Positions 1-64,000 of a stretch of 64,000 bases of DNA are shown piece by piece. The position numbers and the translations under genes were made by a program. How positions within the stretch are numbered: position 1 is the first letter of the stretch; each line of letters begins with the position of its first letter. The notes under the pieces were generated by a model that saw nothing but the letters and a program-made list of their open reading frames with translations, ran no database searches and was not told the origin of the DNA. The DNA is taken from assembly GCA_001600635.1 (NCBI GenBank), contig BCKL01000027.1:323513-387512 (forward strand), written 5' to 3'. The stretch is from Leucosporidium creatinivorum. Its lineage: Eukaryota > Basidiomycota > Microbotryomycetes > Leucosporidiales > Leucosporidiaceae.

Positions 1-839
1 GCTGAGGGCGCGAGAGGGTCAGCTTCGGCTTCGGCGCCGAGCGGTCTGCCTCTTTCGACTCACCGAGCAGCGTTACCAGCGAGCTCGAGTATCTCGGCAG
101 TGAGGTACTCCAGGACGGCCGACATGTAGACCTGCAAGACTAGAGGTCAGCTCGTATCATCGTGGCGAAGAGACGGCGAGATCTTACGGCGGCGCCTGCG
201 ATTCCGAAGGTCAAATTCGGTCAGTATAAGAGCGTACAGGATCTCGTCGAGTGGGAGGATGTAGTACATACCAGATCCGATGCGGTTGGCATAGTGTCCC
301 TTCTTCAAGTACCTCCTGATTCGAGCGACTGGGAATGTTAAGCCAGCTTTGGCTACGACGGCAAAGAAGGGCCGAATTGGACCGGAATTGTCAGTTTCAT
401 TCCCTAGAACGACAATCAGGTGCTCTCGGAATGTTGGTCTAGACGCCTACATCGCGCGCGAGGCTGGTACGAGCTCGCTTCGGTACAAAAGGTGCAGCGC
501 GAAGGCCCCTCAACGCCGAGGTCAGCTGCCGTCCGCCCTGGGACTTTCTGCCACACCCTAAGCTCTACCACAGTCGGACACCCTCGTCTGCACATCTGTA
601 GTACATTTACAGACCGCCTGCGAGCCATCAGCTCGACTGAAGTGGCGTCGTCACCGCTTTTGAGCTTTTGAAGCAGTGCTCAACCCTCTTGCTGGACGCT
701 TCTTCGTGTCCCCTTGTCCCTAACGAGCAGCAGAAACGAGAGAGCGATCCTGCTACTCACTAGACATGCTCATTCCGCTCCCTCCCTCGCCCTTGGCCTT
801 GCCCTTGCCTCCCGAGACCTTGCCAGCGCTAGTCGACAT
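1..839 (-). CDS. Histone H2A-family protein, 3' end outside window
   Basis: Core nucleosome protein. Reading leftward, exon 1 (761-839) encodes a Gly/Lys-rich tail starting [17 protein letters not shown]. Exon 2 (272-352) gives the alpha-1 region [18 protein letters not shown] followed by YANRIGSG. An 8-nt exon (188-195) adds Ala-Ala, and exon 4 (64-131) gives [20 protein letters not shown]. The fifth exon starts at base 1, so the docking domain and C-tail are missing. The first intron (about 408 bp) is long for this window. The body is mixed: [12 protein letters not shown] resembles canonical H2A, whereas AAVY and LEYLTAE plus the Gly/Lys tail recall H2A.Z. I therefore call the family firmly but not the variant. 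Confidence 0.85.
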
Positions 840-1463
840 GATGCTGTGTCGTGTGAGGGGGTTTTTGAGGAGGTGGTGAGGTGTAAGCGAGTACTGCTGT
901 GCTGTACTGTGTCGAGTCGATTCGAGCTGCTCAAGTCGAGTCGAGTCGAGAGCGAGTGTGTGGCAGGAAGGCAAGAGGCGTCAGGTCGTTTTTCGAGCGG
1001 GAGGACGGTCGACTCGGAGGGTCGAGCGTCCGAGCTCCTCTCCGACTGAAACTGAAAACTGATGGAATCGACTGCAGTTCACTCAGAGCCCGAGATACAT
1101 CTTGATATGACCTCCAGCTGGAAGGACGCTGTAGGACACGCGTTATTCGGGCAGCTAGCTCGACAAGAGCGCCGAAGGCTTAAGGGCGCTGTTGCGGTAC
1201 AATAGACAGGCTTTGACGCGCCCTGACAGTCCGAGGGCGCGTAAAGCTATCTCACTGCCCCCTCGGAGCTGTCCCGAAGCCTGCACCAAGCCCCAGCGGC
1301 GAAAGCAGCCGTTCCTTCCTCTGCGCCGAGCTCGTCTTCTCATCTCGGCTGCGTTCTACCTCCCAAGCTGACTCTCTGTAGCGTACCAAACACGTCTATT
1401 ACCTTCATACATACTCTACGATCGCAACCCTCCTCTCTGTATCCTCGAGCAGCCCTTCGCTGG
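840..1463. other. Intergenic region: histone promoter and upstream gene 3' UTR
   Basis: No supported gene. It lies between the histone start and the stop of the next leftward gene. It contains a short degenerate tandem of GTCGA units around 908-951, just upstream of the histone start, which could be part of its promoter. Short ORFs here have no recognisable protein. Confidence 0.5.
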
Positions 1464-3437
1464 CTACCACCCCACTCCCCTCCAAACCGCTTCCTCACTC
1501 TCCACCACGCCCCTCACCGCCTCCCTCGCCGAGCTCACACATCCTTCCAGCAGCGGTATTCCCTCGGCACACCAACTTCCACAGAACCAGACCCCCTTCT
1601 CCAGATTCTGCAAGCCACCTTGCTTCGGCTCGGCAGAGGAGGAGAGAAGGAAGCCGGGAAGGACGGAGCGAGAGGAGGAGGTGATGTAGGCTCGTTCGTA
1701 CCATGTTGAGGAGAGGATGTGGGATGGTGAGATGGGGAGGAGGGGGTTGGTTGTTTGCAGGAGGAGGAGCGGGGTGCTCGAGGAGGAAGAAGAAGGAGAG
1801 GCGAGCCGAGGATGCGTACGCGAGATGATGTGCGTCGCTTGAATCGAATGCACCGGCATCGTGCGTTCCGATCCTTGGTCCAGAGCATCGAGCTTGGCTT
1901 CGAGGGGAGAGGAGGTAGGGGCGAAGGAAGCGAGGTTGAGGTCCCGCCGGTCGAGAGGATTGGGAGGGAGCATGGACTCGTCGGTGTGGTTGACGACGAG
2001 TGTGGGGATGTAGGAGAAGGTGTTGAGGGCTTTGAGGAGGGTCTCCCGCGCAGAAGAGGAGGGGAGGAAGGAGAGGAGCGAGGCGGCTTGGTTCGCTTGG
2101 GTTGCGAAGATGAGGTGGTCGAATGGTGCTGGTTGAGGTGCAGAAGAGTCCGATAGGGTGAGCGTGATCTGAGAGCGCCCGGCCGGGGATTTGGTGCGTG
2201 CGATGGAGGTAATGGTCGACGAGAGATGGATCGCCGAAGATGGAATCGGAGCGCTCAGCCGCTGGACGACCTGTCGGACCCCGACTTCGGCGACGTAGTG
2301 GCTTGATCCGAAAGTAGAGACGATGTAGTCTGTTTTGATCAAAACGCGTCAGCTTCAGCCCAATCGCAAGCCAATGGAATTGGGACAGAAGCGTACCGAG
2401 ACACTCGGCGATCGGCATTGACCTGGCCTCCTTCCTCCCGACAGTGCTGACCGCTGCATACAGTGGTACAAGCACCTCATCCTGCATCCCTTTCCATACC
2501 CAGTGTCTCCTGCACCACTTCTCGAGCGACTCGTCGGCTACGCTGCTCAAGCCGAGCAGGTCCGCTATCCGCCTTGCCCAGTTCGGCTCGGCTCTTCTCG
2601 ATGCAGAGGGGCGGAGAAGACCAGCCGAGTCGTAGAAGAAGGCGAGGAGGAGAAGGTGGATGTAGCTGAGTGAGAGGAGAGCGAGGTGGAAGAGGTAGGC
2701 GAGGCGAGTGAACATGGAAGCCGAAGCGACGGGTGAGGGGAAGGCAAGGGGAGGGAATTTGAGGCCATTTGATCCTTCGTAGAGGTAACAAGAGGTCTGT
2801 TCTGGTCGTAATGGCGGTTCGGTGATGTCCGGTGGTGGTGAAGAAGGTGCAGCGTCGGAGTACGGAGGCGGAGGAGGCGAAGTGGGTCTCGGAGGAAGGC
2901 GAGCGAGGCGGGAGAAGGAGTAGGAAAAGTCGGATCGGCGGAGAGCAATGTCTAGATGCTTGTACAGGCAATGCACGTTGCTGTGGGAGCCTGCGAGAAG
3001 ACGAGCGAAGGTTCAGCAGGTGACCTCCGGCGCTGGCGACAGGGAGGAGCAGCAGGGTATTGCTCACCTCCGTTGATAGACCGCATAGGTGTATCCAGTC
3101 GGAACGAATATCCCTCTGCTTCTACGGAGATGGAGCTGCTGTCCATGCCCAAGGTAGCGCTCTGACGGCGAGTTGCTCGAGGTCAGCGCCCGGCGTCAAT
3201 TTGAAGATGCGCGTGAGCTCACCTTTTCGAAGAGCTCGACGTGGAAATGTAGTAGAGTACCATCCTTGGAGTACAGCTGTAGCGTTTGGAGCAGGTAGCC
3301 GGTGACGAGGCCAGCGAGACTGGGAAAAGCAGGACGCGCCTGGGTGAGCTGCTGCTGTGGGGAGGGGGTTGAAAGCGCTGCGAAGCTGTAGCTTACCCTG
3401 TACCGACTACCGCTACTCGTACCGTCTCCTTTGACAT
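1464..3437 (-). CDS. FAD-dependent amine-oxidase-like protein
   Basis: Predicted flavoprotein of the NAD/FAD-binding, amine-oxidase-like superfamily (COG2907 type); substrate unknown. Five exons: 3397-3437, 3223-3319, 3161-3068, 2397-2990 and 1464-2329, giving 563 residues with an open frame. Splicing of exons 1 and 2 creates the dinucleotide-binding motif VRVAVVGTGLAGLVTGYLL at the N-terminus, with the intron cutting inside GxGxxG. Exon 3-4 joins to PMRSINGGSHSNV. Around residues 95-170 there are proline-rich stretches and one hydrophobic segment (LAYLFHLALLSLSYIHLLLL), so it may be membrane associated. The C-terminus has the FAD-contact motif GVWFCGSWCAEGIPLLEGC. It is divergent from COQ9, 178 bp apart. 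ATG at 3437 is chosen because it directly precedes the Rossmann strand. Confidence 0.8.
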
Positions 3438-3615
3438 CTTTAGAAAGGTCCAGCCAGCAGCGAGCGCCGAGAAAGCAGAGACAAGCGAGACGGAGGAAAC
3501 AGAGAGTCGAACCACTCGCCAAGTCGAAGGTCGAAGGCCGACGACCGAGAAAGGCTGAGAAGGGCCTGCCTCCGACCAGATTTTCGTTCAGACTCAGCTA
3601 CAACTCGCAAAAACG

Positions 3616-4541
3616 ATGGCAGCTTCTGTACCTCAACAGCTCCTACGCCTCGCCCTGCCTCTGATCCCCAAATCAGGCTTCACCGCGCACGCGCTTCAAA
3701 TCGCCTCTCTCTCGCTCCCAGCCCCTCACACGCCGCCAGCACCAGGCTACACTACTCAAACCCTCAACGGACTGTTTCCTTCGCCTCCGCCACTGCCTGC
3801 TAGTTCGGCGCGCTCGCTTACAAGGGAGGAATTGAAGGCGGATGCTCAGGGTGCGAGTCTGGAAGGAGAGCGCGTGGGACCGGCGAGGGCGCTGGTGCAG
3901 GAGTGGTTGGAGGAGGGAAGGAGGGATATGGTTGGTAGGGTCAGAGAGGTCGGGCTGAGGGGCGAGGCAGGCGTGAGGGAGGGACTGAGGCAGCGAGTAC
4001 GATACAACGAGCCGGTGCTCGGTCAATTGGTGCAGGTGAGTCGTCTCATTATCTTGATACAGATACAGGAAGCTGACCCTTTTGCTCCTGCTCTCGGAGG
4101 CTCTCGCGCTGCTCGGCGCACCAACCACCACCGCCCTCTCTTCTCCCTCCGCTCTCCTCCCCTTCCCCTCACCTGCACCACACCTCACCCACGTCGCTCG
4201 GATCGCACACGACCTCGCCAAAGTCTCAGGCGACGAGTCCCAGGGTGTAAGCTCCCCTTTCCGCGCTTCGGCGTTCCCTCGCTGATCTCTTCTCCTTCGC
4301 ACAGGCCGACTGGTACCTCACGCGCTCTCGCCTGGGCACAATTTACGGCCTCGCCGAGCTACACCTTCTCTCCCCTTCCAACGCTCTCACCTCGGCCGAG
4401 CGCGTCGAATCGACTCTCGAACTCGTCGATACGCTGTTGGAGCGGTCTCGGTCGATGCAGAAGAGTGTGGAGGGAGCGGGTCAGTTTGCTGAGTGGGTGG
4501 GGAAGAGCTGGATGGGGATGGGGAGGAGTTTGGGGCTGTAG
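3616..4541 (+). CDS. COQ9: Ubiquinone biosynthesis protein COQ9
   Basis: Lipid-binding accessory protein of mitochondrial coenzyme Q synthesis; in known systems COQ9 presents the intermediate to COQ7. Three exons, 3616-4035, 4100-4246 and 4305-4541, give 267 residues in frame. The N-terminus (MAASVPQQLLRLALPLIPK) is basic and hydrophobic, as in a mitochondrial presequence. The C-terminal COQ9 domain reads DWYLTRSRLGTIYGLAELHL, the family signature of Trp-Tyr, Arg and an aromatic/Glu helix, followed by the final amphipathic helix region. The first intron uses the acceptor at 4098-4099 after a CTGAC branch site. It is convergent with the TatD gene. Confidence 0.85.
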
Positions 4542-4778
4542 ATGGAGCTGGGGCCGCGGATGAGTTCGCCGAATGATCAACTCGGCTTTCGGCTCGACTC
4601 GGCTCGGCGCTGCCTTTAGCGAGCGGACATCCACTGGTCTCGGAGACTACAGCTCTGGCGTACAGCCCGTCTCCGCTCGCGCTCTCGCTTCGGCTGCTTC
4701 CTCGAGTCCAATCATTCTCATCACAGCTCTGCCCGAGCCGACAAGGCGCCTTCGGGTCTCCCTTTCCCACCATCAAGT

Positions 4779-6167
4779 CTACTCTGGGATCCCGAACAGC
4801 GCACAAGTATTCCTATATGTCTGCTCCGCGACCTCCTCCACGCTTACTCCCTTCAACTGACTCACGACCCACGCGACCTGCCCCGTCGAGCAAGGCTCGT
4901 TTCGGCCTTTGACGCCCTTGCCTGCTACCCAGCGCTCCTTCTTGACCATCGGAGGGATGTAGAGAGGCGCAAGATGAGAGTGGGTGGTAGAAGAGGTGAT
5001 CGTCGATAGGTGAAGGTGGGAGGCATGGGAGGGTCGGATCTGCGAAGGCAACAGGGTAAGGACGAGCCGGCGAGAGAAGAGCAAAAAGACCGGAGAGCAT
5101 ACCTCGCACCATGGGCAGTCGGACTCGATCATGATCTTGTCTAGAGGTAGCTGACGAACGCACTCGACGTTCTCGGGCGTCTTGAGCGAGCAGCTGCGAA
5201 AGGGGAGGAGGTTCAGGCTCGGCGAAGAGACGGCGCTAGGTCTCAGCTTCAGGCTCACCCACTGCAGGAGGGAGTAGGTTCAGCTGATGTTCTTCTACGC
5301 TTATCGCGATGCCTCGTGGACACTCACTTGATGCCAATGTAGAAGCCGAGCTCGATGCACTCCAGCGCCTGCTCCAAGCTCTCCGAATGCGAGTGCACGA
5401 CACCCCGCAAAGGCTTGCCGTGGGCTTTGATGATGTCGATAAAGTCCCGATGAGCGGCTCGGGAGTGGAGGAAGAGGGGAAGGTCGAAGCGTGAGGCCAG
5501 CTCGAGCTGAGGTGGGAAGTGCTTGAGCTGGACGTCCTTCGGGCAGAGGTGGAGGCGATCGTAGTCGAGTCCACACTCACCGACTGGGAGGATTAGAGAT
5601 CGTCAGTTCGTGCGGGCTGGGGAGCAAGGGAGAAAACCGAAGCTCACCAGCCAGCACTCGGCCCTCCGGACCCTTGTTCTCCTCGATGACCTTTGCCAGA
5701 GCTTCGAGATACGCATCGGGTCCACCAGGGTACTCGTCAAACTCCTTTGCTCGACACGGGTGGCATCCAGTCGTCGCGTAGAGGCCGGCTGAAGGGGGAA
5801 GGTCAGCTCATGAGCGCCGAGGACGGGCCGAAATCGTGCTCACCGTGCTCCTTCGCCAGCGCGATCACTTCCTTGCTCCCACTCAAGCAATCTCCCGTCA
5901 ACAGTTGAGTTCCTACACCGGCTGCTCGAGCTCGCTCCAGGATCTCGAGGAAGTCGTCTGCGCACGGGCGGAGAGTGAGCTTTGAAGGCGGGATGAGAGG
6001 CTGTACGAGCTCACCTGAATGAGCTTGCTTTCCATGATAGTTTCCACGGAAGACTGGGTCGCCTAGGTTGCTGCCGATGTCTGTAGAAGCAAGCACAGTG
6101 AGCTCGAATCTGACACAGCCGGCGAGCGCAACTCACCGACGAGTTTGGGAGGAGAAGGAGCAGCCAT
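4779..6167 (-). CDS. TatD-family DNase
   Basis: Metal-dependent hydrolase of the TatD family (3'-5' exonuclease/endonuclease activity is known for the family). Exons: 6137-6167, 6015-6080, 5844-5957, 5648-5788, 5328-5583, 5259-5261, 5103-5193 and 4779-5039, giving 320 residues. Motifs in order: DIGSNLGDPVF near the N-terminus, ATTGCHPC, VGECGLDYDR (metal/Glu), PLFLHSR (metal His), VVHSHSES, NGCSLKTPENVE and IMIESDCPWCEIRPSH (metal Asp). The sixth exon is only TGG. Including it supplies the Gly of the conserved NGCSLK motif, and skipping it leaves the frame open but loses that Gly. The start at 6167 precedes the first beta strand. It is divergent, 119 bp, from the LRR-like gene. Confidence 0.88.
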
Positions 6168-6286
6168 GGTTCTAGAAGCACGAGAAGCAGATCTAGCGGC
6201 CTGTAGCAGTGTACGAGTCGAGGCGAGAATGGCGAACGAATGACGAAGGAGGCGAAGGAGCGAATGTCGGTTCTTGCCTCTTGCCA

Positions 6287-7552
6287 ATGATCCCTGCTCG
6301 GCGCAACACTTCGACAGTCGATGTACCGCAACCAGAAACGATCTCTGCTCGCCTAGCTCGTCTTCGCTCGGAACAACGAGGAGCTCGGCGCCGCTTCGAC
6401 TCACCCGCGTCCATCGCCTTCACCTCGCGCCCTCGCCTTCTACCGCCTCTGGCACCGGCAGTCGAAGCTCGGCCTACAAGGAGTGCTCCAGGTCCCCCTC
6501 CTCCCCGGTCATGGATCGCTGCGGCTGCTACCGATGGCGAGAACCGACGCGGGACTTGGATCCGTGAGGCTCAAGCCAGCGGCAAGGGACCTTCACCGAC
6601 GAAGGAGCGGATGCTCGCTCCATTGGACGACTCCAAGGATACGACAAGAGCGTACTGTGCAGTCCCACGCCCGCCGAGCCTTCTGCAGTGCGTAGGGGAG
6701 GTTATCGCTTGCGATCTGAGCCTCCCGCCGGCCGCGTCGCTCCTCCTGGAGCATGTCCACCTCCTGCCGCCGCATTTGAGGTTGCGTGTTATTGATATCG
6801 CAGCCTCGAGCTGGCCGCTAGAGGAGCGAGCGATCGTGGAGCTGTTGAGGGAGGACGACGAGGGTTCGGCGGAGGGAGTAGCGGGGATTTGGACTGGACA
6901 GGAAAGTGACGAGGCTTCGGTGCTGAATGTAGACGAGTCGGAAGGCGATTGGGAGGACGAGGAGGAGCAAGGAGGCGCGTCAGCATCCTGGGACGTCAGG
7001 CTCGGCGATGGACGGGGCAGCTTCTCGCTCTTCGCAACCCTCACCTCTCTCAACTTCGCCTACTCGCCAGTCAAACTCCCCTTCCTTCGATCCCTCCTCA
7101 TCAACCAATGCAATCCCTCCAAGCCCATTCCCACCTTCCCGCACCTATCTGATCTCAATCTCGCCGCAACCCCCTCCCTTCACTTCACCGAAGCCTTCTT
7201 TGCCCTTCTCACCCTCCTCATTTCACTCCGACACCTCTCACTCGCGGGCAAGACTCTGGACCATCCGTCCTCCGTTCCCCAATCCACCTTCCTCCCTCGT
7301 CTAGCAGCAGCGACGCCCACTCTCCTCTCGGTCGACCTCTCTTACACGACCTGGCCGCCAATCCTCATCCGAGCCGTCGACTGGGATATAAAGTGGCCAA
7401 GTTTGCGGCAGCTGGGGATGAGAAGGGATCTAGTGGACTGGAAAGGGGAGGCGATTAGCGAGGTCAAGAAGGAGAAGATTCGCAAGGAGGTTTGGGCGAT
7501 GATCTCTACAGGGAGGAGGAAGCCTAGAAGATGGATAGAGGTGATTGTGTAG
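6287..7552 (+). CDS. Leucine-rich-repeat-like protein of unknown function
   Basis: Single open exon of 421 codons from ATG 6287. The upstream in-frame extension to 6209 has no ATG that I favour and would run into the TatD promoter. The N-terminus MIPARRNTSTVDVPQPETIS is followed by a basic, low-complexity region to about residue 110. A helical segment follows (LLLEHVHLLPPHLRLRVIDI) that resembles the F-box or pre-LRR region of fungal F-box proteins, then an acidic linker (about residues 195-230). The C-terminal part has irregular leucine-rich repeats (FATLTSLNFAYSPVKLPFLR, FPHLSDLNLAATPSL, LISLRHLSLAGKTL, TLLSVDLSYTTWPP). It probably acts as a protein-binding scaffold; no enzymatic motif is seen. 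Confidence 0.7.
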   Translation: MIPARRNTSTVDVPQPETISARLARLRSEQRGARRRFDSPASIAFTSRPRLLPPLAPAVEARPTRSAPGPPPPRSWIAAAATDGENRRGTWIREAQASGKGPSPTKERMLAPLDDSKDTTRAYCAVPRPPSLLQCVGEVIACDLSLPPAASLLLEHVHLLPPHLRLRVIDIAASSWPLEERAIVELLREDDEGSAEGVAGIWTGQESDEASVLNVDESEGDWEDEEEQGGASASWDVRLGDGRGSFSLFATLTSLNFAYSPVKLPFLRSLLINQCNPSKPIPTFPHLSDLNLAATPSLHFTEAFFALLTLLISLRHLSLAGKTLDHPSSVPQSTFLPRLAAATPTLLSVDLSYTTWPPILIRAVDWDIKWPSLRQLGMRRDLVDWKGEAISEVKKEKIRKEVWAMISTGRRKPRRWIEVIV

Positions 7553-7706
7553 CATATAGAGCCTTCTCACGTGCCCGGGACAAGCTCATCTATCGCCGAG
7601 ATCGTCTCGACCCCACCTGAGAGGCGAAAGTCACGGGAAGCCCTTCTCCTCCTCCTCTCTCGTCTCGTTCGCTCCCTGCTCTCACAAACTCACCGGGAAC
7701 CACAAC

Positions 7707-9103
7707 ATGACAAGCACCAGTACCTCTGAATGCCCTCTCGTACTTGTCACCGGCGCCTCAGGCTATCTCGGCTCCGAGGTCGCGCTCGAAGCTTTTCGAG
7801 CAGGCTACTCGATCCGCCTCGTCTTCCGCAAGCTTGAGCAGGTCGAACAGTGGCGGGAGAAGTATCCTGAGCATCTTTCGAGAACTCAGACGATCGTAGT
7901 ACCCGACTTCACGGTCGAGGGAGCGCTGGACGAGGCGACGAAGGGAGTGGACTTTGTGGCTGCTTGCGCGTTTCCCATGGCATTTGCGCCACAAGTGAGT
8001 GATCACTGATGTATATATAAGCCCGCAGACGAGCTAACGGCCCTTCCCGTAGGACATCAAGCGAGATTTGCTCGATCCCGCGCTGAAAGGAGTGCTCGGC
8101 GTGCTCAAAAGTGCGCAGAAGGCGGGAGTCAAGAGTGTGGTCATCACCTCCTCGTGAGTAGATGAGTCTCTTCTGCAGCTCACTGCTCCTCTGACCCAAG
8201 CCGCTTGCAGTATCGTCTCCTACATCAACTTCGCCGATTTACCGCCGAGCGACTATCTCATCACCGAGAGGGACTGGGCTCCCTACACTGTAAGCTCCCC
8301 TTTCCTCGCTCTGACTTCCTCTAGTCTCTTGGGCTGATCTCTCGTCGGACAGTATGAGCAGGTCGCTGCCTGGGCGCCGCAAGTTGTCGGTCGCCTTCCC
8401 TACTGTACGCTGTCATGCTTTGCACCGTTCAGTCGATGTTCTGCTGAGCCTATTTTTCTTCTTCACCAGTCGCCGCCAAGATGCTCACCGAGAAAGCTGC
8501 ATGGGACTACGTCGAGCGTGAGAAGCCGAACTTTACCCTGACAAGGTTGGTCCCCTCGCATTCTCCCTTGTCTCCCTCTTCTCCCGCTAAGAGCAGAGCT
8601 TGACTGCATCGCTCCTGCGCAGCATCAACCCCGCCTTCATCCTCGGCCACAACAGCGCACCTTCCCTCAGCTGGACCTCGGCGACCTCTTCTTACGGCTT
8701 CACCACGGCCCTCGTCGATGCACCAGCTTATACGCCTCATCCAGTTGGAGTGAGTAGCTCTTTCTGCCACCCTCTTTGCATCGCTGACCCTCAGCCTGCC
8801 GCACTTCGTTCGCAGCTCTTCGTTAACGTCCTGGACGTCGCCCGCTCCCACATCACCGCGTTCACCACTCCAGCAGCAGCAGGAAAACGCTACGCCCTCG
8901 TCGCCGGACAGTTCACCAACGAAGAGCTCGGCCGACTGGCTGGCGAGGCAGTCCCCGAACAGGCTCATCGCTTCCCTCCCCAACCCAAGCAAGCGCCGAA
9001 GATTGAGGCGAGGCTCAGATTTGATGCTGGGGAAGCGGAGAGGGATTTTGGGTTCACTTGTGAGGTCGTGGAATGTTTCCTGGAGAGCGTGCAGGCTAGC
9101 TGA
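7707..9103 (+). CDS. Extended SDR NAD(P)-dependent reductase
   Basis: Reductase of the extended short-chain dehydrogenase group (dihydroflavonol reductase / Gre2-like carbonyl reductases). Seven exons: 7707-7994, 8053-8153, 8211-8289, 8353-8404, 8470-8545, 8623-8749 and 8816-9103, giving 336 residues in frame. The cofactor motif VLVTGASGYLGSEVALEA lies near residue 12-30, VVITSS is the strand carrying the catalytic Ser, and exon 4-5 splicing forms the YxxxK motif as YFAAKMLTEKAAW. SINPAFILG follows, as in the family. Substrate not predictable. It is convergent with the NmrA-like gene, 155 bp between stops. Confidence 0.85.
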
Positions 9104-9258
9104 TGACTCGTTTCGGTGCAGATATCGGCCTCGACGAGACGATCGACTCGTTCGCGAAGCAGCTCTTTTCCCTTCCCGGCGCAACTCGAGCTTGATGAAC
9201 TTCAAAGGTACTGCGATTAGGTAGCTGTACAGGTTCTCTGCGATGCGATTATGCTACT

Positions 9259-10160
9259 TTACTCGTAATTGCCCAACGCCGGCGCGCCCTTGACCCACTG
9301 GCCTTGCTCCACTTCGCCGAGCACCCACTTGGCGAGACTGCCCCGACTCAGCTCCCTCGTGCCCTCCCATTCCGGTCCGAGGGGACCAGCCCACACTTTC
9401 TGCTCCGCTTTAAGATCGTTGAGGTGCGGCACGCGGAAGACAGTGTAGTCGAAAGCAGGGTCAACGGCGAGGCGAGCCATAGCCGACATTTCGGCGTTGG
9501 CGGAGGGGATGAGGAAGCGGATCATGGCGAGGTAAGCGGCCCAGGTCCAGTTGCGCTGTGGGAAGGGAAAGGGAACAGAGTTAGCGGAGAAGCTCGGAGC
9601 AGAGAGGGACGATATGGCAGAACTCACTTGATCGCCGGGGACGAAAAAGTTGGGCGTGGACAGAGCAAGGATACGCTTGACGTTCTTCTCCTTCATGACC
9701 TCAGTCACCACCTTGAAGGAATTGGCGATGGGCTGTAGTGAGGTAAAGAATGTCAGCGACGAGCTTTTCGGCGAAGAAGAGGGCGGGAGAAGGCTTACCG
9801 TCGCTTTTGACCTCGTGAACATTGCGACGAATGCACTGAGATCAGGATAGGCGCCGAGGAAGCTGACGACCGTATCCACTCCTTCCATGGCCTCCTCAAT
9901 CTTCTCCCGCTTGTTCAGCTCGCCGACGACGATTCGGACTCGCTTGTTCTCCTCGATGCCGGCAGGGAGCTTGCCCGGTGTACGGACGTAGAGGGTGAGT
10001 TGAGGCGGTAAAGGGAGGGAGAGAGCTTCTTGAATGAGGAGGAGACCGGTGTTGCCTGTAGAAGAGCAAGGCGTCAGTCATGTTCGGCGATGAGATGAAG
10101 AGCCGACTCGGTGAGCTCACCTGTAGCGCCAAAGACGAGGATGTGCTTGTCAGAGAGCAT
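9259..10160 (-). CDS. NmrA-like NAD(P)-binding protein
   Basis: Atypical SDR of the NmrA/isoflavone-reductase-like group, either a redox-sensing regulator or a reductase. Exon 1 (10121-10160) encodes MLSDKHILVFGATG, and the next exon completes GATGNTGLLLIQEAL, the glycine-rich Rossmann loop. VDTVVSFLGAYPDLSAF and NVKRILALSTPNFFVPGDQ are the expected beta strands, and the C-terminus ends VKGAPALGNYE. No catalytic YxxxK is evident, as in NmrA-type proteins. Four or five exons in all. A decayed copy of its last exon lies at 24650-24865. Confidence 0.78.
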
Positions 10161-10888
10161 GTTGGTCGTGATGAGCGAGTGAGGATGAGGAGGAAGAGAG
10201 TCGAAGAGCCAAGCGGAGCCCTTTTGTAGTCCGCTGAACGCCTGGGGGACTTGCGAAGGCAGGCGGCTGGCCCAGGCACCTGCTGCCTAAGCCTCAGCAC
10301 CTGAGTAAGCTGCTCACCTCCGCCGAACTGGGTCGTCGGGGGCTGGTTCCGTGTCCGAGATCATCGGCACTGCCTATCGGGGAACGGAGTAGTGAGCGGC
10401 GCGCCAGCTCCGGCGACCGGCAGAGATGAGAGAGACCTTCACCGAGGCTGCTCGAACGGAAGCTGGAGGAGACGCCGAGCGGTCTCCTGCAGAGTTTACT
10501 GATGTGTGGAAGTAACCCAGAACTCTTTACACAATAGCTCTCGTTCTGCCTACGCCGCTACAGCGCTCCCCGAGATTGCAGGCGTCTCCGCCGAGCCTCA
10601 CAAATCTATCTTACGCGCTGGTCGAAACCGCTTCTGGGGTCTCTGCACCTCAACTGCATACCTGATATGCTTCTTGAGAGAATGGACGGGCTCCTTACGT
10701 GTCTCGACGAAGCTCAGCGCTGTTAAACCAGCCGACTGGACTCGCTCGCCGAGCACAGCGGCCACTCTCCTTCCCTCGCAGCGAGCTTCGATGGGTCAAA
10801 CTAAAGATGATCTTACAATACTACTACAGCCCTAATTAAGCGAGACAACCCTAGTGAGTAGCAGACGGAGAAGAAGCGAGAGGAGGAC
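10161..10888. other. Intergenic region with no supported gene
   Basis: The stretch lies between the NmrA-like gene start and the stop of the histidine kinase. A 109-codon plus-strand ORF (10506-10835) has no recognisable domain or splice context, and I regard it as chance. The part next to 10160 should hold the NmrA-like promoter. Confidence 0.4.
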
Positions 10889-13800
10889 TCAATCATCCTC
10901 GCGAGTGCGAAGGAGGACTGGAGGAGGGAAGATGGTCCCAGAGGGTGTGGGTCGGCCAGAGCCGTTTTCGCGCTCGCTACGACGACGATCGGCCATGATT
11001 AAAAAACGACGGAGGTCGCCCTCGAGAACGGGCTTGGTGAGGACGGCGGTGGCGCCTTGCTCGATGTAGTCTTGTTGGTCGGAGATGACTGCGAAGGGGA
11101 GAACTATCAGCTCGGCGGTCGATGGAGGAGAGTTGAAAGCGACGACTCACGAGCACTGTGGAAGGGGAGCGAGAAGAAGGCGAGCGAAAGGGACGAGCGG
11201 CGGAGAGAGCAAGAAGTCAGCGTTGAAGACCAGATGTCGGCCAGCGAGAAGGCGTACTTTGCGGTCACTCCACAGACAAGATCGTCTCGTCCGAGCGACC
11301 TCAGGCGATTGACGCAGCCCAATCCCGACATGACCGGCATCTGCAGCGTCTCAAGGCAAGTCAGTTTCGAACGCTCGCCCTCTAGAGTCGACTGCAAAAC
11401 GCACCTGGTTGTCAAGGAAGGTGATGTCGTAGTTCTGCGGTGCCGAAGACCGAGGGTCGATGCCATCCTCCGAGCCCGAGGGCGACTCGTCGTGCGCCAG
11501 AAGCATGTCGAGGGCGACCGCTCCATTCTCGGCGAAGCTGACCTTGCAGCCAAGGCGCTGCATCATGCGACCCATCAGGCGTCGAGTGAGGGCATCGTCG
11601 TCGACGATGAGGACTCGTAGCTGGGGGAGCAGGAGGTCAGCGTCGGCCCAAGTCAAGCGTAGAGAGCCCAGAGAGGGCGACTCACTGGGCCATCGGGGAA
11701 CTCCAACTCTTGGGACCGTTTTGCTGGTGCTGGCGTTGGTGGAGGCGGTAGGGCTGGTGGCGCCGAAGACGACGAGAGGTTCTCTTGTCGCGGAGGGAAC
11801 GATGGCCTTCTTAGAAGGTCGGAGCCGCCCTGCAGCGTTGAAGTCTGAGACGAGTCGCCTCCCAGCCTCGGCTCGCCTCCCAGCCTCGGCGTGCTCGTAA
11901 GGGGGGGAGTCATGCCGTCCATTGGAATGAAGGCAGCCGGCGCCTGTAGAGCGGGCGAGCCTGGCGGTGACGAGAAGCGGTAGTGGGTCGGGGTCATCTC
12001 GATCTCCGAGTGGTTGCCTTCGCCGATGGAGCTGAGGGTGGGGTCGCTCGTGCGTCGCGGTTCTGCGCCAGAGGTGAGGGAAGGAAGGAAGCGGTAGTCG
12101 GAAGGCTCGGAGGAGGCGGAGGGGGCGTTGAGCTCCTTGTCGAGGGTCGAGCTGACTCGACGATGAGGTTCGAGGTGGTCGCTGGAACGTACTTCGGTGC
12201 CGATGACGAAAGGCATTCTGTAGGAAGATGGGGTCAACTATCTTTCCACAAGCACGGCCGAAAGCAAAGCGACTCACTCGACCCAGAACGTTGAACCTTG
12301 GCCGACCTTCGACTTGACTCCCAGCCGACCACCGGAGAGCATGACGATCTGGCGAACGAGGGAGAGTCCGAGTCCAGTACCCTTTCCACCCTGCTTGCGA
12401 CCGATCTCCGTTTGCACGTAGCTGTGAGAAGGGGAGGAGGATTAGCGACCGAGGCTCTCGAGATGAAAGTTAAGAACGTACGCCGAGAAAAGTCGACTCT
12501 CAGCCATATCCCTACTCCTGATACCAACTCCCGTGTCGGTAATTTCTATCCGAGCGACGAGGACGTTCTCCCCCTCCCTCTTCTCCGACGTTTTGGCCTC
12601 GTGCTGCAGCAGGCGGTTCTGCGAGAGCCGAGGCGAATGCGTAGCGGTCGCAGAGGTGGTGTCCGAATGAGCCGTATCGTTGTTGGTGGCGACAGCGGCG
12701 TCGTAGCGAGCGAGTCCATCATGAGGGTAGACGAGCGTCGTGCGAATTGTGATCTTGCCGCCGGCCGAGGTGAACTTGGCGGCGTTAGAGGCGAGGTTGT
12801 TGATGACCTGTCGTAGTCGCATCTCGTCGCCCAGCATGATCCCGTCGCCCTCCTGCACTATCGCTCCGTCCTCTTCGGGGAAGGCAGCCTTCCTCGCCAC
12901 CTCGTCGATCCTCGGGTCCAGCGACGTCTCGAGGAGAAGTCCACGAGCGTTCGTGTCGATCCGTAGCGGTACAAAGATGGAGCGCATGACGTTGTGGAAG
13001 GAGAAGGGGCGAGAGACCGACGAGAAGCCGCCGCGCTCCATTCGAGAGAAATCGAGGACGTCCTGTGCGGTAGAATAGGTCAGCGCAGCTCAAAGAAGTG
13101 TGAACAGATGACCCACGTTCAGAACTTGCGACATCATCTGCAGCGAGCCTTCCAGCGCAGCGTACTCGACGGCCTGCTCCGAGTTCTTGTCGAAGACGTT
13201 GGCCCCTTCGAGGTTCTGGACGGCAAGGAGGGCGGTGTTGAGTGGTACTCGGACCTCGTGGAAGATGTAGCTCGAGAACTGGATGAAAAAGCGAGGTCAG
13301 TGAAGCTCTCTGTCATTCGGCTCTCGTCACGCCTCAACTCTTCTCTCAAGGACTCACCCTTCGCTTCGAATCCATCGCTTTCCGTTCGTTGATCTGGCTC
13401 TTTTGCTTGGCGCGGAATTGTACCTGCGAGAAAAGGTAGCGAGGCAGGTCAGCAAAGCTCTGTGATTCGGGCGTCCTTCGACTCGTTCAGACTCACCTTC
13501 AACTCGGCACGAAGCGTGTACATCCTCCTCGATCCCATCTCCTGCATGTAGTGGATGAAGAGAACGAATCCTTGAAAGAGGGCGACGTTGAGGATGTTGC
13601 GAATGAAGCTCGGGCGAGAAGGGATGATGAGGCCGAAGACGAGGAGGATCCAGGCGAGGGAGGCGGAGAACATGATGATGCGGCGTTGGTTGAGGGCGAA
13701 GAGGGCGATCACGGGACCCGCACTGCAGTAGTACAACGTTCCCATGAAGTCGCGGTTGGCGCAGTGTCGAGTCGGGAGGTAGAACCTGCGCCGAGAACCG

Positions 13801-15481
13801 TCAGTCAGCTCTGCACGACCCCCCGAATCTGCTCGTGTACGCACTCGCAGACATGCATATCGATGACGTTAGCGGCAGCCGACATCCAGGTACAGCAGAC
13901 GACCCAGATCTGCCACAGCCACTTGTGCCGTCTCGGAAAGTCGAAGGCGGCCATGACGACGAGGGGGATGGAGAGGACGGGTCCGAGGGCGTAGTTGTTG
14001 ACTTTGTTGAAGGTGGACCATGGATGAGGAAGGAGGGAGATGGCGAGGACCCAGGAGAAGACGAGGAAGCAACTTCCAAAAATGGTCGTCGACTTGCCCG
14101 TGTACCACAACTCTTTTTGGTACGCCTCTTCGACCTCCGGGTCGTGGTAGCGGGGTTCAAAGAAGTTGCTGCGAGACGCAAATCGATCAGCTATGGGTCT
14201 CGAAGTACCAGACGAGGACCTACACGATCTTCGGCCAGACGCGATATCGCACAAAGTTGCCCGCCGTCCCAATAATCCCCGACGTATTATCATACGCCGT
14301 CGCCCTCAACGAGCTTCCCTCACTCTGCATCCCCGTCCCCTGCAACGCCGTCCCCGGGCTCGCCGAGGTCCCTCCTCCTCCCTCCCTCTGACTTCCCCCT
14401 CCCGGCTGCGCCGAGGCCTTCCAATACTCGGGAGAGCCCGTCGCTTCCACCACCACCTCATCTACCATATCCTCCTTCTCCTCCTTCTCCTCGCCTTGCC
14501 CTCCTACGGCGATAATCCCATCTTTACTCCCTCGCCGACCCCATCGCCGTCCGCCGGCGCCGACCGAGGATCCGTCGTTCGAGGTAGCGTCGGTCGTGTT
14601 GGTTGGTTCGCCGAGGGATTCGTCTGTATGTCGTTAGAAAGGATTAGCAACAAGCTCTCGCCGTACAAGCTCGAACGCCGGCGCGTCCTTTTCCTCCAAA
14701 CACGCAGCCGGGCGCGGGGTGGCGAGCTGAGCGAAAGAGACTGACCTGGTGCCGAGCCGTTGCCTATCCTCCGTTTGATCTGTAGCAGATCATCGTCAAT
14801 ATCTGCTTATTCCCCGACTGCTGAGCGCGACTCACCTTTGCCCAGCGGACTTTAAGCTGGCTCGTTGCTCTAGGAGGAGCGAAGGCAACCTGTCCTCCTC
14901 CTCCTCCGCCTCCTCCTTCCTTAGCCACGACATTAGTCCCACGATCCAGCATCTCCTGAACGTCCGCATCCTTCATCTCTTCTTCCTGCGACGAGTCGAC
15001 GAGCGTCTGTACAGAGAGAGGGGGAGAGAGGAGCGGGTCAGCGAACAAAACAAGGAGGAGCCGCGCCGGGGAAGGTGCGGCAAGGAAGAGGGATGTAGCC
15101 CGTACCCGAGGAAAGGACTTGAGCGAGTTCAGCGCTGCCTGCTGTTAGATGTTTGGTCGGAGCGGCGGTGATTCGAGGAGAGGAGAAGCGACTGCGACTG
15201 AGAGCTGCCTCCCTGTTCCGGAAGGAGCGAACCAAGCTCGTGGGTGTGGAGTGGAGGTGCGGGAGGAGGGAGGAAGAGCCTCGACCTGGTGTTGGTGTGT
15301 TCTGTAGCCGTATACGAACTGTGTCGAGAGAGAAGTGCGAAGGCAAAGGGGCAAGCAACGGCTCCTCGACGACTTGAATTCGGTTCCGTCCCTCGCTGAG
15401 GCGAACGATCGAAGGCTCGTCGGAGCTTGTTTTACAGGACACTCCGGCCCGCATGACTGTCTGTAACCTCTCGCGTTTCAT
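10889..15481 (-). CDS. Membrane hybrid sensor histidine kinase
   Basis: Phosphorelay sensor: autophosphorylates on His and passes phosphate to its own receiver Asp. Reading leftward: an uncertain N-terminal exon (ATG 15481 or 15454), acidic and low-complexity exons (15000-14250), then about six hydrophobic segments (14190-13500, e.g. STTIFGSCFLVFSWVLAISL), the HisKA H-box YIFHEVRVPLNT (about 13260), N-box INNLASNAAKFT, G1 box DTGVGI, G2 box GGKGTGLGLSLV, a Ser/Pro-rich linker (about 12200-11700), and a receiver domain with VLIVDDDA, phospho-Asp in ITFLDNQMPVMSG and Lys in LTKPV. A 5-nt exon at 11151-11155 joins GVTA to NALISDQQ. The stop lies at 10889. Same strand as and 142 bp downstream of the Ubc2-like gene. 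The first exon boundary is not resolved. Confidence 0.82.
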
Positions 15482-15623
15482 TGAGTGTACACCCTCTCTC
15501 TCAGCGAGAGAGCAGTAGAAACGCCGAACCTCTCTCGGTCTTCTGCTCGGCTCCCGCTGCGCCTCAATCCCGCGCGAGCACGAGATCACTCCCTTACACC
15601 AAGAAGCAACCTCTTCACAGCTA

Positions 15624-18600
15624 TTACTCCCCACCCACCAAAGTCGCCTCCCCATCCTCCTCTCCCGTCACCCTCTCCCTCTCCTTCGTCGCCGCCGAGG
15701 ACGTACTCCTCTCCCTCCCATTCCCACCCGAGGAGGCCGCTCTCGACAGACCTCGGGCGTCAGAGGTGGCGGCACGTCCTTCGGCGGTGGTAGGAGTCGT
15801 GGGCGTTCCGTCGCCGGTGCGCGAGGCGCGGCCGCAGAACCTGGTTTAGTGTTCGGCGCCGGCGGGAGGAGGGGAGGGGAGGGACGGGTGACGGAGGGGA
15901 GGGGCGAGATGAGACGAGCAGAATGATGCAGAAGGAAGTAGGACGGAGAGGGAGGAAGGAGGAAGAGAGGTCAGTAAGTAACGTCGGTCGCCGAAAGACC
16001 GAGCCCGTCTCAACGGTCGGTCGGGCGGGCGGGCGATCGCCGAGCTTGAGCTGGGTCGAGGTGGAGGGATGTGATGGAGGGTGGGAGGGGGAGAAGCAGA
16101 GACGTACCAGCTGGGGATCTGTAGCGATTGAACGAAGAAGTGAGATACTGGTCAGCTCCTGCTCCTCGCGCTCGAGAACGAAAGCCAGCTCGGCGCCGAG
16201 CGAAGAATGAACTCACCCATCCGCGCTGTCCATCCTCCTTGATCGCGTAGCTCCCTACAGATCGGCCCAAGCGTCAGCACCCTCTCTCCCTCTCTCCCTC
16301 CTCACCCACAGCCCACAGCGCAGCGCCCAACTCACAATGATTATACCTCTTCAAAATCCTCACCCCCGTCCCCTTCCTCACCTCCAACTCATCACTGCCG
16401 ACCTTCTCATAATCCATCAAAGCAACATTAGGGGTAGACACACTAACGACATACTGCGGTTCGATGGGCACGGTCGCTGCGTTTCCTGGGGGGAGGGAGG
16501 AGAGGTCGAGAGATGGGGGAGCGAGCGAGAGGGGAGGGACCGAGGTTTCGAGGAGACAGCCGGCGGGGACCCAGGCGGATTTGCGGGGGGTGGTGTCGTT
16601 GGGGGAAGGGGGTAGGTCGCGATGCACGACCCACCAGCCTTTGGTTTTGGAGATGATGACGAAGGCTGAGCCGCGGCGAGGGCGAAGTTCGGAGAGGTTG
16701 GGTTGGGGTGGGGAGAAGGAGAGAGCGTTAGCTACAGCTCGACGTGGCCACGAAAAGACAAACATGAATGAAAAAGAGATGACGCACTATCGCCGACAGT
16801 CACATCAAACTCGTCCCTGTGAGACGAGACGAGACGAAACGAAAACGAAACGAAAGCCAGAAGTCAGCTCGGCGCTCTCCCATCCTCCTCCTTCTCCTGC
16901 TGCACCTCAACAGCGCGGCGCGCAAAGAGAAAAACAAAAAAGCAAACTCACTCCCTCTCCGCCAAGTACGGGTAGATACTGATACAGTACCCCGGCGCCT
17001 CCCTCGGGCTAGGCGGCGGCGGCGCTCCCTCGTCTTTCTTCCCCTCCGCTGCCTCCTTATCCTTGCCAACGGGAAGAAGCACCGGAGGATGATGCAACCT
17101 GGTCGGCCTATTCCCCCCTGCCCCTGCCCCTGCCCCTCCGCCACCCTGCACACTCACTCCATCCCGATTCACCGTCAGTCGGCCCTCGACTCCACCCCCG
17201 ACGCCTGCTCCACGCTTTTCGCGCCTCGCAGCGTGTTTGGCACTGGCCACAGCGATGGGGGATTTGATATCCTTGATGTGCCGGAGCATGAAGACGGGGT
17301 TGTTGTTTGATTCTTTGAGCCGTTGGAAGAGGAGGAGGGGCTTTTCGTCGTAGGCGAGGCAGCGCTCTGCGTTGAGGAGGGTCAGACATGTCGCTCTGCC
17401 GCCTTGTCGCCCCGCCCGCCCTTTCTTCCCTCCTCGCGTCGCGTCCGCGCAGCGCGGCCTTCTCAGCTCGGCGCCCCCCTCCTCTCCCCCTCCGCGCCGA
17501 AAGAGACAACACCCGCAACTCACCAGTATTCCCATAGCAAATAAACAGCGCATACTGCCTCCAATCATCATTAATCTTGTACTTTTTCAACGCGGCGGGC
17601 AAGACCTTATGGCATGGATCCTCGAGCGTGACGCGGAAGGAACGGTAGGGGTTGTCGGCTTGAGCTTGGGCTTTGGCGCTTGCGTCGCGGTCCTTGTCGG
17701 TCGTGTGGCGGGAAGGGTGATGGGAGATGGTGGAGGAGGAGGACGAGACGTCCCGAGGATGCTGTTCCCGCGGTTGATGGTCCCCCGTCGTCGCGGTCGT
17801 AGGTCGCGAGCTAGGGACGGTGAGACCTCCTCCTCCAGCGGCGCTCGAGGGGTTACCGAGGAGCGTCGACTGGGAGCTCGAGCTCGAGCTCGAGTAGTAG
17901 TGATCTCCTCCTCCTCCTCTCTCACTTCCCAGCCCCCCCAGCAAACTCGGTGCCGTGGGAGTGGTGGGAGTGACCGGTCCCGCGAGGGGCGCCGAGCTCG
18001 AGCCATGGTGGGGGTGATCCTCCTGCTGCTGCTGGTGGGAGCCGCCCATCCGAGGGCTCTCCATAGGGCTTCTCGGACTATCTGGCATCCCGCCTCCCGC
18101 TCCTGCCGCTCCCGCTAGACCGATATTGACGGCGGTCGAGGAAGTCGAGTTGTTGCGCGAGAGGGTCGATTGGTTGGAGAGTGGGTGGGGGTGCTGGTGA
18201 GTGTGGGAGGAGGAGGAGGAGGAGGAGGAGGGGAAGAGCGTGGAAGTGGGGGAACGGAGGGAGGTGGAGGGACGGGGAGGCTGAGGAGGAGAGAGGATCA
18301 GCGAGGCGCGCGAGCAGGGCGACGATGGTGGAGGAGAGGACTGACCTTGGATGCAGGACGCATGACATCTTCCCGGATGGTGAGGAGGGTGTCGTGCAGT
18401 TTTTGTACCTCGGATTCGAGGATTCGTATCCGGTCGTCTGTCGCTCGCTCGACGCCGAGGGGTGTGGGAGGTGGGCAGGGGTGGTGAGAGGAGGAAAGAA
18501 GGAAGGGGGGGAGGGCGGAGCGAGGATGAGCAGGAATATGAGCGTTTATTCCCTGGAGCGAGAGCAGCAGCACGAGGAAGCGAAGAGCAGCGAAAGAAAG

Positions 18601-19230
18601 AGACTCACCTCGTTCGCCGAGCAAGTTCATCATCTGCGCGGTGGGCGGTCCTCCTCCTCCTCCTCCATGGCCCGTCATCGAGACAGGCGAATCAAACAGC
18701 GCCATATCCTCCATCTCCTCGGCTGTACCACCACACACACAATCCTCATCAGCTTGCGCATCCCTCTCTCTCCCCCGCGCACGCGCGCCCCCCACCTGAG
18801 TGAGCGAGAGCGAGATAGAGAAACGTACAAGGCGGGACCCAACCCCCTTCCTCTACCGGTATATTCTGCTCGACCTTCAACCTATAGACTGCTCTGAGAA
18901 TGGCGAGTCTCTGCCCAACAGAATGGATGCCAACGTCCCTCAAGGCTTCGTGGTCCAGGTGGACGAGGATGTCGCCGGTGATGCCGTGGTCTTGTGTGTC
19001 GTGTGGTACAGTAACAGCGGGGTCAGCAGGGGAAGGGAGAGGAAGAGGAGAGAAAGGGAGGGAGGACACCTACCTTTGAGTTGAGCTTGGTAGAAGGGGA
19101 AGCCGAGCGAGGCGAAGAGGGAGGCGACCCCTTGTTCGTCCAATGAGGTGAGCTGAAATTGATGTAGCTGTAGCTGATCGTCTCCTGGTGCTGCTGCTGG
19201 AGCTGGCGGTGCCGCAGAGGGTGTAGCCAT
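15624..19230 (-). CDS. UBC2: Ubc2/Ste50-type MAPK adaptor (SAM-RA-SH3)
   Basis: Scaffold that links upstream signals to the Ste11-type MAPKKK; in Ustilago maydis the homologue Ubc2 is needed for pheromone signalling and virulence. ATG 19230. Order: SAM domain (LTSLDEQGVASLFASLGFPF, then DHGITGDILVHLDHEALRDV, VGQRLAILRAVYRL), a short coiled coil (RIRILESEVQKLHDTLLTIR), a long Ser/Pro/Gly-rich linker, the RA domain (YRSFRVTLEDPCHKVLPAAL, then KYKINDDWRQYALFICYGNT), and two SH3-like units. The first runs from YCISIYPYLAERE through GWWVVHRD to AWVPAGCLLE. The second is VALMDYEKVGSDELEV followed by SYAIKEDGQRGWIPSW, its end built from an 11-nt exon (16108-16118). The SAM-RA-SH3 order with C-terminal SH3 is the basidiomycete arrangement. 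Stop at 15624; the terminal exon assignment is the least certain part. Confidence 0.85.
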
Positions 19231-19572
19231 TCCCGGCCAACGAGGCGGACGAGAGGGGAACGCGCGCTGTTAGGCTCGATTGGGAGGGAGGGAGGGGAGG
19301 TTGATGAGGTGCAGAAAGTGTGTAGAGGGTGCAGAAGAGTTGTAGAGCTGTAGGCGAGTCGAGCAGCGCCCTAACGAGGAGCACAGAGGATAAGCGGCAA
19401 GAGTCTAACCCTTTGAGCTCGTCGACGTCGACCTCGACCAGCGCTCCAAGGCTTACCCTCCCCCTCACAATCTACTCGGCTACATCACTTAAACTCGCCT
19501 TCTTTTCAGCCGCCTCGTACACCCCTTCCGCCCAACTAACCACCCTACACTCCCTCCAACACACGGCCAACA
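19231..19572. promoter_or_regulatory. Divergent promoter region UBC2/SMD1
   Basis: A 342-bp spacer between two divergent start codons, so promoters of both genes must lie here. No specific factor site recognised. Confidence 0.5.
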
Positions 19573-20544
19573 ATGAAGCTCGTCAGGTAAGCCCTCACCC
19601 TCACCCTGTGTTTCTCGTCGCTCGTAGCGGGGCTGCTGCTCTGCTCGTCTCTTCGCTGGGCGACCGAGGTCGGAGAGGCTGCTGTAGAGTAGCTGTAGCC
19701 TGGTAATTGCCCTGGGACCAGTCGTAGCGTGCTACACAAGCCAAGAGCAGACGACTGCAACGCCCTCTCAGCATACCCTCGTCTCGAGCTCATCGCTGAC
19801 TCTTGTCGTCTCTTTCCTCTCATGTACGGCTGCTGTACCCTTCTAGGTTCCTCGTACGTCTCTCTCTCCCTCGCATACCCGGGTGTAGCTCATCGGAAGC
19901 GCTCACTCAAGCTGACTCGCATCCTCTCTCTCTCTCTCTCCCTCCCTCCCTCTCCTCCAATGGTCTCCCTAACCTCCTACAGATGAAGCTCAACAACGAG
20001 ACTGTGACGATTGAATTGAAGAATGGCACCACCGTGCACGGGACTATCACCGGTTCGTCTCGCCTTTCCCCCCATCCTCTCCCTCTCCCTCTCCCTGCTA
20101 ACCCCTGCTCTCTGCTCCGCTCTGCTACTCCAGCGGTGGACCTCTCAATGAACACGCACCTCAAATCCGTCAAACTCACTGTCCGGAACCGGGAGCCACA
20201 GAGCTTGGACTCGCTGAGCATCAGGGGCAACAACATTCGTTACTACATCCTGCCCGACTCGCTCCCCCTTGATACCCTGTTGATTGACGATGCCCCCAAG
20301 GCTAAGAAGAGGAAGGATGTACGTTTTTGTGCTGTGCTGCCCCCCTCTCTCTCTTCTTCTCTCCCCCTCCCCTCTCGCCCTGCGATCCCACGCGCGCGAG
20401 CTGACGCTGTGCTGTCTTCACGTTAACCAATAGGGAGGATCTGGAGCCGGACGCGGAAGGGGCGCTAAGCCCGAGATGAGGGGCGGAAGGGGTAGGGGAG
20501 GAGGAAGGGGAGGTCCGAGGGGAGGTAGGGGGCGTGGGATTTAG
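19573..20544 (+). CDS. SMD1: Small nuclear ribonucleoprotein SmD1
   Basis: Core Sm-ring protein of spliceosomal snRNPs. Five exons: 19573-19586, 19847-19853, 19983-20052, 20134-20319 and 20434-20544. Exon 1 encodes MKLV plus two bases, the 7-nt exon 2 gives Arg-Phe-Leu, and exon 3 restarts with [16 protein letters not shown], reproducing the near-invariant eukaryotic N-terminus [15 protein letters not shown]. An in-frame ATG opens exon 3, so an automatic call could wrongly start there. Sm motif 2 is [19 protein letters not shown]. The C-terminal tail is an RG/GRG repeat (substrate for arginine methylation in the family). Introns 1 and 2 (260 and 129 bp) are longer than average. Confidence 0.95.
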
Positions 20545-21082
20545 AGCTGCTGGGGGTTGCTCGGCGCGCGCCGAGTTGGGAGAAGGCAGGATGGATGGAC
20601 GGGAGAGAAGAAGGAGAGGACAGCTGTATACCGTAGTACGATCAAAAAAGCGTGATATCTCTGCAAGAGCGAGGAGGGACGTGTTTGAGTGTAGCTTCCG
20701 AGATTGAGCAGCTCGGCGAAGGAGGAGAAAGCGAGCTTGCTTGGCGTACTGCTCAAAGACGAGTCAGAGCAGAGCAGAAGGAACGAATGTACATCAGAGC
20801 GTGAATCGACTCGACTGCCACCTACTCTGCTACACGACCGGAATCCGAGCCTTTGACCCCCTCGGTGTCGTTGTTCTCGAAGTTAAGCTCAGCTCGCGCG
20901 CCTCTCTTTCCCTCCTCCCCCCTCGCTCGCTCCCTCGTCTCTTCATCTCTCGCCCTACGCACTTCGAATCGACTACAGCTTCAGTCCTTCTACCCTCCTA
21001 CGACTCTCGTCCCACACCTTCGCCTCTCTACACCTTACACCTCTCTCTCTCTCTCCCCTCAGCGCGACAGAGCAGAGCAGCC
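20545..21082. other. Intergenic region between SMD1 and the Ariadne-type gene
   Basis: Holds the SMD1 3' UTR and the promoter/5' UTR of the next gene. The last 200 bp are pyrimidine rich (runs of CTCTC), common in fungal promoters. No gene supported. Confidence 0.45.
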
Positions 21083-23796
21083 ATGGCGAGCGAGAATGAG
21101 ATTATGACTGACGTCTCGGACGACGCTTATTCGGATACTTTTGATCCTGACGAGGAGGATATGGATGCTGGTCCGTCTTGTCTCTCTCTCTCTGTAGCCT
21201 TGTAGCTCCCAGGCGCGTGCTCTGAGAGACGGCCATCGCNGACTCAGTGTCCCTCCTCCCTCTCCTTCTCCCTCTGCTCTCCTCCTGCCTGGCTGATGTG
21301 ACAAGTAGAATACCTCGACGCCTCCTCCCCCTCCGACTCTGGCTTCTCCCCGGCATCCCCCTCGCTCCTCCCCTCCTCCGCCAGCAACAAGGGCAAGGGC
21401 AAAGCGACTGACGGCATGACCACCCTCGACAGCCATCCCGGGAGCGTCGAGTTCCGCGTATTGAGCGATGAGAAATTGAAGGAGGAGCAGAGGACGAGCA
21501 TTGGCTATGTAGAGGAGATGTTGCAGTTGAAGGTGAGTTAAGTAGTGGGTGGCGAGTGCGTCACGCGTGCGGAGCGGAGCGCGTTTGGTGGAAGGGAAGA
21601 GAAACGCAGAGCAGGGCAGGTCGGGAAGCTAACGGAGCATGATACACTACACACAGAGCGAGCAAGCCGCGGTGCTCCTGCGCTACTTTGGCTGGAAGAA
21701 GGAGAAGCTCGTCGAGGTCCGTTGGTTCCATCTTCCTTTCCCCTCTCCCCCCCTCCTTCCCTCTCTCCCTGCTAACCTCACCCCCACGACACGAAAAAAC
21801 AGACCTACATGGACTCCCCCGAGCAAACGCTGCACCTCGCCGGGATCCACGAGAATGGCGCGCAACCCCGTTTGAAGAGGGTCCGAGGGTTTGTGTGTGA
21901 GGTGTGCTATGAGGAGGAGAGTCAGGAGACGTTGGCGCTGAGTTGTGATCATCGATGTGAGTTGTCGTTACTTGCTTCTGCTTGGCGAGGAGGAGGGAGC
22001 GCGAGGGGAACGCCGAGCCGAGCCGAGCTGACCCTCTTCCTCCTTCGCCCTTCTCACCGCTCTTCCTCCTCCCTTCTCTTCTCTCCACTACCACACCTGT
22101 ACGGCTAACCAACAACAGTCTGCAAATCCTGCTACGCGCAATACGTCACCTCCAAGATTGTCGACGAAGGCGAGTCCCGAAGGATCCAATGCATGGGGTC
22201 CAAGTGCGGCGTCATTGTCGATGAGAAGACGGTCGAGTTGCTGGTGGAGGAGGGGGTTTTGGAACGGTGAGTTCGCATCTCTGGGCTGGGCGTGGGAGGA
22301 GGGGCCGGGAGAGGCAGCGAGCAGGGGAGCGCCGAGCTGACTTTTTGGACTCGCCTCGCTTTCCTCATTTCCTCGCACCTTGCCCTCGACTCGACTACCA
22401 CTTCCTACCCACCTGAACTTGCTCCATCATACAACCAGCTACCGCACCCTCCTAAACCGCACCTACGTCGACGACTCTTCCTCGCTCCGCTGGTGCCCCG
22501 CCCCCAACTGCACCTACGCCCTCAAATGCCACATCCTCCCGCGTCAACTCGACTCGATCATCCCTACCGTCCAATGCACCTGCTCCCACACCTTCTGCTT
22601 CGGCTGCGGCGACGCCGATCATCGCCCTTGTTGCTGTCCCATTGTCAGGCGGTGGACCAAGAAGTGCGCGGATGATTCAGAGACGAGTAATTGGATTAGC
22701 GCCAATACCAAGGAGTGTACCAAGTGTCATTCGACTATTGAGAAGAATGGGGGTTGTAATGTGAGTTTGTTTCTTTTTCTTGTTCTCTTCGCCGAGGTGC
22801 GACGAGGTGGACGATGGCAGCTGACTCTCTTCTCACTTCTACAGCACATGACCTGCAAGTCGTGCAAGTGGGTACGTACCGACGACCGGCGCGAGGCTTC
22901 TACCGAGCTCGGCTTTTTCCCCCCTCTTCTCGACCGTTCTCGGCGCGCTTCTTCCCCTCTCTCTCGCTCATCGCTGACCACCGTTTCTCTTCCCTCCTCC
23001 TCCTTCCCCTCGCTTCATCCTCTCTCTCTCTCCATTCGCCCATCTCTCTCACCCCCTCGCCCGTCTCGCCTTCCTCGCTCGCCTTCTCCCACTCTCTCCT
23101 CCCTCCCCGCCTTCTCCCCGCCTTCTTCTCTCCCCTCCCTCCACTCCACTCTCACCGCCTCACAGGAGTTCTGCTGGGTCTGCATGGGCCCCTGGTCGGA
23201 GCACGGCACGGCGTGGTACAACTGCTCGCGCTACGAGGAGAAGGGAGGGGACGCCGTCAACCAGGATGCGCAGAGCAAGAGTAGGGCCAGTTTGGAGAGG
23301 TACCTTCATGTGAGTTTCTTCCTTGTTCGCGCTGTTATGCGTCTCGTCGAGTCGAGGGTTGTTGTTGTTGGGAAAGCGCCGAGGGAGAAGTGAAAGAAGG
23401 GAGGGAGAGCTGACCCCCGCGCCGACCTCACCTCGAACCGGCAGTACTACAACCGCTTCGCCAACCACGAGCAATCGATCAAACTGGAGCACGAACTCGC
23501 GCTGCGGATGGAAAAGAAGATGGAAGAGATGCAAGAGCACTCGTCGCTCTCTTGGATCGAAGTCCAATTCCTCGCCAAAGCGGTCGAAACCCTCACGAAA
23601 TGCCGAACGGTCCTCAAGTGGACCTACGCCATGGCCTTTTATTTGGAAAAGAATAACCATACGGCCATTTTTGAGGATAATCAGGCGGATCTGGAGACGG
23701 CGGTGGAGGGGTTGAGTGAGTTGTTGGAGAAGCCGTTGGATGAGGACAAGATTGCAGAGTTGAGGCAGCAGACTACGGATAAGGTGCGTTGTTTCT

Positions 23797-23891
<95 letters not shown>

Positions 23892-24211
23892 TGGTCTCGT
23901 CTCGAGCTGTACAAGAGCGATCGCTGACCTCGCTTTCTCCTCCCTCCCTCCCTCCCTCCCCGACCGACTCTCTTTCTCGCTCAAACAGACCGTCTACGTC
24001 TCCAAGCGGTGTCAGATCCTCCTCGACGACACTCTGCGCGGATACGAGGAGGTGCGTCCCCCTTTTCTTCCTGCTCCCTGTTTCCTCTCCCTCTCCCTCG
24101 TCGCCGAACCCGAGCTGACCTCTCCCCCCCCCNNNNNCCCCCCCCCCCCCCCCCCTCTCCCTTCCCCTCGAACAGGACCGCTGGCACTGGGCCGAGGCGA
24201 TCAAGATGTAG
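21083..24211 (+). CDS. Ariadne-type RBR E3 ubiquitin ligase
   Basis: RING-between-RING ligase that takes ubiquitin from an E2 onto a catalytic Cys. Starts MASENEIMTDVSDDAYSDTF; acidic N-terminus, UBA-like region (EQAAVLLRYFGWKKEKLVE), RING1 CEVCYEEESQETLALSCDH continuing RFCKSCYAQYV, IBR (WCPAPNCTYALKCH, CSHTFCFGCGDADHRPC), RING2 with catalytic Cys in IEKNGGCNHMTC, then EFCWVCMGPWSEHGTAWYN typical of Ariadne, and the C-terminal Ariadne helical domain to HWAEAIKM. About eleven exons, including a 27-nt one (22845-22871, HMTCKSCKW). Introns contain a single N (21240), a long CT microsatellite and an assembly gap in poly-C, but the coding exons are intact. Confidence 0.9.
23798..23888 (+). repeat. 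(CT)n microsatellite in an intron
   Basis: About 45 uninterrupted CT units (91 nt) lie just inside the 5' end of an intron of the Ariadne-type gene, followed by a CTGAC branch site about 36 nt downstream. Long ORFs reading poly-Leu-Ser or poly-Arg-Glu across it are artefacts. Confidence 0.97.
24125..24155 (+). other. Poly-C tract with 5-N assembly gap in the last intron
   Basis: Eight Cs, NNNNN, then about eighteen Cs in the pyrimidine tract of the last intron of the RBR gene. The gap probably reflects a homopolymer that could not be resolved; true length unknown. Confidence 0.9.
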
Positions 24212-24474
24212 ACCCGCTTCCGCTTTCTTCTCCTCCTCTCGCTCCTCCACCTCCGCTTCTCCCACTCAGCTCGCATCGTCGTTCCCTCGCATCCGCTCCC
24301 CACTTTCCCCCCTCCTCCTTCGCCTCGCCTCGCCTCGCCTCGCCCAGTCGACAACGGACAACCGAGGAGAGGAGCCAGTTCTGTTGATAGTCTCTCCCTT
24401 CCCCCCTCTCTCGCTACGCCTCGCCTCGCCTCGCTTTAGTGCCCTCCTTTGGTTCCCCCTTCGCTTCGTCTCGC

Positions 24475-24497
24475 TTGATTGATTGATTGATTGATTA
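24475..24497 (+). repeat. Short GATT tandem repeat
   Basis: About five and a half units of TGAT in the 3' flank of the RBR gene. No function assigned. Confidence 0.85.
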
Positions 24498-24649
24498 GCC
24501 CTCGCTCAGCCGTACGCAACGTCGATTCTTTGATTTTACCCACACCATGACCGATTCCTCGCGAGAGTGGATGAGCAGCGAGAGAGAGCGCGAAATCCAC
24601 CTTACCTGACTTTTGGAGGGAGAGAGAAAGCGAGAGCCCCCGACGCCGA

Positions 24650-24865
24650 GGTCTTGAGAACACCGTTCTTTGCGTGTTGCACCTTGACGATCACCGAGCG
24701 GAGCAGAACGTCTGAGCTGGACCTCTGGGACCGGAATAGAAGGAAGGGAACGATGGAGCTAAGCAGGGGATGTCTCGCCGAGTGGGTGCTCGGCGAAGTG
24801 GAGAATGGGGAGCGGGTCAAGGGCGCGCCGGCGTTGGGCAATCACCATAGAGCAGTGAAAGCGTA
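24650..24865 (+). pseudogene. Decayed fragment of an NmrA-like gene
   Basis: The plus strand reads MELSRGCLAEWVLGEVENGE then RVKGAPALGNH, matching the last exon of the gene at 9259-10160 (RELSRGSLAKWVLGEVEQGQ then WVKGAPALGNYE). Upstream, DNA similarity continues (GCACCTTGACGATCACCGAG against GCACCTCAACGATCTTAAAG) but the frame is lost by indels. No Rossmann region is found nearby, so this is a 3' remnant of a second copy. The opposite strand here has no sensible protein. Confidence 0.78.
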
Positions 24866-24983
24866 GTGTATCTGATCTGTGTCTGTTCCGTAATCCTCTG
24901 CGCTGGCTGAGCGCATTGGCATCGCGGGAGGAGCTGAGAGAAGCTGCAAGTCTATTGCTCGAGTCTTCTATGCTCTACATCCA

Positions 24984-26547
24984 TCACGCCAGCTCGATGC
25001 ACACTTTTCCAAAGTGCTTCCCACTATCGAGGTAGCGGTACGCCTCGATCGTGTCCTCCCACTTGAAGACCTGTGCGATTCTCAGCGAAAGTCAGCTCGG
25101 CTCTGCGGAGCTCGAGCGAGGGCGAGGGCGGGAGCGCACCTTATCGACGACGGGCTTCAGCTTTGTAGCCTCGACTGCACGGTTCATAGCCTCGAACATG
25201 TCGCGACTGCCGCAGACGACTCCGCGGACGACGGCTGGGAAGAGAGAGCGAGGTTAGCGAGGCGGATGAGCGAGGGGAGAAGCAGCGAGCGCACCTTGGG
25301 TGTAGAGGATCCCTTTGGCGAACTCGACCTTCTCCTCCTCGGCTTCGCTGTAGTCGCTCATGTAGCTGCAGAAAGGCAAATCGAGGAAGGAGGTCAGCTC
25401 ATCGCCGAGAAGCGGGCTTCAAGCAAGAAGTATGCAGGAAGCTCACCCAATGATCCACACGTTTCCACCAGGACGTGTCGAGCGAATAGAGCGCTGAAGG
25501 GTGCCCTTGCCTCCGACTACAGAGCAAAAGAGACCGGGTAGTCAGCGCCGAGCGCCGAATGCGAGATCCAGCCGACACTCACCCTCAATGACATGATCAA
25601 CTCCTCGGCCGCCGTTGAGCTTGAGCACCTCCTCATGCCACTCCTTGTGCGTACGATAGTTGACACCTCCCTGCACACCGAGCGCCTTGGCCCTCGCGAG
25701 CTTCTCGTCGCTCGACGAAGTAGCGATGACCTTGCAGCCGGCGGCGAGGGCGATCTGGGCGGCAAAGATGGAGACTCCACCTGTGCCGAGTACTAGGACC
25801 GTCTCTCCGGGAAGAAGGACGGCGCCGGGGTGGGCGTAGAGCGAGTGCCAGGAGGTGAGAGCAGCGACCACGAGGGTGGAGGCTTCGATGTAGCTGAGGG
25901 ACTCGGGGATGTGTACGAGACCGGCCTGAGAGAGTGCAGGGTCAGCTAAGACGCTTGCCTGTCAGAGCAGACCATTCACCTCATCGCAAACAAAGTACTC
26001 GGCCAACACTCCGTCGATTCCTCCGCCGAGCCCTTGCTTCTGGTAGTCGGGGTCGTGATCGCCGTGCAGGAAGGTTTGGGCAAAGATGGGCATCACGCGA
26101 TCTCCGAGCTGTTCAAGGGAGTTCGTTAGGTACAGCTCGGTCGTCTCTGCAGCGAAATCGCACCTTTACTCGCGAAACCTCGTCGCCGACCGCGACGACA
26201 TCTCCAGCAGCATCGGAACCGGGAACAATGTTGGCTTCCACCTGAGGCAGAGCAAAGTCAGCTTGTAGTCGCATAGCACCAGCATCAGAGACCACACACC
26301 TGGATGGGAGCTGGATACGTTCCGCTAGCGATCTGGCAATCCCTCGCGTTGAGGCTGACGGCCTTCACGCGAATGAGGACCTGCTTGCCGGTAGGTTTAG
26401 GTGTGGGGCGACTTCCGAGGGCGAGGTTGGCGAAGTCGGCCTTGAGCGGGTGCTGGATGCTCCAGGAAGCGTGAGTAGCGGGGATGGACCTGTGGGAGGG
26501 CGAGGTGAGCGAAACGAGCGTGCTGACAAACAGCTCGGGACTCACAT
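24984..26547 (-). CDS. MDR-family (zinc-type alcohol dehydrogenase-like) oxidoreductase
   Basis: NAD(P)-dependent medium-chain oxidoreductase, COG0604-like; substrate unknown. The start codon is split: AT at 26547-26546 and G at 26489, joined over a 56-bp intron. This yields MSIPATHASWSIQHPLKADF. An in-frame TGA upstream with no other ATG after it supports this. GroES-like part: VLIRVKAVSLNARDCQIASG, VPGSDAAGDVVAVGDEV, LGDRVMPIF. Rossmann part: VLVLGTGGVSIFAAQIALAA, VNYRTHKEWHEEV and GGRGVDHVIE. It ends DSGKHFGKVCIELA, typical of the family. The catalytic zinc ligands of classical ADH are not evident. About eight exons. The NmrA relic lies directly downstream. Confidence 0.85.
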
Positions 26548-27454
26548 GGCTGTAATGTAGATGGGTGTGTAGAGCACAGGCGTAGAGTGGAACAGCGAGA
26601 GACGAGAGAGAGCAACACGGGCGAGAGTGGCAGAGCCAGAGAGGTCGAGCTTCGGAGGTTGAGTTTCGCATCATCAGCAGCCGAAAATCGCGGGGTAGCT
26701 GGAGAGCGACGGCAACTTCGAATCTGAGAGGGAGCATGAGGTGAAGTAGTGACAATTAACAGTAAGGTGTTGAGAGTTGTGCGTAGCTCGGCCGTCAGCG
26801 GGAAGAGCGGTGGAAAGAAGCGCCGAGCTCGGCCTTCGTCTGCCAGCTCCGGAGAGGCGCTTGCAGAAATAAAATGACAGTATATATCTCATCAGTCTAT
26901 GAGTGAACAGAGGTTACGAGGGAGGTAGGGGAGGCTCGAAACTCCACCTCGGCGCTGCTTCGGCGAGCAGGGGCAGCTCTGTAGCCGAGCTTGTGAGGGA
27001 TGTGTGCGGAGACATCACAATGGAGGCTACTTACTGCCTTGGTTGAGCTGGAGCACTGTACGCTGAACCAAGGAGCTGCCAGATTGCAGGCTTCGAATCG
27101 CCAGCTCGGCGCCGCCGGAGTTGAACCTCCCAGCTCCTCCGGTTTGAGGTGGGCTGCGGCTGCTGGGACTCGTACTATGAGAGAGAGGATCACGCTCTCG
27201 AGTGGATTACAGCAGCCGATCGACTGAGCTACGATATTACAGCGTTGAGAAGGCAAGCAGGCCAGAGATGACCCGCACAGAAGTCAAAGCGCCGAGGGGT
27301 ACCAACGTCCGTGTGGAGGAGAGAGGGGCTGAACTCGCAGTTCGGCCCTTTTTCTCTCGGGATGTATGCACTCTAATGGTACAGGCAGCAGTTGGCAAAA
27401 AAATGAGGACTCGCGGTGCTTTTACGGCGCTACTGAACCCTACCGAACGAGCAA

Positions 27455-27537
27455 AAAGGTAGTCCCGAGAGCGGATTGAACGCCCGACCTGACGATGGAA
27501 CCATCTGATCGCCCGCCTGTAGAGGTATAGAGTGGGC
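27455..27537 (-). pseudogene. Decayed tRNA-like copy
   Basis: On the minus strand the 3' half matches the neighbouring tRNA (ATCGTCAGGTCGGGCGTTCA and CCGCTCTCGGG) and is followed by TTTTT, but the acceptor 5' strand and D-arm no longer pair. Probably a degenerate tandem duplicate. Confidence 0.6.
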
Positions 27538-27608
27538 AAAAAGAGCGTTTCAGCCTCCTCCGAGCCCTAGGAGCTGCTCGGCGCCGAGGGAGCCAAAAAA
27601 GAAATGCA

Positions 27609-27690
27609 AGCCCCGAGAGCGGATTGAACGCCCGACCTGACGATGTACCATTAGCTGGAGTCGCCCGCTCTACCACTGAGCTATCAGAGC
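27609..27690 (-). tRNA. tRNA-Trp(CCA) with 10-nt intron (left copy)
   Basis: Folds by hand as a full cloverleaf. Acceptor GCTCTGA/TCGGGGC (two G-U pairs), D-arm GCTC-AGTGGTA-GAGC, anticodon stem GGCGA/TCGTC, variable loop AGGTC, T-arm GGGCG-TTCAATC-CGCTC. The anticodon loop reads CTCCAG, then CTAATGGTAC, then A: anticodon CCA followed by a 10-nt intron at the canonical 37/38 site. A T-rich terminator (TTTCTTTTTT) follows. The base at position 73 would be T rather than the usual A, a reason for caution about function. Confidence 0.75.
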
Positions 27691-28131
27691 TCTTGATGTT
27701 TTTTGAAAGGGGTCGAAAAAGGCCCTACTCATGATCGTAAAATGCCACTTTTCGGCGCCGTCGCGAAAGTCGATTCGTCGCGATGTTCTCACCACCAGCT
27801 CGAAAGGTCTCCGAGGGTGCTGGGGCTCCTAGAAGCGATCTACAGGCCTTTTAGTGGGTATGAGCATTCCTCGCTCTCCTTCGCAAGCCTCTCACTCGTT
27901 TCGACATCGACGCCTCGGATGAGCTCGTCAGCGGCGGTTGATGACCAAGAGAGCAGTGAGCGGGCACACGAGGAATAGAAGAGCACACCATGTACCTTCT
28001 TGAGGGTCCAAAACGTGTCTCCTTGGCGGCAGATTCGCTGAGACGTGACATTTGCCCGGCGTCGCATTGCTCGGCCTCTCAGCAAATCTTGCGATGCTCC
28101 AGCTCAAAATTTGCACAAACGGGGAGAGGGA

Positions 28132-29487
28132 TCAGATTCTACTCTCTGTCGAAGCGATCTGAAAGCGGTGTGCTCGGTCAGTACAGTCGACCTGCGCGAG
28201 AGCGAGGAGATGAATCTCACCTCGGCGCGAATCTCGGTCACGTCCAGCTCCCACTGCTCCTCGCGGCCCACTCTACCGACAAAACGCACCAACAGCTCGA
28301 TGCCCCGACCTCGACAGACATCCTCAAGCTGCTCTAGACCATCTTCCTCGTCCCCCTCCTCCCAAGGTGCCACTGCGCGAGCGGGAGGTAGGTCGTTGCG
28401 CGGCTCCATCGTGAGGACGAGGCGCTGGAGGTCGCTGACCGCAGGTGGAGGGTGATTTAGCGTGCCAACGATCTCGCCATATACAAAGTCGCGTCCACAG
28501 AAAAGGGAGAGAGTGATGAGCTTGGCTGAAGGAGGAAGGGCTTGTAGGAAGGGTCTAAGCGTCAATTGCCAACCATGCAAAGCGAAGCCGAGGTGGCGGA
28601 GGTGGTGACCATGTCGAAGGATGCGGCAGGTCCACTCTCCGGCATGGACGCACGAGAGCTGGTCGAAGTTGAGCGAGACGAGTTGGGGGAAGAGAATCTC
28701 GGCGCCGGCGAGGAACTCGGCCATGTCTTCCTCCTCCTCCCGAATATGAGCGGCGAGCTCCTCCTGCCCCTGGCGGCGCACAAACCAGCCACGTAGAATG
28801 AGGTGTCTCAGTGGCGTGCGAGTGGCGAGATCGGAGAAGGGTAAGGCGGCCATGCGGGTGGTTCGGCAGACGGCGAGGGTGTGGAGGGCGAAGGGTGTGG
28901 TGCTGGTCGCGAGGATCGGCGGGTTGTCGACGCAGTCCATGAGAAAGAGCTCCTTGATATCTGCGGCGCGACGGAGGGGTCAACACAAGCTGCAGAGCTT
29001 TAGTGACCGGGACGATAAGCTCACTCGGCGTAACCTCGAACGGCGCCATTGCGAAGGTGCTGACCCGACTCCACACCCAGAATACACCTGAAGCGCTGAG
29101 AACATCGCCGACCTCGGCTTTGATCTCCCACCCACCGAACACATGGACGACCGACACAGTCTCCACCCAGCTCCCGACCAACCCGCCTTCGCGCTCCTGC
29201 GCCGAACAAGTCGAACCGACATTTGAAGCCGCCTCGAGGAACTGTTGTTTAGCTCGAAGGCTCCATAGGTAGGCGTGCCGAAAGAGCTCTCTCATCGCGA
29301 TCCTCCTCCAAGCTGTGTTGACCCGCGAAGCGGCGCAGAGCAGCTGGTAGCGCTCGTTGCAGGTTTCGAGCGAGAGTCGAGGAAGGGCGAGAAGAAGGAT
29401 TCGACGATGTAGCTCAACAGGGAGTGAGGGCGCATCCCTCTGCTCAACTGCAGGTGCTGAAGCGAGGTTGTCCGCCTGTGTTGACAT
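28132..29487 (-). CDS. F-box-like protein
   Basis: Likely substrate adaptor of an SCF ubiquitin ligase. The N-terminus (MSTQADNLASAPAVEQRD) leads to an F-box-like motif SLPVELHRRILLLALPRLSL followed by LLCAASRVNTAWRRIAMREL. The C-terminal part has weak leucine-rich repeat character (TPLRHLILRGWFV, FPQLVSLNFDQLS, HHLRHLGFALHGW, AKLITLSLFCG). Three exons: the first ends in VTP at an intron with donor GTGAGC near 29025, the second ends in ...EIRAE near 28219, and a short last exon gives IASTESRI and stop at 28132. Similar in plan to the genes at 59.6 and 62.2 kb. Confidence 0.72.
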
Positions 29488-30391
29488 GGCGCGGAGGAGG
29501 GGGAGCGAGCTTTGGCGCTGACGAAGGGCGAGGAGGGAGGGCGGGCGAGAGGGAGGAGAGCGTGTTGTAGATCTGTAGAGCCGTGCTGTCCTGTAGCCTG
29601 TGCCGAGCTGAGCGATCTGAAGAGGCGAGCGAGACGAGGTGATGGCAGGAGCAAGAGCCTCGTTTCGCTCAAAGTCGGCCTTTTCCCTTTCTCCTCGCTT
29701 CGGCGTCGCTCATCTTGAGGACGGATGTAGCTTGTTCGACACAGCTGCGAGCAGAGGGGAAGGCTGTATAGATGTAGGTCATTCCTCTAGCTGACAACGT
29801 AAGCTCCACTGGAAACGATAGCTGCCCCCTCCTTCCCTGGACCTGCTTGCGCCGAGCTGGTCTCATTCACTTCGCTCTCATATTTCGAGATCCCTGAGGG
29901 CTGGGGTGACTCCGAAGCGAGAGACGAAGGATCATTGAGACGATACTCTGCACCTCAAGCGTATTCTCGACATTGACACCTCTGCAATCCCTCATCTCGG
30001 CGAAGACAGAGCTCGGCGCACGCTCATTTCGGCTTCCGAGCCAATTATCGTTCCGAGCCTCACATCTGGCAAGTAGGTATTCGTTCAGCACCTGCAGAAT
30101 AGCGAGTAAGAGGGCCTGATGGGATATAGGCGAAAGTGTGGAGCCCCTTCGGCGAAGCCTTGAGGGAGCTGAGCGAAGAGCTGTAGAGAGTGCAGGTCAA
30201 GTTGCCCTGGCTCGCAGGTCTCGATGTGGATTCAGTGCAACACCATCGGCACCACAGCCCCCCCCAACAACTTCTTGTTGCCAGCACCACCGACGGGTCA
30301 GCTCGACTTGGCCAGAGCGCGGCTCGCTCTCCCTCCGCCACACCACTCGTTTGCTCATCGTCTCTGCACCTCCGACACTCGCGTTGCTAGG
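29488..30391. other. Intergenic region between divergent F-box and deubiquitinase genes
   Basis: About 0.9 kb with no supported gene. It should hold both promoters. Several short ORFs in all frames lack splice context or homology that I can recognise. Confidence 0.4.
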
Positions 30392-33300
30392 ATGTACAAG
30401 CTCACGGAGCGGCAGCCTACACCATTAGATCAACTCAAGGAGCAGAGCGCCAGGAAGGTCGGCCCCGCCTACGAGTACTCGATTCGCTCGTGGATCAGCG
30501 CTGCTCGGGATAGCTTTGTACGAGGTGCAGGTCTCTGGCGCGGAGGAGAAGGCGATCCTACTCAGCTGGAAGACGCCTTTATCGCCTTCCGACGAGGTGC
30601 ATTGTAAGTAGCAGCGAGTGCACTTGGATGACGCTCCACCGCGCGGTAGCTGAGCGAGAGCTGGACCACGAGGATGCGGCGGAGAGCACAGGCTACAGCA
30701 TTGACCCCGAGCTGTACTAGCAGTCGTTAGAGGGCTCGGCTAGCCCTACAGCGAGGGCGCCAGAGCCAGCCTTACCTCGTCAGCGCACTCGCTGACCGTT
30801 GCTCTCCTTCCCTACAGCCTTCTTGCGCACGTACGGACACATCCTGGATGGGACCAGCGCTCAGCTCAAGACAAGGAGCTGTACGCCAGCGTTATGCAAG
30901 TAGGTCGACGCCAAGCAGCTCGCGGCCTCGTTCAACGCTGACCACCCTCGTCGTCCAGCTTGCCACCCAGGCCAGCAAGAGCCAAGAGGAGATCAAGCTC
31001 CGCCTCGAGAAACGAGAAGCAGATTGGAACAAGCGCCACAGCAAGCTCGAGGCTACTTCAACCGCGTCCACGAGTCGGGCAGCCGCACAGACGAATGGCA
31101 GCAGCGCATCAGCAGTGGGAGGGTCCGACAGAACATCAGCACTCGGGGACGCATCATCCTCTCGCTCGTCAGCTTCAAAGTCCTCCGCGCTACTTCCTGC
31201 GCCGAGCTGACCGTCATCTTCGCAGTCCTCCCTCCGTCGACGCGCCGGCAGTCTCTCCACCTCTCACCTCAATCGGAGACCGTCTAGCGGCATTGCGTGC
31301 ACGAGGAGTTGACTCGACCAGCACTTTCTCCCGACCCACCGCCCCTCGCCCTACGAACCCTCCCCCCGCCGCCTACGCTCCTCCTTCTACTGCACCGAGT
31401 TTCTCACCACGCCAAGCCGCGCTCAAGGCGCCCGGAAGCCCACCAATACCTCGAAAGCCCGAGTCGCTACAGGGTCGCTCGCCACCGCCGAGTCCCAAGG
31501 CTCGAGCCAAAGGCGATCTCGTCGAGGACTCGGCGGTGCAGCGGACAGGCAGCGCTCCACCCGCGATCCCACGAACCGAGTCTGGACGCTTGGGCCCGTT
31601 CGATGGGATGGGGCTACAGCTGGAGCAGGCGCTGCCGAATGGCCGAGACGACTCTCGGTCGGAAGGATCTCGGCGGCGAGGAAGCGGGTCCACCGAGGGA
31701 CCGAGCAGCCCCTACGACCAGGTCGCCAGTCTACCATCTCCCTCCGCCTTCACCAACTTCTTCCCTAGCATCGACGACTTTGAGAAGACGGTGTCGGGCG
31801 GCTCGCCTTCCAACCTCGACTTTGCCTTTCCCTCCGTCCCCTCCTCCCTCCCATCTGCATCGCCAACACAAGGCGTTCGCAGCTCACTTCTTCCTCCACC
31901 TCGACCCTTCGAGCTCGACACGGGCGACTTCGACCGAGAGCACAAGGAGAGGTCCGCAGCGGCAGCATCGCTCGGCGGCGCAAGCATGGCCCGCTCCTCG
32001 TCGAACGAGACCGCTGCCACCTCACGTCGGGATGAGCTGCCGAGCTCGCTACTACCCGGAGGCGGCTCGCAATCTTCGAGCACCTCCTACAGCAACTCGA
32101 CGACCGCTTCGCCCGGGGTCAGCCGCTCCCCTGCTCGCTCTCCCCTCCCGCCGCCCACTTCGACTTCACAGAGCTTCGGCATTCCCTTCACCACCGAAGT
32201 GTCGCCTAACGCGCTGTATAGCTACCTCGTCACTGCGCAAGCAGAGGCCGGGAAAGGCCCACGAGTGCTGCTGCTGGACGTTCGAAGCCGAGACGAGTAC
32301 GAGCGCGGCCGCGTAATGGGCGAGTCGGTGTGCTTGGAGCCAGTGGTGCTTCGTCCTGGGTGCGCCGAGCCTCAGTTTATTCGTGTCGCAAGCCGCGCTG
32401 ACCTTCTCGCCTGCTGCAGGATCACATCGGCGGCGCTCGAGTCGGCACTTTCCCTTTCGCCCAAGCACGAGCAAGCCCTCTTCGCCGCGCGCAACTGCTA
32501 CGACATGGTCGTCATCTACGATCGCGCATCTCTCATGACGCCCAACTCCGTGCCGCCGTCAACGTCGCCCGAGGCCCAACGTGTGCTATGGACCCTCAAC
32601 AGCGCCATCTACGAGCGCGAGTTCTACAAGAGCCTCAAACGACAACCGGTGCTACTGAAGGGAGGCTGGGAGGCGTGGGAGAAGTACGTTGGCGCAAAGG
32701 GCATCGTTCGAGACGGCGAGGCGCCGGCAGCTGTCGAGCTGACACGGCGGCGGCCAAGTCTGGAGGAGGCGGGTCAGCTCGAGGCCAAGAAGGCGCATCG
32801 CAAGGCGTCCATCGTTCCGGGAGAATATTCGGGAGCTGCTCTGGTCAAGAACTCGAGCGACTCGGTGAGTGGCTGCCATTCTCGTTCGAGCGGCGTTCGC
32901 TGCTGACCTTTCTCGATCCACACAGCAACCTCCCACCTCGCCGCACGGCCAGTCGACCTCTAGCGCCAACGAGAGCTACTTCCCTCCCTCTTCCACTTAC
33001 GCTAGCAACTACTCGAGCAGCAGCAGCAACGCTTTAGCCGGCTCGGGCGTCATCTCGCCTCGCCTCGCCATGCCGCCGACGGCCGCTCAACGCTCAGGAT
33101 CCATCCCTTCCTTCGACGCCTACTCTTCGACCTCCTCCTTCTCGTCGAGCACAGCGCTGTATGGCCAGCATCCCCAGCAGCCTCACATCAACGGCATCAG
33201 CTCCTACTCGTCGCCCACCTCCACCTCGTCGCCAGCCCTCCCGCTGACTCGCAGCGGCTTCGGCGAGGGGCACGACCAGTCGCCACAGTCGTTCACGAGC

Positions 33301-35010
33301 TACCCTCGGCCGTCCATCGACTATCCACAACTTCAACACCGCGCCGCACCGCCCGTCTCGCAGGCGACTCGACCTCCGCCCCTTCCTGCAGCTCCCCTCG
33401 CTCGACCGCCGCCCGTTCAGCCCGCGCCGCAGCGATCCAACTCTTCCTTCAACGGCCTGCATCAGGTCAGCTCGTACTCGTCTGCGCGATCGCAGTTCCC
33501 AACCGACCTCAACTTCAACGACAACGCGATCGGCCTCACGGGTCTCAAGAACCTCGGCAACACATGTTACATGAACTCGACGATCCAGTGCTTGTCGGCA
33601 ACCATCCCCTTCGCTCGCTACTTCAAGGGCGAGCCTTTCACGAAGCCCTTCGCTGAGAAGCTGAGCTGATACTGTCTCGCTTACTACAGATCGGTCTTAC
33701 AAGCGCGACATCAACTCTGTCAACCCCCTCGGCACTCGAGGAGCCCTCGCCGACGCCGTCGCCGAGCTCATCCGCGCCATCTGGGCTCAGCAGTACACCT
33801 TCCTCTCACCCGTCACCTTCCGCGAGAACATCTGTCGAGTCGCGCCTCAATTCCGAGGGTCAGATCAGCATGATGCGCAAGAGTTCCTCGGCTTCCTCCT
33901 CGATGGACTACACGAGGACCTCAACTACGTTGTCAAGAAGCCGAAGCCTATCGAGATGACCCCCGACCGGGAGCACGACCTCGAGACGCTCCCTCCGCAG
34001 ATCATGAGCGACCGCGAGTGGGAGATCTACCGCATGCGTAACGACAGCTTCGTCGTGCAGTGCTTCCAGGGACAGTTTCGCAACCAGCTCAAGTGCTTGA
34101 CTTGCGGCAAGGTGAGCTCGGTGCTTTCGTCGTCGCCGTAGTCGACGCTGACCTTCTTTACACTCCCAGACCTCAACGACCTACAACGTGAGCAAGCTAT
34201 GAATCTCTGCCTCGTTGCATCTCGCTGACTTCTCGTCGCTCGCAGACTTTCATGCCCCTCTCGATCCCCATTCCATCAGGGCGTGGGCTCACGAAGGCCA
34301 GCCTCGAGGACTGTATCAAGGCGTTCGTGCGAGAAGAGATCTTGGACAAGGATGACGCTTGGTGAGTTTCCTCTTCCTCGAAGATTCGGCGCAGCGCTGA
34401 CCGACCATCTCTTTCCAGGTTCTGTCCTCGCTGCAAGACAAATCGGAAGGCATCCAAGAGGCTCACGCTCTCTCGACTACCTCCCATCCTCGTCATCCAC
34501 CTCAAGCGCTTCTCGTTCAAAGGCCCTTTCAGCGACAAGGTTGGTTCTCGCCTCTCTGCTCCCTCGTTCGGCGCGAGCTCACCCTTGTCGCTCGTCTACC
34601 CAGATTGAGACTCAAGTCCAGTTCCCGCTCTCGGGGCTCGACCTCACTAGCTACCTCCCACCACCCCTGTTCGACAAGCGAGGTCCACCGCCGTCTTCGT
34701 CAACCAAGGGCAACGTCTACGACCTCTTCGCCGTCACCAACCACTACGGCAACCTGAGCAGCGGGCATTAGTGAGTTCGCACTGTCCGTTTCAATTTCAC
34801 TCGCGCTCTTGCTGACCTCGTCTCGTCTCGCAGTACGGCCTTTGTTCGAAGCGGACGGGAATGGCACAACATCGGCGACTCGAAGTGCACCCAGGTCGAT
34901 CCTCGAGTCGTGGAATCGGTGAGTGTAGGCGCTGCAGGTATGCGACTCGCGCTGACCCTCTGTTCGCGCAGGCCAAGTCCGCTTACATCTTGTACTATGC
35001 GCTCCGCTGA
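30392..35010 (+). CDS. Doa4/USP8-like ubiquitin carboxyl-terminal hydrolase
   Basis: Cysteine protease removing ubiquitin, by homology acting at endosomes/proteasome. ATG 30392 ([20 protein letters not shown]). Order: N-terminal helical MIT/USP8-dimer-like region, a short coiled coil ([18 protein letters not shown]), long Ser/Pro-rich linker, a rhodanese-like domain ([15 protein letters not shown] ... [15 protein letters not shown]) with no catalytic Cys loop visible, a second Ser/Pro linker, then the USP core. Cys box [18 protein letters not shown] (about 33540), [19 protein letters not shown], zinc-ribbon CLTCGK and [19 protein letters not shown], and His box [20 protein letters not shown]. 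It ends [12 protein letters not shown]. About eleven exons; an 18-nt exon (34170-34187, TSTTYN) lies inside the zinc-ribbon finger. Confidence 0.9.
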
Positions 35011-35841
35011 GCGATTCGACAGCAGCGCCTCCGTTCGGTCGCTGGGAGCTTACTCTATCGTTAGTCATCGAGCATGAGCATACCTGCAGTACTATACCCT
35101 CTTCCCTCGACGTCTTGCAGCTGTGGACGAATGCAGTCGAGCAGCGAAGGGCGACAGTGCTCAGCGAACGCCGAGCTTCGAAACAAGGCGTGAAGCCCAC
35201 TCTGACATCCTATCACCTGCCTGATGTGAGCCTCATCCGAGCTTCCCTTTCAGTTTCGTGCTCCCTGGACCCCCGCTTCTCTCCTGCTCGATCTTAGCCT
35301 ACAGCAGCAGCTCAGTTCTCTCTTTCCCGGCGCCTTAGAGAGGCCTGCACCTCTCCGGTGGGTGCCACAACCTTCGCTTTCGTAGTATGTGAGCAGTAAA
35401 GTACTACAGTGGATAGTACAAGCTGCCTTGCTCACTCATGAGTGTGAAATCGACGTGCTCGGCGATGAGGCGAAGCAAGACCGCCGAGGAAGTGTTTCGC
35501 CGCCAATCGGCCTCTACTTCAGGCTGTGATGTCTGAAGCGGACGTTCTTGATCTCAGTGTACATTTGGTTTTGGAAGGGAAAGCTTACAGAAATTCAGGG
35601 CTTCAAACGGACGCTCGACCCTCTCTTCCATCCAGCGCTTGGATTCAGGACTCGTCAACACCGCGCTCATCACTTGCTCTTGTCTTCAACCTCTTCGCTT
35701 CAGTTTCGTTCGACGCGTCTTAGGACTACGTGTAGTGCTCTGTGCAGTGCTGTGGCCATTGGTAAGCCCTTACACGGCACCCTCCCGCTCGGCGCTGCCT
35801 CGCTGACCCAGTCGTGCGGTGTCAAAAGCCGCAACTTTGCT
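35011..35841. other. Intergenic region with no supported gene
   Basis: About 0.8 kb between two same-strand genes. An open frame runs from about 35548 into the next gene, but no ATG before 35842 is convincing; part could be 5' UTR or an unrecognised first exon. Confidence 0.35.
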
Positions 35842-38800
35842 ATGAGCGGTCCAGCGGGACGCTCTACACCATCAAGAAGCGCTCTCTCCTCCTCTTCCAC
35901 CTCAGCAGCTCCCGGCCGCTCTGATGGCTTCCTTCGAGCGCTCGCTCCACGCGCCGACTTGCTGGCTCGATTCGCTTTCATCCAAGGCGCTCCCAAAGAG
36001 CTCGTTCCGGAGGGTGGAGGATACCGCACGGTTTCGCACTACACGAACCTCATGGTCAGCATGGTCAAAGCTTTCGAGCAGGGAGGCGGGGGAGATGTCG
36101 GCGAAGTCGTGAGGTGCGTGTCTCAGAGCTTAGGAAGGCAGACCAAGCTGACCTCGCTGTTGCTCCAACACAGAGCACTCCATGCCGTACATGGAGCAGA
36201 AGTACACGCCGCGCTCACCGCCGTCAACGTCAAGTTTGCTCTACCTCTACCCGCTATCGACGGCTACCAAGAGCTCGGCCGTACCAACTTTCCCTCCTAC
36301 GCCACTTCCCTCGAGTTCTCCTACCCCATCAGCTCGTCGAAAGAGATTTCTTTGATCCTCTCCGCTCTCGGAGAAGCGTTCGATGTGGAGGTCATCTGCG
36401 CTGGGTGCGAGGATTCGAGGTCAGTTGCGAGCGCCGAGACTTTGCGAGGCCTCGAGGGCAGCGCTGATCCCTTTGACCTTCTCTAGCAGCTCCAAGGAAA
36501 TGACATGGAAGCTTATCGGGCTGTGTAACGGTCCCAAGTTCCTCAAGATGGTCGTCAACCTGGTGAGCTCCGAGCCTCGGCGGCTGCCCTTCGACTCGCC
36601 GCAGCTGACACCCTACACCCGTAGCTCTTCTACCACTATCTCCGCTCCGAGCGACTCTTCCTCCACCCAAACCTCTCCCACCTATCTTCTGCCCTCACCC
36701 TCGACACTCGCGCCCAGCTTTGTCTCTCGCTCATCGTCGCCGTCGCCGAGAACATTGGGTCGACACTCGGCGATCATTCCAACATGGCGCAGCGCAATGG
36801 TGCGCCCTTCATCCGCTACATCGCCTTGGAAAAGCTACGAGTGGATTACCCTCCCGCCGCCACCGCCAACGCCAACGCCAACCAAGCATCGCCGAGCTCG
36901 TCGATCTCCCCCTTCCTTCTCAGCGCCACCTCTCTACCTCGCATCGACCTCGCAGCGTCTCTCCGACCTAGGGATATCGCTTCGGGCTTCCAATGGAAGG
37001 AGAAACGCGACAAGAAACGTGACAAAATCAGGAGGATTGATCCAAAGCGCGCCGCAAAGTTCGCTCGCCGTCTCGCCGAGCGCGTTGAGCAGGTCGCCAA
37101 CGCAGAGGTATCATCGGGAGCACTCTCGAGGCGTTACTCTCCGGAAGACGTTGGAGCCGCGCTCGGAAAGCCTCTCAAGCGTCGCCTTTCGCCACTCTAC
37201 CTTTGCTTCGCTACCCCTCCTCCACTCCCAAATCCGTCCGGCATCTGGTTCCCACTCCTCGTCGAGCCTGCTGTACCATCGGCACCTCCTCACTCCTCCA
37301 CTCAAGCCGGCCTCCCTCCCAACCCATTCCCCGGACTCGTCTACAAAGCCTTCTCCCCGCCCTCCCGCAACCTCGAAGCGACCCTTTCCCCCTCCTCCGA
37401 GCTTCCTTCCTCCTCCGATCATACATCTCCTGCACCCGATAATCCACTCTTCCCATCATCCTCCAGCAACAGGCGTCGTCGACCTCGCAAGAAGCGTAGC
37501 CCAGCGAACGAGTCGCCGACAACCAAAGCGCCGCGGAGGAAGTCGAGGGAGAAGGACAGGAAAGGGTTGCCGTTTGTTGGTGTCGAAATCGAGGACGGAG
37601 AGGAGGAGTGTTCCGGCGAGTCGGATTGTGGGGAGGATGTCAAGATGGATCCGAAGGACATGCCGCGAGGGCTCTCGTCGAAGAACCTCGAGCGCCTTCC
37701 CTCGATTCGACGCAACCTCACCCACTCGGCCGACTATCCTTCCGACACACCCACTCCTACCTCTTCGGACCTCCTCCTCAACTTCGACACGCGAACCTTT
37801 GCCGACCACGAGCTCGACCAAAACCCGGCAGCTCGGCGCCGACTCAAAGTTTTGCTGGAGGGAACGAAGGCAGGGGGAGAGGTCGTGACGGAGGAGAACA
37901 AGGAAGAGATGGACGCTGCGTTTGTGTGGAGGACGACCAAGTTTGCGGAGGCCGTCGAGGCGGAGCCCGAGCTTCGCCAGCGCGCTGCTCCCGAAGTGCA
38001 GTACTCTCTCGGCAGCATGGACGACCCGAGGGGCACCCTCCAGTACGAAGTCGGCACCACAATCTCTGTGCATCTCTGTGCAGGGAGATTTGACGTTCCC
38101 CGTGGCTCCCGGACACATGTTTGCCCGAGATGACGCTCTCGGCGCTGCCGAGGCCGAGATTGAGAGGCTCAAAGGGGAAGCTTCCTTGAGCTCTCGTACT
38201 GGTGAGCTCGCTTTTCTTCTTCTCAGTGATACATAGAACCCAGCTCATGCTCTTCACCCCACAGGATCGCCTTTCGCTCCTTCGTCGACGACAGGCAACT
38301 CGATTTTCGGCTCGCTTTCTCCACCTTCTTCTGCACCTGGTGAGTTCTTAGCTTAGCCCCAAAGGCTTTAGTTAAGCTACAGACCAGCTGATCAGTCTTC
38401 TCGGTCCTGCAGGATCACCATCCACGTCCTCACCGACCGCCGGCGACTCGGCGCGCTCGGCTCTCGGCTCAGCTGTTCCTTCCTCGCCTACTGGTGAGCT
38501 CTTCACTCGACTGGGCTAGCACACAGCAAGCTACAGTAAAGCTGACCGCGTTCGTCTATTTTATAGGACCGCCTACATCCTCAGCGCCGACATTAGAAAG
38601 CTCGGCCGGCACGCCCTTCGTTCCCCCGTCTTCATCGGCCTCTGGTGAGCGCCCTACTTAGTCAGGAGCTCGCAACGAGTTATATGAGTGCTGAACAAAC
38701 ACGTCGGACCAACAGCACCCACCGCTCCCACCTCTGCATCGCCAAATGCTGCTTTTCCCCGCTCGTGCCCTCGTCCCCGCCGACCCTGCCACACAAGCAA

Positions 38801-40538
38801 CTCGATTCAGCAGACCTTCGCACCGCTCTCACCCGCCAACAAGGACAGTATCTGGTGGAACGACACGGTATGGCATCCTCGACACGCTTCCTCTAAGACG
38901 AACCGGCATGATCCAGGTCAACACCTCCAATTTCGCCTCTCCCTCAAGCTCCTCCTCGCCGTCCCTGCACGACACAAGCTCATCGCGCAGGCCGCCAACC
39001 GAACTTGGCTGCTGCGCGAGCTTGCGCCAAGATGGTACAGGAGGAGAGCGCCAGAAAGCAAAGCCGAGTACTCGTGGGCGGAGGAGCAGCCGAGCGGGGA
39101 GGGTTGGAAGGATCTCCAGGGCGAGGGAGCGGAGGAGGAGAACGACTACTGGTGGAGGACCCACGTCTTCGACTTGTCCGACCTCACCCCCTTCGGCACT
39201 CCCATGCTCTTCGTCCTCGACTTCCTCGGCCGAGCCGGCTTCGACGTCCTCCTCTCCTTCGAAGCGCACCCCTGCGGCATCGACTCGCAGCGTCGCTCCC
39301 AGGCCGACTTCCGCCGTATCGTCGAGGCGCAGGAGAGGATCGCTCTGACCATCTCCTTCCTCGGTCCCGCCTCGGCCGAATCGGACACCATGCTCGCCGA
39401 CTGGCACCGCGCCAAGCTCTCCAACCAGGCGACCTACCTCCTCCTCGCCTCGGCACCAACCTACATGGTCAACAATGGAGCCCACCTCATCCACGCCGAC
39501 TCCAAAAATCCATGGGCGACCATCTACTCGATCATCGCCGAGGAGGAGCGAACCGGCAAGGCTTTCGATTGGCAACTCGCCTCACCCTTCCTTCGCTCCT
39601 TCACCGAGCAAGTCCACTTCAAGCCTCTCTCGGAACCCTCTTACCACTCTTCCCACGCCCGAGATGTCGCTGCCATCCGGTCCGGCTACCGCTTCGGTTC
39701 CCTCGCCAAAACCGAAGCCCTCCTCGCCAACGGTGGCATTCCCAGCGCCTTCCACCTCGCCATCCTCCGCCGCGCACAGCAGTCGGAGTACGTCAAGAAC
39801 AGGCTGGAGGAGGTCGGACTTACGGAGCAGGAGATCCAAGCCGAGAACCGGTTCTCCATCGCCGCCAAGAAAGCTCGCGAGGCTTCCGCTTCTCTGAAGG
39901 CGCAAAGTCTCGACGACGACCTCAAGAGGCACCGCATCATGTTCACCAACCTCAAACACACTCTCCGTAGCGCCACCGTCGACGCCGTCCACATCTACAC
40001 CCTCCACATCGACTCCTCCGCATCAGCCACCACTCGGCCGAAGCTCGGATGCTTCTCGAAAGGCCCCAACGTCTTCTCCGTCTCCATCAAGCCCGTCCCC
40101 AGCGAGTTCCAGGAGGTTCGCTGGGCTCCCAGCCTCAACGGCAGGCTCGGAGAGGTCACGCTCGGATGCACCGAGCCGAGGTGCCAGAGGTTCGGCTGCC
40201 TCTCCCCTTGGCTCGATCGCATCGACGACCTCGTTGAGCAGGAAGGTCCGGAGGAGGTGTTGTGGATGTTGTGTGCGTGGAAGACGGTTTGCATGTGGAA
40301 GGGTGGTGGAGCGCCGTCGAGGAGGCCGGGAACGAAGGCGGTCTCGCACTCCGTCGGCGCCGAAGACAGGTCGGACGCGGCGCGTCGGCGTTCGGAGGAG
40401 GAGATGAAGATTATGGCCAGGGAGGAGAAGGACAAAGACGCTGAGACGGAGTGGGAGCGCACCTTGTGGCGGGAGCGAGCAGGGGTATACGAGCAGGCGG
40501 CGGAGGATCTGCGCGAGAGGTACCTCCTGATGGACTAG
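35842..40538 (+). CDS. Large unknown protein with tandem duplicated Ser/Pro exons
   Basis: I do not recognise the family. From ATG 35842 (MSGPAGRSTPSRSALSSSST) the first exons give RALHAVHGAEVHAALTAVNV, KEMTWKLIGLCNGPKFLKMV and LFYHYLRSERLFLHPNLSHL. A long exon then holds Pro-rich and basic stretches (RRRRPRKKRS). Next come three small exons (38265-38339, 38413-38493, 38567-38644), all phase 1 and similarly Ser/Pro-rich. The last long exon has an ordered domain (YWWRTHVFDLSDLTPFGTPM, then RPKLGCFSKGPNVFSV) and a charged helical end. Near 38040-38095 the frame changes without a clean GT-AG intron, so that junction is unresolved. It could conceivably be two fused gene models. Confidence 0.6.
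38265..38644 (+). repeat. Array of three duplicated symmetric (phase 1-1) exons
   Basis: Exons of 75, 81 and 78 nt each begin GA(T/C)C(A/G)CC, end at ..CTG before GTGAG, and encode GSPFAPSSTTGNS, GSPSTSSPTAGDS and GPPTSSAPTLESS at their starts. The following exon begins APTAPTSASPNA, a possible fourth copy. All introns interrupt the same Gly/Ala codon position. Confidence 0.8.
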
Positions 40539-41018
40539 AGTAGAGCCCTCACCCCTTTGTAGATGTGGCTAGACGTTGTGATACACCTATACCCCACCTT
40601 CATCGAGCTGGGTTGCGAAGCTGAGGTCCTAAGTCGCTCGCTGATCCTTGGGCGTCATCCTCTCGGCTTGGGCGCGAAGCTCTGAAGAGGGTGAGTGAGA
40701 TGGCTCTTTGCATGCAAGCTAGCTCGTGCTACTGCAGACCTTGCTGTTGGAGGAGAAGCGAAAATTGGGCAGAAGGGGTTCGACGAGGAGCGCAAAGGTC
40801 AGCTCCGATCTCGGTGCGGGGAGCTCAGGGAGGACTCAAGGGAGCGGAAAGACTCACCTAAGCGTCTTTAACCCCCTGGCATCTCCCATGCAGCTCATAG
40901 CTCTGCATGACGCCGACGCGAGCGCCGAGAGATCCGAACCCCGAACGACCAAGGGTGCTGTCAGGTAGGAAGGGGCGTCAGCTGCCGAGGCTCGCATTTG
41001 GGCGCTCTGCGAGTAGAC
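40539..41018. other. Intergenic region, nothing recognised
   Basis: 3' flanks of two convergent genes. An 80-codon ORF at 40726 has no supporting features. Confidence 0.4.
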
Positions 41019-41587
41019 CTACGACGCTTCCAAGCGCACTTTGGAGGTCCTGAAGAGGCGCTCGCGAAGCAAGAGCTGCCGATCTGCTAAGGGAGTGGCA
41101 GTCAGCTACCGCCTGACGGTGTCGGTCAAGCGATGGGAGGATCGACGGAGACGACGTACCACCAGAGCGGCGTATGCGAGCACGAGACTTGTGAGCCTGC
41201 AGAGCGGAGACAAATTCGGTCAACGTCGGCTCGGCGGAGGTGAGGAGGCTTCCAGACTCACCTCTGACACGCCTTGACGGCTCAAATGTCCAGTAGCAAT
41301 CCCAATGTTGGCGATGTAGTCGTAGCTTTGCGCTCGTGTGACCTCTATGCGAGAACGAGGTCAGCGAGGAGCGGTCGTCGAGCTCGGCGAACAAGGTACT
41401 CACCGTAAGACCACCTGAAGCCTCGAGAGAGCAATAGAAGCAGTAAGCCAGAACGAGATCCATAACCTAGCACTCCCGTGCTCTTCGACACGCTCCCCTC
41501 GCCTCCCTCCCCTCCGACACCACCAGCTCCGCCGACGCGCTTCCCAGAGCACCAGCACCCCTGTCTCCACATCCATGAAAACAGCAT
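41019..41587 (-). CDS. Small putative membrane protein
   Basis: Tentative four-exon gene of about 120 residues. Splicing joins a Gly-rich N-terminal region and hydrophobic stretch (SRSGLLLLLLSRGFRWSY) to EVTRAQSYDYIANIGIATGH, then AHKSRARIRRSG and a basic C-terminus ending SKVRLEAS, stop at 41019. Support comes from consistent phases across three introns with CTGAC/TTGACC branch sites. I do not recognise the family, and ATG 41587 is only the first in frame. It could be a mitochondrial or organelle membrane protein. Confidence 0.4.
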
Positions 41588-42066
41588 GGCGTCCAAGCGA
41601 ATCTTGACGTGCGTGCGAGTCGGTAGGCGGGTAACGAAGTAGACGAGCGCGTAGCAAACAAATGGAGCGCGAGGCGGAGAGAGACGCGTCGAAAGACAGC
41701 CCCATCAACCTACAGCGATCAAGGCGGTGGGTTGGAGAGGTGCAGAATGTCCAGCCGTGCTGCTAACAACTCGCCAGATTGAGCCTTCCGGCACCTTAGA
41801 AAGGCCTGACCGAACCGGACGCGCACCTCGCCTCCGCCTGAGCTGTAGGGACGTAGGGGAGTTGGAGGGGGGTGGGGGGAAGGAGAGCAGGAGCCGTGGG
41901 ATGAGTGCGAGCCGTCAAGAACCTCCCAGAGCTAAGGTCGGTTACAAGCAGTGATTCGGACGAGGGAAAGCTGAGGAGTCCTCCTCGGGCGCGACCAAGT
42001 TCACCATCGCTCAGAGCTCAGAGCGGTGCTCGTTTGCCCTTCTCTCTCCGTCACATCACCTCGCTC
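41588..42066. promoter_or_regulatory. Divergent promoter region
   Basis: About 480 bp between two divergent starts; no specific element recognised. An alternative upstream exon for the small minus-strand gene may lie at 41600-41708. Confidence 0.35.
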
Positions 42067-44127
42067 ATGGCTGCAGCCCTTCCAGCTCGCCACATCGTTA
42101 CCAGGAGCACAACTAGGACTTTAGAAGCGGCCGCCAAAGCCGAAGAAGCGGCGGCAGCATTCGACCAGCTTTCAAAGGAGGAGCGTGCTCAGCGACCAGA
42201 AGCGGATGACGAAGGTGAGTAGAGCGCGTAAACGCGTGGGCATAGCGAGTAGCTAGCTGACCTATGCTCTGCTCTGTAGATGAGTGGGTGGACGAGCCGC
42301 CCGAAGTCCAAGCTACCGTCGCCGAACCGCTCGTGAGGGAGAAGGACGGCCTGATGTGCGAGTGCCCCTACCCTTGGCCGGCGTCGTGGAATGAGATAGG
42401 TCCTCCAGAGATCTTGGTGAGTCGCCTCGTGCTTCGATGTAAAGCCATCGCGGCTTACTGACATGCCGAACTCGGACCAGCGCGAAGCTTGGGATGCGCG
42501 ACTCGAGCTGGACGCAGGACTCAATGCGGGTTCGGAAGAAGAGGGGGACTTCGTACAGCAGCCCAAGAGCACGTAAGCGCGCTCTAGGACTGAGCCGAAC
42601 CTCCTCAGGTTGGACGAGCTGACCTTTCGGCGTTCGCAGCAAGAAGCGCAAATACCAGCGCAAGAAGAACGGCTACCGAGCGAGCAAGAACCAAAAGTCC
42701 CAGAACACCCTCGCCACCACCTCGTCCCTTGTCGATGATACCCGTCGCCAGTCCACGGGCTTCGCAGCTCGCCCGAACCTCGTCAAGTCCCTCGATGGAT
42801 CGCCGACCCTCATCAAGTACTCGAAAGCGTGCGTCTGACCCCTCGACCTCTCGCTCTACTTTGCTGACCGCTCACTGTACTACAGCGGTGTCTTCATCTT
42901 TGACGAGGATGGACGACTCGTCGTCGCCGTCTCGGCCTCGAACCCCAAGGCGATTCTCGGCGGACATCGTCGAACGCTGGCTCGCTTGAATCGAGAGTTC
43001 CATGGCGTAGCTTCTAACGGCAAGAACATCAAGCGAGGGCTTCCTTTTAACTATGCGGGAGGGTACCACTCCCAGCAGCGAAGCGTGAGCTCGTCTTTCC
43101 TCCCTCTCTGATCGCCGAGCTTTCGCTCACCTTCTCCACCTCGTTCACAGAGTATGACTGTCTGGCGAGCGGGATCTAAATACATGCATCGCTTTAGAGT
43201 CATCATCAAGCCTGTCGCGTGAGTGGTGGATCTTGCCGTCGCTTCTTTTTCCCACGCCTGCGCCGAGGCCGAGGTCGACTTTTTCGAGCTCTGTGCTGAC
43301 TCGCTTTCCACTTACACAGCGATCGTATGGCATACTACGCGGACAAGTACTTCCCGGGCCAGGCCTACCTCAAGCGCCCCTCCGCCATGTTCGGCAACTG
43401 CGATCTCGCCTGCTGGAACGCGCCTCCGAGGATTCGCAGATGCCCGACGTGCAAGGGACCCGACAGGCAAGGATCAGTCAAGACACGAGAACACCAAGAT
43501 ACCCAAAACGACGTGTTGCGAGTTTGTCAGATTCTGGCTCTTGGTGCGTTGAACCGAGCCGGCTTTCGTCTCGAGATCGAGCCGAGCTGACTCTCCCGCT
43601 TCTCCGACGCTTCATAGGACGTTTCGCATGGGAGTACAGGTGTCTTCTCTACATCAAGGAGCTGAACCTGTTGCTCCAAGTGCGCCTCTTTCGCTTACCT
43701 CTCTCCCAGCGAGCATCTCGCTGACCTCGGCCGCTCGCTCGCTTCGCAGTTCCCTCCCACCACCACCGCCTACCTCGGCTCGTCTCTTTGGACTCACGCC
43801 AATGTCAACCTCGTTGATCATTTCACCGAGGATCAGATTCTCGAGATGACTGGTCGCCCCTACACGCTCGCCATGAACGCCGCCGACGCAGCGATCGAGG
43901 TCCGCTCCTCGCTCACGACCTTCAACCAAGGATCGAGTCGAAGGACCGACATCAACCGCGGAGAGTCGTACACAATCGGTCGACCTGATGCCATGGCCAC
44001 GACGCCAGAGGAGCGTGCAGCGGTCTTCGACTTGAGCTGGCCGAGGAACTCCAAGTTCGCTCGCCCCGAGGAGGGAGAGGAGGAGGAGGGTTGGGAGGAG
44101 GATGAGGTAGATATTGAGCTACGTTAG
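42067..44127 (+). CDS. Unknown multi-exon protein
   Basis: I do not recognise the family. From ATG 42067 (MAAALPARHIVTRSTTRTLE) it has an acidic N-terminus (EADDEDEWVDEPPE), CPYPWPASWNEIGPPEI, a basic patch (KKRKYQRKKNGYRASKNQKS), then an ordered core: GVFIFDEDGRLVVAVSASNP, MTVWRAGSKYMHRFRVIIKP, RMAYYADKYFPGQAYLKRP, a Cys-containing piece (CWNAPPRIRRCPTCKG), WEYRCLLYIKELNLLLQ and a C-terminal acidic tail (EEGEEEEGWEEDEVDI). About nine exons with consistent phases. Some neighbours resemble domesticated mobile-element proteins of basidiomycetes in style, but I see no transposase motif and assign no function. Confidence 0.6.
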
Positions 44128-47038
44128 TTTGATGAATGGTATTGCGTGTATCCCACTTTACCACTTTACTTGCGGGGGACTTGAAGCGAGCGAGCGAGGA
44201 GCTTGGCGAAGGCTGATCAACAGCCTTCCGGCCCAATTGCTTGCCCACGGAGCCGCTGTCCTCCCTAGCGAACCTGCTTCACAGCTCGACGCGGTACGCC
44301 GGGGAGCATAACCGGACATTCCTGCTGTGAGCTTGCGAGCGCGACCAGCCCCAACGCTGAACTCCGAGACCTGGCCTTATTCAGCTTCATGCCACCTCGC
44401 CCGAGCTAGAGCTCGGACCCGGCAGCTACATTGGACTCGTCGCAACAGCTGACCCTCCGCAAGAGGAGCAAGAAGCGCGAGCTTGACTGGCAGCAGCAGC
44501 TCGGTCAGTGGTCACGCCGAGCTCGACGAGTGCGAGAGCCTCGAGAGCGGTCTCCAGAGCGCAGAACAGAGCCTTGACGGCTGCGAAAAGATCTGAGATC
44601 ATCCCTACCGCGCTACAGCAAAGTCGCGGAGAGCGAGGGACAGAAGAGCAGGAAGTGACGAGGGATTGGATCGCTCCCAGGGTCTCGCTCCTGCCATCAC
44701 CTCGCATCTCTCTGCCTCGATCATTCGAGGATGCTACTTAGCCACATGAGACATCGCTGGATTCATGCTATCTCTTCGCCTGTAGCACGGGTGCTGAGGC
44801 GCTGTCTGTAGGCTAGCTGCCGCTTCAGCCGGGGCGCTCCTTCAAGTCAAGTATGTGGCATCCGAGTAGCGAGCAGTCGGGGAGGTGAGTCAAGCGCTTC
44901 TCTAGCTGATCTTGTAGCTCTGCTGCTCGTCAGGACTTGCTCGAGAGCCACAGCTGACCCACATCCCATCGCCAGAGGGTCGCCGCCGTCTTCGCCCTGT
45001 ACTCGCCGCTGAGCAGAGCTGTAGGACTTCCCCTCAGTCCTCACACCATTGCGAGAGTAAACTACTGTTTAGGGTGAGCTCAGAGTACCTGCAGCGTCGA
45101 CCGAGCTGAGCCCGGCTGACCCTCTTTCTCACAACGAGCACCGTTCGGCCTAAGTGTACCGCAAAACGAGACCAAACTGGTCCCTACTGAGCATTTCGAA
45201 GGCGTAGCTTCGCAGAGATAACTAAATGAATGAATGAGTGGGGAGAAAGAACTACACAAATGAGGAAAGGAGAGTCGAGCGAAGCGAGAGGGAGGTGGGA
45301 GGGAAGATCAAAAGCGAAGAGGGCGCTGCTCTGAGTCTGAGTGAGCGAAGCGAAGGTGGTTAGTACGCTGTGATACAGCTGTGACCAACCACGCGAGCAG
45401 CGCGAGCTCACCTGAGTGAGCGAAGCGAAGGCTGAGGCTGCTGATGATCTCGGAGANGGAGAGCGCGGGGGCGGTCTGTAGGAGNAGGGATCGTTAGCTG
45501 ACAGAGCCTGAGCTGCTGAGCGAACGAAGACCTACGTCGAGGAGACNAGGNAAGGCGGAAGNAGAGCTCGAGGAGGNCGGACGACTTGAGCGGGCNTCTG
45601 TGCGTCGAGAGCGAAGTCAGCAGGAGCCTGAGCGCCGAGCTAAGATGAAAGCATACAGGAAGAGCCTGCANTGGAGTAGCGACGACGGACGACGATGAGG
45701 AGAGAGAGGAAGAGTCGACTGGCGTCGCCCACCGAGTTGGACCGCCTCTTGGAGCCAACGAGGCTTGTCGCTCAANACGAGCGTGAGATGGCTGCTCGGT
45801 TGGAAGTGAGCGACTGCGGTGCGGGCTCGGGAGCCTGAGCGGNCGTACCANGGTACANNACAAGCCCAAGCGCGGGCGCTCGAGGCATGCGAAGGAAGAG
45901 GAAGGGGACGACCGAGGGTCTGCGAGACGAAGAGCTCGAGGTCAGTGGTTGACCGGAGAGAGCGAGGGCNCTGGGCCCGGAACTGCAGCGCTANCGGNGT
46001 AGANCTGGACTCCGGAGAGCCGACTTGAGGTCNCGGAAGACCAACNCCTNAGCGCCTGCGCCTGAGCGCCCAAGTCCGAGTTCGGCGAAGCCCTGGGGCT
46101 GACTCCGGAGAGCGGGCAGACCGGAGCCAGCGGCGACCTGGGTCACGAGAAGATGGAGACGAACGTACAGAAGCATCGTAGTGAGAACTGATGCGCCAGC
46201 TCCCGTCCATCTCGCCCGCCAGCGAATACCGATCCTCTCGCTCGGCGCAGATGCTCTCGCCATGCTCCCGTGCGCCCCTCAGCGACTCGAGGTTTCGGGA
46301 AAGACAAGTTGGCTTGGACGGTAAGAAGCTACTTTACGAGCAGGTCTTCGCTGTGCTTGGTACCTTGCCGCCTACGAGTAGCCTCATCGCCGAGCTCGAC
46401 TTTCGCATCCGACTAACTCTCGCTCATCTCCTCCCCCACAGAGCTCGGTCATCGACACCTCGCTCGCCGATACCCGCATCCGCTTGCTCTGGGCCGACGT
46501 GTATCATTCCCCCGTGGCCGACGTCGGCTCCGACCGCTACCGCAAGGCCGACGACTCAAGCAACGTTCCCTGAGAGGAGCTGCTCAGCGCTACCAACACG
46601 CCCTACGCTCGCTCGATCCCTCTCGAGCACCCTCTTGCTCCTCCGCGCTGTACTCCTCAAAGCCTTCAGTGAGCCTTGCCCGAGACGGATGTCAATGAGC
46701 TCGCCGTGCTCGGGAGCGGCATCTGATCGTTGCTCTTCAACTCTGCGAAATCATGATGTACGTGGCTAGTCTCGAGCGATCCTTAGGGTCAGCGCTAACT
46801 CGAGTCTATCTCACTACAGCTACCCGTGCTATCAGGCGTCAATGGCCGACCCTGAGGCCAGTGAGCGAGATCTCGGCACTGGACTCAGCGGCTCGGCACA
46901 CACTCTCTGGCAGATGGGATGACCCTCGTCACTGCAGTCAGCTTCAATTGAACGGTTAGAATCTGTGCTCTTGCTGTCTGCCAGCCTACTGCTTGCGTGT
47001 CCCTTCTACCATGACCGACACGCTCGGCCGACACCTCC
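44128..47038. other. Gene-poor stretch with clustered Ns
   Basis: No confident gene. About 25 single Ns fall at 45457-46049, so the sequence is unreliable there. Short GAGTGAGCGAAGCGAAGG units occur at about 45339 and 45414, and ACTCCGGAGAGC twice near 46008 and 46102. A possible coding relic lies at 46297-46680. ORFs elsewhere have no recognisable products. Confidence 0.5.
46297..46680 (+). pseudogene. Possible coding relic
   Basis: A spliced reading joins FGKDKLAWT to SSVIDTSLADTRIRLLWADV over a GTAAGA-AG intron with CTAAC branch site, then meets a stop after DDSSNVP. The same frame continues beyond it as EELLSATNTPYARSIPLEHP. The pattern suggests a gene with an inactivating stop, but the family is unknown and chance is possible. 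Confidence 0.3.
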
Positions 47039-47254
47039 ATGTCGAAACGAGTGAGAGGCTTGCGAAGGAGCTGAGTACCGCCTGAAGCTGCTGTAAGGCC
47101 TGTAGATCGCTTCTAGGAGCCCCAGCACCCTCGGAGACCTTTCGAGCTGGTGGTGAGAACATCGCGACGAATCGACTTTCGCGACGGCGCCGAAAAGTGG
47201 CATTTTACGATCATGAGTAGGGCCTTTTTCGACCCCTTTCAAAAAACATCAAGA

Positions 47255-47336
47255 GCTCTGATAGCTCAGTGGTAGAGCGGGCGACTCCAGCTAATGGTAC
47301 ATCGTCAGGTCGGGCGTTCAATCCGCTCTCGGGGCT
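47255..47336 (+). tRNA. tRNA-Trp(CCA) with 10-nt intron (right copy)
   Basis: Identical to the left copy: complete cloverleaf, anticodon CCA with intron CTAATGGTAC after position 37, and downstream TTTCTTTTTT terminator. Position 73 reads T. Because both copies are identical, they were duplicated or homogenised recently. Confidence 0.75.
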
Positions 47337-47407
47337 TGCATTTCTTTTTTGGCTCCCTCGGCGCCGAGCAGCTCCTAGGGCTCGGAGGAGGCTGAAACGC
47401 TCTTTTT

Positions 47408-47490
47408 GCCCACTCTATACCTCTACAGGCGGGCGATCAGATGGTTCCATCGTCAGGTCGGGCGTTCAATCCGCTCTCGGGACTACCTTT
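47408..47490 (+). pseudogene. Decayed tRNA-like copy
   Basis: Same degenerate tRNA 3' half as in the left arm, followed by TTTTT. The 5' acceptor strand and D-arm do not pair. Confidence 0.6.
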
Positions 47491-48066
47491 TTGCTCGTTC
47501 GGTAGGGTTCAGTAGCGCCGTAAAAGCACCGCGAGTCCTCATTTTTTTGCCAACTGCTGCCTGTACCATTAGAGTGCATACATCCCGAGAGAAAAAGGGC
47601 CGAACTGCGAGTTCAGCCCCTCTCTCCTCCACACGGACGTTGGTACCCCTCGGCGCTTTGACTTCTGTGCGGGTCATCTCTGGCCTGCTTGCCTTCTCAA
47701 CGCTGTAATATCGTAGCTCAGTCGATCGGCTGCTGTAATCCACTCGAGAGCGTGATCCTCTCTCTCATAGTACGAGTCCCAGCAGCCGCAGCCCACCTCA
47801 AACCGGAGGAGCTGGGAGGTTCAACTCCGGCGGCGCCGAGCTGGCGATTCGAAGCCTGCAATCTGGCAGCTCCTTGGTTCAGCGTACAGTGCTCCAGCTC
47901 AACCAAGGCAGTAAGTAGCCTCCATTGTGATGTCTCCGCACACATCCCTCACAAGCTCGGCTACAGAGCTGCCCCTGCTCGCCGAACTTGACTTGAACGA
48001 GGTCGGCGCCGAGGTCGAAGTCTCGCTTTGTCCTGAGCGACACTGTCGACAAACAACAGCTTCACA

Positions 48067-51000
48067 TTACCACCCACCACCAAGCTGATCTAACAATGAT
48101 GACATCTGCGCTCCTCCTCCAATCTGTGCTCCCTGATACGGCGCTTCCTGCTGACCCGGCCACCCACCCTGCACAGGCGCCGCTCCCTGCGCCGGCAGCT
48201 GGAACGACGTAGCAGGCGCCTGCACCTGGCCGAACGGGTTCCAAAACTCGAGCGCCTCGCCGTTCAGCGGCCCGCTGAGATCCTGAAAGAAGGAGAGCGA
48301 GAGGTCGTCGGCACCGCTCGTCGTGCTCGGGAATGGCCAGGGATTGTTAAAGTCGAAGGAGGAGGCGATGGGGATCTGTTCTGGAGCGAGAGGGGCGGAG
48401 GAGATGGCCGTGGGAGGTAGAGGAGGGAAGAGGGGAGGAACGCGAAGTGTTGACGTGCTGGGAATGTTGCGAGTCGGCGGAGGGGTACCTCGATGCGGCG
48501 CCGTTTGGGTATTGAGGGAGCGAGAGATGCGCTGCAGGACATCTGCGAACGTCTCCACCTCGGCCTCGTCCTCTGGGTCCATCGGTACGCCTCCCGAAGC
48601 GGCGAGGAGAGCCTGCGCTGCTCGACCGACTCGGCGAGATTCCTCGGCGCGGAAGAGGCCTGTCATGATCTTGGATCCCTGCTCCACGACAGCGCGAAGC
48701 GATTCGCTGGTGATCTCGGAGCTGCGCGAGAAGATCTCGGCGGCGAGGTTGAGGACGTCCTTCTTGGAGTCGATCTCCGAGGCGGAGGCGTCGTGGTCGA
48801 TGGACTGAAAGAGGTCATTGAAGAGGACGAGGGCGGCACCTGTGGGTGGAAGGTGTCAGCTCAGGGTCTTGTGGAGCTCAGCGAAGCAAGACTCGAGCGC
48901 ACCCATGACCTGCGAGCAAGGCTATGGTCAGCGAACTGCTCTGAAGGGCGAGCAACAGCAACATACATGAGAGTAGGTGTACCAGATATCACGAGTAGCG
49001 TCCGCGATGTTGTGAGTCGAGACCACCACGACCCTCGCGCTCTTGATGCACGCGTCCTGCGAGAGCCGAGCGAGTCAGCAAGGCGCCGAGTGGGGCGAAG
49101 GAAGCAGAAGTGCACTCACGGTGGAGAAGCGGTACTTGGCTTGAGAGTAGCCCTGTTGAAGGAGCAGAGCAAAGGTGGTGAGCGCTAGTTCTCCCGAAGA
49201 GGATAGGCGGAGAGAGGAAAGAGAAACCTACGCGAGTCGAAAACGGACGATGAAGGCGGAAGATCCTGTTGTGCAGTCCCTCGAGGGCGAAATGACGTTG
49301 GAAGCGAAGCATCGGCTGCTCAATCTCCTCGGCGCTACTTTCGAGGGTCCAGCGATCCGGCAGCGAGTCGAGGCTACGAAGGCAACCGGTGTCAGCGCTG
49401 CCTCTCCCCCACGATGTCTGCGATTGACTCACATGCTCCGATATCCTCGATCCAGCTCGAGCACGGTCTCATAGGTGACGTCCCTCGTCAACACGACGGC
49501 GTCGAAGACCTTTCGGACTTGACGAGACATGGCGATGCGCACGCGGTCGGAGGAGGAGTCGGTGAGGACGGAGTGAGGGGAAGGGTTGACGCGCCAGTCG
49601 ATTGAGCTGAGGTCGCTGTCGTTGAGGTTGAGTGGGTCATCCGTATCGACTGGAGAAACGAGGCGAGGTCAGCTCGGCGTTCATCGAGCGGGAAGGAGGA
49701 AGCGAGCATACAGTGAAACGGCGAGATGAGGTAGCTTCGGTTTTTGCTCGACGCGCCGAGCCAGTCCTGGTACACGAGCACTCCCCACAGCCTCTTGGCC
49801 GACTCCCTCTTGAGCGAGTTCTTGCCGGGCGGAAAGGCGGGGTCGTCTTGCGGGGGCATCGTTTCGGGGTTGGAGCCGAGGAGATGGAGACCGAGTACTT
49901 GAGCGAGTCGGATGGCGCCAGCTAGCCAAGTAACGAGCTGCGCCGGTTGGCCGCGGTTGGAGGAGCAGAGTTGGAGGTACTGAGTGAAGAGGACGATGGT
50001 CTACAAGTGACGAGAGGCGGTCAGGAAGGGAGCGACGGAAGAGCAATGTAAATATGCTCACCTGGATCGTTCGTATCCGGGGTACTGTCTCCCACTCGGC
50101 GAGAGTCAGTGCCCTCTGCGCCGCTGCGAACCATCGTTCGGGCAATGCTCGAAGCTGCTCCTCGGTGAAGACGTTGAGAGGGCTCGGTGCGCCTGCTTGG
50201 GTCGGATCGAGCGAGAGGGGCGAGCGAGAAGTGTGGGTACTGTCGAGAGCGACGCAGATGACCTGCGAGAGGGCGAGATGAGTTCAGCGAGCCGTCCGAG
50301 CAAGAGTCGAGAGCAAAGCACACCATGAGTAGCAGACCGATGAAGAGAGGGTCAACCTCGTCACTCCTTCCAGCATCGCATAGGTCGTGAAAGGCGTCGA
50401 GTTCGATGAGGAATCTGCGCGAAAGGCGATCAGGTCAGCTCGGCGCTGGGGAAGCTCGACCGAAACGACTCACGTTGGTGCATGAAGGTGATGGAACAGC
50501 CAAGAGACCCTCCCAAAGTAAAGGTTGACGAGATGCACGACACTCTGCCGATTCGGCAGCGCCCTGTAGATCTTTCTTAACTCCTCCCTCCTCGCCTGCT
50601 CGACCTCGGCGGGGGTGGCATCGAACTCGACATTGAGGTGCGCCTTGGAGAAGGTGTCGTGCGGTCGTTCGGCGGCGATGATGGAGGTGAGAGCCTTGGT
50701 GAGCTCCAGGGCGGGCGCTCCGAACCGAGTCTGCGAGCGAGCGCTGCTGGCGCCGGCCATTCCTCCTCCCGTCCCTCCGACCGTCAGCCCTGGTCGAGCT
50801 CCCGGCGCCTTCTTCTCCCCACCTCCTCCTCCTCCGCCCAGTCGCCCTCCGAATACTCCATTCTCGAGATTGACCGCCGCATCCTCGGTATCCGAGAACG
50901 TCTCCTCCTTCCCCTGCTCCCTCCCGACCCCTGCTCCCCCTCCTCCAGCAATGAATTTCCTATTCGGATCCCCATAGCTCGTTTCCTGCCCTCCATAAGC

Positions 51001-51669
51001 CAAAGGCCGAAAGCTGGCGAGGTTCGGCGGTAGAGTCTTGAGGTAAGCCTCGACGTGAGCGAGGCGAGCTACGACGGCATCGAGGTCGGCGGTTCGGGCA
51101 ATGGAAGGGGGAAGGAATCCGTCGCCGTTGCCTGTGCCGGAGAAAATGTCCCAGGTGCAGGTCGAAGAGGCGCCTCGTTCTGTAGCGGACGGATGATCGT
51201 TAGCCGGCTTCCCAGGAGGCAAAGGAGCGTGAAGAAGGAGACGTGCTGCTGCAGGGTCCACAGGACGGCATGGCGCGGTCGCACTGCAGTGAGAGGAAGA
51301 TCAGATATGGTACAGCTTCCCAGTTGTCCGTCTAGCTCTGAACTGACCTTAATCTTCCTCCTCTGCTCGCAGCGAAGGCGACCAAACAAGCCGGGAGGTG
51401 GGGTCAGCCTTCTGCAGTCCTACATCACTGGAAGCAGGGCTCACCTTGCACTCCTTACAGCTCAATGCCATCCTATTCCTCTTGGCCTTCCTCCCCTCCC
51501 CTCCCTCGCCATCCTCATCCTCCTCACTCGACTCGTCCTCCTTGCTCGCTTTCGATCCCTTGCCTTTGCTGCTCCCTCCTGCTCCCTTCTTGCGCTTTGC
51601 TGGAGCTACAGAGGAGCCAGAAGGTGAATGCTGCATCCCTGTTGCTGTTGGTGGTGGTCCGCCGTCCAT
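48067..51669 (-). CDS. Zn2Cys6 fungal transcription factor
   Basis: Binuclear zinc cluster regulator. ATG 51669 (MDGGPPPTATGMQHSPSG), then a Lys/Glu-rich stretch and the cluster built from three exons: ALSCKECK, RRKIK (15-nt exon 51348-51362) and CDRAMPSCGPC, with correct spacing Cx2Cx6C...Cx2C. ERGASSTCTWD should hold the sixth Cys, but the GT-AG intron that joins it is off by one in phase, so there is a possible base error near 51180-51290. A Gly-rich linker and the fungal-specific transcription factor middle homology region follow (HLVNLYFGRVSWLFHHLHAP, WLAGAIRLAQVLGLHLLG, LKRESAKRLWGVLVYQDWL). The C-terminus is Gln/Pro-rich and ends SLLDQLGGGW. About twelve exons. Targets unknown. Confidence 0.82.
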
Positions 51670-51966
51670 GGCGAAGCGAGCTGAGAAACGAGGAGAGACG
51701 CAGGAGGGAGAGCTTCGAGGCGGGCGAGCTCCGATCGAGGCGAGACGGAGGAAGCCGAGTCGAAGTGAGACGAGCTGTAGCTTGGTGGAAGGGCTAGTAT
51801 GGAAGATGAACTATGTTTGAAGCTGTATAGCAGGAGCAAGACCTCTGTACAGCTCTCGTCTGCTCTTAACGGCTCGGCCGAAGCACGTCCCTCTTCGGCG
51901 ACTCAGGTAGCTCGCTGTCAGCGCGGCGCAGCATGATCCCAGTGTCCGTTTCAACGTTCTCCCGTC

Positions 51967-54010
51967 TCATCTCCACCGATACAGCTCCCCCTTCCTCAAA
52001 TTGGCCCACTTACTCGCGCCATACTCCAAGCAATTCTGCCTCGAATCCAACCCTCCCATCCCCCTCGCCACACTCTCCACAATAGCCCCCTGCTCGCCCT
52101 TCTTCCTATCCCCGCTCAACTCCCAGAACATGGCTCCGCCCATCCCATTCACTCGGATGAACTCGGCTTTAGCAGCAGTGCAGGCGGGAGTGTCGTAGGT
52201 GATGAACTCGCGTTTGGTGGGATCGTAGGAGGAGGAGACGACGAGTTGGGGGTCGAACGACTCGGTGGCACCGGGGAGAGGGAGTGCGCGGTAGTCGTAG
52301 GTACCTGTTGGAACGCGAACGAGTCGTCAGCTTTCGAATCTCATGCTCGGCGTTCGCAAGTTCCGACTCACCAGCCTCCCAGCTGCCCTCTCCAACGCCC
52401 TGATAGCTCGATCCCGGTCCATCAGTGTTTAAGAAGCTCCTTCCGTACAGCGGGATCCCCATCACCAGCTTTCCGATGGCAACGCCCTCCGCCGTAAAGT
52501 GTCGAATTGCTCGGTCGGTGGAGAGAGCGGTGGGAGTGCCGTTGTCGAAGAGGGCGGCTTGATGCCCAGCGGTCGAGTCCCACGAGCCGGCGTAGTCGTA
52601 GCTGTGGAGGTGAGGGAGAGAGGATGGAGGTCAGTGTGTGACAAGAAGGCGAGAGGAGGACGACCATCGACGAACGCCATCAGATTCCAGAACGAGAGGT
52701 ACCTAGAAGCGAGGCGCGTCAGTTAGTCAGTTAGGAAGGAGAAGTGGAAAAGACGAGAGGGCCAGCTCACTGATCCATCTCGCTAATCCTGAGCTTCTCG
52801 TAATTGCTCGATCCGCACGGCTGTTCGGTGCCGAGAGTCAGCTCTCACGTTCCCCATTCGACGAGGGTAGTCCAGACTCACCGCCGCAATGGTAAGCTCA
52901 AATCCCTGCTCCACAGACCTCCCCTTCTTCTCTGCATGTCGGTCCAAGCCTTGTCGAAGATCTCGGAGCAGCTCGACGTAGTTGACCGCTTCGGCGTCGT
53001 TCTTGGGGTACTCCCTGTAATTGCGAGAGCTTGTCAGCTGGAGAAGAGACACCTGAGAGGTATATAAGGAGCTCACCAGTCGACATCGAGCCCATCAAAG
53101 CCATAATCCTCGAGCAGCTTGATCGACGACGAGACGAAGGTGTCCCTTCCCTGCTGAGTCGAGGCTGGACCAGCAAAGTTGGCCGAGTAGGTCCATCCGC
53201 CGATGGAGAGCATGACTGTGCGAGTGCGAACGGGAGAGCGAGCCAGTCAGCGACTGCGAAGCCGCCTCGGAGCTGGCAGAGCCCACTCACTCTTGAGATG
53301 TCGGTGCTTCTTCTTCATCAAGTACAAGGCTTTCAGATTACCGTACAGGTTCTCGTTGGCGTTCTCGTCATTCCACGAGTCTCCAGGGTAGTGGATCTGC
53401 ACCTCTCCGAGCATCAGCCTCAGACTCGGGGCGCGAAGAGATGTCGCCGAGCTCACCTGCTCATCAGCCCAAGCGTCCGTCAAATGCACCTCGCCGCTCT
53501 CGGGCTTGATATTCGCGAAAGAGTAGAGGATGTGGGTTAGAGACTCGGCCTGTAGAGAGACGAGGATGGTCAGTCGTGATGTAGCTTTCGAGGAGGAGGG
53601 ACGCCGACGAACGGGAACTTGATCCTCGAAGGGCTTGTATCCTCGAGCGTAGATGCCCCCTGCAAGCCGTGATCGTTAGCGATGCTTGACTGTGACCTCG
53701 AGCAGAGCCTACAGTTGGTGAAGTAGCCGACGTTGACCTTGCCGTTCGGTCTGGGGAAGCTGGTCATAGCAGCAGCGGGCCAAGTAGATGGTCTGAGGGC
53801 GTCGGTGGTGGTTGGGCGAGTGCTTTGGAAAGTGTAGGAGCTGTTTCGGAAGAGCAAGAGAAGCCCGACGAAGAGGGCGAGAAGCGAGAGGGAGCGGCGG
53901 TGCGCGTGCTCGGGCGGTGTGGGAGCTTTAGAGGGAGGGAAGGAGGCTGCAGGGGATTGAGGAAGCGAGAGAAGTGGTTCTGTGAGCTGTAGGTGTTTGT
54001 CGCTGCTCAT
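51967..54010 (-). CDS. Membrane-anchored GH18 chitinase
   Basis: Family 18 glycoside hydrolase cleaving chitin, probably in cell-wall remodelling. The N-terminus ([18 protein letters not shown]) is cytoplasmic-like and is followed by a transmembrane segment [15 protein letters not shown], so it looks like a type II anchored enzyme rather than a secreted one. Catalytic domain: [32 protein letters not shown], catalytic DGLDVDWEYP (DxxDxDxE; an intron splits the Trp codon), [13 protein letters not shown] and [13 protein letters not shown]. It ends [17 protein letters not shown] without a chitin-binding module. About ten exons. It is divergent, 110 bp, from the PITH gene. Confidence 0.9.
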
Positions 54011-54120
54011 TCACCAGTCGAAGTGGGCTGTAAGAGCTCAAGCGAGGCCCTCTCTCTCTCTCTCTCCTCCCGCTCGCTTCGTCATCTACTCGTCTCGGCT
54101 CTGCAGCTCGCTAGCACAGA

Positions 54121-55144
54121 ATGAATTGCCAGGTGAGATCTGTAGCAGTGCAGCTCACTCTACTCAGCTCACTCCCGTGCTCCCCTACAGGACGACCTCA
54201 CCTCCCTCGACCTGACCCTCTCCGCCCCCACCGAAGCCCTCTCCACCGCCTCAACAGGCTCAACCATCTCTCTGTACCCCTTCATCCTCCAAACAGGCTG
54301 TCACGCCTTGAACATCGCTCTCCCCGATTCCCTCCCTCGCGTCCTTAGGCCACTGGACACCAAGGACGTAGTGCTGAGCAATAATGAGGTGCAGGAGTTG
54401 GATGAGGAGCAAGGGGGGACGGAAGGTGGTGTATGGAGAGGTGGAGCTATCGATTCGCAGGAGGGGGATGATGAGGTTCTCGTGCATGTGAGTTCGCCGA
54501 ACCGCTTCGCAAGCTCGCGAGCTGAGCTGACGAAGCGATGAGACTACAGATTCAATTCTCCGAGCTCGTACGGATCAAATCCATTCTCATCGGTACGGGC
54601 GGCGGACGATCTTCCACTGCACCTCGATTAGCCAAATGCTGGGTGAACCGAGTGAATGGGATCGACTTCTCCGAAGCCGAGGACGTCAAAGCCGAGCAGG
54701 AGTGGGAGCTGCTGGAGAGTGAGGGAGGTCAGAAGGGCGCTGTTGAGTATCCGGTGCGGATGGCCAAGTTTGGGAATGTCAGTGAGGTGGATCTGTTCTT
54801 CGTGAGTTCGGTTTGTGCTCCTCGTCGGCGCCGAGCTTGGGCTGATCTCGCCGACTTCGCTCTGCAGGCCAACGCTCGCTCGCAATCACATTCGAGGATC
54901 TACTACATCGGCTTCATGGGCGAGACACGGCAGCTGAAGAAGGAGCCGGGGGATCGTTTGACAGGTTCGTCTCGGCTTCTTTCCTCCCGCCCCGCTTGAT
55001 TTTCACCGTCCCAGCGCTGACTCTCACACTCGCTCTACCCGTTCCACCCTCAACGAACCCACAGTCGGAGCAGAAACCGGCGTCGACAAGATGGTCGAAG
55101 GCGCTCGGGAGGAGAAGCCGAACGGGTTCGCCTCGGTGCGTTAA
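54121..55144 (+). CDS. PITH-domain protein
   Basis: Stand-alone PITH (proteasome-interacting thioredoxin-like C-terminal) domain protein; in known proteins the domain binds the 26S proteasome. Exon 1 is only MNCQ (54121-54132). Then DDLTSLDLTLSAPTEALS, TISLYPFILQTGCHALNIAL, VRIKSILIGTGG, RLAKCWVNRVNGIDFSEAED and RIYYIGFMGETRQLKKEP, ending GFASVR. No thioredoxin fold precedes it. Five exons with CTGAC branch sites. Confidence 0.85.
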
Positions 55145-55847
55145 GCCGACAGCAGGGAGGACATTCGACGACTCGGCAGTATGCTTGTTCTGTTGTACTA
55201 CTATCACCATGTTCCTACTTGCCTCCTCCGATGCTCAAGTTTTCAAGGCGGGCGTTGCTCGTTTCTCCTAACCGACCGCCGGCTCGACCTCTTCCCCTTC
55301 CCGCTGCGATCATCCTGCGCTGTCCGCATTCACCTCTTCTCCACCTCATCCACATCTCTCCCCCTCTCTCTCCTCCCTTCCTCCCTCCTTTCTCAGCCCA
55401 CCTCAACTCCCCTCGCCTCCCACCTCGTCGCCCCGCCTCCCGACCTCCCGGCCCTCGAACGGAAGCTCAAGCAACTGCAGGGGAGGAAGGATATGTTAGG
55501 GCGAGAGGTGGAGAGGCTGGCGGAGGGACAGAAGGCGTCGGCGGCGGCGGTGAAGGGGAGGGGAGCGGGAGGGGTGGCGAGAGGTGGGAGGGTGGGGAGG
55601 TGAGCGAGGATGAGGATAGGAGAGGGGAGGGTCGTGTAGGAATGGGAGAGGGATGCGATGGAGCCGCTGGGCTAGTTCCATGCGGTCGGGGAGATGAAGA
55701 AGGCCGGAGGAAAGCAACAAAGCGTCGGCCGAGCGAGCCCGAATCGTGGTCTCTCTGTTCGCGAGCATGAAGTGTCCTGCTACAGCCAAGGTTTCGGGTC
55801 GGATCCTAGCACACTCAATAGTCTTACAGCTCCACCGCTCTACACAG
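55145..55847. other. Intergenic region with a possible small gene
   Basis: A plus-strand exon ending at 55603 encodes a coiled-coil-like piece (DLPALERKLKQLQGRKDMLG). Preceded by an acceptor near 55397, it could join to MLKFSRRALL at 55231, a mitochondrial-presequence-like start. No family recognised and the intron is unusually long, so I do not call a gene. Confidence 0.3.
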
Positions 55848-57248
55848 TCACACTACCGCCTCGCCCTCTGTTTTGAGTCGATCCCTCTCCTCCCGAGCCG
55901 CCCTCTGCCTCGCCTTCCTGATGATCTTGTTCTGGGCCACTCTCTCCTTCTCTTCCGCGGCCTTGACCAAAGCATCTGCGTCTCTTGCTCTTCTCCGCTC
56001 CCGTTCAGCAGCCGCCTTGGCCTTGCGTTTCTCCTCATCCTTTGCGAGGTCCTCGGCCGACTTATGCTCCCGCTCCACTCGCTCGGCCTCGATGGTCTGC
56101 TCAGCAAGCGCCAGGCGTCTCGCGGTATGCTGCTGACCTGCTGGTGTATCCCAATAGCCTCGTTCGGCCTTCAGAAGGTCCGTGATGCTCTGAGCATGAG
56201 CGCTGCCATCCTCCTTTGGTCGCTCCACCTCCTTCTCCCTCTGCTCCGTCGTCATGCTCCTCGTCACCTTCACGTTCCCGAAATTGAAGATGGTGACGGC
56301 AGAGTCGATCTCCTTGCGCTCGTCCTCCGAGAGCTTCCAGAGAGGCAGGGAGTCGACCCAGCGCATCTCTTGCGCCCATTTGCCCGGCTGAGGAGGGACG
56401 TAGAAATGGTGGAAGAGTGTGGTGTGAATGAGGTGATTCAGGCGACCTGCAACTCGTAGTAATCGGTCGCCCTGGAGGATCCTTGCTTGGACGTGGTCGT
56501 AGCGGTCGAAAGAGCTGGCATGAACGAGGTCCCTGCAACTTGCAAGCGCCGAGAATCGATGAGCGCGATAGGAAAATGAGGCCAGCTTTTTCACGCACTT
56601 GAGGATGATGGTGATGTTCCCTGTCCTTAGATCGAGACCCATCTCATGCGCTTGCAGCCGTATAGCCGCTCCAATCTGGAAAAGACCGGGCATTTGCTTT
56701 ACGAAGGAAGTGTCGCCTTTTAAAGCGTTGTTGATGGCCTTCTTGGAGGCTTTACTGTTGATCGTGATCACGGTGACTAGAACTGCTTGTCAGCTAGGCT
56801 CGCTGTGGTCTATCTGTTGCAGTAGAAGCTCACCGGGGGTTCGGCCACGACGGTCGCGCGCGAGGGGCACCATTTGAGCGTGTGACTGTAGCATTGTACG
56901 GCCAGGGACCGCATATGCGCTGAGTAGACGAGGAGAAGAGAGGACATGTGCATGCCGAACGATGTGGCTCAACGGCTTGCCCAGATGACGCTCGACTCGG
57001 CGCTCATCTCGGGCGAAGGGGTGGCAGATTGAAAGGGTCAGCTCAGCTCTGCTGTCCACAAGCCTCAGGCTTACTTAGAGCGAGAGCCATGTGAACGCCT
57101 ACTCGGGAAGAATACGTTGCCGTGCTGGTGAGCGGAGTCCGGCTCGTCGCTATTGAGAGCAAGTCAGCACCGAGCCGAGCGCCAAGCCGAGGGAAGGAGG
57201 GTCTTACTCCGAGTCCTGGCAGTCCTGGTCGGACCAGTTGAAGCGCAT
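55848..57248 (-). CDS. Unknown protein with C-terminal coiled coil
   Basis: I do not recognise the family. ATG 57248 (MRFNWSDQDCQDSDDEPDSA). Exons join in phase to NVFFPNERRVERHLGKPLSH, GRTPVTVITINSKASKKAIN, GLFQIGAAIRLQAHEMGLDL, DLVHASSFDRYDHVQARI, YVPPQPGKWAQEMRWVDSLP and a long Lys/Glu/Ala/Arg-rich helix (KAAAERERRRARDADALVKA). The helical C-terminus and lack of catalytic motifs suggest a structural or nucleic-acid-associated role, which is inference only. Divergent, 139 bp, from the next gene. Confidence 0.6.
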
Positions 57249-57387
57249 GTCGAGCTAGTTATCCAAGGGGAGGAATACGAGGCGGAAGAGAGAGAGCAGA
57301 CGAGACGAAAACGAGAAGAAAGCGGGGCCGAGGACAAGGCTTGAGCGCAACGTCGCTCCGTTTGCTCCTCTTCCTCCTGCCTCATCA

Positions 57388-58618
57388 ATGCACCTGGCCT
57401 CCGACCAAGACCGCTTCAGAGTCGAATCAAAGGGAGCTTTACCCGCCTTCGAATGGGTAGAGGAAGCACCAACTCCGGCTCGAGCGCCTCAAGCTGTTTG
57501 GTACCCGCCCCGAGCGAGGGCAAGCGTACAAAGACGGACGCCGGAGCAACAAGAGGGCGAGAATCAGAGAAGAACAAAGAGGAGGAAGGAGTGGGACATG
57601 CAGGTACTTATGCAGACTGGTGAGCTGGGTCTCTGGCTGCCGACGTGAAGCGCAACGAGCGCCGCCCACCAAGTCCGAGCCTCGAGCCTCAGCTGACAAG
57701 TCCCGTCACCGCACAGCTTTGCTCAGTGTGGCCATCGAAGAGATGCAGCTTAATCCCAATGAAAGACGATATGTCTTGCATCACTACCGAAACTGTACGT
57801 GCTTCCCTCTCTTCCCCAGCGCTCGCCGAGACTCAGAGCGAGAGTAACCGACTTCTCCACTCGTTCCTAGGCGATCAATTCGAGCCCTGGAGCGCCTCCG
57901 ACCCTCGCCTACGGGCAGAAAAAATCTCCGTCTCTCCTCGCACACGAGAAGGCCTCGCCTGCATTGGCATCCCTTCCATCGACTCGCTTCTCGCTCGGCT
58001 TGGCGCCTACTTCCGCACGCCTCGAGGAGCGACGCTAGTCTTTTGGAGTCTAGTTGCAGGGCCCAAGGGATCTAGACATGCTCCTCACGCTTATAGTTAT
58101 GAGTCGCCTGGCTTGAGTGATTTTGAAGAGCTCTGGCGCGAGCTTATGGCGCTTGGAGGGGTGGATTGGGGGAGCGAGGCGTCCGGATGGGACCAGGAGG
58201 AGTTGAGCAGCGCGTTGGCGAAGCAGGAGATTGCGCACCCGTGGAACGGTCAGCCTTGGCGAGCTCTGGTACGTTTTCGTTGCTCTCGAGGACCATCGCC
58301 GAAGAAACCGGAAAAAGCCTTGCTAACTTGTTTGAACGCTAGCAGGGGGTGGATCCGGATGTGTGAGTGTGCCATATACAAAGACCCTGTACTTGGCGTA
58401 GAGAGCTATACGTCAGGGCCGTGGGCAGGCTAAGGAAGCGAGAAAGCGAGCATGCGGAAGAAGTCGGATCGCCGAGCAGCTCGAGCAGCTCGAGCAGCTG
58501 CAACCCGTCGGCTTCCACAGAGCGGGAGATTTCCGGAGATAGAGAGGTAGGCGCCCCATCTCTACCCTCGCGTCCGCGACCCTACTGCGCTGGCGCAGAC
58601 ACCCTTGACCTCCGATAG
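57388..58618 (+). CDS. Unknown protein
   Basis: Unrecognised. ATG 57388 (MHLASDQDRFRVESKGALPA). A donor at 57619 joins MQVLMQT to ALLSVAIEEMQLNPNERRYV, then LHHYRNCDQFEPWSASDPRL. Later segments are REGLACIGIPSIDSLLARLG, ATLVFWSLVAGPKGSRHAPH and EIAHPWNGQPWRALGVDPDV. At 58364 the frame either stops (TGA) or uses a GTGAGT donor to continue into a Ser-rich tail ending at 58618; I favour the latter weakly. A helical stretch with NERRYVLHHY recalls C-terminal parts of fungal regulators, but no DNA-binding motif is seen. Confidence 0.5.
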
Positions 58619-58785
58619 ACTAGCTCAGCGTTGAGGTCGGCGAGGCCAAGGGAGAGAAGTGAGGGCGTCTTGCTCTTTCAGACTGGCAGAGCTGCACACT
58701 TGAAGGCTCTAGAAACCGCTTCCGTGGTGGAGAGATGGTGAGAGATGTCCGTTGCAGTGAGAACACCGGTAGAAGCAGCGGCGTC

Positions 58786-59371
58786 TCAGCCGAGGAGGGC
58801 CTTGAACGCTCCCTTGAAGGTGTCCATGAAGCTGTGGCGGCGTGCAAAGGTAGATTAGTAGCTGCTGTAGCTCGTTGGAGTGTGACCGAGCAAGGAGAAG
58901 AATGCCGCGAAGGGAGAGCCCTATGCGCCGAGCAGGTGGACTCGAGCTCACCTCGCCAGCTTGGTCCTGCCGAGCTCTGCTCGTCGAGAGAGAGCAAGGC
59001 GGTGGTCAGCTTCAGGTCTCTACTCTGTCTCTTCAGCGCCCCACTCCATCAACAGCAAACTCACCCTGCGCCTGCTCAATCTCGTTCAGCTGCTCGCTCT
59101 CCCTCGTCAACTCGCCGCGCTCATTCTCAGTCGTCTTGGTGATCCTCGCATGCGTCCAAAGCTGGAACTCTTTGCTGAGAGCGTCGAAGTCGGCGAGAAT
59201 GGCTGCAGGAGAGACGGAGAGTCAGCTCGAGCAGCGCCAGAGCGAGACGAGCTCACCCTCTGCTTCCTCTTGATCCTCTTTTGCGCCCGCTTCGAAGGCA
59301 GAGAGCATGGCTGCAGAGTCAAAGTGCTTGCCTTTCTCGGTAGGATTAACGAGGAGGGGGTTCGACGTCAT
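58786..59371 (-). CDS. Small coiled-coil protein
   Basis: Four-exon gene of about 109 residues. Starts MTSNPLLVNPTEKGKHFDSA and continues AILADFDALSKEFQLWTHAR, then a heptad-rich helix (ENERGELTRESEQLNEIEQA), a 25-nt exon giving ELGRTKLA, and the end SFMDTFKGAFKALLG. All phases agree and branch sites are CTGAC-like. It resembles subunits of small helical complexes (tethering or organelle-biogenesis type) in general look only; family not recognised. Confidence 0.6.
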
Positions 59372-59621
59372 GCTGAGGTCGGGAGGCGAACGAGGAGAGA
59401 GGGAGGAGGGAGAGAGGCGTGAGTCGGGGCAAGCTGAGTTTGGCTCGCCCTCTCTCTAATAGCGGATGAGGCAGGGAGCTTGATATTAGCAGGACGTTTC
59501 GTATCGTACCTCTCGCTCCAGCGCCAGCTCGAGAAGAGACAACTTATTCCAGCTCGAGAACTCGACAGCGAAAGACCCCACCCTCGGCGCTCGCTCAGCG
59601 GCCTAACAAGCCTTCAGCGCA

Positions 59622-61135
59622 TCAAGCTATGCAGCAGGTTCCGTAACCACAGCTGAATAGTATCACCCGTCAGCAAATTCGGACACAGCCTCCAAGCCCT
59701 GCGACTCACTTCTCGGGAGGATCAGCGAACGACGGCCAGCTCTTGACCTTCTCACGCTTAGCGACCCCGATCACCCGGTTGAAAGTGAGAACCGTCTGCT
59801 CATCCGCCTCGAGTGCGCCTCTCTGGACGGATTTGTTCCCAGGCTGCGTCAAGACGAGCCTCTCGATGCCAGTCTCGGCTTCGACGTGGTTGAGGAAGGC
59901 TTGAAGATCCAGGAGAGGATGCTGGCGGTAGGTCGGATCAAGTAGATCGGTGGAAACGATGGTAAAGCGCCAAGTGTCCTCGAGATGGAGCAGGCGAAGG
60001 TTAGGGAAGCATCGAGGGAAGACCCCGAGCAGGGTGTGAAGGGGCCGGTCGCTCGCGTTGGCCGACGTCTAGGGGAGAGCACAATGACCATTAGCGGGGC
60101 GCGCAAAAAAGTGTGACCCTTGACTTACTGAAGCCCAGCAACCTGAAAGGTGCAGCTCCTTGACCGAGTCGAACGAGAGCTGAGCTTGAGCCAGCGACGA
60201 CGGAGGCAGCACGGGCAGGTATAGCTTCTCGGGAACGCCGAAGACTTGGAAGGCGGCAAGGAGGTCAATCGAGCTATTGTCGAAGGTGTGCATGTTGATG
60301 TGAAGCTCCCGCAAAACAAACGACGTCTGCGAGGCGTGCGAAGCGTAAGTTGTGGCAGCCATAGAATGCGCTGGAAGCACGTACGAGAGGAGGTAGGCTC
60401 CGCAGCCCGCGGGTGATCTCCGTGTAGACGTGGCCGGGTGCTCGCAGCGTTAGCTTCGTGAGAAGGGGATCTCGGGGATAGCCTCGCCCAGGCTGAGCGT
60501 GCGAGTATTCCAGCAGTGTCGGAGCGGGAAGGAAGCGCTGCAGGAGTGCACGTCGAGCGAGCGAAGACTCGACACCATGACCGAGAACGAGAAGGTCGGA
60601 TCCTGGATGCCGTCTCCGCTCTGAATGAAGAGCGTCTGGACGTGGAGCTGTGCCAGGACATCGGTGACGTCGACGCCTAGGGGTCTGGTCAACTTCCGAC
60701 CGAGGCGAGAATGCACAAGACTTCGAGGTTGTCGAGCTGGGGNAGTAGGGCGAAGGGGAAGCGCTGCTTTGGCTCTCGGAGATGCCACTCGACGTATCGA
60801 ACGAGCTTCCGAGCTTCCGCATCCTGCTGTAAAGCTTTCGTAGCATCCTTCGGCTCGATGTTGTAGCGTCCGAAGGTGTGGTTGGCCCAGGCGAGAGGAC
60901 GAAGCACCTCAGCGACTCGCTTCGAGGTGCAGCGGAGCGCGCGCAGGTCTTTCTGATCCACCTCGTTGGGCAGCATGGCGAGCTCTCCTGTCCTGTAGAG
61001 CACCAGTAGCGGTAGGTCGGCGAGCGATGTCGGTTGAGCGTTCGAGGTGCTGTTGAATGAGGGCCAGATCAGCAAGCGCGTCGAGAGCGCTACAAGGGGA
61101 CAGCAGGGAGCAGAGGCACACCTTTGAGTCGTCAT
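59622..61135 (-). CDS. F-box-like protein A
   Basis: Paralogue of the gene at 62179-63612. ATG 61135 gives MTTQ, spliced to STSNAQPTSLADLPLLVLYR, an F-box-like start, then DQKDLRALRCTSKRVAEVLR and PLAWANHTFG, shared in pattern with the neighbour (DQEEIRALLCTAKRLASILR, PLAWASHCF). Weak leucine-rich segments follow (LRELHINMHTFDNSS, SVKELHLSGCW, FPNLRLLHLEDTWRF), ending ...NCGYGTCCIA. An N at 60742 hits one codon. Likely a substrate adaptor of an SCF ligase, by analogy. Confidence 0.65.
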
Positions 61136-61434
61136 AGTATCTCGTGGTACAGTTCGACTTCTTCCAGCAGCAGCGACGAGTCGAGAAAGCGAGAGACGAG
61201 TGAGCGGGAGAGAGAAACACGCGGGCGGTCTGAGTGTTGCTAGGTTCGGCTGTAAAGGCATAGATCAGCCAGGCGAGCAGAGTCGAGAGCAGCAACAGAT
61301 TTCATCGAGCTGCCTGTAGCTCGCTACATGCCTTGTGCACCTCTCGAGGCCAGCCTTCTCATCGCCGAGCTCGCTCCGAAACTCGCTGCTGCTTCATTTG
61401 AACGAGTGACGAGTTCGATTGGGGCTTCTTAGTG
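61136..61434. other. Promoter of F-box-like gene A
   Basis: About 300 bp upstream of the F-box A start, ending at the MFS relic. Nothing else recognised. Confidence 0.35.
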
Positions 61435-61817
61435 CTAAGCAAAGGACTCGTAGTAGGTCCTCGTAGCAGCCGAGAAGGAAAAGGCGACCTGCAAAGCGAA
61501 GCGGATCAGCGCCTGCGAGCCGAGAAGGAGTCGAGACGAGCGCCGAAGCGACGCTGCTCGACCTAGAGAGCTGTAAAAGACTCACGTAACGCTGTAGGAG
61601 GTCACGGGGATACCATAAAGACAGACGGAGAACACCACCGGGGACGGGAACAGCCTCTAATAATCGGGAAGGTCAGCTCGGCTCCCTTGAAGAGAAGCGC
61701 CGAGGCAGCTCACCGGTGATCCCCAGGATAAGGCGGCACACCACCAAGCCAGGGTAGCTCTGAACGACTCCCATCAACGTCTGGTCAAGGCCCAATATAG
61801 CGTGAGGAAGGTGATCC
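61435..61817 (-). pseudogene. Truncated MFS transporter relic
   Basis: Three spliced pieces (61714-61817, 61586-61656, 61435-61488) join in frame: LMGVVQSYPGLVVCRLILGI, TEAVPVPGGVLRLSLWYPRD, then LLQRYVAFSFSAATRTYYES and stop. This matches the TM3-TM4 signature of fungal anion:cation symporter MFS proteins (QG-x-Y-GLV-CR-LG-EA-PG-x-LS-WY-R). The upstream TM1-TM2 exons and all later helices are missing, so it cannot encode a transporter. Intact splice sites suggest recent decay. Confidence 0.7.
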
Positions 61818-62178
61818 CTATGTAGTGGCAGCGAGTCCCGTCAGCCCCGCGCCGAGGTTGCCTCGCTGAGGCCTTCCTCACTTGCATCAGGTGACCTGCG
61901 CGGGTTCACACCAACGCATACGATATGACTTCCGCTGACTCCTTCCCACGTAGCGCGGCGAGCAGCATTGACGATTCGATTCTCCTCTCAGCGCGCCTGC
62001 TCCGAGTCGGCCGAAAAGCAGAGCAGGTCGTCTTGCAGCACGTGTACCTCGGCGAAGCGTCTAGTACCATTTCGCAAGAAAACCGTAGTCCCCTCCGTTG
62101 AGCTCTGCAACAGGTGAGCCCAGGCGTCAGCGAGCTGCGAAGGCTTGGTCGACCGAGAAGGCACTCACCCGGCGCCCA
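61818..62178. other. Intergenic region, nothing recognised
   Basis: Spacer between the MFS relic and the F-box B stop. The upstream exons of the MFS gene were sought here but no in-frame continuation was found (the nearest candidate contains a stop). Confidence 0.35.
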
Positions 62179-63612
62179 TCAGTTCCAGATGTACGGCTCC
62201 CGGTGGGAGTTGAAGGTGACGGCCGTCGTAGTCTTTTCCTGCCCTTTCGAGTAGATGAGGTACAGCCACTTGATCTTGGTCTCCTCGGCGATCTGATCCA
62301 GCAAATCGAGCATCGTGCAATAGCCTTGCGCTACAGAGTGAGCCCCAGTGAGGAAGTTCGTCGCCTGCACACTGGTAGACCAATCTCCTTCGATGAACAG
62401 CGTGCACAGGTTCGGGAACGACTTGAGGAAGCCGGTAACCACGAGGAAGGGATCCTCCGCCTCCTTGAACTGCAGAGAAAAGGCGATCAGCTTCTCTACG
62501 GATGGCGTGTGATGACTTGACTCACGAGATCCTTTGAAAAACGCCATCCGGACAGTCTCAGCCTCTCCACAGAAGGCATTTCGACGCCATTTAGAGCGAG
62601 CAGCTCGGACTTGGAGAGGTGGAGCCGACGCGCCGATACTCATCGTGAGCGAGCGTAGGGTGCTGGAAGGAGCAAACGCGCGTAGAGCTTCCACAAAAGA
62701 CGGAGTATCGATGGAGAGGAGCGGGAGGGTAAGATGGCGAAGAGCGCAAGCGGTGTCCTGCGAGGCCGAACAGTCTAGAGTCAGCGAGCGTCACCGATCC
62801 TCTCCTGAGGTCTGCCCACACTCTCGAGCATCGCGGTTCTGAGCGTCTCCACGTCGGTAGACTCGAGCTTGTGAACGATGAGCGCTTGCACAGTGCTGAG
62901 CACCGAAGCGTACGGCCCGAGCGAGTTGGTGATGAGGAGTCGAAGGGGTGGGTCGCCTGAGATGGGCTGAGTCCAGTCGCGGAGCTCCAGACCCGTCAAG
63001 GAGGGTAGCTGCTGGCCGAGGGAGAAGCCGTCGTCTTCGAACCCCGAAGCGCGGGCAAGGGAGAGGGCTCGGAGATGAGGAATGAGATGAAGCGTCTCGG
63101 TGACGCCGAACGGAATGAGGGGCGGTGGCGACCTGCTACGACGGTGGTAGTGCGACGAAGGGGTTTCCTCGGGCACTACTCGTACACTCTTGAGGTTGGT
63201 CAGGCGAGGGAGGGTCGAAGCTGGAAGCATTGACGGCAGCTTCCACTCGACGTGTCGTACGTAGCTCTGCAGCTGTACATCGCGCAGCAGCTGTCTGGTC
63301 GACTCTTTGGGACCTCCAGTCTCGGGCGCGAAGCAGTGGCTTGCCCAGGCGAGGGGGCGAAGGATCGAAGCGAGGCGCTTGGCGGTACAGAGGAGAGCGC
63401 GAATCTCTTCTTGGTCGGCGCCTTTCCTGAGCATGAGGTGTTGTCCAATGATGAAGATGATCTCGTCGGGTAGTTGGAGGAGCGGGAAGGGCTCGTCGAC
63501 GGGCTGAGGCGAAGAGGGTTCGAGGGGCGACGACGCGCTGAAGGAGCAAAAACAGCATCAGCGAGAGGTACAGCGAGGTCGGGCATGACTGTACTCACTC
63601 TTCTGAGTCCAT
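62179..63612 (-). CDS. F-box-like protein B
   Basis: ATG 63612 encodes MDSE, spliced to DASSPLEPSSPQPVDEPFPL and LLQLPDEIIFIIGQHLMLRK, a clear F-box-like motif (LPDEII). Then DQEEIRALLCTAKRLASILR and PLAWASHCF, shared with gene A. Leucine-rich segments include IPHLRALSLARASGF and LPSLTGLELRDWTQP; the end is SKGQEKTTTAVTFNSHREPY then IWN. About five exons. Probable substrate adaptor for a cullin ligase. Together with gene A it forms a tandem family disrupted by the MFS relic. Confidence 0.7.
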
Positions 63613-64000
63613 CGTATCTCGTTCAAGCAGCTCAGAGTCCTCCATCGAGTCGAGAGCAGAACTAACGAGTGAGCGGGAGGAGAGAGAAAGACGCGAGGAG
63701 GGCCGAAGCCAGATGAAGTGGAGTAGCAGAATCGGGAGAGCGTCTGGTATAGTTGTGGTGGACTGTGAGTGGCTCAGAAGAGCTCCCCTGCTCCGTCAGA
63801 CCTGCTACAGCCTCAGCGAGCTCACCTTCACCCATCGCCGAAGCCGCTTCTCTTGCCGCTCCCTTCACGGCTTTCGCTCACCCTTGTAGGTCTTATGGGA
63901 GGCGGGATAGAGATACCTGTTGCATGAGCGCTGAGCTACCACAAGGACTGCAACACCACTCCCTCAGCGCCGCAACCTCGGCGATGCTATCCCCTCCCTC
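63613..64000. other. Upstream flank of F-box B to window end
   Basis: Promoter of gene B. Nothing further identified. A minus-strand ATG near 63837 with a GTGAGC donor (MGE) could start another gene outside my view, but it is not supported. Confidence 0.3.

Follow-up and report, generated by a model that had tools for sequence, protein, structure and literature searches.

A probable three-nucleotide exon in the TATDN1-type TatD nuclease gene of the basidiomycete Leucosporidium creatinivorum

The trinucleotide TGG at positions 5261-5259 of the stretch of DNA analysed here is very probably a real, mainly constitutive internal exon of 3 nt in a TATDN1-type TatD nuclease gene. This stretch, called the window below, is 64,000 nt long, has a G+C content of 59.5% and forms the end of a contig of 387,512 nt (C27:323513-387512); the genome amounts to 27.7 Mb and is assembled into 63 contigs. 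The two introns that enclose TGG, the reading frames with and without it, the gain in homology and the score margins are observed directly in the sequence. An initial annotation had placed a 3-nt exon between two canonical introns, GTGAGT...CTGCAG and GTGAGC...TTCGCAG, and its coordinates proved to be exact, with the gene finder, the shuffled sequences and the homology in agreement.

The TatD gene and the glycine restored by TGG

The gene consists of eight exons (Table 1), and the same exon chain was obtained by in-silico splicing and by a self-trained gene finder. Its seven GT-AG introns measure 55 to 66 nt. The best solved relative of the 320-aa product is human TATDN1 (8efg, 2xio), to which the match is nearly full-length (8efg, residues 8-316, E 9e-75) and with which it has NGCSLKT in common; 3e2v is also matched. 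Both this relative and the Pfam domain TatD_DNase (PF01026, 182.7 bits) assign the gene to the TATDN1 type. In addition, the motif (G/A)xN, described as the mark of Class I TatD proteins (PMC10085689), is found near the N-terminus as GSN, where VDIGSNLGD is aligned to IDIGINLTD. Two more family-search matches to TatD_DNase lie elsewhere in the genome, at G000:C5:799216-801977, inside one of the sampled loci (L005). They perhaps represent a distant TatD paralogue, and are uninformative on the 3-nt exon because tblastn with the window protein gave no match in that locus at E 1 or better.

Table 1. The TatD gene of the window, with its exons and the two introns around TGG
Feature	Positions	Strand	Description	Evidence
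TATDN1-type TatD DNase gene	4779..6167	-	ATG (at 6167) to stop (ending at 4779), 8 exons, 7 introns, 320 aa	in-silico splicing, PDB, Pfam, gene finder
Exon 1	6137..6167	-		in-silico splicing, gene finder
Exon 2	6015..6080	-		in-silico splicing, gene finder
Exon 3	5844..5957	-		in-silico splicing, gene finder
Exon 4	5648..5788	-		in-silico splicing, gene finder
Exon 5	5328..5583	-	last bases ATC AA	in-silico splicing, gene finder
Intron 5	5262..5327	-	66 nt, GTGAGT...CTGCAG	
Exon 6 (very probable)	5259..5261	-	TGG	splicing, homology, gene-finder margins, shuffles
Intron 6	5194..5258	-	65 nt, GTGAGC...TTCGCAG	
Exon 7	5103..5193	-	begins C TGC TCG CTC AAG	in-silico splicing, gene finder
Exon 8	4779..5039	-	through stop TAG	in-silico splicing, gene finder

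When the three nucleotides are spliced in silico between ATCAA and CTGCTC, the sequence ATC AAT GGC TGC TCG is read as INGCSLKT, and the motif NGCSLK is rebuilt in the form seen in TATDN1, as had been claimed. The exon is split over two codons, its T closing that of Asn (AA|T) and its GG opening that of Gly (GG|C). The initial annotation had spoken of TGG as a switchable Gly; inclusion does restore this residue, but TGG itself does not code for Gly and its T belongs to Asn. When TGG is skipped, ATC AAC TGC TCG is read as INCSLKT in a protein of 319 aa, with the frame kept, the Asn unchanged and one Gly lost. Two earlier remarks hold on this point, namely that one larger intron would keep the frame and delete the conserved Gly, and that an exon of this kind is easily missed, as its skipping leaves the frame open at the price of a single residue. 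Retention of intron 5, of intron 6 or of both introduces a stop at the first codon past the junction. Among micro-exons, taken here as those of 15 nt or less, TGG has a complete canonical intron on each side (as judged against 478 predicted introns) and restores conserved coding sequence, the Gly of NGCSLKT.

The gain in homology is evidence separate from the splice-site signals and therefore supports the TGG exon independently. In fact, all but one of the 15 PDB chains matched favour inclusion, by 1.1 to 8.7 bits. The score against 8efg is 255.2 bits with TGG and 246.6 without it, a drop of 8.6 on skipping; the corresponding values are 179.5 and 170.8 for 3e2v, which we take to be a yeast protein, and 140.9 and 133.8 for 3ipw, presumably from Entamoeba. 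Chains ranked under the best four gain 4.3 bits at most, and the one exception is 1j6o (90.6 bits with TGG, 90.7 without, a difference of 0.1 bit). The PF01026 score falls to 178.0 bits when TGG is left out, so that the gain amounts to 4.7 bits. At the position encoded through TGG, Gly is aligned in the four PDB chains shown (8efg, 2xio, 3e2v, 3ipw) and in all six bacterial TatD loci aligned; these were the only loci obtained when genome contigs were searched for the TatD gene and are usable for the Gly position only, and a search of viral contigs found no relative.

The Asn that precedes this Gly corresponds to human Asn196, according to a hand count on the TATDN1 alignment that is anchored at Asn12 and also fits Glu220 and Asp222. 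Asn196 has been listed among the residues of a putative third metal site of human TATDN1, and the importance of this spot stays putative because the site is empty in the crystal and no significant effect followed the mutation of Glu220 or His174 (PMC10085689). In a rival reading, TGG would be a regulated cassette exon, whose two isoforms, with and without Gly beside the Asn, tune the enzyme. Both forms are in frame, and regulated micro-exons are known, such as that of 20 nt in Trichoderma Xlr2, which responds to glucose (PMC11121469), and that of 3 bp in Drosophila hth, which is alternatively spliced (PMC7392893). However, the loss of a residue near a putative metal ligand would be likelier to harm the enzyme than to tune it, and the donor and acceptor signals around TGG are of at least ordinary strength; regulated use is very improbable. 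The switchable Gly suggested in the initial annotation thus found no support: the residue occurs in the four chains shown and in the six bacterial loci, and nothing observed here points to regulation.

Splice signals, score margins and recognition of the exon

A semi-Markov gene finder that sets no lower limit on exon length was self-trained on the window and 20 loci of the same genome (262,020 bases). This is a sample of convenience, since 19 of the loci come from the neighbouring part of the window's contig and the remaining one surrounds a further TatD match. Its final set of predictions comprises 96 genes, 478 introns with a median of 65 nt and 385 internal exons. The TatD gene is returned with the 3-nt exon, and the next best model, to which the gene finder falls back when either flanking intron is forbidden, replaces both introns and TGG by a single intron of 134 nt; the exon is preferred by 12.87 nats. 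When positions 4501-6500 were masked during training, TGG was still chosen, with a margin of 12.49 nats, although this held-out model splits exon 8 by an extra, probably spurious intron (4861-4784). The gene finder does therefore err, and its further exon calls are to be taken as leads and not as annotations. Chance was assessed by shuffling the inside of the 134-nt block 2000 times, with dinucleotides preserved and the outer 8 and 26 nt fixed: no additional exon appeared in 1955 cases, a single one appeared in 42 (measuring at most 9 nt in 18 of them), and three cases had other structures, which were left unscored. The highest margin among the 42 is 9.1 nats, under that of the real sequence, and the signal of the TGG exon thus exceeds chance.

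The same figures bear on the alternative that 5327-5194 is one intron, that its inner splice sites arose by chance and that the protein lacks the Gly. That intron is exactly the second-best model, it leaves the frame open, its donor is good and its acceptor very strong, and its length is possible in this genome, where 31 of the 478 predicted introns (some of them perhaps wrong calls) reach 130 nt or more. Nevertheless, a single intron is worse by the two margins given above, the first of which is unmatched in all 42 one-exon shuffles, and it costs 8.6 bits against TATDN1 together with a Gly present in sequences as distant as bacterial and human ones; we consider it very unlikely.

The TGG exon, on the other hand, is bordered by introns whose signals resemble those of other introns. 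Compared with the 478 predicted introns, intron 5 lies at the 75th percentile for its donor, the 67th for its acceptor and the 37th for its branch-like site (GCTGAAC, with the A 19 nt before the intron end); the values for intron 6 are the 58th, the 99th and the 10th (CCTGAAC, with the A 20 nt before the end), and this weak branch-like site is a point against the exon. Within TGG, only the last G agrees with the common last exon base before donors. Both introns are of about the median predicted length, 363 of the 478 falling between 50 and 80 nt.

How the spliceosome defines so small an exon had been posed as the question of interest, and intron definition would be a ready answer to it, given introns of median length. 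Intron definition is regarded as a default for short introns, and under exon definition the complexes formed on a very small exon interfere sterically (PMC8378409); exon definition is not expected over 3 nt because two complexes would interfere, and with both introns near 65 nt intron definition would suffice and exon definition would be unneeded. In the mechanism proposed here, introns 5 and 6, each equipped with a full set of donor, branch-like site, pyrimidine-rich stretch and acceptor, would be recognised across the intron and spliced out in succession and not together, because two spliceosomes would hardly fit 3 nt apart at once. If intron 5 left first, the junction CAA|TGG would have no GT directly behind it, no donor would be re-formed and TGG would be committed; if intron 6 left first, TGG would already be part of exon 7. 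Either order would keep TGG, skipping would require the far donor and the far acceptor to pair directly, and near-constant inclusion is therefore expected. We infer from the DNA that TGG would be spliced in the cell in this stepwise manner and used constitutively, with its T completing the Asn codon of NGCSLK and its GG opening the Gly codon, so that the protein would be kept at full length. A similar scheme of intron definition and stepwise removal has been proposed by the authors of the work on a 1-nt exon of Arabidopsis, where a potato exon of 9 nt is cited as a case in which the second intron is removed first (PMC4674806).

Introns separated by only 3 nt are also the expected look of a stwintron, in which a splicing signal of the external intron is broken up by an internal one (PMC5639578), or of a recursive ratchet point or transient recursive exon that is later removed. 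Here, introns 5 and 6 are each complete in donor, branch-like site and acceptor, so that no signal is interrupted and the pair does not belong to the stwintrons; the recursive variant is opposed by the junction CAA|TGG, which re-forms no donor after the removal of intron 5. Such arrangements have a nearly negligible probability for the TatD gene.

As for the origin of the pair, the tandem duplication of one intron might be suspected from the lengths of 66 and 65 nt and from CTGAACCT, common to both near the 3' end. However, the alignment score of the two introns (8.5) is equalled or exceeded by 35% of the 36,856 pairs formed by the 272 predicted introns of 58-74 nt, and they are not recognisably duplicates. 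A mobile intron, or introner element, is present as many similar intron copies across a genome. The 134-nt block matches once in the 27.7 Mb, namely itself, which speaks against an introner, although the absence of a match does not prove rarity. Duplication and introner insertion both seem exceedingly unlikely, and the simplest remaining origin would be that one of the introns was gained independently at a distance of 3 nt from the other.

Other very small exons in the genome

Among the 385 predicted internal exons in the 262 kb sampled, eight do not exceed 10 nt and 22 do not exceed 20 nt. Seven of the eight were compared with the best model lacking the exon, and the homology score rises with the exon for six of the eight. 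For example, a magnesium-dependent phosphatase 1-like gene in L005 (minus strand, about 2146-3197) has predicted exons of 24, 9 and 13 nt. The 9-nt exon encodes Thr-His-Val and raises the Pfam score from 186.5 to 200.9 bits, and WVDTHV is also read in the two solved phosphatase chains that match the gene. Another example is a predicted transporter gene of 19 exons in L017 (plus strand, about 5991-8920) with two exons of 8 nt, for which the Pfam score is 108 bits, compared with 91.2 and 76.9 when the one or the other is omitted. In a further transporter (L020), an exon of 5 nt brings the score to 106.9 bits, against 99.0 without it, the latter being the value of the larger of the two pieces into which the alternative splits the gene, the only one scanned.

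The window itself holds two more predictions of this class. A fungal-specific transcription-factor gene (about 48067-50760) has a predicted 7-nt exon, GTCATGG, on the minus strand at 48903-48909, and its match to a paralogue in L006 reaches 358 bits with the exon and 332 without it; the domain of this gene, like the short GT-AG introns, points to a fungal genome. A possible 5-nt exon, GCCAA, lies on the plus strand at 34972-34976, in the 3' portion of a ubiquitin hydrolase-like gene, where no more than 1.1 bits are gained in Pfam (120 vs. 118.9) and the margin is weak (9.5 and 1.0 nats). Elsewhere, a predicted 4-nt exon in L015 has margins of 2.8 and 9.8 nats, the piece scanned giving no Pfam match, and a 12-nt exon in L016 is accompanied by a GST match of 20.2 bits, below the cut-off of 25, which disappears without the exon.

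The TatD exon is, to judge from these predictions, probably not a singular case in the genome, and the homology support for other very small exons speaks in its favour. It is an appreciable but somewhat doubtful possibility that a great many exons of at most 10 nt have gone unnoticed in the genome, several of them in conserved motifs. Straight scaling of eight per 262 kb would give roughly 850 in 27.7 Mb, a figure that concerns predictions from a sample taken mostly from one contig. Such a population would be upheld by introns mostly near 65 nt, read through intron definition alone; if it is real, exon sizes would form a continuum with the 3-nt exon at its lower end, and the genome would be a natural system for testing the minimal spacing of two introns. 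Short, fairly uniform introns together with several likely exons not exceeding 10 nt offer a simple setting for the question of the lower exon limit, that is, the smallest exon compatible with stepwise intron definition. The approach has a practical side as well, since a homology-guided reading of DNA finds such exons, whereas a gene finder that imposes a minimum on exon length silently drops the residue because the frame survives.

Comparison with known ultra-small exons

The TGG exon is tiny and otherwise ordinary, and exons so small have already been published in plants and fungi. Its size had been called near the minimum possible, which is fair for 3 nt and yet not the limit: exons of 1 nt have been described in Arabidopsis APC11 (PMC4674806), plant VPS55 (PMC8831610) and Fusarium CYP621A (PMC12940212), and exons of 2-5 bp are cited for Arabidopsis, Drosophila and humans (PMC12940212). 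Exons of this order may escape read aligners, as has been described for one of 1 nt (PMC8831610). Before the APC11 exon, the smallest known were 3 nt for alternatively spliced exons and 6 nt for constitutive ones (PMC4674806). Among the literature matches listed, none joins TatD with micro-exons, and none reports a fungal exon of 3 nt in the titles and abstract beginnings covered, which include few subscription papers. If confirmed in RNA, TGG would extend the known set of exons not longer than 3 nt by a fungal one of 3 nt.

The 1-nt exon of Arabidopsis APC11, like the TatD exon, is far under the size of exon definition; it belongs to a plant and was tested there with GFP-fusion constructs (PMC4674806). 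The micro-exon of Drosophila homothorax (hth) is also of 3 nt and frame-neutral, but belongs to an animal gene and is alternatively spliced from another exon, of which the TatD exon gives no sign (PMC7392893). Among fungi, the micro-exon of Trichoderma Xlr2 is larger (20 nt), is regulated by glucose and alters a DNA-binding domain (PMC11121469). The P450 genes of Phanerochaete chrysosporium resemble the TatD gene in that small introns are frequent and coding exons can be very small, in this case micro-exons of 2-10 aa in another gene family, the shortest exon being of 6 bp (PMC1184071). Finally, the P450 gene CYP621A of Fusarium also presents a fungal ultra-small exon between two introns, easily missed in annotation, which completes the Gly codon of a conserved motif (PKG in that protein). 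Its exon is of 1 nt, not 3, its skipping shifts the frame whereas the TatD exon is frame-neutral, and it is backed by orthologues and RNA reads, while the TatD exon is predicted from DNA (PMC12940212).
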